A stretch of 54,109 nucleotides of DNA from Candidatus Uhrbacteria bacterium. Lineage in GTDB: Bacteria > Patescibacteriota > Patescibacteriia > UBA9934. Of the stretch, positions 1 to 54,109 are shown one piece after another (the first letter of the stretch is position 1; each line of letters starts with the position of its first letter). The position numbers and the translations under genes were made by a program. Under the pieces are notes generated by a model that had not been told where the DNA came from, did not search any database, and was given only the letters and a program-made list of their open reading frames with translations. Where the stretch lies: contig CALRHE010000001.1 in the NCBI GenBank assembly GCA_943359345.1, forward strand, positions 65,995 to 120,103, in the 5' to 3' direction.

Positions 1-411
1 AAAAAAGAAAGAGCTGATGATGTAGCAAACTAAAGACAAGAACTCAAGTGAGTAGGCTTGATAAGCACTAGGTAGATGATAAAACGCAAACAAATTCTCC
101 GCATACAAAGTTAATACCAAAGTCACGCTCAAAGCCATGGCCCACAAACCAAATTGCGATTCGATAATTAAAAAAAACATCAGGGCTGACATTAACAACA
201 AACTCGGCGTACCAAGAAAGACCCAAAAGGCTGGGCGTTTAAATTCCCACAACAGCAGCCGCGCGAACAAGCCAGGAATTAAAATAAACGCCAGGGCAGC
301 CGGAATTTTAAGCCCAATCGGGTCAGCAATCAAAAGCCCAAAGCCAGCCAGTGACAGTAAGCAAATGACAAACGGGGTTAGGCGATGGAGAAGAATCACA
401 AAGGTAGCCAA
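1..411 (-). CDS. hypothetical multi-spanning membrane protein, partial (runs off the left edge), probable TTG start
   Basis: Own minus-strand translation gives a long open hydrophobic frame (LATFVILLHRLTPFVICLLSLAGFGLLIADPIGLKIPAALAFILIPGLFARLLLWEFKRPAFWVFLG...). Missing from the ORF track, probably because there is no nearby ATG. Overlaps the end of the upstream gene. Confidence 0.6.
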   Translation of the reverse strand, partial: MATFVILLHRLTPFVICLLSLAGFGLLIADPIGLKIPAALAFILIPGLFARLLLWEFKRPAFWVFLGTPSLLLMSALMFFLIIESQFGLWAMALSVTLVLTLYAENLFAFYHLPSAYQAYSLEFLSLVCYIISSFFF

Positions 412-773
412 GGGTGTTGAGCCTTAAGAGCAGACAATCGAGCTGTGGCATCAAGATCATCCCCCTGAATTAGTTTTCCAAAGGCAATGACTAGCTCGTA
501 GTGCAAATTTAGCTTATTAGACGGTACACGTACAGCAATCAAGGCCGCGTACGTTACTTCTGCATTTTGATTTAACTGATAATCCTCGAGCAAGCTAACT
601 ATAGCCATCTGATACGTCGACTCATCAACGATCACACTCGGAGTCGTGACTTGCCTAACGTCAGGATTGCTTTCTAAAAGCTCTTGACCCTGCGGACTTA
701 ACACCACTGCAAACACGAGCGCTAGCAGCACGCTGAAGCCGAGCAAAATGGCTGGGAACCAATGTCGATCCAT
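396..773 (-). CDS. hypothetical protein with N-terminal TM segment
   Basis: ORF with one N-terminal hydrophobic helix (WFPAILLGFSVLLALVFAVVL); appears co-directional and overlapping with the next minus-strand gene. Confidence 0.6.
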   Translation of the reverse strand: MDRHWFPAILLGFSVLLALVFAVVLSPQGQELLESNPDVRQVTTPSVIVDESTYQMAIVSLLEDYQLNQNAEVTYAALIAVRVPSNKLNLHYELVIAFGKLIQGDDLDATARLSALKAQHPWLPL

Positions 774-818
774 AATCTAAGTTAAAAGTGGAAAGTTAAA
801 AGATAAAAGTTGCTAACC

Positions 819-1874
819 CTAAGTTGGCTCGATGCGATTCCGGAAAATCTCAGCCAAGAGCACTGAGCACGCCATCACGAGTGGGATCGACAAAGCTACG
901 CCAGCCACGCCACCAATACGAAAACCAATCAACGCCGCTAGCAAGCTAATAATCGGATTCAGACCGGAAACCTTTTGCATGATCTTGGGCACCAACACGT
1001 TATTCTCGATTAGCTGAATTAGGAAATAGGCCGCCGCGGTCAAGAGTGCGTAGACCGGTGACAAAGATAAAGCCAGTACGACCGCAGGAATAGCTGCCAG
1101 CCAGGGTCCAAGGAATGGAATAACCTCAAGTAAACCAGCCAACAAGGCTAGAATCAGGGCGTAAGGCACGCCCAGAATGCTGAGCGCTATATAGGTCAAA
1201 ATAAAAATCGCCAGCATGAGCAAGAGTTGTCCGCGCAGCCATGCGCCTAGGCGCTCGCGCATCTTGCCGGCCACCTGCATCACAAACGGTTGGTACTCAG
1301 CGGGAGCCGCAAAGGCGATAGCTTTCACAAGTGCGGTTTTTTCGGCCACCAAAAAGAAGGCCAGAATCAAAACTACGCCAATAGCCACCACTGCACCAAA
1401 GGCATTTGAACCAATTTTGAGTAAGTCTGACACAGCCGCCGAGACACCCGAACCACGCAGAGTATCAACAAATTGCTGCAGGTTGGCTGAGGTGGCCTCC
1501 CAGGATAACAAATCTGCGTATTTAAGACCGTCAGCCCCAACAGCAGGTAGAAACGGGGCAAAGAAGCTGGAAAAATTTTGAATTTCAACCAGGACCGGTG
1601 GCACTACCAATATCAACGCCCCAATAACTAGTAAAATACCGATTACATACACAATCAGCGCAGCTAAGCCGCGTGGAATATTCAGGCGCTCTAAATAGTC
1701 AGCAAACGGATCAATGAGAGTGGCCAGGAATAAGGCAGCAAAAAACATCGCCAAAACGTCGCGAATAAAATACACAAAGGCCAGCACGAGTAAAATCAAA
1801 AGCGCGCGGATAATCGTGCCGGTAGAAATCGTAATAGTTTGCGGTAAGCGAGCCGGTTCTTTACGCTCTGGCAT
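819..1874 (-). CDS. AI-2E family transporter / PerM-like permease
   Basis: Multi-TM protein with family-typical C-terminal half (GVPYALILALLAGLLEVIPFLGPWLAAIPAVVLAL...QLIENNVLVPKIMQKVSGLNPI). Confidence 0.9.
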   Translation of the reverse strand: MPERKEPARLPQTITISTGTIIRALLILLVLAFVYFIRDVLAMFFAALFLATLIDPFADYLERLNIPRGLAALIVYVIGILLVIGALILVVPPVLVEIQNFSSFFAPFLPAVGADGLKYADLLSWEATSANLQQFVDTLRGSGVSAAVSDLLKIGSNAFGAVVAIGVVLILAFFLVAEKTALVKAIAFAAPAEYQPFVMQVAGKMRERLGAWLRGQLLLMLAIFILTYIALSILGVPYALILALLAGLLEVIPFLGPWLAAIPAVVLALSLSPVYALLTAAAYFLIQLIENNVLVPKIMQKVSGLNPIISLLAALIGFRIGGVAGVALSIPLVMACSVLLAEIFRNRIEPT

Positions 1875-1964
1875 AGTCCACTGTATTGTAGCAGATGTAT
1901 TCGAGTATTCGAGAGTTTAAAACCCTTGAATACTAGAATACTCGACAACTTGAATACTTTTATC

Positions 1965-2408
1965 ATGACTTCACTCGCCAGCAATAAAAAGGCTCATCAC
2001 GACTTCGAACTCCTCGAAGACTTTGAGGGTGGTTTGAAATTGACGGGACCAGAAGTAAAATCTGTGCGGGCTGGCAATACCAGCTTAACCGGAGCTTTTC
2101 TGACCTTCCAGAAGGGCGAGCTCTACCTGAAGAATGCTCATATTGGACATTATGCCCCGGCTGGCAAGGATCAACCCGAGAATACCCGGCTCGACCGTAA
2201 GGTCCTGGTACACAAACGCGAGCTTAATCGCTTGCGTGCCAAACACGAGGCCGAACGATTGACAATTGTGCCAATTTCTCTGTATACTTCGCGCGGTTTC
2301 GTGAAACTCGGCTTTGCCCTGGCAAGGGGTAAAAAGAAGCATGAGAAGCGCGAGACTCTCAAACAGCGTGACCTTGATCGTGAGATCAGAACACGTATGA
2401 AAGAGTAA
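1965..2408 (+). CDS. smpB: SsrA-binding protein SmpB
   Basis: MTSLASNKKAHHDFELLEDFEGGLKLTGPEVKSVRAGNTSL...KLGFALARGKKKHEKRETLKQRD is canonical SmpB; start placed at the internal Met of the 1926 ORF. Confidence 0.95.
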   Translation: MTSLASNKKAHHDFELLEDFEGGLKLTGPEVKSVRAGNTSLTGAFLTFQKGELYLKNAHIGHYAPAGKDQPENTRLDRKVLVHKRELNRLRAKHEAERLTIVPISLYTSRGFVKLGFALARGKKKHEKRETLKQRDLDREIRTRMKE

Positions 2409-2412
2409 TTTG

Positions 2413-2799
2413 GGCTCGCCGGGTTTCGACGTCAGCTCAAGCAATGTACGATCAAGCCGAAGTGGCACCGCACTCCGTTATCAAGTGGTGCAAATCAATA
2501 CCCGCCAACGTATTTGAAAAGGCTAAGAATGCTTTCCGCACTCTCGCCTTCTCTCCGGTTCTCGCTTAATAGCGACTTAACCCGCTCCGTCTGTAATGTC
2601 TCCTAGCAGACTCGAGTGTCATAATCAGGAAACTTGGTGTACGATCTCCGTCTTCGTACGCGACACTGGCGACGGAATCGCAAAGTGATATTTTTGTCAC
2701 GCTTATAGTCATTTTGCGTAATCAAGCGTGAATGAGCTTGGAAGTTCTCGTCATTAGGCGACTGTGCGCACGGGAGTTCAACTCTCCCCGGGTCCACCA
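2413..2799 (+). ncRNA. ssrA: transfer-messenger RNA (tmRNA)
   Basis: Starts GGGCTCGCCGGGTTTCGACG; ends T-arm GGGAGTTCAACTCTCCC then CGGGTCC-A-CCA; 5' GGGCTCG pairs with 3' CGGGTCC (7 bp with wobbles). Internal tag frame GCC AAC GTA ... GCT TAA TAG at 2504-2572. Directly follows smpB. Confidence 0.93.
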
Positions 2800-2984
2800 A
2801 CTCGCTTACCGGACTGACTCCCGTTCAGGCTCCCCTCGGGGACCTCGGGATCGCCTTCACTTTCGTCAGTCCGCCGCTCGCCTTAGCCTCCCCTTCACAT
2901 TCATTCAGGGTCGGCTACTGGCTCGTAAAAAAGTTCAACGACTTTAAGCTTTCAATTGTAAACTAAAATTTTAACCCCATCGTC

Positions 2985-3542
2985 ATGCGCATACATAGAC
3001 ATCGCCGCTTTCAGAAACCAAAATTCTCAGCTCCCGAATACAACGCCAACGGGCGGATTATTGCGGCTGAGGTCCGTTTGATTGATGAAAATGGTGTAAC
3101 TCTAGGCGTTATGGCCAAAGAAGCTGCTGTGGCTCTGGCTGCTGAACGCGGCCTGGACATCATCGAGGTTTCACCAAAAGCTGTACCTCCCGTGTGTAAG
3201 CTTGGTGATTACGGCCAATTTAAATACCAGAAAGAAAAGGAAGCTCGTAAACAGCGCGCCCAATCAAAAGAAGTCGAAATTAAAGGTATCCGTCTAACGC
3301 CCCGCATTGGTATTGGTGACCTTGATATTCGCGTGGCTCAAGCTAAAAAATTCTTTGAACAAGGAGATAAGGTTAAAGCCGAAATGATTTTGCGCGGCCG
3401 CGAAAAAGCCCACGCCGATGTGGCTAATGCCGTTTTCCATCAATTCGTGGCTAAACTTCAGGAGCACTACCCGATTAAGATTGAACAACCTCTCAAGAAC
3501 CAAGAAGGCCGTATGAACATGATTCTAGCTCGGCAGACATAG
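2985..3542 (+). CDS. infC: translation initiation factor IF-3
   Basis: VRLIDENGVTLGVMAKEAAVALAAERGLDIIEVSPKAVPPVCKLGDYGQFKYQKEKEARK...; followed by rpmI-rplT. Confidence 0.96.
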   Translation: MRIHRHRRFQKPKFSAPEYNANGRIIAAEVRLIDENGVTLGVMAKEAAVALAAERGLDIIEVSPKAVPPVCKLGDYGQFKYQKEKEARKQRAQSKEVEIKGIRLTPRIGIGDLDIRVAQAKKFFEQGDKVKAEMILRGREKAHADVANAVFHQFVAKLQEHYPIKIEQPLKNQEGRMNMILARQT

Positions 3543-3682
3543 TAGACCGTAGACAGTTTTACAGTAAACAAATTTGTAAGGGTTTCTCACAACTATCTAC
3601 CGTCTACTATCTACTGTATACTGCACAACTTGACCTTCCACTAAGATTAGGATACTCTTCCCCCGACTTTTCTCTAGTAAAT

Positions 3683-3883
3683 ATGGCCATGAAGACCCAC
3701 AAAGCTACTGCCAAGCGCGTGCGTATCACGCGTACCGGCAAAGTCCTGAAGCGCAAAGCTGGCCAGGATCACTTCAATTCCCGCGAATCGGGGAACGTTA
3801 CTCGCAACAAGCGCACAGATCTTCAGATGCCAAAAACTCTGCAAAAGACCATCAAGTCATTACTCCCCTACCATAAAGCCTAG
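3683..3883 (+). CDS. rpmI: 50S ribosomal protein L35
   Basis: MAMKTHKATAKRVRITRTGKVLKRKAGQDHFNSRESGNVTRNKR; gene order infC-rpmI-rplT. Confidence 0.93.
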   Translation: MAMKTHKATAKRVRITRTGKVLKRKAGQDHFNSRESGNVTRNKRTDLQMPKTLQKTIKSLLPYHKA

Positions 3884-3885
3884 GT

Positions 3886-4233
3886 ATGCCTCGAGTTAAA
3901 CGCGGAACACAACACGTCAAGCGCCGTAAGAGTCTTTTGAAGCGCGTTAAGGGCTTCAAGTGGGGTCGTAAGAGCAAAATTCGCTTGGCCCGACCGGCCA
4001 TGCTTAAAGCTGGTCAGTATGCTTTTCGTGATCGCCGCGCCAAAAAGCGCACCTTCCGCAACCTCTGGACCCTTAAAATCAACGCTGCTGTCCGGACTTA
4101 CGGCTTGACCTATTCCAGGTTCATTAACATGCTCAAACAGGCCAATATCGTTCTAGACCGCAAAATCTTGGCCCAAATCGCTGAAAAGCAACCAGCAATC
4201 TTTGGAAAAATCGTGGCCGCGCTCAAAGCCTAA
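3886..4233 (+). CDS. rplT: 50S ribosomal protein L20
   Basis: MPRVKRGTQHVKRRKSLLKRVKGFKWGRKSKIRLARPAMLKAGQYAFRDRRAKKRTFRNLW. Confidence 0.96.
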   Translation: MPRVKRGTQHVKRRKSLLKRVKGFKWGRKSKIRLARPAMLKAGQYAFRDRRAKKRTFRNLWTLKINAAVRTYGLTYSRFINMLKQANIVLDRKILAQIAEKQPAIFGKIVAALKA

Positions 4234-4242
4234 ACTCTTTAC

Positions 4243-4273
4243 CAAAAAACCGCTAAAAAGGCGGTTTTTTGTT
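4243..4273 (+). terminator. intrinsic terminator after rplT
   Basis: aaaaaaccgc-taaaaa-gcggttttttg hairpin followed by a T-rich tract. Confidence 0.85.
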
Positions 4274-4288
4274 TTATTGACTTTTAGG

Positions 4289-4317
4289 TTGACATTTTCA
4301 GCTATTTTTGCTATTCT
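4289..4317 (+). promoter_or_regulatory. consensus sigma70-type promoter
   Basis: TTGACA (4289-4294), 17-nt spacer, TATTCT (4312-4317); just downstream of the rplT terminator. Confidence 0.8.
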
Positions 4318-4417
4318 GCTTGGTCGTTAGCAGTGGTAATAGTTACCACTCGCCGGCGAGCAATTGACCTGTCGGCTGGTACAACCCTCACCGACTCAAC
4401 GAGAAACAGGAGGAAAG

Positions 4418-4993
4418 ATGACCCGCAGTATTTTTGCCGCCGCCGCGGCCGTGACTTTCATCGCGAGTGCGGTGGTCATCGGCTGGTTCATGCCCAGCCA
4501 GATGGCCGGTTGTTCGCCCCCGGCGGAGGCGCCCACGGCCAATGTCCTGGGCGACGGTAACCAGACGTGGTTGGCCTGCCCGCCCAAGAATTACCACACC
4601 GGAGACGAGGCCTACTCCTTCTCCACGCTGCCGACCCCAGGGTCGGTGGTGGGCACCGAGAAGTTCATGGTCTGGGGACTGCACTCGAAGGCAGAGTGCG
4701 TCACCCTGGGAAACAACCTCGAGCGTACCGACGCCTTCGTGCGCGACGGCCGCTGCTGGATCGAACAGGAGACGGACAACACGTTGTGTCAGATCGCGCA
4801 GAATGATCTGCGCATCGTACACACCTGTGTCGACGGTGCCGGGCAGCCGGTACCGCGCGACGCCGTCACCAACCGCCTGAACACCAAGCGCCAGGCCGTG
4901 CCTGGCCACCCCGGAGTAGACAGTCGCTGCGTGGTCGGCATCACCGACCACGGCTGCGAGCCGAAGCCGGTTGCCGTCGCCAACAACCCCTGA
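4418..4993 (+). CDS. hypothetical secreted or membrane-anchored Cys-rich protein of a GC-rich cassette
   Basis: Strong SD AGGAGGAAAG before ATG at 4418; MTRSIFAAAAAVTFIASAVVIGWFMPSQMAGCSPPAEAP... (signal/TM segment, multiple Cys). Confidence 0.7.
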   Translation: MTRSIFAAAAAVTFIASAVVIGWFMPSQMAGCSPPAEAPTANVLGDGNQTWLACPPKNYHTGDEAYSFSTLPTPGSVVGTEKFMVWGLHSKAECVTLGNNLERTDAFVRDGRCWIEQETDNTLCQIAQNDLRIVHTCVDGAGQPVPRDAVTNRLNTKRQAVPGHPGVDSRCVVGITDHGCEPKPVAVANNP

Positions 4994-4998
4994 CCCGT

Positions 4999-5052
4999 CG
5001 AGGCCAAGGTGACCGATCTTCCCCTAGTGGAAGTGACGTCGCCCTGGCCTCG
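4999..5052 (+). promoter_or_regulatory. branched hairpin 1 in the intergenic region of the GC-rich cassette
   Basis: cgaggccaaggtgac pairs with gtcgccctggcctcg (one mismatch, one G-U); inner stem cttcc...ggaag. Confidence 0.65.
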
Positions 5053-5071
5053 CCTCATTTCTGGAGAACAC

Positions 5072-5461
5072 GTGAGAACCACACTCGTCATCGAAAGTCA
5101 CGACCTGGCGCGCGAGACCTTCGTGCGCATCATCGGCAAGCTCGATGAGCATGAACTTTCCGCTGGAGCCGCGACCATCGAGGAAGCTGAAAGCTTGCTC
5201 GTAACTCGCCGAGACATCGGTCTGGTGCTGAGCGAAGTCCGTTTCCCTGACGGCCGCAGCCACGACCTTCACGCCCGTCTGGCACACCGGCTCTCGCTGG
5301 ATAGAGTCCACTGGGTGGCCATGTCAACGGACTGGGAGGATGAGCTCGTCCAACCGGCCCGAGCCTACTACCAGGCTGCCGGCGTGCCGATGGTCGAAAA
5401 GAAAGACCTGAAGCCCCTAGCCCTGCTCGCCCTCGTGCGAGAGCACATGCCACGGGTGTAA
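5072..5461 (+). CDS. receiver-like (CheY-fold) domain protein lacking the canonical Asp
   Basis: GTG start preceded by ctggagaacac; RTTLVIESHDLARETFVRIIGKL...IGLVLSEVRFPDGRSHDL...VHWVAMSTDW...VPMVEKKDLKPLALLALVRE follows REC-fold spacing. The ORF-track start at 5009 would run through hairpin 1. Confidence 0.55.
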   Translation: MRTTLVIESHDLARETFVRIIGKLDEHELSAGAATIEEAESLLVTRRDIGLVLSEVRFPDGRSHDLHARLAHRLSLDRVHWVAMSTDWEDELVQPARAYYQAAGVPMVEKKDLKPLALLALVREHMPRV

Positions 5462-5503
5462 GGCACCAGACCTGGACCGCCGCGTCACACACCTTGCACC
5501 CCT

Positions 5504-5562
5504 CGAGGCCAGAGCAACCGAGCCACCTCTCAGGTGGAACCACTCGCGTCGCTCTGGCCTCG
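5504..5562 (+). terminator. branched hairpin 2 / probable terminator of the GC-rich cassette
   Basis: Perfect 12-bp stem cgaggccagagc/gctctggcctcg enclosing ccacct-ctc-aggtgg; followed by ttctattta. Confidence 0.7.
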
Positions 5563-5600
5563 TTCTATTTATCAGGCCTTTTATTTACTCACGGCGAGTC

Positions 5601-5629
5601 TTGCCAGTTTTTAAAATACTTGCTACTCT
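5601..5629 (+). promoter_or_regulatory. sigma70-type promoter for the ncRNA candidate and tRNA-Asp
   Basis: TTGCCA (5601-5606), 17-nt spacer, TACTCT (5624-5629). Confidence 0.65.
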
Positions 5630-5667
5630 AGGCCCGCTCAGAGAGTGACATTAAATCACAATCCCCT

Positions 5668-5795
5668 TCCTGGATTAGATTTATTTGAGACTGGTTCTAG
5701 GCGCGGGACAGGCGAAACCGAACGTATGTAACCATACGGTGAGGTTGAAACAGGGACCCGCAACAACGAAACAGGCCAAATAAATTCAATCCAGC
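5668..5795 (+). ncRNA. candidate structured ncRNA of unknown family upstream of tRNA-Asp
   Basis: Closing stem ctggatt-agatttatttg / caaataaattc-aatccag; GCGGG/CCCGC stem; apical aacc-gaa-cgtatg-taac-catacg-gtga-ggtt; own promoter; no ORF. Confidence 0.55.
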
Positions 5796-5800
5796 TGTAA

Positions 5801-5877
5801 GGGGCGGTAGCTCAACTGGTTAGAGCGCTGCCCTGTCACGGCAGAGGTTGCGAGTTCGAGCCTCGTCCGCCCCGCCA
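5801..5877 (+). tRNA. tRNA-Asp(GTC), CCA encoded
   Basis: ggggcgg...ccgccccgcca cloverleaf; anticodon arm ctgcc-ctGTCac-ggcag. Confidence 0.95.
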
Positions 5878-5880
5878 CAT

Positions 5881-5904
5881 AAAAGCGACCCACGTGGTCG
5901 CTTT
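5881..5904 (+). terminator. intrinsic terminator after tRNA-Asp
   Basis: aaaagcgacc-cacgt-ggtcgctttt hairpin. Confidence 0.75.
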
Positions 5905-5923
5905 TATGCTACTATAAAGCCAT

Positions 5924-6268
5924 ATGGAAAAATCTTTTCGCCTTTTTCTAATAATGTTTTTTGTAGGAATAATTCTTGCCACGGCAATGAATATGACAAC
6001 AGTGCGAGGTGAGGCGGTTGGCCCCGATGGATCATTACTCATTAAAGGTTTTCCTTTTGAAGCAGGAACTCGATTTTATGATTCCACTAACAGGAGTAAT
6101 CCCTTTTTTGTCGTAAGCTCCTACGGAGCCCTTGCGGGCAATACGATTGTTAGCTTTCTTCTCGTATTTGGAGCCGTTGGTAATTTTTACTTCTTCCGCG
6201 AAATCCGCAAAAAGTTGGACCCACATGCCTCAAAATCGCCCAAATGGAAGTCATCAAAAAGCCCTTGA
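5924..6268 (+). CDS. hypothetical membrane protein
   Basis: Two hydrophobic helices (LFLIMFFVGIILATAM; NTIVSFLLVFGAVGNFYFF). Confidence 0.5.
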   Translation: MEKSFRLFLIMFFVGIILATAMNMTTVRGEAVGPDGSLLIKGFPFEAGTRFYDSTNRSNPFFVVSSYGALAGNTIVSFLLVFGAVGNFYFFREIRKKLDPHASKSPKWKSSKSP

Positions 6269-7501
6269 AACACCCCTACAAATTTGGCACTGAACCCATG
6301 CGTCCCGCCACGATTCTATGAGAAGAGGACTTTCAGCAAAACTGGAAGTTTTCTTGTTATAATTTACAAATGCATTGGTTCCCACCGGCTGAAGATCAAG
6401 AATTTGGGTAGCGAGGATGTCGAAGGGCTTTTTGTAATGCCATTCAAGGTTTCCATCAAATAGCCGCAGGTTCCAACCGATGCTCCGGAGAATCTGCTTC
6501 TTCTCGGAGATATCCACATCTGGATCAGCGAATCGAGTAAAAGCATGGTGAGCTTTATCAAAGAACGTCTCAGCGTCTAGCAACCAATGACGGGTCGAGC
6601 TTCCTCCGTCTTTGATTTTCTGTTCGATATGGGCCTTCTCGTTTAAGAGTTCATTCTTTTTGGCAATATAGTCTTCCTTGGTAACAGTTTCGCTCAGGTG
6701 TGCATCCAATAGGTTAGCTAACTTTTTATCAAGCAAGCTTAAATCCCGACCCCACTGTTCAACATGGCTTCCCTGCTTTTCAAGTTGAGAAGCGAAGTGC
6801 AGTTTGATAAGTTTCTTACACAGTTCCCAAACTCGCTCATCGATATACACGGCTTGAAGCTTCTCGTGAACCTGAATGTCTATCTCTGCTGGCTTAAGGG
6901 GCTTTTGACCGCACGTTCCACGGCGCTTACTACATGTGTAATATTCATATTCTTTTCCGCTCAGCTTCTTCTTTCTCACCCCAACAATTGAACAACCGCA
7001 TTCAGCACATTGAATAAGCCCTCGATAAACAAAGTCATGTTTTACCAACATTGGATGCGATTTGCCAGACAGGTAACTTTGTATGTCAGAAAATTCCCGT
7101 GACGTAATGATAGGGTCATGAACTCCAGAAAAAAGTTCATGCTCATAACGCATCTGTCCGCTGTAGAAAGGATTTTTCAGTATCCGTTCGATCATGCTAA
7201 TTGAGTATTTTCCCTTAAAACGCGGGCTTTTTATACCTAAATGATTCATGTACTGTGCACTCTGTTTCAGCGTCCTAGGCTCAACCAAATACCAATCAAA
7301 GAAAGAACGTATAAGCGGCGCAATAAGGGGATCCTTTTCCACGCGTCTGAGCGATCTCCCCAAAGTTATCAACGATGTTTGCTTTTCATGATCATAAAAC
7401 TTGCCCGCAATTTTACCGTCGGCATCAATATTCAAGTAGCCTATCGGCGTCATTCCCACCCACTCGCCTTTAAGAAGTTTTGAGCGTACATCGCGTCGCA
7501 C
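6254..7501 (-). pseudogene. serine site-specific recombinase remnant lacking the N-terminal resolvase domain
   Basis: Begins at VRRDVRSKLLKGEWVGMTPIGYLN (recombinase domain) and retains the zinc ribbon (CAECGCSIVGVRKKKLSGKEYEYYTCSKRRGTCGQ) and coiled coil. An in-frame TAA lies shortly upstream and the neighbouring minus-strand ORF is not resolvase-like. Confidence 0.75.
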
Positions 7502-7767
7502 AAAGCCGGAGGTATCAAGCGATTATTCATTTTGACAACTCCTCAACAGCCACGGACTTTGTTGAAAAGTACGGAGAGGATATTTCGAATGTCTTGTACA
7601 TCAACGATGATGCAATGGCGGTCATCCAGGCAGCAGGAATATCCCTGTCGCCCAATGGCTCTGTTAATGAGGTTCCCCGTACAGCAGGTTTCAACGGAAC
7701 AACCAAAACGGTTCTGAGAGGGACCACAAAACGCGTTCCAAATAGGAGCGCGTTTTGCTATACTTAA
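7480..7767 (+). CDS. hypothetical protein, doubtful or truncated
   Basis: ORF partly antisense to the recombinase start; C-terminus coincides with a terminator-like hairpin. Confidence 0.3.
   Translation: MSVHRVAQSRRYQAIIHFDNSSTATDFVEKYGEDISNVLYINDDAMAVIQAAGISLSPNGSVNEVPRTAGFNGTTKTVLRGTTKRVPNRSAFCYT
7728..7756 (+). terminator. terminator-like hairpin
   Basis: aaaacgcg-ttccaaatagga-gcgcgtttt. Confidence 0.5.
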
Positions 7768-7820
7768 GACGGTATGTTGACGGCGTATATCCTTAAAAGC
7801 TTACTCACCAAACATAGTGT

Positions 7821-8312
7821 ATGAAAAATCCTTGGTCATGGTTAGGACTTATTTTAGGCTCAGGGGTGATAATTTTTTTGCTCTGGATATTGTTGCCCTT
7901 TGTAGTTAACCGTACCAGTCATGACGTATCGCCGCTTGTGCCAACTTCAACTGGCAACATTCCAGTCCTGCCAGACCCGAGTTTAATGCCGCCAGAGTTA
8001 ATAAAAACTGGATTATTCAAAACGCGGGCCCACGACACCAGCGGTTTAGCGCAGTTGATTGAAACTAACTCGGGTGCGCTGCTCAGACTGGAAGATCTGA
8101 ATACGCTGAATGGCCCTGATCTGCGCGTTTACTTGGCAACAGACGAAACCGCCAGCGAGAGTCTTGATCTAGGTCCACTGAAAGCGAATCGTGGAGATAT
8201 GAACTACGTTATTCCGGACGACACAGATCTAAATAAGTATCCTTACGTACTCATCTGGTGCCGGGCCTTCAGCGTCCTCTTTGGAAGCGCTGAGCTTGAA
8301 GCCCAGAATTAG
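7821..8312 (+). CDS. membrane-anchored DM13-domain protein
   Basis: N-terminal TM; GLFKTRAHDTSGLAQLIETNSGALLRLEDLNTLNGPDLRVYLAT...LGPLKANRGDMNYVIPDDTDLNKYPYVLIWCRAFSVLFGSAEL matches the DM13 pattern. Confidence 0.85.
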   Translation: MKNPWSWLGLILGSGVIIFLLWILLPFVVNRTSHDVSPLVPTSTGNIPVLPDPSLMPPELIKTGLFKTRAHDTSGLAQLIETNSGALLRLEDLNTLNGPDLRVYLATDETASESLDLGPLKANRGDMNYVIPDDTDLNKYPYVLIWCRAFSVLFGSAELEAQN

Positions 8313-8400
8313 CAACTATCCCCAGCCTCAGGCACAAAGCGTGGAACCCCACTAGGGTGGTGCTATGCTGTAGTCACCTAAATTATTAATCATCACTTTT

Positions 8401-8625
8401 ATGATGATGTCACCAGGTCTGTGCGGCGGTCACAAATTAGCATGGGTACTCGTATTTATTGGTGCGATTAACTGGGGCTTGATTGGTTTCTTTGAGTATA
8501 ATTTGGTCAATGCCATTTTGAGCAGCGCACCTACCATTGAGCGCGTAGTTTACGCCCTCGTAGGTTTGTCAGCGATCTTCTCGCTCTTCTGCGCCAAGTG
8601 CTCGATGTGTAAGACATCAAAATAA
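8401..8625 (+). CDS. DUF378-family membrane protein
   Basis: HKLAWVLVFIGAINWGLIGFFEYNLVNAIL...VYALVGLSAIFSLF. Confidence 0.85.
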   Translation: MMMSPGLCGGHKLAWVLVFIGAINWGLIGFFEYNLVNAILSSAPTIERVVYALVGLSAIFSLFCAKCSMCKTSK

Positions 8626-8641
8626 TCAGTTCCAACGACAC

Positions 8642-8665
8642 AACCGACCCGGTTGGGTCGGTTTT
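8642..8665. terminator. bidirectional intrinsic terminator
   Basis: aaccgaccc-ggtt-gggtcggtttt between convergent genes. Confidence 0.8.
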
Positions 8666-8666
8666 G

Positions 8667-9437
8667 TTATTTAGGCTGAATTACGATGACGTTGGGTACG
8701 GGCCCGGCGCTGTCCAAGATTTCTACAAAACTACCTGTCTCAACTGCTATACCAGTTGACGGACCACCATCAAGATTTATAACGTCGTACCAATTGACAT
8801 CGATCTCCTGCAAGATCTGCATCAGCTCAAACAAACTGACATCATCTTTCCAAACTACACCAACATATACCTGACCAGCTTCATCAGTACCAATAAACGT
8901 TCGTCGCGCCAACAAGCCACTATCTTCTTGAATAGACTCCCTACCCTGCTTAAGTAAAAATGGGTAGCTCTGTCCGGCCTCGGTCACGCCAGTTTTAGAA
9001 AAATGCTCAAGCCCGGTGTCCAGAATATCAAACTCAGGCGCTAAACGAATCACACCAGATTTATCAAGATCAAACTCTTGGGCATGTAAGGCCTGACCCT
9101 GGGTAATCAATAACCCAGCCGAGGTTTGATCTTCAAGAAAATAGAAACCATTAATCACTACCCGTTCGCCAACCAGCTGGCTAGACCAGGTGGCGACTCT
9201 GTGCGGCTCAGCCTGGGCTGCGATTGAAAAATCGAAAGCCTCGGGATCCAGAGCATACACCAAGACGTTGATGTCATCGCTTGAAACAAACTCCAGGCGC
9301 TGCAGATTTTTTCCCACTACCCCCCAACGAGCTACGTACCATGGACTATAGGGTGAACGAACAGCCAGACTCCAACCCGCAAAGCCTAGGCCCAGGAGCA
9401 CCACCGTAAACGCCAACAGCCTGGCAGACAAACGCAT
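8667..9437 (-). CDS. phosphodiester glycosidase family protein (NAGPA/DUF2233-like)
   Basis: VVINGFYFLEDQTSAGLLITQG...RRTFIGTDEAGQVYVGVV...LDGGPSTGIAVETG; start at MRLSARLL avoids overlap with pyk. Confidence 0.8.
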   Translation of the reverse strand: MRLSARLLAFTVVLLGLGFAGWSLAVRSPYSPWYVARWGVVGKNLQRLEFVSSDDINVLVYALDPEAFDFSIAAQAEPHRVATWSSQLVGERVVINGFYFLEDQTSAGLLITQGQALHAQEFDLDKSGVIRLAPEFDILDTGLEHFSKTGVTEAGQSYPFLLKQGRESIQEDSGLLARRTFIGTDEAGQVYVGVVWKDDVSLFELMQILQEIDVNWYDVINLDGGPSTGIAVETGSFVEILDSAGPVPNVIVIQPK

Positions 9438-9438
9438 A

Positions 9439-10848
9439 CTAAACCGGTACGACAGACAGCGTGACGCCACCTTTAATGCCAGGGGTGACAAAGGCTACAT
9501 TTTGACCTGAACGTAAATGCAAGTGGCGCCGTAACTCAGTCTTCATTCTAGGCACAAAAGTACCTGCATGATCATCAGTAATAACTGGCACCAAACCTGC
9601 ATGCATCACAGCCTGACGAGCCGCCGCAGAATCTGGCACAGCCACCAGGATGGGTATGTCCATCCGGAACATGTTCAAGAAGCCAATATCTGAGCCTAAT
9701 GACAAGGTGGTCACGACAGCATGGATGAGGTCACGTCTAGCCATGACCGACACAGCATGAGCTAAAGCTGAAGCCAAACAATTGATCACGCTGGTATCTT
9801 CCGGCAAACGATCAAAGCGGGAAGCCTCAGCCTCGCGAATTACTGATGCCATTGCTTGTACGGTGGTAGCCGGATAACGACCAACAGCCGACTCGGCTGA
9901 CAGCATAACAGCATCGGCGTGATCAAAAACAGCGTTGGCAACATCAGAAACTTCGGCTCGGGTAGCTCGGGGGTGGCTGCGCATACTCTCAAGCATCTGA
10001 GTGGCCACGATCACCGGTCTACTGGCTAGTCGACAGCGTTCAACCACATCTTTTTGCACGACTGGCACATCCTCAAAGGGAATTTCAATCCCCAGATCGC
10101 CACGACCAAGCATAATGCCATCAGCAGCCGCGATAATTTCATCAATCCGCTCGAGTGCAGCTTTACGTTCCACCTTAGCCATTATAAGCGGGGGTCGAAC
10201 ACCAAATTTAATAGCTTGTTTGCGGATCAGTTGGCGCAGATGAAGCAAAACTTCTGGGCCAGTCACAAATGACAAACATATCCAATCAACACCCTGTGAA
10301 ACACCAAAGATCAGATCCTGTTGATCTTTGGGTGTCAGGCTTGAAAAACTAATTTTAGAGTCTGGTAAATTGATGCCCTTATGGGAAGTTAACTGGCCAC
10401 CGACCTTCACAACTGCGTGCACCGTGCGCCCGCGCACTCGGAGTACCTCTAACTCAAGATAACCGTCATCAAGCAAGATACGATCACCCGTTTTTACAGC
10501 CTGGTGCAAACCCGCATACGCCACCGGCAACGGTCCGCCGTGTTTATAGTCTTTAGCTGAGGCCGACAAGGTGATTGTCATACCCTCATGAAGCTCTAGA
10601 CCCCGATCTGGAAACTTACCCACGCGAATTTTGGGACCTTGTAAATCCTGTAAAATTGCTACGATGCTCGAGGTTTTTCTGGCAGCTGCCCGGATAGACT
10701 TAATCAGTACGGCGTGCTCTGCATGGGTACCGTGAGAAAAATTAAGTCTAGCTACATCCATGCCGGCCGTCATCATACGCCCCAAAACAGTGGTCGAGCT
10801 TGAAGCCGGACCAATGGTGCAAACTATGCGTGTACGCGCAGACTCCAT
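9439..10848 (-). CDS. pyk: pyruvate kinase
   Basis: RTRIVCTIGPASSS...MDVARLNFSHGTHAEH...ILQDLQGPKIRVG...MLGRGDLGIEIPFEDVPVVQK...ATQMLESM. Confidence 0.96.
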   Translation of the reverse strand: MESARTRIVCTIGPASSSTTVLGRMMTAGMDVARLNFSHGTHAEHAVLIKSIRAAARKTSSIVAILQDLQGPKIRVGKFPDRGLELHEGMTITLSASAKDYKHGGPLPVAYAGLHQAVKTGDRILLDDGYLELEVLRVRGRTVHAVVKVGGQLTSHKGINLPDSKISFSSLTPKDQQDLIFGVSQGVDWICLSFVTGPEVLLHLRQLIRKQAIKFGVRPPLIMAKVERKAALERIDEIIAAADGIMLGRGDLGIEIPFEDVPVVQKDVVERCRLASRPVIVATQMLESMRSHPRATRAEVSDVANAVFDHADAVMLSAESAVGRYPATTVQAMASVIREAEASRFDRLPEDTSVINCLASALAHAVSVMARRDLIHAVVTTLSLGSDIGFLNMFRMDIPILVAVPDSAAARQAVMHAGLVPVITDDHAGTFVPRMKTELRRHLHLRSGQNVAFVTPGIKGGVTLSVVPV

Positions 10849-10871
10849 AGTGCTAGCATTATAGCAAGAGA

Positions 10872-10979
10872 TATTACAAAATTAGATATTAGCAGTCTTT
10901 AGAGAAGTAGATATTAGACACTGACGGAGCGGATCTAATGACTAATTACTAATAGCTGCTAATATCTAATTTTGTAATA
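10872..10979. repeat. MITE-like palindromic element, copy 1
   Basis: tattacaaaattagatattagcag ... ctgctaatatctaattttgtaata terminal inverted repeats; near-identical to copy 2. Confidence 0.85.
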
Positions 10980-10986
10980 ACTAAAG

Positions 10987-11448
10987 CTATTTCGTCTTCT
11001 TTAGGCTTTTCAATTCTTTCTCAAACCGGTTAACATCCTCAAATGAGAGGTACACCGATGCAAAACGGATATAAGCAACTTTATCAAAAGTCTTGAGATG
11101 TTTCATAACAATATCACCAACTTCAAGAGTGGTGATCTCTCCGCCGCGCACCTTTTGGATATCACGTTCAAGATTGTGCACGATGTTCTGAAGCTCAGTG
11201 TCAGTATATGGACGTTTTTCTAATGATCGTTTCAAACCAACCACTAGTTTTTCTCTAGAATAAGCCTCGCGCTTGCCGTTACGCTTAACCACCGTAACAT
11301 CTAAAAGTTCCATTTCTTCAACGGTTGAAAACCTGAACACACAGCGCTGGCGCTCACACTCTCGACGTCTACGGACCGACATGCCATCTGCACCCAAACG
11401 AGAGTCGACCACGCGTGTAGATTTGTAATTACATACCGGACATCTCAT
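10987..11448 (-). CDS. nrdR: transcriptional repressor NrdR
   Basis: MRCPVCNYKSTRVVDSRLGADGMSVRRRRECERQRCVFRFSTVEEMELLDVTVVKRNGKRE; ATP-cone region follows. Confidence 0.92.
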   Translation of the reverse strand: MRCPVCNYKSTRVVDSRLGADGMSVRRRRECERQRCVFRFSTVEEMELLDVTVVKRNGKREAYSREKLVVGLKRSLEKRPYTDTELQNIVHNLERDIQKVRGGEITTLEVGDIVMKHLKTFDKVAYIRFASVYLSFEDVNRFEKELKSLKKTK

Positions 11449-11504
11449 ACGTATTCATCACTGGCCTCACATCATCGCTTATCACTAATACTATTTACAC
11501 AGAC

Positions 11505-11542
11505 AGTAGGAATCATTCACAGATTTTACGCAGATGTGATGG
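11505..11542. repeat. cacagattttacRcagat-type intergenic repeat, partial copy
   Basis: attcacagattttacgcagatgtga resembles attacagattttacacagattgtga in the 30323-30450 element. Confidence 0.5.
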
Positions 11543-11546
11543 TTGA

Positions 11547-12821
11547 TTAAATCATCTTACGGCGAATAAAAGCAGGAATCCCAATCTCACTATCGTCTTC
11601 TGGGGCTGGGGCTGCAACTATCGGCGTCTGGAGTGGTGATCTTTGTTCTCCAAGATTATCTCTGGCGGCCACCGGCATAGCATCCACTGGTCGCTTACTG
11701 AACGGAAAATCTGTACCCGGGGTAGTTGGAATATTGCTTGAGCGAGCAGGCACCTCAGCTGGTCGTGCTAAGGCTGAGCTAGGTTTCCAAGAGCGCGATT
11801 GAATTTCAACCTCACCACCCAAGCTTGGAGCACGACGATGATCGCGATTATCAAAACCCGTTGCTACTACAGTAATGCGAATCTCGTCACCCATGTTTTC
11901 ATCCAGAATCAGTCCGAAAATCACCTTAGCGTCGTCATCGGCAGCTCCGGTAATCACCTTAGCTGCTTCCTGGACCTCGTACATAGACACGTTGGCATTA
12001 CCGGCTACGGTAAACAAGATGCCCTTGGCCCCGTCTATCGAGATTTCAAGTAATGGACTTGCGATTGCATGCTTGGCAGCCTCAACAGCGCGATTATCTC
12101 CTGCAGCCGTTCCAATACCCATGAGGGCTGATCCTGCATTCTGCATGATAGCCTTTACGTCGGCAAAATCGACGTTAATCTGACCCGGAACTGTGATCAT
12201 CTCAGCAATACCCTGCACCCCCTGACGCAGGACGTCATCTATAATTCTAAACGACTCAGCCACCGTAGTTTTCTTATCAATAATCTGTAAAACACGATCA
12301 TTGGGTATAGTAATAATCGTATCAACGTGTTGAGCCAGTTCTGCATGGGCGTCTTCAGCGATCCGGCGACGCTGAGCGCCCTCGAAACCGAACGGTTTAG
12401 TGACAACAGCAACTGTCAGCGCTCCGGCTTCCTTGGCAATTTTAGCTATCTCCGGGATAGCACCACTACCGGTACCACCGCCTAGGCCGGCTGTCAGAAA
12501 TACCATGTCAGTCCCCGCTAAAACATTTCGCAGTTCATTAGCATTTTCCTCAACGGACCGTCTGCCCATTTCAGGATTCATACCCGCACCCAAGCCTCGA
12601 GTCACAGTCTTACCGACTGGAATCTTGTTTACTGCCAAATTGATATGCAAAGCCTGGGCATCAGTGTTCACGGCCACAAATTCAATACCACGCAGTTTTT
12701 CCTGAATCATGCGATTAATTGCAGATCCACCACCGCCACCAATGCCAATAACCTTTATTTTGGCAGTTGTTTCTATCTCTGGCTTAATCTCTGCCATAGG
12801 CTGAGTACAAGTATTGTTCAA
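11547..12821 (-). CDS. ftsZ: cell division protein FtsZ
   Basis: KVIGIGGGGGSAINRMIQEKLRGIEFVAVNTDAQAL...LTAGLGGGTGSGAIPEIAKIAKE. Confidence 0.97.
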   Translation of the reverse strand: MNNTCTQPMAEIKPEIETTAKIKVIGIGGGGGSAINRMIQEKLRGIEFVAVNTDAQALHINLAVNKIPVGKTVTRGLGAGMNPEMGRRSVEENANELRNVLAGTDMVFLTAGLGGGTGSGAIPEIAKIAKEAGALTVAVVTKPFGFEGAQRRRIAEDAHAELAQHVDTIITIPNDRVLQIIDKKTTVAESFRIIDDVLRQGVQGIAEMITVPGQINVDFADVKAIMQNAGSALMGIGTAAGDNRAVEAAKHAIASPLLEISIDGAKGILFTVAGNANVSMYEVQEAAKVITGAADDDAKVIFGLILDENMGDEIRITVVATGFDNRDHRRAPSLGGEVEIQSRSWKPSSALARPAEVPARSSNIPTTPGTDFPFSKRPVDAMPVAARDNLGEQRSPLQTPIVAAPAPEDDSEIGIPAFIRRKMI

Positions 12822-12904
12822 TAACTACACCTACCGAATACCTTTTGTGTACTACCCTATCTTATCGTGAAAAGCACCGTCAACACAAGGCGGGGATAAG
12901 CTTA

Positions 12905-13016
12905 GTTATTACAAAATTAGATATTAGCAGTAATTAGAGAAATAGATATTAGACCGTGACGGAGCGGATCTAATGACTAATTACTAATAGCTGCTAATAT
13001 CTAATTTTGTAATAAC
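12905..13016. repeat. MITE-like palindromic element, copy 2
   Basis: Perfect 26-bp IRs gttattacaaaattagatattagcag / ctgctaatatctaattttgtaataac; shared core gacggagcggatctaatgactaattactaatag. Confidence 0.88.
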
Positions 13017-13029
13017 TGATCCCTGCTAC

Positions 13030-14289
13030 CTAGGGTATGAGTGACTTCATCCATTTCCGCATTTGCTCGGCTACCTTATCAACGCTCTTAAATTTAAAGA
13101 AATTTCCAAAGTTAAACTTATAACCGTGTAGCTCACGGATACCGTGACCCCAGGCAGCTAAGCCGATGGCGGTAGCAAAGGCCGGATCATGGGCCTCATC
13201 GATCACGCTAGTGATACCGATCGGGGTCCCAACTGCACAAGGTAGACGCAGAACACGTTTAGCCACGTCGATCGAGCCTTCCAGCTTCATGGCGCCACCT
13301 GTAAACAGGACGCCGACCGGCAGCATGCCTGAGCGATCAACCTTACGCAGCTCGCCATCGATAGCCTCAAAAATCTCCTCCATACGGGCCTCAATAATTT
13401 CAGCCAAAAATCTGCATTTTACGACCTCGTCTGTCTCAGCCCCAAAATCTCGCAAAGCAAATTGGTGTTTACGATCAACGATATCAGGCACAGCCTTGCC
13501 ATAAGCCAGTTTTACTTTTTCAGCCACTTCTATAGAGGTTCTAAGTCCAATGGCAATATCATTAGTCACGTGATCACCACCAATCGGCAAAACCGCGGTA
13601 TGTAATAAATCACCCTCCTCAAACACTGCCATTGAGGTGGTGGCTGAACCTATATTCACGACACACACACCCAAATCACGCTGGCGTTGGGTGAGGACTG
13701 CCTCGGCCATGCCAAGCGGCGCATACACAAGATCATCTATATCTAATCCGGTCCGATACACGCTCTTAGTCAGATTTTTAATGTGCGAAGATAAGGCCTC
13801 AATAATCACGGCGTCGACCTCGAGTCGGATGCCGTTCATACCAATTGGATCCTTAACACCCCTCTGGCCATCAACCGTAAAGCTCTTTGGGATAACGTGC
13901 AAAATGTCGTAATTCGAGGGTGTAGCAACTGTGCGAGCAGCTTCCATGGCTCGCTCAACATCGTCCTCTTCAATTTCAGCCTGGGGCCGAGACACACCCA
14001 CTACCCCACGACTCTCCTGAATCACAATACTCTGGCCGGCAATGGCTACCCAAGCGGTATTTAGAGCGATCCCGGTCATGCGCTCAGCTTTTTCTAGAGC
14101 CTTAGATACCGCTGAAACCGCATCTTCCATGCTAGAGACAGCACCTTTATGCATACCTCCAGACGGTGAAGCCACGGCGCCAATCACATGAAGACGGGCT
14201 GAGCCGTCTTCGCCAGCGCTAGCTTTGCACACAGCAACACGAATGGTGGAAGAACCAATATCTAGCCCTGTGATGATCTGGTCGGACAT
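13030..14289 (-). CDS. ftsA: cell division protein FtsA
   Basis: QIITGLDIGSSTIRVAVCKA...GVCVVNIGSATTSMAVFEEGDLLHTAVLPIGGDHVTNDIAIGL; next to ftsZ. Confidence 0.95.
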   Translation of the reverse strand: MSDQIITGLDIGSSTIRVAVCKASAGEDGSARLHVIGAVASPSGGMHKGAVSSMEDAVSAVSKALEKAERMTGIALNTAWVAIAGQSIVIQESRGVVGVSRPQAEIEEDDVERAMEAARTVATPSNYDILHVIPKSFTVDGQRGVKDPIGMNGIRLEVDAVIIEALSSHIKNLTKSVYRTGLDIDDLVYAPLGMAEAVLTQRQRDLGVCVVNIGSATTSMAVFEEGDLLHTAVLPIGGDHVTNDIAIGLRTSIEVAEKVKLAYGKAVPDIVDRKHQFALRDFGAETDEVVKCRFLAEIIEARMEEIFEAIDGELRKVDRSGMLPVGVLFTGGAMKLEGSIDVAKRVLRLPCAVGTPIGITSVIDEAHDPAFATAIGLAAWGHGIRELHGYKFNFGNFFKFKSVDKVAEQMRKWMKSLIP

Positions 14290-14308
14290 ACAAAATACTC
14301 AAGCGCCT

Positions 14309-14704
14309 TTAGCGTCCTCCACTAAACTCAAGTATAGCATAAATGAGGTTATAAACATGCGGGTAAAAAATCATGATCCCAACCGCACCAGCAGTCAGCG
14401 CAGTCAAAAAAACTGCTCCGGCCATCATATCTTTTATGTCTCGTACCATGCTACTCAAGCGTGGTTGAACAGCATCGGCAAAACGTTCCATAATGCTATT
14501 CAAGATTTCGAGCACCATCACCGCTGAACACAAAAGGAGTACCAGTATGCGCTCCCATGTATACAGGGGTAAAAGCATGGACAAACAAAAAACGACTATC
14601 GAGATAAATATCTGAAACCTAAAACTTTGTTCAGCTCTAGCTACTTCAAAAATCCCGCGCGCGGCGTGCTTAAGGCTACGCCAGAACAATCTGATAGGGC
14701 TCAT
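14309..14704 (-). CDS. dgkA: diacylglycerol/undecaprenol kinase family protein
   Basis: SLKHAARGIFEVARAEQSFRFQIFISIVVF...LVLLLCSAVMVLEILNSIMERFAD. Confidence 0.88.
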   Translation of the reverse strand: MSPIRLFWRSLKHAARGIFEVARAEQSFRFQIFISIVVFCLSMLLPLYTWERILVLLLCSAVMVLEILNSIMERFADAVQPRLSSMVRDIKDMMAGAVFLTALTAGAVGIMIFYPHVYNLIYAILEFSGGR

Positions 14705-15126
14705 AAAATTTTAGCCACAATGGCATCTTGAAGTGAAAACATGGTATCGGCAGCGCTGGCCTGCTCGTGATCATATCCCATCAGGTGCAGAATACCGTGA
14801 ACCAACAGATCAGCCAACTCAAGTTCAAGGTCGCCGTTTTCGGCTTGCCGTTTAGCTTGAGGATAGGAAATCAGCACATCACCCAGCTGACCGCTCAAAG
14901 CACGTTCCCCGGCCGCGAAAGACAAAACATCCGTCACCTTGTCCTGGCCACGATACATACGGTTTAAGCGGCGTATTTCAGTGTCAGTCACAAAGTTCAC
15001 ACTCACACTCCCATCAGACTGCCCGGGTACATGTTTGGCCAAGGCTTGGGACAATTTAGCCAAACGCAGACGGGTCAAGCGCTCCGCTCTGGGAACCTCA
15101 TCTTGATGAATATCAAAACTGATCAT
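14701..15126 (-). CDS. ybeY: endoribonuclease YbeY
   Basis: NRMYRGQDKVTDVLSFA...ADLLVHGILHLMGYDHEQ (H-G-x-L-H-L-x-G-Y-D-H motif). Confidence 0.94.
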   Translation of the reverse strand: MISFDIHQDEVPRAERLTRLRLAKLSQALAKHVPGQSDGSVSVNFVTDTEIRRLNRMYRGQDKVTDVLSFAAGERALSGQLGDVLISYPQAKRQAENGDLELELADLLVHGILHLMGYDHEQASAADTMFSLQDAIVAKIL

Positions 15127-16079
15127 GGTACAAGCTTAAAACTATTTGCCATCATTTTAAAAGTTTGTAGAAATTCAATATTCTGAGCATCCACCAAATC
15201 GTAAATCAGCGTATACACACGTGTACCGGCATCCAAATACATGACGCGCTCGTCAGGCCCAATCAAAGCCTGGTAACCCTCTTTAGTGAGAGTTGGCTGT
15301 AAACGGTTAAGCGCCACCTCGCCTACCTGCTCCGTATACCAATCCCCGAGCGTCTGCTCAGCCGCTTTGTCCTGCCACAAGACGTTAACGCCAGCCCCAG
15401 TGGTTGACCTAAAACTAACGCGCTGCGAAGCTGGTGTGCTGGTGGGATTCCAAGTGGTGGGATAAAATATTGTGAACGGTAAGTCCAGACTTTCAAGCAC
15501 GCGGACCGCACCCGTATCCAGCAAAGTTGAGGGTGCTAAACCACGCGGATCAAATCTATGAAAAACTTCGTTGCCGTCTAAATAGGTATCCCCATCAGAA
15601 TCCGGATTACGAAAATCAGTACCGTACAACAGCTCTTCAACATTAGTTAAGCCATCACTATCAGTGTCAACGCCAGAAACTGGCTTGGCTGGTTCCGGTT
15701 CAGGCACTGGCACCTGTGGTTCAGGCTCAATAACCTCTTCAGACGGGGTATCCACTACCTCTGGAGTCCTGAGCAGGCCTTGCGAATACGCCCAGGCCAG
15801 AGCCGCGACAACCAGCAAAATTATTATCAATAAAGCAATAATCACTACGCCGAGTTTTGAACGCTTAGGCACGGCTGGTGATAAGACCTTGGGTGGTTGA
15901 ACTGGGGGCTGGGCTACAGGCTTTGGAAGCGCGACAACTTTAGCTGGCTCCAGCTTGACTTCACGGTCATAAAACTCCTTGGGCAGCGTGTGTATGACGA
16001 TATCCGAATGAGCCGTATCCGGTTTGGGAACGGCGGGCCTGTCTGGGGTTGGAGTTATGGCCTGTCTGTCCTCAAACAT
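15123..16079 (-). CDS. single-pass membrane protein with thrombospondin-type-3/EF-like DxDxDG repeats
   Basis: Pro-rich cytoplasmic N-terminus, one TM (LGVVIIALLIIILLVVAALAW), then DTDSDGLTNVEELLYGTDFRNPDSDGDTYLDGNEV. Confidence 0.75.
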   Translation of the reverse strand: MFEDRQAITPTPDRPAVPKPDTAHSDIVIHTLPKEFYDREVKLEPAKVVALPKPVAQPPVQPPKVLSPAVPKRSKLGVVIIALLIIILLVVAALAWAYSQGLLRTPEVVDTPSEEVIEPEPQVPVPEPEPAKPVSGVDTDSDGLTNVEELLYGTDFRNPDSDGDTYLDGNEVFHRFDPRGLAPSTLLDTGAVRVLESLDLPFTIFYPTTWNPTSTPASQRVSFRSTTGAGVNVLWQDKAAEQTLGDWYTEQVGEVALNRLQPTLTKEGYQALIGPDERVMYLDAGTRVYTLIYDLVDAQNIEFLQTFKMMANSFKLVP

Positions 16080-16132
16080 GTTCCTCCATGTAACTGTTGA
16101 CGGACGGGGCCGAGCCCCGCCCCTACAGTGAT

Positions 16133-16750
16133 TTAATTATTTGGCAGCTCTAAAATTTTACCAGGACCATTAGGATTATACCCTGAACGAACTTCTTGAC
16201 CGTCAGCGAAGCTGTCTCCATCAGTGTCGGCCCGAAGTGGATCCGTGCCATAAACCTGAACCTCTTCCCTGTCTCCGAGTAGGTCGCTGTCAGTGTCTGG
16301 CTTAGACACGCTGGTGCCGGCCGCTTGCTCTTGATCATTGTTCAAACCATCGCCATCAGTATCAATAACAATCTCGACTTCGGGTACAGATACCTGAGCG
16401 TCGTCGTCTGGACCTTTGCCGTCAGGTTCATCAACCTTAGCATCAATATCAGCTTGAGTTGTGTCATCACCGTCAGCCAGTGTTTGCTTATCCACTGGAT
16501 TCATAAGTCTAAAAGCCAAGTAGGCCGCTAGACCCATAGCCAAAAAGGCAATCACAACAATCACAACCGTTTTCCACACATGCCCTCCAGAGCCCAGATC
16601 TTTATCTTGAATAATCTGGGGATTACTTGGGGGTGGTGTTGACAGACTAGGCGCTGGGCTTGCTGGAGTCCCAATCCCTGCCACCGGCAAATTGGCTGGT
16701 GGCTCTACGCCTTCAAAGATATCTTGTGGCTGCTGTTTGCTGTCAAACAT
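16133..16750 (-). CDS. single-pass membrane protein with TSP3-like DxDxDG repeats
   Basis: TM KTVVIVVIAFLAMGLAAYLAF; DTDGDGLNNDQEQAAGTSVSKPDTDSDLLGDREEVQVYGTDPLRADTDGDSFADGQEV. Confidence 0.78.
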   Translation of the reverse strand: MFDSKQQPQDIFEGVEPPANLPVAGIGTPASPAPSLSTPPPSNPQIIQDKDLGSGGHVWKTVVIVVIAFLAMGLAAYLAFRLMNPVDKQTLADGDDTTQADIDAKVDEPDGKGPDDDAQVSVPEVEIVIDTDGDGLNNDQEQAAGTSVSKPDTDSDLLGDREEVQVYGTDPLRADTDGDSFADGQEVRSGYNPNGPGKILELPNN

Positions 16751-16755
16751 AGAAG

Positions 16756-17646
16756 TTATTTAAGAGGATCGTAACCGCTCTCCACCTCAGTCCCATCGCT
16801 AAATCCGTCGCCATCGGTATCAGCCTTGGTTGGATCAGTTGTATATACATGTACCTCATCCCCATCAGTAAGTCCATCGGCGTCGGTATCAGTTACGTTG
16901 TCTGATGTCCCAAAGACCCTTTCATCCAAAACTACCAAACCATCGATATCCATGTCAGCCTGGTCTTGTGCCTGCTTACAAGCGTAAGCCTCACTCTCGT
17001 TTAGCACCTCACAAGCCTCCGGCGACCCACTGGCCACGGCCTCCGCCAGCTGTTCGGCCTGATCGCACGCAGCTTGATCGATGCCTGCCTCGGCACACTT
17101 ACCGACCGCCACGATCGCAGCCTCAACCTGAGTTTCACACGCGGCTCGAGTCGTGGTTCCTGTAATAGCAGCACACTTAGTCAAACTCATCTCTGCCTGA
17201 GCTTGGAGCAAATACGGGGTATCAGCACAAGCCGCCCGCTCTGGGCCAGACAAAACGTCACAAACTAGTGGATCAACTTTATCAATAGCTATGAGAGACA
17301 CACAATCACTCAAGCCTTCGCCCACGAGCACCTGACAAGCCTCAACTAAGCCTAAACGTCTGGCCGCGTCAGCCCTAGCCAGCTCTAGACACAGCGTATC
17401 AACCGCCTCACAGTCTGCTCCAAGCTGTGATTCAATGGCGTCAACCTGGCTCATAAGGTCTACATCCTGCTTGGCGAGTTTACGATTTTTAAGAACATTT
17501 TGCGCGGCTACAGCTGAAAACACTAGTGCCAAAACACCCAAAACAATCAATCCCAGAGACTGCCAAACGCGCTTATGCTTCCACCATGGATCAGATGGAG
17601 GTATGGGCGAAGGGTCATAATACTGATAATTCTGAAAGTCTTGCAT
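16756..17646 (-). CDS. single-pass membrane protein with Cys/Ala-rich stalk and C-terminal TSP3-like repeats
   Basis: TM SLGLIVLGVLALVFSAVAA; C-rich helical region; DTDADGLTDGDEVHVYTTDPTKADTDGDGFSDGTEVESGYDP. Confidence 0.75.
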   Translation of the reverse strand: MQDFQNYQYYDPSPIPPSDPWWKHKRVWQSLGLIVLGVLALVFSAVAAQNVLKNRKLAKQDVDLMSQVDAIESQLGADCEAVDTLCLELARADAARRLGLVEACQVLVGEGLSDCVSLIAIDKVDPLVCDVLSGPERAACADTPYLLQAQAEMSLTKCAAITGTTTRAACETQVEAAIVAVGKCAEAGIDQAACDQAEQLAEAVASGSPEACEVLNESEAYACKQAQDQADMDIDGLVVLDERVFGTSDNVTDTDADGLTDGDEVHVYTTDPTKADTDGDGFSDGTEVESGYDPLK

Positions 17647-17649
17647 ACA

Positions 17650-20600
17650 TTACGGCGCGCAATAATTTAGCTGCACGTTGCTGACTTCAACCATGCCGAT
17701 ACCTGGGAACGAAATGCGGATCGGTACTTGTTGTTCAAAAACATCATCGCACACAAAATTATCTGGCCACGGCAGGAGCACATTCTCACCCTGTTCAATA
17801 AAGCCCGTGGTCTGCACCACGTCACCGTCGTTCTCGGACACAATGGTCACCGCGATCTCGACAATCGAGTCAACAATTTGATCGTACATCTCAGCCATTT
17901 CTTCGTCGGTGTCACCATTGTAAGCGTAATCAAGTCCATTAAAAGTGCTCGTCTCTCGCGGGGTGCCTGCTCTCGGCACAGTCTCAAACTCTTTCTCGTT
18001 GGTAGCAAAGCTATCCTCTCCTGTGCCGTCAGCATTATTGTAACTATTTGACGACCAGTTCTTCATGTTTTCAATCCAAGAGCCGGTGTTACTCAAGTTC
18101 GCCGTATATAACTCATAGCCAGCGGTATCTGGTATGTAGCTGTCAAAATCTTCAGCAATCTCAATTGGATCTAATGACACGATATCATCATCGGGAGCAG
18201 CGTAATTGGAATCGTCAGTTACTTCACCGTCAGACAACAGAATGGCAATGTAACGAGCGTTATCTCCAAGCGAACTGTCAGCAATATCGTCAAACATTTC
18301 TTTGGTTTCTAGCAAAGCCTCATAGGTAAATGTACCGTGACCGTCGACACCCGCTGACAAGGGATCAAACGTAAGAGCATAGGTGTAGGCCGTCAAATCA
18401 TCTTCGCCATCTGGACCCACAAAGTCAAAGGGCTCAGGACCAAAGAAAGTGCCCTCAAGCGAGGACGAGGAATCGTTGCAATAATCGCCAAAGTTGGCCG
18501 AGCTGCAGAGAATGTCATTGTTGACACCCAGTACATTACAAACAGTTTCAGGGTGATAGAAACACGTGCCCCCTACCAAGCCACGATAACCAATGGCGCC
18601 AATCTGTACATCGTCACCGAGCTTGTCATACAGCTCCTCGGCCGCGGCTGCGATGGCATCTTTTGCTACCTCAAGTCGGTTGTCTTCGCCGGCCTCGGGT
18701 AAGTCATTACTGCCAACTTCCCACTGCATGGTATAGGACAAATCGGTCACAAACAGCACATAGGTGGTTGGTAACTCGACCTCATCCAAAGACACACTAG
18801 CTGTGAGCGAGGTAGCAACACTGCAGGCTGGTACTGTCAGGGTGGCGGCGTTAGGCAACTCAGAGGTTAAATCCTCGCTATAACTGAAGAATTCAGCTAC
18901 CTCAGAAGCATCAGCACCGGGCTGATTAGTGGTCATCTGGAGCGGCACCGAGGCGTAGGTGAACGGACAAGTGCTATTACATGATTGATTGCAGCCTGGC
19001 ATGACACAAGTACCTGTTCCGCATTCGCTCGACGATAGACATGACGTACCGTTATTTTCTAGTCCGCCTCCGTTACATACGCCTACGCTCTCACACGTGT
19101 AGCTGTCTTGAATTTGACCCAAAACCGTGCAAGTACCATCAATAGTGCTGGTCGCAAAGTCATACCAGACTGGTAGGATGCTGTTGGCATCGCAATACTC
19201 ACCACCATTAATCTCGCCATCACCACAAAACTCTCCCGAAGTGACTTCATAACGACAAGCGAGCGAACAAGCCGTACAAGTTGAACCGTAAGCCGAATCG
19301 CAACCGGTCCCGTTATCTAAACCTTCGTCACACTGCTCTTCCCCCACGTATACGTAACTATCACCACAAACATTAACCTTGCACTGATCTGTGCAGGAGT
19401 CGGTACCCTCAATGTTGCCGTCATCGCACTCCTCGCCCGGATCAATAGCTCCGTCACCGCAACTACCAATTTCAGTACATTCAATATCAAACCAATCACT
19501 CTCAAAGTAATCGCAACTAGCACCCGCGTCGTCGTCGCAAGCCATCACACGCGTACTGCCTAGCGTACAAGCTACCCGATTACCCACACCGTTGCCGCCA
19601 CACACACCACCGTTACAGTCAGTATCGGAGGTACATGGCAGGTTTGCATAGCCAGCTGGAGAGGTATTAGCACACAACTTACCGTCCCAGGTGGCGTCAA
19701 CGCCGTCACACGTTTCACTCGAATCGATAGTGCCGTCGCCACAATAAGCGGCCGGTCCAGCACAGTCCCAGGCGCAAGTAGCGTTCGGGCTATCCGCGTA
19801 CACACCATTTACGTCAGCACAACTACCAGCCCCTGCCCCGTAAGCGCGTGAGTCCGCAAAGCTCATGAGAACACTCAAGCCACAGTCACAAACTTCGCCG
19901 CCGGCAAGCTTACCGTCGCCGCAATAAAAGGCCGTGTAATAAGAACAGTCATTACCACAGAACCCGTAAGTCCCATTTAATGAACCGTCATCACAATCTT
20001 CGCCGGCTTCATTATTTATTTGGATAATGCCGTCACCACAAGTTACGACTATACAGGTAGCTGAGCTGTCATCTGCATAGTTATCACAACTACTGTTACA
20101 AATCTGGCTTGAAGTCCCGGCTAAACCTTCAGGCGTGGTGCATGGTGCCGCGCTACCGCCAAGTTGGCCTAACTCACACACCTCAGCACCCCCCACTACA
20201 CCATCACCACAGCTAGTCGACAAACCGTAAATGCTCGTGCCATCGCAGAAGGCCGTAGCTTCAAAACCATTGGCTGCGGCACTCGAATTTCCGATGCTAA
20301 TGGTCACGCCATCAAGGTTATCGTCTTCGATTGGATTGACCCATGTCCCGGTGGCGTACTCAAGATCGGCATACAAGTAAGCTTGAGTGTCACCAACCGC
20401 TTTGTAATGGTAGGCGTGCGAATTAACTGGACACACGTACGTACCGGTAAGCTCGTTGACACACGTTTCAGCGTCATAAGCCTCATATCCGCTACCACCG
20501 CAAGCCACATAGTCATTGATGGGATCAGCAGATAAAGTCGTGCTGAGCGCGCCGCCTAGAATGCTATTCCAAGATTCCCAGATGCTCGAAGTCAAAGACC

Positions 20601-23600
20601 TGACAAAAGTTCCAGACGGCAGGCTTGGCACTACACCGTTAAGAGTTTTGTAGTCAATGAGAGCGCTGCGAGCGTCTGTTAGGTCAGTCAACCGACGCGT
20701 ATCACGCCGCAAATATTCACTTGGCGAGGCGCATGCAACCTCTGTCTCCACACACATAGTCACGTTGTCGACGTTAACCGCAAAAGCAAAGTTATCAACT
20801 ATCTGGTTGTAAATGTTAATAGTGTCATCGCTAGCACCGGCGTTATATGACAAAGCATAAACATTTGCGTACAGGTCGCCAGTAGCCGTCTGGTTGGGAG
20901 CCACCACATATGTAGTCCGACCGTCCTGTGCAGCCAAATAACCGTCAACTTCAGTTTGCGATACTTCGCCAGTAAAACCTTGAGACTCGTACCAGGCTTC
21001 AGGACTCAAATAGTCTTGATTGCTGACAACACGAATACCAATCGCGTCCGAGCTACCGGAAACCTCAAACAAGTACTCTTTAATAACGTTAGCTGACTCT
21101 GTAATCAGCGGACGCACCACAATTACCTCAGGCAAATCATCCTGCGGGCCAGCTTCAGCTTGGTCGCGACAATACAGGGTTGAAAAATTCATCCAACCTG
21201 AACCTTCTTCTGCTCCCAGATCACCATCAGCAGTGTCGCTCCAGGGTAGTTGGCTAAAATCTCCCGGCCAAGGATTTTCACACAGGAACGCCAAGACCGG
21301 AGCCGAGCCTGTAACTGTGTCTGCAGTCGGTAAATTAGTGACATTGTCCTCCACGGCTGCGGTTGCGATAACTGCATCCTCGCCATTTTCTCCAACCGCT
21401 GTCACAGTCGCGATCTCAGACCCAACTTCTGATTGTTCAACTGCAAATATCTGCGTCCCCTGCTCAGTCTCCCAGTTAGTCCAAGTCCAGGAATACACGC
21501 CTTCAATCGAATCAATGGCCTGTGGAATACCACCAGAACGTGATTCGGCCGTGGCCACAAATGTGTGTTGCTCTTCACCAGTAGCAAAGACATATGGTGA
21601 CTCAGTGTAAGTATCGGTAACCGTAACTGTATCCAGAGAGCAAATCTCAGGCCCAACCGTAAAACCCTGGAAGGTTGAACCATTCACACCCACCCCAAGA
21701 TCAGTCGTCACGCCGCCAGTCAGGCCATCAGTAACGTCATCGTCACCCTCAACAACCAGCTCATAACTACCGTTAGCTACCAGCAAAGCGTCTAGATGCA
21801 TTTGTACCTTGTAAGTACCGTCACCAAGCGCTGTTTGACCAAAAGAACTAATCGGTGCCACGCAGTCACCTGGTGCAGCGTTAACCTGATTACCGGTCAT
21901 TAACCACACGAGCTTATTCCATAATTTCAAGATTGGATTGCGCGGCTCAAGGGCTAGGGTTGTGTGATCGTCAGGACAAATACCGTCAGCCGTGCTAGAC
22001 AAATCCAGACGGGCATACATGCGCGGCTTACCAAGCGTAGCCCCATTCTGAGCAGCCTCATATTCAAAACTACTGAGATCCATCTCCTCAGTAAAAATTG
22101 CATACACAGCCGCGTTTTGACAGACAGCTTCACCATTAGGGAACAAGGTCAAGGTTGGACGCTCCAGACAACAATTATTGGTGCCTACACCATAAGCTGC
22201 CGGATCAGTACAGTCTTGATCTGTTTCAGCCGCACATAATAAGGACAAGGTAGCAGCAGTAGTCAGACCAGATTCAGCCTCAGTGACTTCGATAGTGGCT
22301 ACAGCTTGCTGTGTGCTTGGATCAACTTCAAACACAGCCTCGTTAGACACTGAGGCCACCTGGATTGGGTCAAGCTTACCGTCACCTGTAACCCCCGATT
22401 CGCAAGTTGCTAATTCACCTGTACCCGTCAGACCATCACCGCAGAAAGATGGGGTGGCATACAAACTTGAGGAACCCTCAAGTAAACAATCAGCCGAACA
22501 ACCATCACCGTTTAAGCTATTGCCATCATCACAAGCCTCACCGTATTCAATCCCGTTAAGGCCACAGCTACTGCCGTAAGTCACGGATGATCCTTCCCAC
22601 AAACAACTAGCGGAACACCCGTCGCCATCAGTTACATTGCCATCTTCACACTCTTCGGTAGGTAGCTCAATTGAACCATCATTACATACGGCCCCGCCTA
22701 TTTCAGACAGTGTTGGCGAGCCCTCCCACAAACATTCATTTGAACACCCATCGCCCCGGGCGGCGTTACCATCGTCACACTCTTCTCCCGCCAAAGCTGT
22801 GGGGCTGGTAACGGCCACATCACTATTACCGCAACTAACCCCAATCGCAGCCGCTCCCTCAGATAAACACCCGGCCGAACAACCATCACCATCAAGCAAA
22901 TTACCGTCATCACAATCTTCACCTGTGCCGTCAGGGGCGCGGTTAACTAGATTGTCACCACAGCCTGGAGCCTCGCTGGCCTCACGCAAGCAGCTGGCCG
23001 AACAACCATCACCATTAGCTACATTGCCATCTTCACACTCCTCACTGTAATCAATAACTCCGTCACCACAAATCGCCGTTTGTGGCCAACTCCCAGCTGC
23101 GGTACATGAAGCCGAGCAACCAGCTGAGATATCACTTAAATTAGTGTCAACCAAACCAACTTCCCAGACAGCTACACGGGTGGCAGGATTATTATCCACG
23201 TCTTCATCAGCAATCGGATCGGTCCAACCCCAGTTATAGTTGAAACCGTTCAAACGTTGGCCGGAAACCGAACATGAGTCAGCCTCGCCATAAGCTTCAC
23301 CGGTAAAGGTTTGCTGCGCACCCACTGTAGCCACGGTCACCTCAGACGGCGACAAAGTCAGTCTATCAATAGCACACACTGAAGCGTCCTCGCGCACGCG
23401 GAAAGTCCAAGAGTAGTCGCCAGCGTAATTGGTACGCGTTAAAGCTACCCCACTCGTACTGGTAATCGCTCCATCAACAATCACCCTGTAAAACTTAAGC
23501 GGGATCAAATCCACAGAATTAAAAGCAAAACCGGTGCAGCTGGCATCAGCGTCATAGGTACAAGTGACCGTAGTGCCTGCCACGCTTTGTAAGTTCGAAC

Positions 23601-26600
23601 ACAGTTCATTATCGCAAACGTACAGCTGAATGGCGCCAGCGGCCTCAAGACTATTTTTCTCCATGGCTGTATTAAAGCTCGCGCCCACCTCAGCATTCAC
23701 GCAAGCCTCAGTACAGGTAGGCCAAGAGTTGGTAATGTAGGGGTCTGAAAAATTAACCGTCAACGCAGCCTGTGCTTGCAAGCCGCTGTCAGTTTCTGTG
23801 ACAATTACTTCCGTCTCACCTTCAGCTAGGGCTCCAATGAAGGCACACAAACTGTCACCGGCCGTACAGGTTGCGTCATAACCGTCTTCACTTGGAATAT
23901 CAACCACGCGCGCATAGCTTGGGTCCACCGACCAACTCCAATGAAAGTCAGGATTTTGCAAAACAGTACAACCATTAATCGGCACGGCCGTAAAAGCTTG
24001 TGTACCGTTCAATTCACGAATAGTGGCTGCGTCAGGCGTAATGACAACATTTTCAAGCTGACACAAGCTGGCGTCGGCACGCGTGGTAAAGGTCCAAACA
24101 CTTGGATTAGCCAGAGGTACACCTTCACTAGATAAAATCGACTCAAACGCAGTGACCTGATAAACCGTACTAATCTTCAAGCTTGTGGCTGGATAAAAGA
24201 GTACGTTAGTTGAGGTTGTCAGGTACTCACCGGCCACGGGGCTGGTTTGATCGCAGGGATTATTGCCGCTACCCAAACACTCTTCAAGCACAAGGTTATT
24301 TAAAGTGGCTTCGTTCATGGGCAACGTGAAGTCCACAAACACTGCAGCGTTCACACACACGCCAGGGCCGTTGTCGAAATCATCATTCGGAACACCTGAC
24401 ACAGCCGTATCTGAGCACTCAAAAACTATTTCCGGTGCAGTTGGTATCAGACCACTCGAAAAACTCCAGGCGTAAGCAGCTAGTTCACCCGCCGCTGACA
24501 CAACTCCGTCAGCTGAGACTTCAAGATTAGTAGAATTACTGGCAGTGCCCGCGGAGTTACTTGCTAGCACCGCACCGGTCATAGCACCGTCTGGCACCAC
24601 CACACTAATCTCAGCCTCTGACCAAGATTGGATATCACCAATTACAGCTGGGGTGAAGGTTACGCTGCCTTGGCTGTCACCAAAATTATCTCCATACAGC
24701 GTGACCGCATCCCCGGCCACGGCCTGGGCCGGATCAATTGCACATAAACCAGGGGTCGGAGATTCATCCGTCAGTGTAAAGGTCGAAGGGTTGGATTCAT
24801 TGCCATTGGCCACTAAAATCAAGTTGTATGATCCTAATTCGCCAAGTCCTTTAGGCACAATCACAATCACCTCTTGGTATGACCAAAAATCATCGGCACA
24901 GGCGGCTGGGAAACTGTCTGTGTCAGCCAAAACTCGCTCACCCGAGGCCTGGTCCTCAAACCACACCGTACCCACACCACTACCAAAGTTGGTTCCGGAT
25001 AACGTTATATATTGACCCTCACCACCAGAACTCGGGGTTAGGCTAGAGATAAACGGCACAGCGGCAACCTGCGAGGTTACCGTAAAAGCAATCGCGTTCG
25101 AGACGATGCTGTCCACACTTATCGCTACACCATATTGTCCGTCACTCATCGACGGCACCGTGACCTCGGCCGCAGTGGCTGACCAACTGTTATAGCTACC
25201 GGCCTCAAGGGTGTCGAAAGTGATTATCGAGGAGCCGCGCTCGTCTCCAAAACTCACGCCCGTAATCGTCACCGCGTCGTTAATCGCACCGACACTAGGA
25301 TCGATGTCACACAAGCCCGGATGATTAACGTCGTTAACATCAAAATCAGCGATTAAGAGGCCGTTATCATCAAAGGTTGATTCGACCCCACCCGTGGCCG
25401 TGGTCACGGTAATCGGTCCATCAACTGCGCCCTCAGGTACTACAACAATGATCTGGGTATTGCTCCAGGCGTCAGTACAGCTAGCCAGTTCAGCCGTGAT
25501 GGTGCCGGCAGCACTCGTAAACAAAACCGTACCTGCCAGACTGCCGAAATTCTCTCCTTGGATAGTTACCCAGGTGCCGGGTGCACCATCCGGTGGCGTA
25601 ATCGATTCGATCACGGGCAACGAGGTACAAATACCGCCTTCACACATGCCGCTTGAACACTCGTCGTTGGCGTTACATGACGAGCCATCACAGGCGCCAC
25701 AATAATCTGGGCTGGCACTGTCGCCGCCACAGTCTGGACCAGTCTCAAGTCCATCCGTGACACCGTTGAAACAGGTAGGCGGCCGCATCTCAACCGTGAT
25801 CGAATCTTCATCAGCATTACCAGCGATGTCAATGACAGTGGCCGTTAATTTATACGAGCTACCGTTCAATAACCCAGCCGTATCCCACACGCTATTGATC
25901 AAGACATTGGTCAAATCTTCACCACTGGCCGGAACTGAATCAAAAATCAAATCGCTAACGGCAAAATCAGCTACTGAAACTTGAGCATCGTCGGTGGCAC
26001 TCACCTGGACATCTACCAACGACTCACTCGGGACTCCGGCTCCGTCATCTGGCAACTCCATGTGAGCCACTGGGTCTTCAGTATCTATAAGCGTACCGGT
26101 CGTGAAGGCTGAAGCACATAAGCTGTTTGCACATGACAACACTGTGCCCATCGAACTCTTGACATCAGTATTGACTGTCACGTTTACGAGAGCATTCTCA
26201 TCAAAACAGCCGCGGTCGGAATCTGGGTCTGGACACGGCGTGGCTGGTACAAAAGATACCCGGCTACCACTCACAGTCAGCTCACCTGGAATTTCAACTC
26301 CCCCGTTATCGTAAATAAACTTAATATTCTCGCTTGTAACCGTGCTAGCATCAAGGGTTTTACTAAAGGTAATCTGGGGTACAACGTTGCGAATCAACAC
26401 CTGTCCCGCTGGTTTGTGCAAGGTGATAGAAAAGACACTGGCTGAGCCACCGCCTAAACCGCCGTCAGCCACGTCATCAAAACTTGATCCACCTGCGTCG
26501 TCGCTCGTGGCGTTTATGAGAGCTTCGAGCACCAGCTGAGTAATCCCGAACGAGGCCAAAATTATAAACAGGCCCACACCGGCGTTGATAATCAAACGCT

Positions 26601-26892
26601 TGGCGCGCGTAACTCTGTCTTCATTCCCGCCAGCAGTCATCCACAAAAAGCCGCCATAAATGAGGATGATCATGGCGATCATGCCGAGGATACCTAGGCC
26701 CCCCCGAATAATCTTAGCTACGATGATGGTCGGATCTTGCGCACTCAAACCCGCCGCTGTACCCACCGTATCCAGACCTTCAACGCTCACGTCAGCTGAC
26801 TGTGCCAGCAGCTCCGGCGCCGCAACGCTAAACGCGAGCGTCAGGGCAAGCGCTAGAGCCAAGAAAATTTGTGTAAAAACTGACGATTTCAT
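17650..26892 (-). CDS. giant (3080-aa) surface protein: VirB2/TrbC-like N-terminus, IPT/TIG and SbsA-like Ig regions, DUF4215-like Cys-rich repeats, VWA-like domain
   Basis: Signal peptide plus two TMs (GGLGILGMIAMIILIYGGFLWMTAGGNEDRVTRAKRLIINAGVGLFIILASFGITQLVLEALI); IPT-like PDGAPGTWVTIQGENFGSLAGTVLF; CGDGVIDYSEECEDGNVANGDGCSASC repeats; VLFVTDLSYTMQW (MIDAS-like). Confidence 0.85.
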   Translation of the reverse strand: MKSSVFTQIFLALALALTLAFSVAAPELLAQSADVSVEGLDTVGTAAGLSAQDPTIIVAKIIRGGLGILGMIAMIILIYGGFLWMTAGGNEDRVTRAKRLIINAGVGLFIILASFGITQLVLEALINATSDDAGGSSFDDVADGGLGGGSASVFSITLHKPAGQVLIRNVVPQITFSKTLDASTVTSENIKFIYDNGGVEIPGELTVSGSRVSFVPATPCPDPDSDRGCFDENALVNVTVNTDVKSSMGTVLSCANSLCASAFTTGTLIDTEDPVAHMELPDDGAGVPSESLVDVQVSATDDAQVSVADFAVSDLIFDSVPASGEDLTNVLINSVWDTAGLLNGSSYKLTATVIDIAGNADEDSITVEMRPPTCFNGVTDGLETGPDCGGDSASPDYCGACDGSSCNANDECSSGMCEGGICTSLPVIESITPPDGAPGTWVTIQGENFGSLAGTVLFTSAAGTITAELASCTDAWSNTQIIVVVPEGAVDGPITVTTATGGVESTFDDNGLLIADFDVNDVNHPGLCDIDPSVGAINDAVTITGVSFGDERGSSIITFDTLEAGSYNSWSATAAEVTVPSMSDGQYGVAISVDSIVSNAIAFTVTSQVAAVPFISSLTPSSGGEGQYITLSGTNFGSGVGTVWFEDQASGERVLADTDSFPAACADDFWSYQEVIVIVPKGLGELGSYNLILVANGNESNPSTFTLTDESPTPGLCAIDPAQAVAGDAVTLYGDNFGDSQGSVTFTPAVIGDIQSWSEAEISVVVPDGAMTGAVLASNSAGTASNSTNLEVSADGVVSAAGELAAYAWSFSSGLIPTAPEIVFECSDTAVSGVPNDDFDNGPGVCVNAAVFVDFTLPMNEATLNNLVLEECLGSGNNPCDQTSPVAGEYLTTSTNVLFYPATSLKISTVYQVTAFESILSSEGVPLANPSVWTFTTRADASLCQLENVVITPDAATIRELNGTQAFTAVPINGCTVLQNPDFHWSWSVDPSYARVVDIPSEDGYDATCTAGDSLCAFIGALAEGETEVIVTETDSGLQAQAALTVNFSDPYITNSWPTCTEACVNAEVGASFNTAMEKNSLEAAGAIQLYVCDNELCSNLQSVAGTTVTCTYDADASCTGFAFNSVDLIPLKFYRVIVDGAITSTSGVALTRTNYAGDYSWTFRVREDASVCAIDRLTLSPSEVTVATVGAQQTFTGEAYGEADSCSVSGQRLNGFNYNWGWTDPIADEDVDNNPATRVAVWEVGLVDTNLSDISAGCSASCTAAGSWPQTAICGDGVIDYSEECEDGNVANGDGCSASCLREASEAPGCGDNLVNRAPDGTGEDCDDGNLLDGDGCSAGCLSEGAAAIGVSCGNSDVAVTSPTALAGEECDDGNAARGDGCSNECLWEGSPTLSEIGGAVCNDGSIELPTEECEDGNVTDGDGCSASCLWEGSSVTYGSSCGLNGIEYGEACDDGNSLNGDGCSADCLLEGSSSLYATPSFCGDGLTGTGELATCESGVTGDGKLDPIQVASVSNEAVFEVDPSTQQAVATIEVTEAESGLTTAATLSLLCAAETDQDCTDPAAYGVGTNNCCLERPTLTLFPNGEAVCQNAAVYAIFTEEMDLSSFEYEAAQNGATLGKPRMYARLDLSSTADGICPDDHTTLALEPRNPILKLWNKLVWLMTGNQVNAAPGDCVAPISSFGQTALGDGTYKVQMHLDALLVANGSYELVVEGDDDVTDGLTGGVTTDLGVGVNGSTFQGFTVGPEICSLDTVTVTDTYTESPYVFATGEEQHTFVATAESRSGGIPQAIDSIEGVYSWTWTNWETEQGTQIFAVEQSEVGSEIATVTAVGENGEDAVIATAAVEDNVTNLPTADTVTGSAPVLAFLCENPWPGDFSQLPWSDTADGDLGAEEGSGWMNFSTLYCRDQAEAGPQDDLPEVIVVRPLITESANVIKEYLFEVSGSSDAIGIRVVSNQDYLSPEAWYESQGFTGEVSQTEVDGYLAAQDGRTTYVVAPNQTATGDLYANVYALSYNAGASDDTINIYNQIVDNFAFAVNVDNVTMCVETEVACASPSEYLRRDTRRLTDLTDARSALIDYKTLNGVVPSLPSGTFVRSLTSSIWESWNSILGGALSTTLSADPINDYVACGGSGYEAYDAETCVNELTGTYVCPVNSHAYHYKAVGDTQAYLYADLEYATGTWVNPIEDDNLDGVTISIGNSSAAANGFEATAFCDGTSIYGLSTSCGDGVVGGAEVCELGQLGGSAAPCTTPEGLAGTSSQICNSSCDNYADDSSATCIVVTCGDGIIQINNEAGEDCDDGSLNGTYGFCGNDCSYYTAFYCGDGKLAGGEVCDCGLSVLMSFADSRAYGAGAGSCADVNGVYADSPNATCAWDCAGPAAYCGDGTIDSSETCDGVDATWDGKLCANTSPAGYANLPCTSDTDCNGGVCGGNGVGNRVACTLGSTRVMACDDDAGASCDYFESDWFDIECTEIGSCGDGAIDPGEECDDGNIEGTDSCTDQCKVNVCGDSYVYVGEEQCDEGLDNGTGCDSAYGSTCTACSLACRYEVTSGEFCGDGEINGGEYCDANSILPVWYDFATSTIDGTCTVLGQIQDSYTCESVGVCNGGGLENNGTSCLSSSECGTGTCVMPGCNQSCNSTCPFTYASVPLQMTTNQPGADASEVAEFFSYSEDLTSELPNAATLTVPACSVATSLTASVSLDEVELPTTYVLFVTDLSYTMQWEVGSNDLPEAGEDNRLEVAKDAIAAAAEELYDKLGDDVQIGAIGYRGLVGGTCFYHPETVCNVLGVNNDILCSSANFGDYCNDSSSSLEGTFFGPEPFDFVGPDGEDDLTAYTYALTFDPLSAGVDGHGTFTYEALLETKEMFDDIADSSLGDNARYIAILLSDGEVTDDSNYAAPDDDIVSLDPIEIAEDFDSYIPDTAGYELYTANLSNTGSWIENMKNWSSNSYNNADGTGEDSFATNEKEFETVPRAGTPRETSTFNGLDYAYNGDTDEEMAEMYDQIVDSIVEIAVTIVSENDGDVVQTTGFIEQGENVLLPWPDNFVCDDVFEQQVPIRISFPGIGMVEVSNVQLNYCAP

Positions 26893-26901
26893 GTGCCAAG
26901 A

Positions 26902-28689
26902 TTAGAACAGCGCGCAGGCCGTGGCCTGGGCTTGACCGTTACAGCAATACGGAACGTTCTCAGTCACGCCACATAGCCCACCAACTGCATCCGGTCCTTG
27001 GGCTGGCAGATAGCAGTTCTGATACTGGTTACGCACACCTTGAGAAACGTTAATGCCGTAGACGTAGGTTTTGCCGTCAATCGATTCGAGCAAGACGCCA
27101 TGTGGTATGGTCACGAATGATTTGACCGGAAGCATGGTGTCATCAGTCACCTCAAGTCCATCAAGCGTGAGACTATTCACGTCAAAGCGATACCACTGCT
27201 CATGACTCTCACCACTTGTGACCTCAGTATTAGTGAGGGTGATGTTGTCAGACGTTACGCTCGAGCTCAACAGAATATCACTAAAAATCATGGTCACATC
27301 CTGGTCCAAAGCTACGTTTTCAGCTGCAATATCTGGCGAGATGGCCTCGATGGAACTGCCCAACAAATAAATCTCGTCCGTAGTTGTAAATTCCCAGGTG
27401 TAATTATCCCCAGCTACACCGTCATCATTACCATCAAGCGAGTTAGCGGCCATATCCACAACGCCGTCGTACGGAAAGGCCTGCGCCTGGGGTGGCGTGG
27501 CCCCCACCGTAGCGGCTTTCACGGTCGTATTGATGGCTTGTCCGCCCGGCAAACAATAAATGGTTTCGCCGCACGAGTTAGTGCCGCAATTTACATCAGA
27601 CTGAAAAGTGACCGACTTGTAACCATTAGAAATGGTGTAGGTGCCAGCTGTTGGGACTAGAGTAACCCCCAAGACCTGAAGATTAGTAAACCCACTGTCT
27701 GACAGACGAATACCGCTGACAGTTGTGGGATCCATCGGTTCATCAAAAGTCACTTGCACGGTGATATTCTTAGCGTATGCGCCGCCAGCGACAGGAGTAA
27801 CCGACACAATGGCTGGCGGATCAAGATCAAGATTGACGCCCGTAATAAATGACCACTCATAACCACCACTGTAGCTGCCTGTAAAAATCTTTTGACCGTT
27901 CACATCTTCAAGATCATTCTCAAGAAAAACTGTATATGACACGTCTTCTGTAGCTGAACCTAAATACTCAACCGGATTAAACACAAAAGTGCGGAGATCG
28001 TCCGTGAAGTAAACATCTACATTAGTCAGGGCCTCGCTCTCACCGTTAGCTGAGGCGTAAATCTTAATGTTATCTGTCTTAATGGCAGTGGCCTGAATAT
28101 CATCACTTACATCGAGGGGGGTGCCACTATCGTCATAACCCTCAATCAAAGATTCAATTAACATCTGGTTACGGAAGGTTACGTTGATATTGGTGTTGCG
28201 GGCCACATCTGTTTGATCACGCCAAGGGTAATGATCCTGCACCGCACCAGCCCCAAGCGAGCCTGAAAAAGCCGGGATAGTCACTGATCCATTACCACCG
28301 TCATCGTTGTCGGCACCCGTGGCGTCCAACAGGGCGTTGATAATAAAGGCCGTAATTCCGTAAGCGAACAAGATAATCACTAAGCCAACCACGGCGTTAA
28401 TCAACATTTTCTTGGCGCGGGCTACTTGCTTGTCATCACCACCGGCCGTCATCCACAAAAAACCCGAGTAGATGAAAATAATCAAAAAGATAATCCCAAG
28501 CAGTCCCAGGAAAACTTTAATGATGTTGCCGATGACGCTGGTTAGATCAGAATTGCCGAGCGAAGTTTGACTAGCTGTAACTGCGAGCTCGTCTGTTTGT
28601 GCTAGTACCGGCAAACCAACCAACAAGAACAACGCTAAGAGGAGCGTCGAAAATAGAAATATTTTAGCTCGAGATAACACAAACTTCAC
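26902..28689 (-). CDS. surface protein with VirB2/TrbC-like N-terminus and SbsA-type Ig-like domains
   Basis: IIKVFLGLLGIIFLIIFIYSGFLWMTAGGDDKQVARAKKMLINAVVGLVIILFAYGITAFIINALL parallels the giant protein; PPAIVSVTPVAGGAYAKNITVQVTFDEPMDPTTVSG. Confidence 0.82.
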   Translation of the reverse strand: MKFVLSRAKIFLFSTLLLALFLLVGLPVLAQTDELAVTASQTSLGNSDLTSVIGNIIKVFLGLLGIIFLIIFIYSGFLWMTAGGDDKQVARAKKMLINAVVGLVIILFAYGITAFIINALLDATGADNDDGGNGSVTIPAFSGSLGAGAVQDHYPWRDQTDVARNTNINVTFRNQMLIESLIEGYDDSGTPLDVSDDIQATAIKTDNIKIYASANGESEALTNVDVYFTDDLRTFVFNPVEYLGSATEDVSYTVFLENDLEDVNGQKIFTGSYSGGYEWSFITGVNLDLDPPAIVSVTPVAGGAYAKNITVQVTFDEPMDPTTVSGIRLSDSGFTNLQVLGVTLVPTAGTYTISNGYKSVTFQSDVNCGTNSCGETIYCLPGGQAINTTVKAATVGATPPQAQAFPYDGVVDMAANSLDGNDDGVAGDNYTWEFTTTDEIYLLGSSIEAISPDIAAENVALDQDVTMIFSDILLSSSVTSDNITLTNTEVTSGESHEQWYRFDVNSLTLDGLEVTDDTMLPVKSFVTIPHGVLLESIDGKTYVYGINVSQGVRNQYQNCYLPAQGPDAVGGLCGVTENVPYCCNGQAQATACALF

Positions 28690-28714
28690 TCCTGTATTTT
28701 ACACTAAAAAATGC

Positions 28715-29809
28715 CTAACTTTTACCCGGTGTGGGGACAAGGCGACTCGTAATCAAACGACGCAGCTGATCAAGCCCAACTTTAGTCAGGGCTGAGACAT
28801 AAGCTGCGGCTGGCTCATGAGCCAGCTCAGCCTCTAAATCATCAAGTTTATTGAACACCTGGATGCGTGGCCTATCACCCAAGCCAAGCTCTAACAAAAT
28901 ATCCTCGACCACTTTAATCTTCATGTCAGTCTTAGGATCAGTAGCGTCAATCACGTGTAAGATTAGATCAGCGTGAATGGCCTCAGACAAAGTTGAACGA
29001 AAGGCTTGAACCAGTTCCGGCGGCAAACCCTGAATAAATCCAATCGTGTCAGACAACAAAACCGAGGTCTTGAGCTCAGGTAAATACAGCTCTCCAATTC
29101 TAGTCTCTAAGGTTGCAAATAGCTTGTCATCCGCATACTCGCGCCGTTTGGTCAGTGCGTTCAAGAGTGATGTCTTACCAGCGTTGGTATAACCCACCAA
29201 AGCCACGGTTTTAAACTTGTTACGAACACGATTTTTCCTTTGCTCAACATGCTGGCTTTCATAAGCCTCAAGCTTAGTCAGAATCCGCCGCTCCTGCTCA
29301 CGTAAATGGCGCTTCATGACTTCAGTGTTACCTTCACCGGCACCACCACGCGTGCCCGTACCACCCCGTTGGCGTCCAAGCTGAGCACCTAAGTTATAAA
29401 TACGCGGCCCCATGTGACGCAAGCGGGCCAGCTCTATTTGCAGCTTAGCTTCCGCACTCGTGGCATGCTTATCAAAAATATGCAAAATCAAATCTATCCG
29501 ATCCCAAACTTTTATTTTTGCGGGCGCCAAAACCTCTTCAAGATTGAAAATCTGTCCTGGTTTTAAAAGCTCATTCACCACGAGCACGTTGGCCTGATGT
29601 AACGGTTGGGTGTCGATAATCTCTTTGATCTTACCCTTACCAACAAAAGTAGCGTAATCGGGCTTAGCCCGACGCTGAATAGTCTTAACCACGGCCAGAC
29701 CACCGTACGTACGTGTCAGGTCGGCCAACTCAGCCATCCGGTCCTCGGCGGCTTGTTTAGATGTGGCGTAATGGATCACGTCAGCAAGAACGGCGCGTAG
29801 CATGGACAA
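28715..29809 (-). CDS. hflX: GTPase HflX
   Basis: LGRQRGGTGTRGGAGEGNTEVMKRHLREQERRILTKLE...VALVGYTNAGKTSLLNALT...LLSDTIGFIQGLPPELVQAFRSTL. Confidence 0.95.
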   Translation of the reverse strand: MSMLRAVLADVIHYATSKQAAEDRMAELADLTRTYGGLAVVKTIQRRAKPDYATFVGKGKIKEIIDTQPLHQANVLVVNELLKPGQIFNLEEVLAPAKIKVWDRIDLILHIFDKHATSAEAKLQIELARLRHMGPRIYNLGAQLGRQRGGTGTRGGAGEGNTEVMKRHLREQERRILTKLEAYESQHVEQRKNRVRNKFKTVALVGYTNAGKTSLLNALTKRREYADDKLFATLETRIGELYLPELKTSVLLSDTIGFIQGLPPELVQAFRSTLSEAIHADLILHVIDATDPKTDMKIKVVEDILLELGLGDRPRIQVFNKLDDLEAELAHEPAAAYVSALTKVGLDQLRRLITSRLVPTPGKS

Positions 29810-30256
29810 TTAGGCAACTAAAAGTTTATCTAGCAGAGCCTTAATCCTGGAGCCATCAGCCTGGCCTTTGAGCTCGTTAGCCAGTACTCCCATCACCTTA
29901 CCCGCCTGAGCGGCCTCGGTGACACCAAGCTCTTGCAACTTAGCCCGCACGCGTAGCTCGAGCTCTTCGTCGCTCATTTGAGCAGGTAGGTACCGAGCGA
30001 GTATCTCAAGTTCACGCCGAGCTTTAGTAGCTAGATCTTCACGAGCATTTTGAACGAAACTCTCCAGCGAGTCAGCTATTTTTTTAGCGTCAGCCTTAAT
30101 CACAGCCACTACATCAGCCTCAGCCAAATCCTTACCTACTGCTAGCGCCTTGTTGCGAATTGAAGTTATAGTCATGCGCAAAATGTCCAGGGTGTTGCTG
30201 TCCCTAGCCTTCATAGCCGCCTTCATGTCTTCGTTCAACTGCTTTTCAAGTTCCAT
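29810..30256 (-). CDS. GatB/YqeY domain protein
   Basis: MELEKQLNEDMKAAMKARDSNTLDILRMTITSIRNKA...YLPAQMSDEELELRVRAKLQELGVTEAAQAGKVMGVLANELKGQADG. Confidence 0.92.
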   Translation of the reverse strand: MELEKQLNEDMKAAMKARDSNTLDILRMTITSIRNKALAVGKDLAEADVVAVIKADAKKIADSLESFVQNAREDLATKARRELEILARYLPAQMSDEELELRVRAKLQELGVTEAAQAGKVMGVLANELKGQADGSRIKALLDKLLVA

Positions 30257-30322
30257 ATATAAGTATGTATTTCAAGATCAGAGTAACAGAAGATTATCTT
30301 AACATCAATGACTTTTATTTTT

Positions 30323-30450
30323 ATTAACACAGATTAGTGAAGAACAATTACAGATTTTACACAGATTGTGAATAAACGAAAAACGAGCTGCTAGGCTCGT
30401 TTTTCATATCTGTTTAATCTGTCATCACTGAGTCACTAATCTGTGTTAAT
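30323..30450. repeat. 128-bp palindromic intergenic element with an apical terminator-like hairpin
   Basis: Perfect 18-bp IRs attaacacagattagtga/tcactaatctgtgttaat; centre contains aaaaacgagc-tgctag-gctcgttttt. Confidence 0.8.
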
Positions 30451-30471
30451 CAACAGATGAGGTTTCAGATT

Positions 30472-30726
30472 TTAATTTCTCTTTTTAGTAGCGCGCAAAT
30501 CTTCCTCGCGCACTTTACCGGTTTTAAGCATGTATTCACGTCGTTCGCCCATGTCCTTACGGCGCACGGCGCTTTCATGGAGCTTATTCTTATTCGGCTT
30601 CTTGGTAAAGAAACGTCCAGACCGAACGTCCAGAGGCTTACCACTTTGCTGAATACGACGAGTAAAGCGTCGGAATAACGCTTCAAAACTCTCACCTTTC
30701 TTTCTTTTTACTTCAATATCAGACAC
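30472..30726 (-). CDS. rpsU: 30S ribosomal protein S21
   Basis: MSDIEVKRKKGESFEALFRRFTRRIQQSGKPLDVRSGRFFTKKPNKNKLHESAVRRKDMGERREYM, S21-like; also read as its Patescibacterial form. Confidence 0.82.
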   Translation of the reverse strand: MSDIEVKRKKGESFEALFRRFTRRIQQSGKPLDVRSGRFFTKKPNKNKLHESAVRRKDMGERREYMLKTGKVREEDLRATKKRN

Positions 30727-30805
30727 AAAATATATTTCACCCTCCTTTCAGGGTGCCAGGATGGTAACACAGCTCAAAACACCTGTAAAGCCAGGAGGGC
30801 CCTAT

Positions 30806-30834
30806 CAAAAACCGCCAGTTTAGGCGGTTTTTGT
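30806..30834 (-). terminator. intrinsic terminator overlapping the end of the 30820 ORF
   Basis: aaaaaccgcc-agttta-ggcggttttt. Confidence 0.75.
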
Positions 30835-31086
30835 CTCGAGCCTACTCAAACGCTGTTCGTGATCATCGAACTTCGGTTTCACCATTTCTTCCAGAGTATC
30901 GTGTACACCCTCGAGAATACGATTTTCCATGGTCTCAAGCTTCCTATCTGTACGGACCTCTGAAGCCTTAATCTCTTGACGCAGGATATCAGTCTGAATA
31001 CGCAGCCGATCATCGATCGAGGTGTCGACAGCTTCCTTGAAGACCTTCAGTTCTTCTTTCAAGATTTCTCTGGTCAATTGCTCCAT
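30820..31086 (-). CDS. small coiled-coil hypothetical protein
   Basis: MEQLTREILKEELKVFKEAVDTSIDDRLRIQTDILRQEIKASEVRTDRKLETMENRIL, heptad-like. Confidence 0.6.
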   Translation of the reverse strand: MEQLTREILKEELKVFKEAVDTSIDDRLRIQTDILRQEIKASEVRTDRKLETMENRILEGVHDTLEEMVKPKFDDHEQRLSRLETKTA

Positions 31087-31103
31087 ACACCATCAACTAT
31101 ACA

Positions 31104-32474
31104 CTATTCCTTCTGCTTTTTCTTGTTGTCCTGCAAACGTTTGGCAACGATGCCGACTACCTTCTCAACGTCCACAATTTCCTGGGCGCCGGCTTCCATG
31201 TCACGAATAATAATCGTGCCGTCCAGCACCTCTTTCTGACCAAGAATAATAGCAATCGAGGCTTGCATTTTATCGGCGATCTCAAGCTGAGCTTTAAGAT
31301 TGCCCTTGGCAAAGGCTTCGGCTACGTTCAAGTCTGACTGACGTAACTTTTCAAAGATCTTCAAACCCTTGCGCCGAGCGGCTTCACCCAACTGACAGAA
31401 AAACACATCCGCTACGCGCCGACTATCAGGCATGGCGTTAGCTGTCTTCATGGCCAACAGAATCCGCTCGATACCAAGTGCGGCTCCCACAGCACCCGTA
31501 GCCTCGCGGCCACCCAGGAGTGGGATCAAGCCGTCATAACGACCACCACCACCAAGTGCTAGCTGACTGCCGTTTTCACCAATCGGATTAGTCGACACCA
31601 GTTCAAACACAGTCTTGGTGTAATAATCTAAACCACGCACCAAAAATGGATTGAGCGTATATGGCACTTCGGCTTCGTCCAAATATTCAAGCACCTTCAT
31701 GAAGTGCTGTTTAGTTTCGTCATCCAAATATTCAATCAGTTGCGGTGCCCCGGCCTTTAGCTCTTCCATGCCAGCTTCTTTAGAGTCGAGCAAGCGTAAA
31801 GGATTACGTTGCAAGCGCTTCAAATCAGTCTCATTCAACTTCTTAGCGTGACCCTTGAAGTATTTGGCCAGGTCTGAGGTGTACGACTTACGAATGGCTG
31901 CCGTGCCCAAAGAATTGATTTGGACTATGGTCTCAACACCTAGATCCTTACAGAAATTGTAAGCCATCAGAATAATCTGTGCGTCCAGCACGGAATCATC
32001 TGAACCCATGGCTTCAAGGCCCAATTGCCAGAATTGACGATAACGACCAGCTTGGGGGCGTTCATGACGAAAGAAAGGCTCAAGGTACCAAAGTTTGACT
32101 GGCTGGGGCTGGTTCAACATGCCGTGCTCAATGTAAGCCCTGGCCACCGAGGCTGTGCCCTCTGGTCGCAAAGTCATTTTGACCCCACCCTGATCAACAA
32201 ACGTAAACATCTCCTTTTCAACAATATCCGTGTCCTTACCAATACTCCGCTCGAAAACTGAAGTAGCTTCCAGGGCCGGCAAACGAATCCTGCCAAAACC
32301 GTAGGCTTGCGTAAGCTTACGGGCGACATCGTCTATTTTGTCCCAGGCTGCCTGCTCATCAGGCAAAATATCCCTAAAACCGCGAAGTGTCTCTAAAGTT
32401 CTCAACTTTTTAGCTGACTTTGTGGGCTCTACCTTAGGCTTTACGGACATAGCTAAAACACAATTAGTTGGCAA
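31104..32474 (-). CDS. hisS: histidyl-tRNA synthetase
   Basis: LRGFRDILPDEQAAWDKIDDVARKL...MTLRPEGTASVARAYIEHG...WYLEPFFRHERPQAGRYRQFWQLGLEAMG; start could be the internal Met near 32450. Confidence 0.95.
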   Translation of the reverse strand: MPTNCVLAMSVKPKVEPTKSAKKLRTLETLRGFRDILPDEQAAWDKIDDVARKLTQAYGFGRIRLPALEATSVFERSIGKDTDIVEKEMFTFVDQGGVKMTLRPEGTASVARAYIEHGMLNQPQPVKLWYLEPFFRHERPQAGRYRQFWQLGLEAMGSDDSVLDAQIILMAYNFCKDLGVETIVQINSLGTAAIRKSYTSDLAKYFKGHAKKLNETDLKRLQRNPLRLLDSKEAGMEELKAGAPQLIEYLDDETKQHFMKVLEYLDEAEVPYTLNPFLVRGLDYYTKTVFELVSTNPIGENGSQLALGGGGRYDGLIPLLGGREATGAVGAALGIERILLAMKTANAMPDSRRVADVFFCQLGEAARRKGLKIFEKLRQSDLNVAEAFAKGNLKAQLEIADKMQASIAIILGQKEVLDGTIIIRDMEAGAQEIVDVEKVVGIVAKRLQDNKKKQKE

Positions 32475-32536
32475 CTTGATACCTTAAAATCCAGAATTAA
32501 GCAACCCTGAGAGCTGTTTGAGGCAAAATCTCAAGG

Positions 32537-33157
32537 CTACTCATTGTATTCTGGGAGTGGAAACGAGCCAATTTTTTCGAGCGGTAAACCGCGGATCCAG
32601 ACTCGACCAATCAAATTTTCCTCAGGCACCGGACCAAAAGCCCGGCTATCAAAACTGGCATCTCGGTTGTCGCCCATTAGATAGTACTCGTCCTCACCTA
32701 AGGTTTCACTATCACGACCAGGCGTGTAGTCATCTATATAGTCTTCCGTCAACACAAAACCGTTAGGATTGTCTGCATTATAAATGGTGATCTTGCCATC
32801 ATTAACCTCGACCTCCTCGCCTGGTAAACCGATCATGCGCTTAATATAAAATTGCTTTTCCTCGCCTGATGGCGGATGAAAAACTACAATTTCTCCCCGC
32901 TCTGGCTGTCTGAAATGAAAGCTGAGCTCATCAATGATCAGGTACTCCCCATCCTCAAAGTTTGGCTCCATGGAAACACCCGCCACCACAAATGGCTGGA
33001 CTAAAAAATAGCGGACTGGCAAAATAATCGCTAAAGCCAGGGCGGCAATTTGTACAATTTCAACAACAAAGGTGGCTACCGCTCCCAAGGTTGGACCAAA
33101 CCAACGCACGAACGACGAGGTAGTCGAGGTGCGAGTCTTACGACGAAAAAAAGCCAT
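32537..33157 (-). CDS. lepB: signal peptidase I
   Basis: VAGVSMEPNFEDGEYLIIDELSF...FYIKRMIGLPGEEV...YYLMGDNRDASFDSRAFGPVPEENLIG. Confidence 0.95.
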   Translation of the reverse strand: MAFFRRKTRTSTTSSFVRWFGPTLGAVATFVVEIVQIAALALAIILPVRYFLVQPFVVAGVSMEPNFEDGEYLIIDELSFHFRQPERGEIVVFHPPSGEEKQFYIKRMIGLPGEEVEVNDGKITIYNADNPNGFVLTEDYIDDYTPGRDSETLGEDEYYLMGDNRDASFDSRAFGPVPEENLIGRVWIRGLPLEKIGSFPLPEYNE

Positions 33158-33214
33158 AGATGCTCAGTATCTTACCACGCCCCCAGGTACCCGTCTACGT
33201 TATACAGGCTGAAC

Positions 33215-35656
33215 TTACAGGCTCGGCAAGCTTGAGGGTGGTTCTACACCCTCAAGTGGTACTTCAGGTGCAATCGGGCCGGGATCAGCTGGCGCCTCGC
33301 CACCAGCTTCAAGGTTAGCAATTGCGTCTTTTACCACCTGGTCGTCTGGATTCAGTCTTGCAACCCGCTTAAGCAGCGTGAGCGCAGTTTCGGTATCGCC
33401 TGCTTGTGAATGCAAGGCAGCCAAGTACCACATGGCATTACTATAATCAGGGTAAATTTCCAAAATACGTTCTAGTTCAGCTTCAGCCTCAGTGCTACGT
33501 TCCATTTTGAGATAAATAATTGCTAGCTGGAAACCAAGCCCGACATCGTTAGGCTGAACTTGAGTTAATGCTTGCAGGCGCTCTGCGGCACCTTCAAGAT
33601 TACCCTGGCGTTCATAGGTAGCCGCTAAATAATAATGCGCGGGAGCGTAATCTGGTTTAAGTTGAATGGCCTTTTCAAAATTTTCAGCAGCCAGACGAAG
33701 ATTTTCAATTTCGTTAGTGGCAGCCGTAGCTTTAATTTCAGTCTCAACGTCTGCAAGCCCCTGTAAGTCTTCGGCGCGATCAGCCACCGCCAAGTAGACA
33801 CGCCCAAGATCGGTCTGGTAAGCAGGGTTGTTTGGCTCGATGACCAAAGCCTGAACATACATATTGGCCGCATAATTCTGAGCGTTCTGGATGAAGGGCA
33901 TGAGTTCACGATAAATCGAACCGCTAATGGCCCAGTTCACACTGTCAAACTCACCCAAAGCCGTTGCTTGCCTGGCCGCCCGAATAGACGCATCTGCCAA
34001 ACTAGCTAGACGCTGCTTATCTGCAGTACCAAAATCTTGATCAGCCAGTGCTTCGTTTAGCACCACTCCGGCTTGCGCTAAATAGGCCGTAGCCAGATTA
34101 CGCATGAACACAGCGTTCGAACCATCACGCTGGACAACCTTAATCATCTGATCCACCAAGATCTCGGCCGTGGCCCCCTGGCTACTCAGACGTGCAGCCT
34201 TAGCAAAAGCGATTTCAGCCGAATGTCGGGAAGCTAAGGCAAACATCGTCAGTAAACCAACGACTACAAATACCACTAGTCCGCTCGTAACACACAGAGC
34301 CGTACGCGGCGCCTGACTAAAATCTAGCTGGCGCACTTGGCGCACTGACTGAGCCACTAAAAGCCCACTCAAACCCCAGACCAAAATCACGAGCGACATG
34401 TTAAGCGGTGTCAATAACTGTACAGCTAAGAGTGATACCCAACCAGCTAAGAGCGCGTAATTCAAGCGCCAAGCTGGTTGTTGACGCCCAGCTATAATCC
34501 TACCAAAACTAATCGCAGTCACCACGACTAACAGCCCGAGCCAACTGGCTAAGCCCAACACGCCGTTCGTGGCTAAGAGCGTGAGGGGATGCATCTGGGC
34601 TCGATCAAAAGGTGTATTCCAAAAAATCGTGTTATTGACAGCCACCGGTCTAAAATGAGCGTAGTCAAGATCAAAACTGCCTGGCCCTGAACCGAACAGC
34701 AAGCTCTGAAGATTTTGCTGTACCGTCTGATTAGCTATGTCCCAACTAGCGTTAGTGGACGGGGACACCACCACCGGCACCTTTAAATTAAGCGGCGTTT
34801 TTATCAATAAAAATATACTCGCAATTGCAAACAAAACTATGGGTAGAGTAAAACGACGCAGGCTTGGGAAGTGACTAGCCTCTAAGTACGCCAAGAACAT
34901 CAGGGCCGCTAAACCAAACATGAAGGCAGCCCAGAGTGTCCAAAAATCAATCGCGACCAATAAGAGTACGGTCACAAAACACACAAAACCAATAAGTAAG
35001 CGTGTAAAAATTCCGCTTGTCCCAACAGGAATAAGCGAACTCTCATCGTCACTGTCTACCAACACAAAACCCAACCCCACCACACACACCGGGATTAACC
35101 AAGCTACAAAAGCATTAATATTCCCAATGCTGTTAAAACCAATCGTCTGGGTGAAAGCAAACGGAATAAAATGCACTCCAATGATGGAAAATAAACTAAA
35201 CAAACCTATAACGCCGGCGGATATCATAAGCGCCAGCAATGACCGGCGCGCCAATCCGCTGTCGCCAGACTGCATGAGTGTATAAAACAGGCTGACACCG
35301 CAAGCTGCAGTTAAAAAACTAACATACTCCTGACCGCCATAGCCTAACCAAGATTCCAATCCGGCCACAGACAATGAGGCGGACATTAAGAGCGCAATTA
35401 GCATCAAGATGGGCAGCAGGTTAAGCAGCCAGCCACCACGCAGATTGATACGACGCTCAATCACCATGCTGCCTAGTAATCCAGTAGTTGCCAGCAACAC
35501 CAACACCACCATGACCAACTGTTTATTCATTTCCAAGGCTTCAGTTGTAAAGGGGGCAAAAACCAGAGGCAACAAAAAAAACACTGCCAGAATACTCCAA
35601 TGCGTCAGCGCTCGGAGCGGCTTTAAGAGCTTTTCAAAAGATACCTGGCTAGACAT
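33215..35656 (-). CDS. O-antigen ligase/Wzy-like membrane protein with C-terminal TPR repeats
   Basis: About 10 TM segments, GSGPGSFDLDYAHFRP...HPLTLLATNGVLGLASWLGL, then TPRs (NPAYQTDLGRVYLAVADRA; APAHYYLAATYERQGNLEGAAERLQ). Confidence 0.82.
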   Translation of the reverse strand: MSSQVSFEKLLKPLRALTHWSILAVFFLLPLVFAPFTTEALEMNKQLVMVVLVLLATTGLLGSMVIERRINLRGGWLLNLLPILMLIALLMSASLSVAGLESWLGYGGQEYVSFLTAACGVSLFYTLMQSGDSGLARRSLLALMISAGVIGLFSLFSIIGVHFIPFAFTQTIGFNSIGNINAFVAWLIPVCVVGLGFVLVDSDDESSLIPVGTSGIFTRLLIGFVCFVTVLLLVAIDFWTLWAAFMFGLAALMFLAYLEASHFPSLRRFTLPIVLFAIASIFLLIKTPLNLKVPVVVSPSTNASWDIANQTVQQNLQSLLFGSGPGSFDLDYAHFRPVAVNNTIFWNTPFDRAQMHPLTLLATNGVLGLASWLGLLVVVTAISFGRIIAGRQQPAWRLNYALLAGWVSLLAVQLLTPLNMSLVILVWGLSGLLVAQSVRQVRQLDFSQAPRTALCVTSGLVVFVVVGLLTMFALASRHSAEIAFAKAARLSSQGATAEILVDQMIKVVQRDGSNAVFMRNLATAYLAQAGVVLNEALADQDFGTADKQRLASLADASIRAARQATALGEFDSVNWAISGSIYRELMPFIQNAQNYAANMYVQALVIEPNNPAYQTDLGRVYLAVADRAEDLQGLADVETEIKATAATNEIENLRLAAENFEKAIQLKPDYAPAHYYLAATYERQGNLEGAAERLQALTQVQPNDVGLGFQLAIIYLKMERSTEAEAELERILEIYPDYSNAMWYLAALHSQAGDTETALTLLKRVARLNPDDQVVKDAIANLEAGGEAPADPGPIAPEVPLEGVEPPSSLPSL

Positions 35657-35745
35657 AAATGCTTTAACGGTTGCAAAAATAATAGCATGGCCAATCCAGC
35701 CTTGGCGAATACCTATCTTTAGGCTATACTCAAAATATTTTTATT

Positions 35746-37284
35746 ATGCAGGATCCTGACTCAGTTGATTTCCTAAAACCCCACCATGACCTCCCTGCTC
35801 AGAGCCTGAGTGGGGCGAATCTGGCTGCAGCCAAAACCCCTGCCCCTATTCGGGCTCGTCCGCTCAAAGGCCGTATTTCTAGACGCACAAAATTAGCCTT
35901 TTTTGGTCTGGCTATTCTGATGGCTGGTAGCTACTTGCTAGCCACGGGCATTACCTCAACCGCCTCAAGTGAACCCCAAGATAATTTGTCTTTTTTGGCC
36001 TCACTCAAACGTTTAGTGGTGTCGGGCGACAAAATGGTCTCCGGTCAAGACACAGACCGTGTCAATTTTCTTTTGCTCGGCGTGGGCGGCAGTGGTCACG
36101 ATGGTGCGGAGTTAACCGACAGCATTATCCTGGGGAGTTTAAAGCCCTCAACCAAAGAGGTGGGTTTGATTTCCATCCCGCGTGACCTGAACGTCTACTT
36201 GGACGATTATGGTTATCGCAAAATCAATAACGTCAACGCTTTTGCCGAATCGGAAAAACATGGGAGTGGCCCCGAGGCCACAGCCAAGGTAGTAACAGAG
36301 ATCCTGGGTGAAGATGTGCATTACACGGTCAAGGTGGACTTTGGTGGCTTTGCAGACATTATCAACACTCTGGGTGGGATCGATGTGTACGTTGAAGACT
36401 CGTTCACGGATCCTGCTTATCCGCTTGATGATGATCTTGGGAGCGTGGAAACCATCAGCTTCACACAGGGCTGGACGCATATGAACGGAGCAACGGCTCT
36501 CAAATTTGCCCGCTCTCGTCATGGGTCAAACGGTGAAGGCTCAGATTTTGCACGCGCCGCTCGTCAACAAAAAATCCTCTTAGCCGTTAAAGACAAGGCC
36601 TTGTCACTGGGTGTGCTTTTAAATCCCGCTAAACTCAGCCGCATCCTCGGCACCGTTCAAGACAACGTCAATACCAATCTCACGCTCTGGGAAATGATGC
36701 GCTTCATCAAGTACATTCCCGATATTTCAAGTAACAATATCGCCATGCACGTGCTCGACAATCGTAGCGGTCTGCTCTATGACGCTAACTATAATGGCGC
36801 CTATGTACTTCTCCCATACGAAGAAGATTGGAGCGAACTCCACGCGCTGGCCAATAATATCTTCCAAAAATCACCCAATGATCCAAGCTTTACAACTGCC
36901 AAGCCAGCAACCACATCGTCCTTAAATGTCACCGTCGAAATCCAAAATGGGACTGGCACAACTGGACTGGCCTCACAAACCGCTCAACTGCTTGAAGGCT
37001 CGGGCTTTAAGGTGGTAACCGTTGGTAACGCTCTTAATCGAGAGTCAGCCAAAACGATTATTTATGATCTGACCGATGGTCAAAAAGATCAGGAGCTAGC
37101 TGCACTTAAGGACTACTTATCGGCCGAGGTGTATATGTCGACCAAGGGCTACCTGGCGGCTGACGATGTGGTCCCAGATGAGGTCCTGGCGGGCACACCT
37201 GGAGTCGAGCTTGTGACCAGTACCACAGACATTGACTTTTTGATAATTTTAGGCCAAGATTCAACAAATCTCGTGCTCCGCTAA
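35746..37284 (+). CDS. LytR-CpsA-Psr (LCP) family protein with LytR_C domain
   Basis: DRVNFLLLGVGGSGHDGAELTDSIILGSL...VGLISIPRDLNVYL...INNVNAFAE; C-terminal VTVEIQNGTGTTGLASQTAQLLEGSGFKV. Confidence 0.9.
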   Translation: MQDPDSVDFLKPHHDLPAQSLSGANLAAAKTPAPIRARPLKGRISRRTKLAFFGLAILMAGSYLLATGITSTASSEPQDNLSFLASLKRLVVSGDKMVSGQDTDRVNFLLLGVGGSGHDGAELTDSIILGSLKPSTKEVGLISIPRDLNVYLDDYGYRKINNVNAFAESEKHGSGPEATAKVVTEILGEDVHYTVKVDFGGFADIINTLGGIDVYVEDSFTDPAYPLDDDLGSVETISFTQGWTHMNGATALKFARSRHGSNGEGSDFARAARQQKILLAVKDKALSLGVLLNPAKLSRILGTVQDNVNTNLTLWEMMRFIKYIPDISSNNIAMHVLDNRSGLLYDANYNGAYVLLPYEEDWSELHALANNIFQKSPNDPSFTTAKPATTSSLNVTVEIQNGTGTTGLASQTAQLLEGSGFKVVTVGNALNRESAKTIIYDLTDGQKDQELAALKDYLSAEVYMSTKGYLAADDVVPDEVLAGTPGVELVTSTTDIDFLIILGQDSTNLVLR

Positions 37285-37304
37285 GTCGAGAAGGTCGGCG
37301 TTTT

Positions 37305-38675
37305 ATGCAAACTGCCCCAAAAGCCGTGCTTATCGGCCGAACTAACGTCGGCAAGTCTTCGCTTTTCAACAAAATGATTGAAGAGCAAAAGTCACTTGTA
37401 TCAGAGGTTGCTGGCACCACCCGCGACCGTTTTGAGGCTGACTGTATCTGGCGCGGCAAGATTATCCGCATGGTAGACACGGGTGGGCTTGACGTCGACC
37501 AAAGCCACGAAATCGAAAAAAACGTGGTTGAGCAAGCCAACATCGCTATTGAACAAGCTGACATTATTTTGTTCTTGGTGGATGTTAATGTCGGACCCAT
37601 GGCTGACGATCTTGAGATTGCGCGCCGGCTGCTTAAAAGTGGCAAGCCCGTAATCGCAGTTGGCAACAAAGCCGACAACGCCATGCTGCGACGTCGTGCC
37701 AGTGGTGATGACTGGAAGTCCTGGCCGCTCAATCGTCCTTTTGCTATTAGCGCCAAACAAGGTGTTGGCGTTGGAGATTTATTGGATGAAATCACTAACA
37801 CGCTTATCAAAGCTGGTAAGCCGCCGGCTGACGTGGCCGAGATTCTCCCCATGCGCATTTGTGTGCTTGGCGAACCCAACGTCGGCAAGTCGACCCTCCT
37901 GAACGCAGTTCTCGGTGAGAAGCGTTTTATTACCGCCAACGTGCCTCACACCACGCGCGAACCCAACGACGCACTTGTAGAACATAATGACCAGACCTAT
38001 AAATTTATTGATACCGCTGGCGTACGTAAGCAGGCTGCTAGGCGCAACTCCGGGACCACTTTGGAAAAAATCGGGGCTGAAAAAACTTTGGACATGGTCG
38101 CTAAAGCTGACGTGGCTTTGTTTGTACTTGATATTACCAAAGAGATCAGCACTCAAGAACGTCATCTAGCTGGGGTTCTTCAAGACTCTAAGGTGAGTGT
38201 CATCATCATTGCCAACAAGTGGGACCTGATCCCGAATAAAACCACCACCAGTGTCAACGACTACGAAAAGATTATTCGTGGTTTCTTGCCACAACTCAAA
38301 TACGCACCAATTTTGTTTACCTCTGCACTGACGGGTAAACGAGCACAGGATATTTTTGACCTGATCGCTACCGTTTTCCAAACCCGCTTTACTCAACTCT
38401 CAGATGACGAAGCTAAGCAATTCATGAGCAAAGCTATCGTGCGCCACAAACCGACACGGGGTAAAGGTGTAAAAAGCCCTAAAATCGTGTCTTTCCGTCA
38501 GTCACACATTAATCCTCCGGTCTTTGCTCTGTCAGTGAACTTGTCACGGACTGATTCATTAGCCACAGCCTACGTCCGTTTCCTGGAAAATATTCTCCGT
38601 GAACAGTACGACTTCACGGGCACGCCAATCCGGATTAAAATTGAAGTTGACCGTAAGTCTCACACCACGTACTAA
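37305..38675 (+). CDS. der: ribosome biogenesis GTPase Der
   Basis: Two GTPase domains: AVLIGRTNVGKSSLFNKM and ICVLGEPNVGKSTLLNAVLGEKRFITANVPHTTREPNDA; KH-like C-terminus. Confidence 0.95.
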   Translation: MQTAPKAVLIGRTNVGKSSLFNKMIEEQKSLVSEVAGTTRDRFEADCIWRGKIIRMVDTGGLDVDQSHEIEKNVVEQANIAIEQADIILFLVDVNVGPMADDLEIARRLLKSGKPVIAVGNKADNAMLRRRASGDDWKSWPLNRPFAISAKQGVGVGDLLDEITNTLIKAGKPPADVAEILPMRICVLGEPNVGKSTLLNAVLGEKRFITANVPHTTREPNDALVEHNDQTYKFIDTAGVRKQAARRNSGTTLEKIGAEKTLDMVAKADVALFVLDITKEISTQERHLAGVLQDSKVSVIIIANKWDLIPNKTTTSVNDYEKIIRGFLPQLKYAPILFTSALTGKRAQDIFDLIATVFQTRFTQLSDDEAKQFMSKAIVRHKPTRGKGVKSPKIVSFRQSHINPPVFALSVNLSRTDSLATAYVRFLENILREQYDFTGTPIRIKIEVDRKSHTTY

Positions 38676-38685
38676 TTGATAACGT

Positions 38686-39246
38686 ATGAGTTTGTTGATT
38701 GTGGGACTAGGCAACCCAGGTAAGGAATATACAGGCACACGCCACAACACCGGTTTTCTGGCGGTCGAGGCCCTGGCTGCAGCTCTTCAAGAAAAATGGA
38801 AGCTAGACAAAGCTGCCAAGGCCGAAGTTATTGAAACACGTTATTTTGATACCAAAATTATCCTAGCTAAGCCCCAGACGTACATGAATCTATCCGGCCA
38901 GAGCGTGGCCAGCTTAATGACGACTTTTAATGTGACAGTCGAGGATGTTTGGATTGTGTCTGATGACGTGGCTCTCCCACTTGGTACTCTACGCATTCGT
39001 ACAGGCGGGAGTGCCGGCGGACACAATGGTCTAAAATCGGTCATCGAACAACTCGGCAGCGAAAACTGTGTGCGTTTCCGGCTTGGCGTCAACGAACCCC
39101 CAGCCAAGCTGCCGCTTGAAAATTACGTGCTCCAGAAATTTTCCAAGAGCGAGCTGAAAACGCTCGGAAAAGTCATCGAAAAAACTCGTGAGCTCATTTT
39201 GAAAAGTATCGCCGAGGGGGTTGCTGATACTTCAGTGACTGCCTAA
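38686..39246 (+). CDS. pth: peptidyl-tRNA hydrolase
   Basis: MSLLIVGLGNPGKEYTGTRHNTGFLAVEAL...LAKPQTYMNLSGQSV...GSAGGHNGLKSVIEQLG. Confidence 0.96.
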   Translation: MSLLIVGLGNPGKEYTGTRHNTGFLAVEALAAALQEKWKLDKAAKAEVIETRYFDTKIILAKPQTYMNLSGQSVASLMTTFNVTVEDVWIVSDDVALPLGTLRIRTGGSAGGHNGLKSVIEQLGSENCVRFRLGVNEPPAKLPLENYVLQKFSKSELKTLGKVIEKTRELILKSIAEGVADTSVTA

Positions 39247-39314
39247 CCTGATGCTTATAGAAATACGGGCCGGATAAATACACCCTTCTAGTTACTGGTA
39301 CCTCTAATCAATGT

Positions 39315-39355
39315 AATATTTTTCAAACGCGACACTGTCGCGTTTGAAAAATATT
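39315..39355. repeat. perfect 19-bp-arm palindrome between pth and dprA
   Basis: aatatttttcaaacgcgac-act-gtcgcgtttgaaaaatatt. Confidence 0.9.
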
Positions 39356-39406
39356 GACCAATGTTTATAGGCCTAAAATAGACTCAGGTTCAGGTAAACT
39401 TCCGCC

Positions 39407-40489
39407 ATGACTTCAGCTTACGCCATCGCCTTAAGCCACTTCGCACCCTTTGGGTCACGCACATACTTGCGCTTGTTTGAGTATTTTAAAAACTACGAGG
39501 CTATCTGGCAGGCCACGGCCGATGAGCTACGTTCGCTTATGATCAGCGAGAAGACTGTTGCACAGTTCTTAGAGTGGCGGCAAAAAACCAATCCCCAAGC
39601 ACTTGTCGATCACATTACCAAGCTTGGTCTCGACACTATCGACCGTGACGATCAACGCTTTCCAGCCGCACTCAAAACTATTTTTGACCCGCCAATCATT
39701 CTTTATGTCCAAGGTCAGCTGCCACAAACCGATCAAATGATCGGCATTGTCGGCTCGCGTGATGCTACTCAGTACGGGCTGCGAACCGCCAAACAGTTTT
39801 CAAGCGAGCTCACACGAGCTGGTCTCATCGTAGTCAGCGGCTTAGCGCGTGGCATCGATGTGCAAGCACACGCCGGCGCCATGTCAGCCGGCGGCAAGAC
39901 GATCGCAGTCTTAGCCCACGGACACGCCGAGCTTAAAGGCTCGAAACGTGAATTCGGTTCCAAGATCATTGAGCAAGGTGGTGCCATCATCAGCGAACAA
40001 CCACCGCACCTGGTAGCTTTAAACTTCCACTTCCCGATTCGTAACCGCATTATTGCGGGCCTATCTCGTGGCGTCGTGATTGTCGAAGCCGAACTACCGT
40101 CAGGTACATTGCACACGGCTCAGGCCGCCTTGAACGCTGATCGTGAGGTCTTTGCTATCCCCGGCCCGATCGACTCGCCAACATCGGTCGGAACCAACAA
40201 ACTCATTCAAGATGGGGCCCAAGTGGCTATGTCGGTCAACGACGTTTTAATCGGTCTTGGATTACCCGCCCAAAAACCACTAGAACCAGTTCTGGCGCCC
40301 AAGGTAGCCCCACCGCCAGGCTCGCCCGAAGAAGCAGCTCTACTGCCCCATCTGTCTGTTCATCCGATGCACGTCGACGACCTGTCCCGAGCCAGCGGGT
40401 TGGCGACCTCAACTGTTCTAGGAACATTGACGATTCTTGAAATCCATGGCAAGGTCCGCCACTTAGGCAACATGTATTACAGCTTGTAG
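39407..40489 (+). CDS. dprA: DNA processing protein DprA
   Basis: IGIVGSRDATQYGLRTAKQFSSELTRAGLIVVSGLARGIDVQAHAGAMSAGGKTIAVLAHG...FPIRNRIIAGLSRGVVIVEA. Confidence 0.95.
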   Translation: MTSAYAIALSHFAPFGSRTYLRLFEYFKNYEAIWQATADELRSLMISEKTVAQFLEWRQKTNPQALVDHITKLGLDTIDRDDQRFPAALKTIFDPPIILYVQGQLPQTDQMIGIVGSRDATQYGLRTAKQFSSELTRAGLIVVSGLARGIDVQAHAGAMSAGGKTIAVLAHGHAELKGSKREFGSKIIEQGGAIISEQPPHLVALNFHFPIRNRIIAGLSRGVVIVEAELPSGTLHTAQAALNADREVFAIPGPIDSPTSVGTNKLIQDGAQVAMSVNDVLIGLGLPAQKPLEPVLAPKVAPPPGSPEEAALLPHLSVHPMHVDDLSRASGLATSTVLGTLTILEIHGKVRHLGNMYYSL

Positions 40490-40491
40490 CT

Positions 40492-41745
40492 ATGTTTGAG
40501 CGTTACCACGCCGCTAACAAAAAACTCTTGTCGCTCATGAATATTGAGCAAGTTTGGAAGCATACTTCCAAGGCTACGCTCGAGGCTTCCCTGAAACGCG
40601 TACGTCAGCTCTTGCATCGCCTTGGTAATCCCGAACAAGCCATGAAATTCGTGCACGTTACTGGCACAAGCGGCAAAGGTAGCGTGACTTACATCATGCA
40701 CGAAATCTTACGCCGCAGTGGCGAGAAGGTTGCCAGCTACAGTTCGCCGCATACCACTAGCTATCTTGAACGTTTCCGCATTGATGACAAGCTCGCCCAT
40801 CCCGACGCCCTAGCCGCGGCCATCGAGGTCGTGATCGACGCGCATGAGCAACACGTGCTGGCTGGCCACGAGGCTCTGACAATGTTTGAGTTAAATGCCT
40901 GTACCGCCTTGCTCTTGTTCCAGCGTGCAGGCATTGATTGGTGCGTGCTTGAAGTCGGCATGGGAGGCCGTTACGATGCCACCAACGTCATCCCCTCCCC
41001 GGTCGTGGCCATCATTACTAATATCAATCTTGATCACACCGATTTCTTGGGACCGACCAAAATCCACATCGCCAAAGAAAAAGCCGGTATTATCAAGCCG
41101 GGTTGTTTGGTCGTCACTGGCGAAACCGCAGTTGGCCCACTTAAAGTCATTCGCGCTGAAGCTAGGAAGTGTAAAACTCCCCTGCTCGTCATCCCAAATG
41201 AAACTGGTGACCATCTCGAACATAATGCCGACATCTGTCGCGCGGCCGGGTTACTGATAGGTATGTCACCGCTTGTCATTGAATTAGCCATTGAGAATAC
41301 TCCACCACTACCCTGTCGCTTAGAAGTTATTCAAGAGCACCCGCGTGTCATACTAGATGGCGCCCACAACGTGGCTAAAATGCAAGCCACTATCGCTCAC
41401 GTCAAGCGTATGCGTAAGGGTAAGGTGCATGTTATTTTTGGATGCAAAGGCACCAAAGATGCCGCCTCCATAGCTAAAGAACTTACTCAAGTGGCTGACA
41501 GTGTTCGAGCCACCCGTTTCACGGAAGGCCACGGCGCTCCCGTCAATCCGCTGCAAGTTCTCAAGCTCTTCCCCAATAAACTCCAAGTGAGAGCTTATCT
41601 TTTCCCGCACGATGCTCTGACGGATGCACTCAAGGTAGCCAAAAAATCTGATACCATTCTCATCACTGGTTCGCTGTATTTGGCTGGCGAGTTACGCACG
41701 CACTGGCGCTCTGAAAAACAAATTTTGAAAGCACGAAAAAGTTGA
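40492..41745 (+). CDS. folC: folylpolyglutamate/dihydrofolate synthase family (Mur ligase superfamily)
   Basis: FVHVTGTSGKGSVTYIMHEILRRSGEKVASYSSPHTTSYLERFRID...VLEVGMGGRYDATNVI...ILDGAHNVAKM. Confidence 0.9.
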   Translation: MFERYHAANKKLLSLMNIEQVWKHTSKATLEASLKRVRQLLHRLGNPEQAMKFVHVTGTSGKGSVTYIMHEILRRSGEKVASYSSPHTTSYLERFRIDDKLAHPDALAAAIEVVIDAHEQHVLAGHEALTMFELNACTALLLFQRAGIDWCVLEVGMGGRYDATNVIPSPVVAIITNINLDHTDFLGPTKIHIAKEKAGIIKPGCLVVTGETAVGPLKVIRAEARKCKTPLLVIPNETGDHLEHNADICRAAGLLIGMSPLVIELAIENTPPLPCRLEVIQEHPRVILDGAHNVAKMQATIAHVKRMRKGKVHVIFGCKGTKDAASIAKELTQVADSVRATRFTEGHGAPVNPLQVLKLFPNKLQVRAYLFPHDALTDALKVAKKSDTILITGSLYLAGELRTHWRSEKQILKARKS

Positions 41746-41746
41746 T

Positions 41747-44017
41747 ATGACCAAACTTTTGATTGTCGAGTCTCCGACAAAAGCCAAAACCATTACCAAA
41801 TTCTTAGGCCGCGACTACAAAGTCATGTCCTCTTTTGGTCATATCCGAGACCTACCTAAAAAGAAGACAGGCGTTGATGTTAACAATGGCTTTGAGCCCA
41901 CCTACGAAGTCTCACCAGATAAAAAAGCCAAAGTCAAAGAACTCAAAGACGCCGCCAAGAAAGTTGATGAGATCTACCTCGCCACCGACGAAGACCGCGA
42001 AGGTGAGGCGATTGCTTGGCACATCGCTGCGGTTTTGGGCATGGACGACAAAACTGCCAAGCGGATTACTTTTCATGAAATTACCAAGAGTGCTATTGAG
42101 CATGCCCTAACCAACTCGCGCACCATTGATCACAAACTCGTCGACGCTCAACAAGCTCGTCGCATCCTTGATCGTCTCGTAGGTTATGAGCTGTCGCCAC
42201 TTTTGTGGCGTAAAGTTGCTCGCGGTCTTTCGGCTGGTCGCGTGCAGTCAGTAGCGGTGCGGCTGGTGGTCGAGCGCGAGCGCGAACGTTTGGCTTTCAA
42301 ATCTGAAGAGTACTGGAGCATTGAAGCTGATTTCAAACAGACCGGAGCTGTTTTTCCTGGAAAACTTTTCGCTATCGGTGATAAGAAAGTAGATAAACTC
42401 GACATCAAAAACGAGGCGGCAGCCAAAGCTATCGTTGAGGCTGTCAGTGACGCAGACTTTGTAGTGAAAGATATCGAAACCAAAGAGGCCTCACGCAAGC
42501 CGCCCACCCCACTTACGACCTCAAGCTTGCAACAGGAAGCTTACAACCGCCTGGGCATGAGTGCCAAGCAGACCATGACCCTAGCTCAGCGCCTGTACGA
42601 AACCGGTCAGATCACCTACATGCGTACTGACTCGATGAACCTAGCTGAGCAGTTCACAACCGCTACCCAGGCCTATTTAAAGGCTAACTTTGGCTCAGAA
42701 TATGCCACTGGCACAGTCGTTTATAAAACCGGTAAAAAAGGTGCTCAAGAAGCTCACGAAGCTATCCGCCCCACCGATGTAACCGCTGAGCCAGAGTCAC
42801 TCAAGGCCACGCTCGAACCAGGTGAGTGGAAGCTCTACAACCTTATCTGGAGTCGCACCGTGGCCTCCCAAATGCCGAACGCCAAGATGCGCCGCACCGC
42901 TATCGACCTTGAGGGCAACCAACACACTTTCCGCGCCAACGGCAGCACACTCGTGTTCCCAGGCTTCATGAAAGTCTGGCAAGCCGCTGAAGATAAAATA
43001 CTACCCGAGCTTAAAATTGGCGAGACTCTTGGCAAACCTGTAGAAGTTAGGCCTGAGCAACATTTTACCGAACCGGCGGCTCGTTACTCTGACGCCACCT
43101 TGATTAAGGCACTAGAGGAATACGGCATTGGTCGACCTTCCACGTACGCACCAACCCTAACCACGGTGATCGACCGCGGCTACGTGATTCGTGATGACAA
43201 CAAAAAGCTTTTCCCGTCTGATACCGCTTTCATTGTTACCGATCTACTCAAGGAGCACTTCCCCAACATTGTCGATTACGACTTCACGGCCAACATGGAG
43301 AAACAATTCGATGGTATCGCCGAAGGCGAACACGAATGGCGCAAAGTCATGGCCGATTTCTACACACCTTTCCATGAACTAATTGTCTCCAAGGGTGCCG
43401 ACCTATCACGCGCTGACGTCATGAAAGAACGCGAGCTAGGTACCGATCCCAAAACCGGACTAAAAATTATCGTGCGGACTGGGCGCTTTGGCCCTTATGT
43501 CCAGGTTGGCGAAGCTACTGACGAAAACCCTAAACCCCCACGAGCTTCACTAAACAAGAATCAGCTCATGGATACCTTAACGGTCGCCGATGCTTTAAAA
43601 CTTCTGATCTTCCCTCGTACTCTCGGTAAGCTCGAAAATGGTGATGACCTGATTGTTAACAAAGGTCCATTCGGTCCGTATATGAAGTCCGGCGCTGTCA
43701 ATGTGACTTTGCCACCAGACATCGACCCATCTGAAGTAACTTTCGACCAAGCTAAAAACTTGTTTGTAGAAGGCGCCGAAAAGAAAAAGCAGATGATGGC
43801 CCCGCTCCTTGAGCTCGGTGAAGATCCAGAAACGAAAACTCCACTCCTGGTAAAATCCGGTCGCTATGGCGCTTATGTCACGGATGGAAAAACCAATGCC
43901 ACTGTGCCCAAGGACCAAGATCCAACCACTGTCACCCGTGAGCAAGCCATTGACATGCTCATCAAAAAACGTAAATCCCCCAAGCGCGCCTGGAAAGGCA
44001 AAAAGAAAGAGGCCTAG
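41747..44017 (+). CDS. topA: DNA topoisomerase I
   Basis: KLLIVESPTKAKTITKFLGRDYKVMSSFGHIRDLPKK...ITYMRTDSMNL...GIGRPSTYAPTLTTVIDRGYV. Confidence 0.97.
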   Translation: MTKLLIVESPTKAKTITKFLGRDYKVMSSFGHIRDLPKKKTGVDVNNGFEPTYEVSPDKKAKVKELKDAAKKVDEIYLATDEDREGEAIAWHIAAVLGMDDKTAKRITFHEITKSAIEHALTNSRTIDHKLVDAQQARRILDRLVGYELSPLLWRKVARGLSAGRVQSVAVRLVVERERERLAFKSEEYWSIEADFKQTGAVFPGKLFAIGDKKVDKLDIKNEAAAKAIVEAVSDADFVVKDIETKEASRKPPTPLTTSSLQQEAYNRLGMSAKQTMTLAQRLYETGQITYMRTDSMNLAEQFTTATQAYLKANFGSEYATGTVVYKTGKKGAQEAHEAIRPTDVTAEPESLKATLEPGEWKLYNLIWSRTVASQMPNAKMRRTAIDLEGNQHTFRANGSTLVFPGFMKVWQAAEDKILPELKIGETLGKPVEVRPEQHFTEPAARYSDATLIKALEEYGIGRPSTYAPTLTTVIDRGYVIRDDNKKLFPSDTAFIVTDLLKEHFPNIVDYDFTANMEKQFDGIAEGEHEWRKVMADFYTPFHELIVSKGADLSRADVMKERELGTDPKTGLKIIVRTGRFGPYVQVGEATDENPKPPRASLNKNQLMDTLTVADALKLLIFPRTLGKLENGDDLIVNKGPFGPYMKSGAVNVTLPPDIDPSEVTFDQAKNLFVEGAEKKKQMMAPLLELGEDPETKTPLLVKSGRYGAYVTDGKTNATVPKDQDPTTVTREQAIDMLIKKRKSPKRAWKGKKKEA

Positions 44018-44028
44018 CCCCTTTCAGA

Positions 44029-47000
44029 CTACTTACTCTGGGCTGGAGCAGCACTCGTAAAGCCCTCGGCTTCGAGCTCTGCCATGGACAGCTTGTGGCC
44101 ATCGACCACGGCTGACATGTGCCACTCGCCGTCAACAAACTCAGGGAACAAATTCAATTTATCAGCAGCTTCAGAGGTCAACCAACGACGCATTTGACCT
44201 TCATTTTGAGCTATTTGCACGGCTAAACGCTTAGCAAATAACTCCGCACTCAAGTCACTATCACTATCAAATCCGTAAGCTTCGGGATTATTTTGAATGA
44301 CTCGTTTCAAAACATAGGTTATGCCTTCGCGCTGCCCTCCACCCATAACTCTTGAACCAACCGGAATCTCACCTTGAAAGCGCACCCCGCTTGTTGGCGC
44401 TTCTGGTAGGTCAACCTGATCCGGAGTAGCCACTCCAAACCACTTATCGTGTACCTGAGCTGCGTAGGTTTTGACATTTGCCAAGGCTCGTTCAAGAAGT
44501 TCATCTACATCTAGCATTTCTGCCCCCTGCCTGAGCATATCTCCCCCAGCCGCGACCGCCGTCCCACCCAAACCGGCATAGCGAATAAGTGTACCTATGG
44601 CCTGACGCTTATCCCGAATAGAGCTACTCGGGTGTATTTTTTGCCACAATTCGGTAAAACCTTCTTTAATCACCTTAGCTACTGTCACCTCTGACTTCCT
44701 CTCACCCCGAGCTTCAGCTTGTTTAGCCAGACGATAACGCTCAACCACAGCCTGCAAGCTATAAGCCGATCCTCTGGCTAAGTGCAATCCGGCCAGCGCC
44801 ACCCCGGCCCCAGACGCAGCTGCCGTTGCGCTAGCTACCACGAGCGATGAATTCACGGCCTCCCGCATCACCTTGCCACCTGAAACTTTACTAATCAGGT
44901 GAGCATCTAGCATGACCTTGGCCTCGGCCGCCTCGGCTACGGCTTTATCCATCGCCTCCTTGAAGCGCTCTGCGTATTCAGCTTCAACATCGGAGCCATG
45001 AGACCCAAAATTGGACAAAACCGTTTCTAGCTTTTGTGCTAGCAAAGTTTTTAGTTCTGGTGTTAAACGACGAAGGTTTTTAATCTCTGCCAATAAATTT
45101 TGCTGGCGTTCACGCAGATTCTCTAAGCGGACTTCTAATAAGTTACCAGTGACGGGATTGCGCACCCCGTACACGTCCTGTCGAGCTCGGACAGCCTCAA
45201 GAATGACCCGCTGAAAATCTTTACTATCTAGGTGAGCGGCAACCGACTGGGTAGACCAACGCAACAAATCTGGCACCAGTGCAGCTCCCCAAGTGCTAGC
45301 CAGACCGCCAGCTACTCCAGCTGTGACCTGCAACAATTTTTCAGACTTGCCAGCTTCAAGCCGGCCCTCAAGCTCGCGCGGAGATAATTCACCTAAAATC
45401 TCTTCCTTATACACTCTGCTCCAACCATTGCGAATGTAGTCAGCCGCTCTAGCCCAGGTAGCTGCAACGCCAGCTAACATGCCTCGTCTTGGTTCAATAG
45501 CTGGTTGTGCGGAATCGGTCTGTGGCCGCACTGCTGCTGCAGTAGTTCTAGGTTTGCGCACTCGCTTAGTCTTAGGCCGAACTACGGACTCAACTTCCTC
45601 ATGCTCTGATTCCGAATCCAATTCAAAACGAATACTTTCTAATGAGGCTGCGTAGCGCTTAAGATCTTCCTCTATTGCTTGAGCCCTAACCCGAGACAAG
45701 CCTAGATCAAATCCGGCCTGGTGATCAGCCTTAAGCACGTCTAAAACTTCAGTTAGTTTAGCCGCCGCGTTACTGAGCGAGGCCTGCAAAAAATCAACAT
45801 TTGGCACGTCTACATTCAACTGATCACGAATCTCGAGCAGGCCCTGCTCAAGCTCCGTCAGTTTAGCCTGAATATCAAGGTTAATCGGCTCTAAATCAGA
45901 AGTGCTAAGTTCGACCGGACTACTCTTAATTTTTCGAATACGCCCAAGCAAGCGCCGTCGCTCCCGGCGACCATCACTAACACCTACCTCAAGACGTACT
46001 TTGTCTAACTTAGACAGTCTGCCTTGATCAAAGGCTAGTTTTAGGCGTTTAGTCTCGGCCTCCAAAGCCTGCAAAGCGGTTTCAAGCTTAGCCGGAGCTA
46101 GCTCACTCAGGGCTGCATCAGTGTCTGAATCAATCAAAACCTGAGCTTCTCCCAACACACTGATCCAACCCGCGGCCGCTTGTTCGGCCAGGTCGGCCTC
46201 CGAACGCTTATCCGGCAATCCCAACGCCTCATCGCTCGGCCCCGAGCTTGAGTTAGCTAGTTTGGCCAGGGCACGCTCGCGTCGACTCATCACCGACGCA
46301 GATTCGACTTGAGCTTGAGCAGGCACCGGTACAGGCGCTAACGATTCAGCCCGGACCCTATCTCTAGCCGCAATCTCTAACTTCACCTTTACCAATTCTT
46401 GGGTGTCTGTACTCGGAGCTTCGTTAGGATCTACTCCACCGACAGTATCAAGTTGTTTTTGACGTTCAACCAGTCGCTCGAAAGCTCTTTGCTGACGTGC
46501 CAACGTTTTAATGCGCTTAAAAAATTCTTTCTGTCGCGCCGGCAAGACTGCCGCATACACATCCTCCAATTTGAATCTATCAAAACCAACCGTACACTCA
46601 ACAATCATGCGTTCTCGCACGTCTTCGGTTAAAGGTTTATTTCTAAAACCAGGTTGCCAAACATCTGCATTAGCCGTCAAGCTATCTAAACCTGATTTGA
46701 GCTGCTCGCTTAAACTATCAAGACTGTCTTGCACCTCCTCTTGTGTAAGTGTCTTATAGACTTCTGGTATGGCCGCATGATCTTGACTATCAGGAACAGA
46801 TAACGGCTGCCCTGGCGTCACCTCAGCTGAGGTCAATAACTTTTCAAAATGGTCGGCCAGATCGTACATAGCCTTATCGGGCTGGGCTCCTGCCAATTTT
46901 GGGTCAATCTCTGGTGCGCGTGGTTTAGCCTTAAAACTTCGCAGGTTTTCTGACGGTAGCAACTGCAACTTAGCCTCAATGTCAGCCCTAAGTGCTTTAG

Positions 47001-47355
47001 CCGCCGCTGCTAACTTATTACCAGCTCTGACCTTGTCGGTCATTGGTAGTAACGAATCACTAAGCGAGCTCAGCTCTACTCTTGAATCAGTCGTGGCCAA
47101 AGTTGCTTTAGCGACCTCCAGGGTAGCGGCATAACCTGCGCGTAGCTCGGCCCGTGCATCTGGTAATGTTGGTACCACCTCAGCAGACCCTGCTGCCGTG
47201 GGCTCAGCAGATTTATAGTTACGGGCTGCATCACGTTGCCTGATTTGCTCAGCAGCAGCCGCCAACACATCACTAAAACCAACACCCGAGCCAGAGCCTT
47301 GATTACCTTGTTTTCGATCACGCTTAGCTACCATAAGCTTAGCCGTTGGCTTCAA
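44029..47355 (-). CDS. large (1108-aa) Ala-rich coiled-coil protein with C-terminal-half hydrophobic segments, unknown function
   Basis: Long ORF without an N-terminal signal; extended charged helices; hydrophobic segments near NSSLVVASATAAASGAGVALAGLHLA and AGLGGTAVAAGGDML; compact C-terminal region. Confidence 0.75.
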   Translation of the reverse strand: MKPTAKLMVAKRDRKQGNQGSGSGVGFSDVLAAAAEQIRQRDAARNYKSAEPTAAGSAEVVPTLPDARAELRAGYAATLEVAKATLATTDSRVELSSLSDSLLPMTDKVRAGNKLAAAAKALRADIEAKLQLLPSENLRSFKAKPRAPEIDPKLAGAQPDKAMYDLADHFEKLLTSAEVTPGQPLSVPDSQDHAAIPEVYKTLTQEEVQDSLDSLSEQLKSGLDSLTANADVWQPGFRNKPLTEDVRERMIVECTVGFDRFKLEDVYAAVLPARQKEFFKRIKTLARQQRAFERLVERQKQLDTVGGVDPNEAPSTDTQELVKVKLEIAARDRVRAESLAPVPVPAQAQVESASVMSRRERALAKLANSSSGPSDEALGLPDKRSEADLAEQAAAGWISVLGEAQVLIDSDTDAALSELAPAKLETALQALEAETKRLKLAFDQGRLSKLDKVRLEVGVSDGRRERRRLLGRIRKIKSSPVELSTSDLEPINLDIQAKLTELEQGLLEIRDQLNVDVPNVDFLQASLSNAAAKLTEVLDVLKADHQAGFDLGLSRVRAQAIEEDLKRYAASLESIRFELDSESEHEEVESVVRPKTKRVRKPRTTAAAVRPQTDSAQPAIEPRRGMLAGVAATWARAADYIRNGWSRVYKEEILGELSPRELEGRLEAGKSEKLLQVTAGVAGGLASTWGAALVPDLLRWSTQSVAAHLDSKDFQRVILEAVRARQDVYGVRNPVTGNLLEVRLENLRERQQNLLAEIKNLRRLTPELKTLLAQKLETVLSNFGSHGSDVEAEYAERFKEAMDKAVAEAAEAKVMLDAHLISKVSGGKVMREAVNSSLVVASATAAASGAGVALAGLHLARGSAYSLQAVVERYRLAKQAEARGERKSEVTVAKVIKEGFTELWQKIHPSSSIRDKRQAIGTLIRYAGLGGTAVAAGGDMLRQGAEMLDVDELLERALANVKTYAAQVHDKWFGVATPDQVDLPEAPTSGVRFQGEIPVGSRVMGGGQREGITYVLKRVIQNNPEAYGFDSDSDLSAELFAKRLAVQIAQNEGQMRRWLTSEAADKLNLFPEFVDGEWHMSAVVDGHKLSMAELEAEGFTSAAPAQSK

Positions 47356-47638
47356 GAGTTGCCTGCACCTCAGCCATAATTTGATCAGCTTCGGTTTCTA
47401 GAGCCGCCATAGACAAATCGCGCTGGTGACGTGCGGCCCTAATTGAAATATTCAAGTCCTCAAGTTCATGAGTTGACTGAGCAGTCATGTCAGCCCGCAG
47501 CACAGCGTCAAACTTTTTGAGTTGCTCCAGACTCATGTCTGGAATCAAAACCGCCCAAGCCTGTTTTTCAGCAACCGAAAAATGAGACGCCGCCAGCATT
47601 TCAGCTAAATGTTGTCCGTACGCACGCGCATCATCCAT
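47339..47638 (-). CDS. small helical hypothetical protein, overlaps the start of the 1108-aa gene
   Basis: MDDARAYGQHLAEMLAASHFSVAEKQAWAVLIPDMSLEQLKKFDAVLRADM...; overlaps the downstream start. Confidence 0.6.
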   Translation of the reverse strand: MDDARAYGQHLAEMLAASHFSVAEKQAWAVLIPDMSLEQLKKFDAVLRADMTAQSTHELEDLNISIRAARHQRDLSMAALETEADQIMAEVQATLEANG

Positions 47639-47735
47639 AACTGCTGTATATTGTACTACAATCTGTGCTCATTCTGGTCCTTGGTTGTCCCCCTTTACGA
47701 ACGCGTGCGACAGCGGTATGTTTTATAGTACCTGT

Positions 47736-49211
47736 ATGTCTGTTGAGTTTGATAAGTTTCGAGAAGTTCTCGATAGTCGCTATTCTCAAGACGACATCGC
47801 GCTCATAGAGCGTGCTTTTGAGTTCGCAAAAACTGCTCATGACGGTCAGTTCCGCGTGACCGGCGAGCCTTATTTTGCTCACTCAGCAGCCGTAGCCGCT
47901 AAGCTGGCCGATCTCAAACTCCCGAGTGCAGTCATTGTCGCCGGGGTCCTACATGACGTTCCAGAAGATACTAGTAAGACCTTACAAGATGTCATTGATG
48001 AGTTCGGTGATGATATCGCCAGCATGGTTGGCGCCGTCACCAAGCTGGGTAAAGTTAAGTACCGGGGTGAGGACAGGTACGCTGAAAATCTGCGTAAAAT
48101 GTTCGTGGCCATGGCCCAAGACGTACGGGTGATTTTCATCAAATTCGCAGACCGCATGCACAACATGGAAACGCTCTACGCGCTTGAAGAAAAAAAGCGT
48201 ATTCGGATCGCTAAAGAAGTCTTGGAAATCTACGCTCCGATTGCAAACCGTCTGGGCATGGGCGAATATCGGGGTTTGTTTGAAGACTACGCCTTTAAAT
48301 ATTTACAACCCAAGGAATACAGCTGGACCCAACATTTACTTGAGGAAAGAGTTAAAAAATTTGGGCCAGCCATGGAACGAGCAATAAAAAGCGTAGATTT
48401 TGAATTGCGTAAAAATGGTGTTCAAGGTGTAGAGCTACACGGACGCGTCAAACATTGCTACAGCCTGCACCGCAAACTTTTGCGTTATAAAAGTGATATC
48501 AGCAAAGTTTATGACATTGTAGCCTTGCGCATTTTGGTTAAGGATATTCCAGCCTGCTACGGCGCGCTTGGCGTTTTACACGGTCTGTACACCCCTTTGC
48601 CTGGCCGCATCAAGGATTACATTGCTCAACCTAAACCAAACGGTTATCAGTCGCTCCACACTTCAGTCTTTGATGAACAAGGTTCAGTGCTTGAGTTCCA
48701 AATCCGTACTCATCAGATGCATGAAGAGAATGAATACGGTGTGGCAGCCCATTGGCGCTATAAAGAAAAAGGCACAGCCCCTAATGAACGTCAGGTGCGC
48801 TGGATGGAAGAATTGGCTCTGATCCAAAAAGAACTGTCTACCTCTGACTTCATGCAACACCTGAACGAGCTTAAGCTCGACATGTTCAGCGACCGTATCT
48901 TTGTGTTCACTCCGCGCGGTGATGTCATCGACCTACCAGAACACTCAACGCCCATAGACCTAGCCTATGCCATCCACTCAGAAATCGGCAATAAAGCCGT
49001 GCAGACACGCATTAATGGCGAGATCGCTAGTTTGGACACCCCACTTAAATCAGGTGACTTATGTGAAATTATTGTGGATCGTAATCGCAAACTCCCCAAT
49101 GAAGATTGGCTCGGTTTTATAAAAACCCGTCACGCCAGGGAAAAAATCAAAGACGCGCTCAGAGGTAGCAAACCTGGTCTGTGGTCATCACTTATGAAGC
49201 ACGTCCGGTGA
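47736..49211 (+). CDS. RelA/SpoT family (p)ppGpp synthetase/hydrolase, short form
   Basis: HD domain (VAGVLHDVPEDT), synthetase region (YDIVALRILV...RIKDYIAQPKPNGYQSLHTSV), TGS (DRIFVFTPRGDVIDLPEHSTPIDLAYAIHSEIG); start at the internal Met. Confidence 0.93.
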   Translation: MSVEFDKFREVLDSRYSQDDIALIERAFEFAKTAHDGQFRVTGEPYFAHSAAVAAKLADLKLPSAVIVAGVLHDVPEDTSKTLQDVIDEFGDDIASMVGAVTKLGKVKYRGEDRYAENLRKMFVAMAQDVRVIFIKFADRMHNMETLYALEEKKRIRIAKEVLEIYAPIANRLGMGEYRGLFEDYAFKYLQPKEYSWTQHLLEERVKKFGPAMERAIKSVDFELRKNGVQGVELHGRVKHCYSLHRKLLRYKSDISKVYDIVALRILVKDIPACYGALGVLHGLYTPLPGRIKDYIAQPKPNGYQSLHTSVFDEQGSVLEFQIRTHQMHEENEYGVAAHWRYKEKGTAPNERQVRWMEELALIQKELSTSDFMQHLNELKLDMFSDRIFVFTPRGDVIDLPEHSTPIDLAYAIHSEIGNKAVQTRINGEIASLDTPLKSGDLCEIIVDRNRKLPNEDWLGFIKTRHAREKIKDALRGSKPGLWSSLMKHVR

Positions 49212-50157
49212 ATCGATCAACCAGTTCTTTAAGGTCTTCACGCGAATAAAAATGTACGATCACCCGACCAGTCCCACCCTGCATTTCAATCACAACCTTG
49301 GTACCAAGTTTTTCTCTGAGCTCACCCTCTAAAGCGGCCAAATTAGGGTCCTTGCCAGCACTCGCCTTGCGGCTTTTAGCTCCAGCTTTAGCCTCGGCTT
49401 CACGCACTGTCATCTTGCCTGTCAGCATCTGATTGTAAATTTCACGTCGTCGACTAGGCACCGGCTCAGCCAGTAAGGTCCTGGCATGACTGCGTGAAAT
49501 CCGACCCTGAGCCAAAGCCTCAAGCATGTCTTTTTCAAGCTCCAACAGGCGTAAGGCGTTGGTGATTGTAGATCGAGCCTTGCCCACGCGTCCGGCTATG
49601 TCTTCCTGAAGCAAGCCGAACTGCTCAATCAGCACCTGATAAGCCTTAGCCTCTTCAACTGGATTCAAGTCCTGACGTTGAATGTTTTCAATCAAGGCCA
49701 GCTCGAGCTTCTCTTGCTCATCAGCTCTGGGCCTAACAATGATAGGGATTTTTTCAAGACCGAGTGCTCTTGAGGCACGCAAACGGCGTTCACCGGCGAT
49801 CAATTCGTATTTGCCTTTACCAGCCTCAATAGCCACCAGCGGTTGCAAGATGCCATGCTCAAGAATGCTGGCCTTCAAATCTGATAAAGCTTCGTCATCA
49901 AACTGAGTACGAGGTTGTTGGCTGTTGGCTTTAATATCACTCGGCGACACGTAACGAATTTTTAAATCACCTTCACCACTATCGATCGGTTCAGGGCTGA
50001 AGCTCGATGACTCAGCCGACTGATACGGCTCCGCAACCACAATAGGCGTAGCCACAGCAACCTGGGCCGAGACCGAACTCAAGACTGGTACCGACCCCGA
50101 ACCAGGACCAATCAATGATCCCAAGCCTCTCCCAAGCCCCCCCTTTGGTTTTGACAT
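49192..50157 (-). CDS. parB: chromosome partitioning protein ParB
   Basis: MSKPKGGLGRGLGSLIG...NSQQPRTQFDDEALSDLKASILEHGILQPLVAIEAGKGKYELIAGERRLRASRALG. Confidence 0.95.
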   Translation of the reverse strand: MSKPKGGLGRGLGSLIGPGSGSVPVLSSVSAQVAVATPIVVAEPYQSAESSSFSPEPIDSGEGDLKIRYVSPSDIKANSQQPRTQFDDEALSDLKASILEHGILQPLVAIEAGKGKYELIAGERRLRASRALGLEKIPIIVRPRADEQEKLELALIENIQRQDLNPVEEAKAYQVLIEQFGLLQEDIAGRVGKARSTITNALRLLELEKDMLEALAQGRISRSHARTLLAEPVPSRRREIYNQMLTGKMTVREAEAKAGAKSRKASAGKDPNLAALEGELREKLGTKVVIEMQGGTGRVIVHFYSREDLKELVDRFTGRAS

Positions 50158-50170
50158 AATGCTTACCTTA

Positions 50171-50974
50171 CTAGGTTTGAGCCTGCTCTCGCTCCAGAAA
50201 CTCTCGTGCCAACCGTTCGTAGGCCCTAGCCGCCTTAGAAGCGGGATCGTAATGAAGAATCGACTTACCAAAGCTAGGTGCCTCGGCCAGACGCACGCTT
50301 CTAGGAATGACCGAACGGAAAATCTTGCCTGGAAAATGTTTATACAGCTCTTGCAAGACTTGATTTGAAAGATTGGTTCGTGGATCGAACATAGTTATCA
50401 CTGCGCCCATGATAGCAAGCTCTGGCTTCAAATGCTCGCGCACCAAGTTTACTGTCTGCATAAGCTGGCCCAAACCCTCTAAGGCATAGTACTCAGCCTG
50501 CACCGGCACCAGCACGCTGTCACTGGCTACCAAGCCGTTGATAGTCAGCAAGCCAAGTGACGGCGGGTTGTCTATAATGATGTAATCGTAATCATTACGC
50601 ACTGACAATAAGGCCTGTTCAAGCTTTCGCTCACGGTTAAACTCGTTTACTAGCTCTACCTGAGCACCAGCCAAATTGGGGCTACCAGGCAAAATCGACA
50701 AACCAGCGTGGGCTGAGGACAAAATATACTCTTTGGTGTTCTCAACATTTGATAAAGCTTCATACGTTCCTGGCAACTCGTTAATGTCATGACCAAAACC
50801 GCTCGAAGCATTACCTTGCGGATCCAGATCAACTAATAATACATATTTCCCGTAGTGGGCCAAATATGCCGCCAAATTCATGGAGGTCGTGGTTTTACCC
50901 ACCCCCCCTTTCTGGTTCACCACCGAGACAATGTGTGCCATATTCGATGCAAAGTTTACCATATTCACATTCAT
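50171..50974 (-). CDS. parA: chromosome partitioning ATPase ParA/Soj
   Basis: IVSVVNQKGGVGKTTTSMNLAAYLAHYGKYVLLVDLDPQGNASSGFG. Confidence 0.96.
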   Translation of the reverse strand: MNVNMVNFASNMAHIVSVVNQKGGVGKTTTSMNLAAYLAHYGKYVLLVDLDPQGNASSGFGHDINELPGTYEALSNVENTKEYILSSAHAGLSILPGSPNLAGAQVELVNEFNRERKLEQALLSVRNDYDYIIIDNPPSLGLLTINGLVASDSVLVPVQAEYYALEGLGQLMQTVNLVREHLKPELAIMGAVITMFDPRTNLSNQVLQELYKHFPGKIFRSVIPRSVRLAEAPSFGKSILHYDPASKAARAYERLAREFLEREQAQT

Positions 50975-51004
50975 CTACCAGTTCACTATAAACAGCTTGA
51001 GAAC

Positions 51005-51033
51005 TTGAAAACTTTGGCTGGTTCTGCTAATAT
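51005..51033 (+). promoter_or_regulatory. sigma70-type promoter for tRNA-Leu
   Basis: TTGAAA, 17-nt spacer, TAATAT. Confidence 0.7.
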
Positions 51034-51044
51034 TCCTGCCGTGC

Positions 51045-51130
51045 GCCGGGGTGGCGGAATGGTATACGCGACGGACTCAAAATCCGTTTCTCGCAAGAGA
51101 TTGAGGGTTCGAGTCCCTCTCCCGGTACCA
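51045..51130 (+). tRNA. tRNA-Leu(CAA), CCA encoded
   Basis: gccgggg...tcccggtacca; anticodon arm acgga-ctCAAaa-tccgt; class II variable arm tctcgcaagaga. Confidence 0.93.
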
Positions 51131-51308
51131 GAGACCTCATACAATATCAGGATACTGCGCTGCGGTACCCCAAATATTTTATGAGATCTCTGTAACGCAC
51201 ATAAGAAACCTATTGAGTTCGTCGGATACTAGGAGTGAACAAGTAGACAAAATGACGCAAAGACGACCTACTAAGTAAGTGGCGAAACTTGGGCAGGTCG
51301 GCTGTTAC

Positions 51309-51384
51309 GGCTGGGTAGCTCAGTCGGTAGAGCACAGGACTCATAAGCCTGTTGTCGCGGGTTCGATCCCCGCCCCAGCTACCA
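51309..51384 (+). tRNA. tRNA-Met(CAT), probably elongator (Ile2 not excluded)
   Basis: ggctggg...cccagctacca; anticodon loop ctCATaa; lacks initiator C1-A72 and GGG/CCC features. Confidence 0.88.
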
Positions 51385-51416
51385 AAAAAGTCTTGGCTTA
51401 GGCCAGGCCTTTTTTA
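51384..51416 (+). terminator. intrinsic terminator after tRNA-Met
   Basis: aaaaaag-tcttggc-ttag-gccaggc-ctttttt. Confidence 0.7.
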
Positions 51417-51430
51417 TATAGTCATAAAGC

Positions 51431-51459
51431 TTGACCAACATCACAAAAACGTGTATTCT
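51431..51459 (+). promoter_or_regulatory. sigma70-type promoter for tRNA-fMet
   Basis: TTGACC, 17-nt spacer, TATTCT. Confidence 0.75.
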
Positions 51460-51487
51460 TGCGTCGCCTGAATACAGGCATAAATAT

Positions 51488-51564
51488 CGCGGGGTAGAGC
51501 AGCCAGGCAGCTCGTCGGGCTCATAACCCGAAGGTCGTCGGTTCAAATCCGACCCCCGCAACCA
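51488..51564 (+). tRNA. initiator tRNA-fMet(CAT)
   Basis: C1-A72 mismatch (cgcgggg...cccccgcaacca), anticodon stem tcGGG-ctCATaa-CCCga. Confidence 0.94.
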
Positions 51565-51566
51565 AA

Positions 51567-51597
51567 AACATCCCGTCTAAGGCGGGATGTTTTTGTC
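51567..51597 (+). terminator. intrinsic terminator after tRNA-fMet
   Basis: aaacatcccg-tctaagg-cgggatgttttt. Confidence 0.8.
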
Positions 51598-51626
51598 CTG
51601 AGCGAGCGTAGCGAGTCTAAGGACCT
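51597..51626. repeat. REP-like short palindrome
   Basis: gtcctgagcgagcgtagcgagtctaaggac (gtcct/aggac ends), of the widespread tcctgagcga...aagga type. Confidence 0.5.
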
Positions 51627-51664
51627 ATCGAATAACACCATCCATGCTATTATTTACAAACTTT

Positions 51665-52141
51665 ATGACAACTACTACACACACCGCTATCGGGGTACTA
51701 ATTGGGACGGCGGTTGGTAACCCTATTCTTGGCTTTGGACTGGGGTTTATCTCCCACTACCTAGTTGACATTATCCCTCATGGAGACATGCACATGCGGG
51801 ATAGTAATAACCTAGTGAACAAAAAAAATGAGCGCCAGTCTCATGTCTTTGTAATTATAGATGTCGCCCTCGGCATTACACTTTTAAACATTCTCGGAAC
51901 GGTTCTGTCAGACGACGTAACCCGCAGCACGGTTTACGCCGCTAGTATCTTTGGCAGTGTGCTGCCAGATGCCATGGTGGGCGTGAATGACCTCGTAAAA
52001 TCAAAACTCGGACGCCTCCACACTCGCTTTCACTTCCATTTTCACGACCTTTTGTGCCGTAAACATGGTGACTCAAAGCTGCGCTATTCACTTGCAGCCC
52101 AAGCGATTTTTATAGTTGGTGTCGTCTATTTTTTAAGTTAA
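51665..52141 (+). CDS. integral membrane protein, possible DUF457/YdjM-like metal-dependent hydrolase relative
   Basis: MTTTTHTAIGVLIGTAVGNPILGFGLGFISHYLVDIIPHGD (His/Asp motif in the N-terminal membrane region). Confidence 0.5.
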   Translation: MTTTTHTAIGVLIGTAVGNPILGFGLGFISHYLVDIIPHGDMHMRDSNNLVNKKNERQSHVFVIIDVALGITLLNILGTVLSDDVTRSTVYAASIFGSVLPDAMVGVNDLVKSKLGRLHTRFHFHFHDLLCRKHGDSKLRYSLAAQAIFIVGVVYFLS

Positions 52142-52291
52142 CCCCTCACGGCGGGTAAACGGCGGATAACCCTCCCGCCGTAGTCTGTCGAGAGTACCGA
52201 CTCAGAAGTTCCCTCCTCACTTCAGCCTCGACAAACTTTAAGGCGGGAAAAGGTTTATTTCGAAGGTGTTGGGGGCCGATAGGCTGAAAAC

Positions 52292-52795
52292 CTATAAAAC
52301 AGCCCCGCCTGCGAGCGTAAGGATTAAAACAAAGGTCGCACCGCCAAGCATACCCAAGAGAATGCCTAGGGCGGCTTGTTTAAAGGGAATTTTTAAGGCC
52401 ACAGCTGCAAAACTGGCGGTCCAAACTCCCGTCAGCGGGAATGGGATAACCAAAAACATAAATAAAGCCAAAGCGCCATACTTGGCGTAACGGTCTTTTA
52501 GTTTAAATTCAGCTCTGGCAATCGCCATATCAAGTGGACGCAACAAGCTCGGAAAATATTTCTCGATCAATTCGTGAGCCAGCTCAAGGCCCAAATAGAC
52601 TGGAAAGAAAATCAAGGTCGCTCCAACCACTGCCAAGACGAAAACCAAGGCTGGGGGCAATTGGTATTCATGGATTCCGAATGGGATAGATAATTGGTAT
52701 TCAGTAATCGGGATGGCGGACAACAAAATAACCCGCATCCAAGCGGGTACCCCCTCTAAGGCAGAAATGATGGCATCTGTCATAGGGTTGGCCAC
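52292..52795 (-). CDS. COG2426-type small multidrug export-like membrane protein
   Basis: VILLSAIPITEYQLSIPFGIHEYQLPPALVFVLAVVGATL...KYGALALFMFLVIPFPLTGVWTASFAA. Confidence 0.78.
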   Translation of the reverse strand: MANPMTDAIISALEGVPAWMRVILLSAIPITEYQLSIPFGIHEYQLPPALVFVLAVVGATLIFFPVYLGLELAHELIEKYFPSLLRPLDMAIARAEFKLKDRYAKYGALALFMFLVIPFPLTGVWTASFAAVALKIPFKQAALGILLGMLGGATFVLILTLAGGAVL

Positions 52796-53751
52796 TCAAA
52801 AGTTTTAAACGCCCAACCAGCTAGATCTATGGCATCTTCAAAACGCGCCTCAATCTCATCAGCACCCAGGACCACGATGTAGACCTCATTGCCCTCATGA
52901 ACGACAGCCGCAGCCAAACAGTAACCGGCCTCCGGAATATAGCCTGTTTTGCCAGCCGTCACCTGATAATCGCCAGAGTTCAGTGGCGAGGTCAACAACA
53001 GATTGGTGGACGGAATCGAAGCCACTCGACCACTCGACTGCTGTACGCTCAAAGTGGCATCGGTCATAAACTGAGCTATTTCAGGATGCTGCTTAGCTTC
53101 AGCTAAAAGTACTGATAGCTCACCTACGGTCGAGACATTGTTCACCGATAATCCACTCGGATCTTCAAAACGACTGTCTAGCATACCTAACTCAATAGCC
53201 TTAGTGTTCATGCGAGCAACAAACTCCTCAGTCGTTAAGCCCGAGTGGCGGACCAAGGCCCGAGTGGCGGTATTGTCAGAGCCAACCATACTAGCGCCAA
53301 GCACATCTTCAAGCCGCAAGGGGTCGTTGTAATACAAATAAACGCGTCCCGTTCCAGCAAAATCCTCAGGTGTCACCGACACGTAGGCCTCAAGATTGGG
53401 ATCTGTTTCAAGGAAAACCAGGGCAGCCATGAGTTTTGAAATACTTCCAATCGGACGAACTTCATTTGGATTTTTTGAAAATAAGCTAGTGCCGCTCTCA
53501 GCATCAATAACAATCACACTCTGCGCAGAAGTCACCACCCCAAAAGACTGAAGATCAACCTTCTTGGGCGGTGGCGCAGCCTTATCCTTGGCCATGGGAA
53601 GCGTGGCCGTTGGTCCGTAAACTAAACTTGAAATCACGGTGTCATTAGCTATCTCAACCCCTGCCTGAAGCTCTAAAACAGCACCGTCGATCGGGAAAAA
53701 ATTCACGACGCTGGCAGCAAACAAAAGATTGGATAACACCTTAACAATCAT
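52780..53751 (-). CDS. D-alanyl-D-alanine carboxypeptidase (S11 family)
   Basis: RPIGSISKLMAALVFLE (SxxK), MVGSDNTATRALVRHSG (SxN), AGKTGYIPEAGYCLA (KTG). Confidence 0.9.
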   Translation of the reverse strand: MIVKVLSNLLFAASVVNFFPIDGAVLELQAGVEIANDTVISSLVYGPTATLPMAKDKAAPPPKKVDLQSFGVVTSAQSVIVIDAESGTSLFSKNPNEVRPIGSISKLMAALVFLETDPNLEAYVSVTPEDFAGTGRVYLYYNDPLRLEDVLGASMVGSDNTATRALVRHSGLTTEEFVARMNTKAIELGMLDSRFEDPSGLSVNNVSTVGELSVLLAEAKQHPEIAQFMTDATLSVQQSSGRVASIPSTNLLLTSPLNSGDYQVTAGKTGYIPEAGYCLAAAVVHEGNEVYIVVLGADEIEARFEDAIDLAGWAFKTFEWPTL

Positions 53752-54109
53752 ACCTCCTTTGAAGTTTCAGACATGACAGCAGATAATAGCTTATCTATGT
53801 GAGCATTGGCGTGGAGGGTGGCGTAATCTGGAAGCTCGTCTTTCGAGTGGAGCCCAAGGAAACGTAACGTATCAGGAGACAGGCTGTACACCGGTTGCAT
53901 ACGTTGGGCGTCGTCGCTTTCTTCGACCAGCCCTCGCATCAGTAGGTTACGCAAAATCAAACTACAGTTTACACCACGGATAGCCTCGATCTCAGGTTTA
54001 GTGACCGGCCCACGATATGCAATAATGGTCAGCGCCTCAAGCGACGGCCGTGTGAGCTCCGGAGCCAGCTCGTCTTTAGCAATTTTACTCACCGTTTCTG
54101 CACAGGCCG
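53748..54109 (-). CDS. scpB: segregation and condensation protein ScpB, N-terminus beyond the window
   Basis: LTRPSLEALTIIAYRGPVTKPEIEAIRGVNCSLILRNLLMRGLVEE; the frame stays open (ACAETVSKIAK...) to the right edge. Confidence 0.9.
   Translation of the reverse strand, partial: ACAETVSKIAKDELAPELTRPSLEALTIIAYRGPVTKPEIEAIRGVNCSLILRNLLMRGLVEESDDAQRMQPVYSLSPDTLRFLGLHSKDELPDYATLHANAHIDKLLSAVMSETSKEV

What the first reader, a model, noticed from the sequence alone, without database searches (positions are those of the whole stretch)
5668..5795. Candidate new structured RNA with its own promoter, fused upstream of tRNA-Asp
Seen: about 128 nt closed by ctggatt-agatttatttg / caaataaattc-aatccag, with a GCGGG/CCCGC stem, a perfect cgtatg-taac-catacg hairpin flanked by purine-rich asymmetric GAA/GTGA (k-turn-like) and repeated RACAGG/GAAAC motifs (ggacaggcgaaacc, gttgaaacaggg, aacgaaacaggc). 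It sits behind TTGCCA-N17-TACTCT and 5 nt before the tRNA. I do not recognise it as SRP RNA, RNase P, 6S or a familiar riboswitch.
Basis: partly seen in the sequence, partly recalled or inferred. Interest (0 to 1): 0.72.

Follow-up and report, generated by a model that had tools for sequence, protein, structure and literature searches.

The report
Mobile hairpin element beside tRNA-Asp
The 125-base structure in front of this tRNA gene is one copy of a previously uncatalogued family of hairpin-folding repeats scattered, up to about 90 per genome, through ultrasmall Patescibacteria; the copies sit flush against the ends of tRNA and protein genes and keep their shape while their letters change.

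Summary
The structure is real: window 5670-5794 folds 5.1 SD better than shuffles and matches nothing in Rfam. It is not a dedicated tRNA-Asp leader. The own genome holds 21 copies, most in front of other tRNAs or at ribosomal-protein genes and the 23S rRNA. Covariance models find the family in 58 of 73 genomes of the order (up to 91 copies per genome) and, as a lower bound, in 70/381 of the class and 41/380 of the phylum; none in 150 kb of E. coli. Support for the fold is very strong: 35 of 42 pairs have compensatory changes among 18 BLAST-found copies, and G.T pairs far outnumber A.C pairs, so one strand is the one that folds. Copies behave as mobile: species of one genus have filled, empty and internally deleted sites, and one genome has dispersed copies 95-98% identical. 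Orthologous copies still gain compensatory changes in place (23 observed; about 5.5 double changes of any kind expected). The 3' end abuts gene edges (62 versus 12 for the 5' end), tRNAs strongly (25 of 53). I read it as a new MITE/ERIC-like family of phylum depth that moves as a folded single strand. Mobiliser and host effect are unknown; Y1 transposase and reverse transcriptase are absent from the richest genome.

The parts
5601..5629 (+). promoter-like TTGCCA-N17-TACTCT upstream of the tRNA-Asp leader
   Evidence: read by eye; fails the consensus scan; following leader CCGCTCAGAGAGTGACATT conserved in G003
5670..5794 (+). hairpin element, one copy of the family (sense orientation, 3' end facing the tRNA)
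   Evidence: fold z=-5.1; R1 108.9 bits, E=1.9e-22; R2 75.5 bits, E=1.6e-14, window 5671-5794
5670..5687 (+). P1 left arm (long outer stem; sequence differs in every copy)
5777..5794 (+). P1 right arm
5689..5697 (+). P2/P3 left strand (GACTG, TTC), partners 5772-5776 and 5768-5770
   Evidence: covarying pairs TTC/GAA, TAC/GTA, TGC/GCA between copies
5703..5707 (+). P4 left strand GCGGG, partner CCCGC 5757-5761
5716..5719 (+). P5 left strand AACC, partner GGTT 5743-5746 (region of REP-like inserts in other copies)
5720..5742 (+). conserved apical module: GAA/GTGA tandem G.A loop and P6 CGTATG-TAAC-CATACG
   Evidence: most conserved columns of the family
5801..5877 (+). tRNA-Asp(GTC), 6 nt downstream of the element
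   Evidence: ARAGORN, Rfam RF00005

Best explanation
The element is one copy of a phylum-wide, MITE-like family of about 125-bp imperfect palindromes in Patescibacteria (own lineage near Ca. Uhrbacteria). Shown: it is dispersed; copies are gained, lost and internally deleted between species of one genus; the fold (long outer stem, two short stems, P4, P5 and a conserved GAG-[RCGTAY-loop-RTACGY]-UGA module) is preserved by compensatory change, with one strand as the folded strand; the 3' end abuts gene edges, tRNAs above all. Inferred: the folded single strand (RNA or ssDNA of the sense strand) is what the mobilising machinery recognises, insertion has a polarity that puts the 3' end against the transcribed unit, and insertions survive where they fall between promoter and gene start or between gene end and terminator. 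At tRNA-Asp it would be co-transcribed as a 5' leader hairpin and cut off by RNase P. Any effect on the host transcript (stability, processing) is secondary and unproven.
For: Multi-copy: 21 copies in the own genome, 4-91 copies in 22 of 23 genomes of the family, 58/73 of the order. Mobility: orthologous flanks with and without the element between congeners G018 and G020, plus an internally deleted remnant between tRNA-Leu and tRNA-Val with about 99% identical flanks; tRNA-Asp upstream filled in G018/G020, an apparent remnant in G022, no element found in G016/G010; dispersed copies 95-98% identical in G020 and up to 98% in G031, flanks of the G020 group unrelated. Structure: covariation 0.528 vs 0.175 shuffled on the BLAST/MAFFT set; 0.729 vs 0.188 on 139 copies. 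Strand: G.T 284 vs A.C 52 and G.A 271 vs C.T 18, also in convergent copies, 96 vs 25; 39 vs 17 and 51 vs 7 on the BLAST-found set. Polarity: only the 3' end near a gene in 62 copies, only the 5' end in 12, p = 3e-9; 25 of 53 tRNA genes have a copy within 12 nt. Flush at a tmRNA 3' end and 9 nt from the 23S rRNA 3' end.
Against: No autonomous partner was found; Y1 transposase and RVT_1 are absent from G020, the genome with the youngest burst. No clean target-site duplication could be read from the empty sites. In-place compensatory change goes beyond what a dead insertion needs, so some copies may be functional for the host, or arms may be corrected against each other during replication. Only parts of each relative's genome were read, and gene calls outside the window are my own simple ones.
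Confidence: 0.72

Rival explanations
1. A cis-acting leader RNA (processing, antitermination or growth control) that cells recruit in front of tRNA and translation genes; copies spread by duplication because they are useful.
For: Sense copies sit 1-7 nt before tRNAs and often 2-11 nt before start codons; neighbours include S7, S2, S8, L27, L10, atpD, atpG, SmpB, named by eye; in-place compensatory evolution at tRNA-Asp, Tyr and Thr.
Against: About half of the copies lie beside convergent genes, often with the 3' end at the stop codon or CCA end, where the gene's transcript carries the reverse complement; presence at a given gene is not conserved.
Confidence: 0.15
2. An ordinary DNA-transposon MITE: only the dsDNA ends matter, and the internal fold is a by-product of near-palindromic sequence.
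For: TIR-like ends, with TA at both ends in the young G020 group; size like ERIC, RUP and NEMIS.
Against: Strand asymmetry of mismatches, conserved asymmetric internal loops, and compensatory change through the whole 42-pair stem, including copies with unrelated outer arms.
Confidence: 0.08
3. A set of independent small-RNA genes of about 125 nt, each with its own promoter.
For: The window copy has a plausible promoter; some copies are followed at once by a terminator.
Against: No fixed -10 box upstream of convergent copies; the left flank of many of these is a terminator, not a promoter.
Confidence: 0.05

Closest known systems
ERIC / IRU / RU-1 (enterobacterial repetitive intergenic consensus)
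   Same: About 127 bp, dispersed, forms a long stem-loop as RNA, orientation matters for its effect on mRNA (PMC2229807)
   Different: No model match in 150 kb of E. coli; here phylum-wide in Patescibacteria, outer arms unrelated between copies but covarying, 3' end flush with gene edges, strong tRNA association
Correia elements / NEMIS (Neisseria)
   Same: Short MITE-like elements co-transcribed as stem-loops, proposed RNase III targets (PMC2229807)
   Different: NEMIS have fixed terminal repeats and TA ends; here the outer stem varies between copies and the conserved part is internal
RUP (pneumococcus) and RPE (Rickettsia)
   Same: 105-146 bp palindromic mobile repeats, RUP in 108 copies (PMC2229807)
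   Different: RUP shares terminal repeats with an IS630 element; no partner found here. RPEs also insert in frame within genes; only 6 of 139 copies here overlap called coding sequence by more than 40 nt
REP/REPIN with RAYT (Y1 transposase)
   Same: Dispersed hairpins thought to move as folded single strands (own knowledge)
   Different: 125 nt rather than short REP hairpins; Y1 transposase not found in the own genome, G020, G011 or G003 despite many copies
Rfam tRNA-linked or r-protein leader RNAs
   Same: Position before tRNAs and r-protein genes
   Different: No Rfam family matches; one structure for many unrelated genes

Membership tests
Rfam 15 families | score above a family's gathering threshold | tested here: not met
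   no hit for 5670-5794, even at E<=10
MITE (generic) | dispersed near-identical short copies with unrelated flanks | tested here: met
   G020 and G031 copies up to 98% identical; flanks of the G020 group unrelated
MITE (generic) | filled and empty orthologous sites | tested here: met
   G018 vs G020
MITE (generic) | terminal inverted repeats | tested here: met
   outer arms complementary, e.g. TAGGACTTTCTCATTT / AAATGAGGAAGTCCTA
MITE (generic) | target-site duplication | tested here: inconclusive
   no clear duplication in aligned empty sites; TA at both ends of the young G020 group only
MITE (generic) | autonomous parent with the same ends | tested here: inconclusive
   solo ends in the G020 stretches were listed but no transposase-length segment between them was seen; only about a third of that genome was read
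ERIC | sequence/structure homology to enterobacterial ERIC | tested here: inconclusive
   0 model hits in 150 kb of E. coli K-12; ERIC copies themselves were not aligned
REP/RAYT | Y1 transposase in carrier genomes | tested here: not met
   not found in G000, G003, G011, G020
retroelement | reverse transcriptase in carrier genomes | tested here: not met
   RVT_1 not found in G020, G011, G003, G001, G004
cis-regulatory leader RNA | always sense and upstream of its gene | tested here: not met
   70 of 138 copies have a convergent right-hand gene
cis-regulatory leader RNA | conserved at the same gene across relatives | tested here: not met
   4 of 21 tRNA-Asp-like loci

The most novel reading that the evidence does not exclude
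A selfish structured RNA (or ssDNA) of phylum age that moves through its own folded sense strand and is inserted with fixed polarity at the boundaries of highly transcribed units (tRNA, tmRNA, rRNA, r-protein genes) by a machinery not yet known, neither a Y1 transposase nor a canonical reverse transcriptase.
Probability: 0.25. Interest if true: 0.85.

Novelty: new variant of a known kind. Interest (0 to 1): 0.62.

Why it matters
Patescibacteria have very small genomes, yet some carry up to about 90 copies of this element. Nothing in Rfam or in the papers I could search describes it. It offers a clean case for asking how a folded nucleic acid can be both mobile and under structural selection for the age of a phylum, why it hugs tRNA ends, and what it does to tRNA and mRNA processing. 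The covariance model makes these questions testable in any Patescibacteria genome or transcriptome.

Tried and rejected
Rfam at gathering and at E<=10: nothing. Phage and plasmid collections: no similar DNA. Exact core pattern in viral contigs: none. Y1 transposase and reverse transcriptase as mobilisers: not tied to copy number. A -10 box at a fixed distance as a universal feature: seen by eye in some sense copies, not supported by counts. TIGR-Tas stem-loop arrays, known from Patescibacteria: those are tandem arrays with variable spacers in the loops, whereas here single copies have conserved loops and variable stems (comparison from reading only). Intrinsic-terminator reading of convergent copies: no T-run after the reverse complement in most (by eye). 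Papers on structured RNAs or short repeats in Patescibacteria: none found.

Full report
WHAT IS THERE. Window 5670-5794 is a 125-nt imperfect hairpin, 6 nt upstream of tRNA-Asp (5801-5877). It folds at -43.9 kcal/mol, z = -5.1 against dinucleotide shuffles. Rfam 15 has no match at the gathering threshold or at E<=10.

IT IS A FAMILY. A BLASTN search of the own genome and relatives gave weaker second hits that were not the tRNA. Read out and folded, most of these places share one architecture: a long outer stem whose sequence differs between copies, a one-base bulge or none, two short stems, P4, P5, and a highly conserved apical module GAG-RCGTAY-loop-RTACGY-UGA. Eighteen of them without inserts, aligned by MAFFT and not by any structure model, give 83.1% paired cells (shuffled 62.1), 35 of 42 pairs with changes on both sides, and a covariation score of 0.528 (shuffled 0.175; slid versions at most 0.227). 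The covariance model R1 finds 21 copies in the own genome, and 22 of 23 genomes of the family have copies, 4 to 91 each. In the order it is 58 of 73. R2, built from 139 copies, finds 70 of 381 genomes drawn from the class and 41 of 380 from the phylum at E<=1e-5, with only nine candidates scored per genome, so these are lower bounds. Distant members keep the same loops. E. coli, 150 kb with rRNA and tRNA clusters: none at E<=1.

WHICH STRAND FOLDS. In the pair columns of 139 copies G.T outnumbers A.C 284 to 52, and G.A outnumbers C.T 271 to 18. That alignment was fitted by a model that accepts G.U, but the structure-blind set shows the same direction (39 to 17; 51 to 7). A double-stranded cruciform would give equal counts. 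The asymmetry also holds in copies next to convergent genes (96 to 25). So the sense strand, as RNA or ssDNA, is the form under constraint.

WHERE COPIES SIT. In the own genome they lie 5' of tRNA-Asp, Arg (cct, gcg, tct), Gln, Thr, Ile, Phe, Glu and Leu and of the S7, L27, L10 and RmuC-like genes, or in antisense right after the 3' end of tRNA-Gly (two), tRNA-Arg and 23S rRNA (the 23S gene ends 9 nt before the copy in the 23S-5S spacer). In 139 copies from seven other genomes, 133 are intergenic, and the 3' end alone is near a gene edge in 62 and the 5' end alone in 12 (p = 3e-9). Half have a sense gene on the right and half a convergent one, whose stop codon or CCA end the element often touches (-5 to +2 nt). 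tRNAs are over-represented: 25 of 53 tRNA genes have a copy within 12 nt. One copy ends exactly at the tmRNA 3' end. Many convergent copies lie between a stop codon and a terminator; sense copies lie between promoter and gene start (by reading). Some of these stretches were chosen because they held hits, so the tRNA and gene figures describe hit-bearing regions.

MOBILITY. Between the congeners G018 and G020 there are occupied sites with clean empty counterparts and one internally deleted copy between tRNA-Leu and tRNA-Val whose flanks are about 99% identical. In front of tRNA-Asp, G018 and G020 carry a copy, G022 seems to keep only remnants of the arms, and G016 and G010 show none. G020 holds several dispersed copies 1-4 mismatches from one consensus with unrelated flanks; G031 has copies up to 98% identical. 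Y1 transposase and RVT_1 do not track copy number and neither was found in G020.

CONSTRAINT IN PLACE. In seven orthologous pairs of copies, 23 base pairs changed on both sides and stayed paired, against about 5.5 double changes of any kind expected from the per-site rate; 19 pairs gained or lost pairing and 14 changed on one side only. This includes the copy at tmRNA, which is convergent. Two readings remain: selection on the folded strand in place, or correction of one arm from the other during replication. The conserved asymmetric loops argue against wholesale arm correction but not against short tracts.

INTERPRETATION. The test it proposed, conservation upstream of tRNA-Asp, fails (4 of 21 loci), while covariation is overwhelming. 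Both fit a mobile hairpin family better than a tRNA leader. What it works like: ERIC, NEMIS and RUP elements, which are 100-160 bp palindromic mobile repeats whose transcripts form long stem-loops (PMC2229807). Whether it is a member of one of those: not shown, and Y1/REP membership fails. New are the depth of the family across a phylum, the covarying but unrelated outer arms, the strand asymmetry, and the polarity towards gene edges and tRNAs. The function for the host is open; RNase P would remove the leader at tRNAs (established knowledge), so a copy there need not harm the tRNA.

LIMITS.

Noticed in passing
window 10861-10990 and 12904-13017: A second, unrelated palindromic repeat of about 114 nt (34-nt arms), with roughly 20 further places in the own genome.
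   Followed up: partly
window 6254-7501, minus strand: Serine-recombinase-like ORF (resolvase/zinc-ribbon look by eye, no family search done) shortly downstream of tRNA-Asp.
   Followed up: no
L099, L103, L105, L107 (own genome): Several copies carry the same REP-like hairpin insert (CCCTTCGACAAGCTCAGGGC...GAAGGCTGAG) beside the apical module, as if one mobile hairpin had inserted into another.
   Followed up: partly
own genome C5:5446-5970 (L091, L099, L100): Three copies within 530 bp: one on each side of tRNA-Arg(cct), both with the 3' end towards the tRNA, and a third upstream of an RmuC-like gene.
   Followed up: no
L161:14608 and other sense copies: Start codons directly follow the element or promoter with no room for a Shine-Dalgarno sequence, suggesting leaderless mRNAs in this lineage.
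   Followed up: no
window 22478-23043: Five imperfect 62-nt direct repeats spaced 117-135 nt, probably a repeat protein.
   Followed up: no
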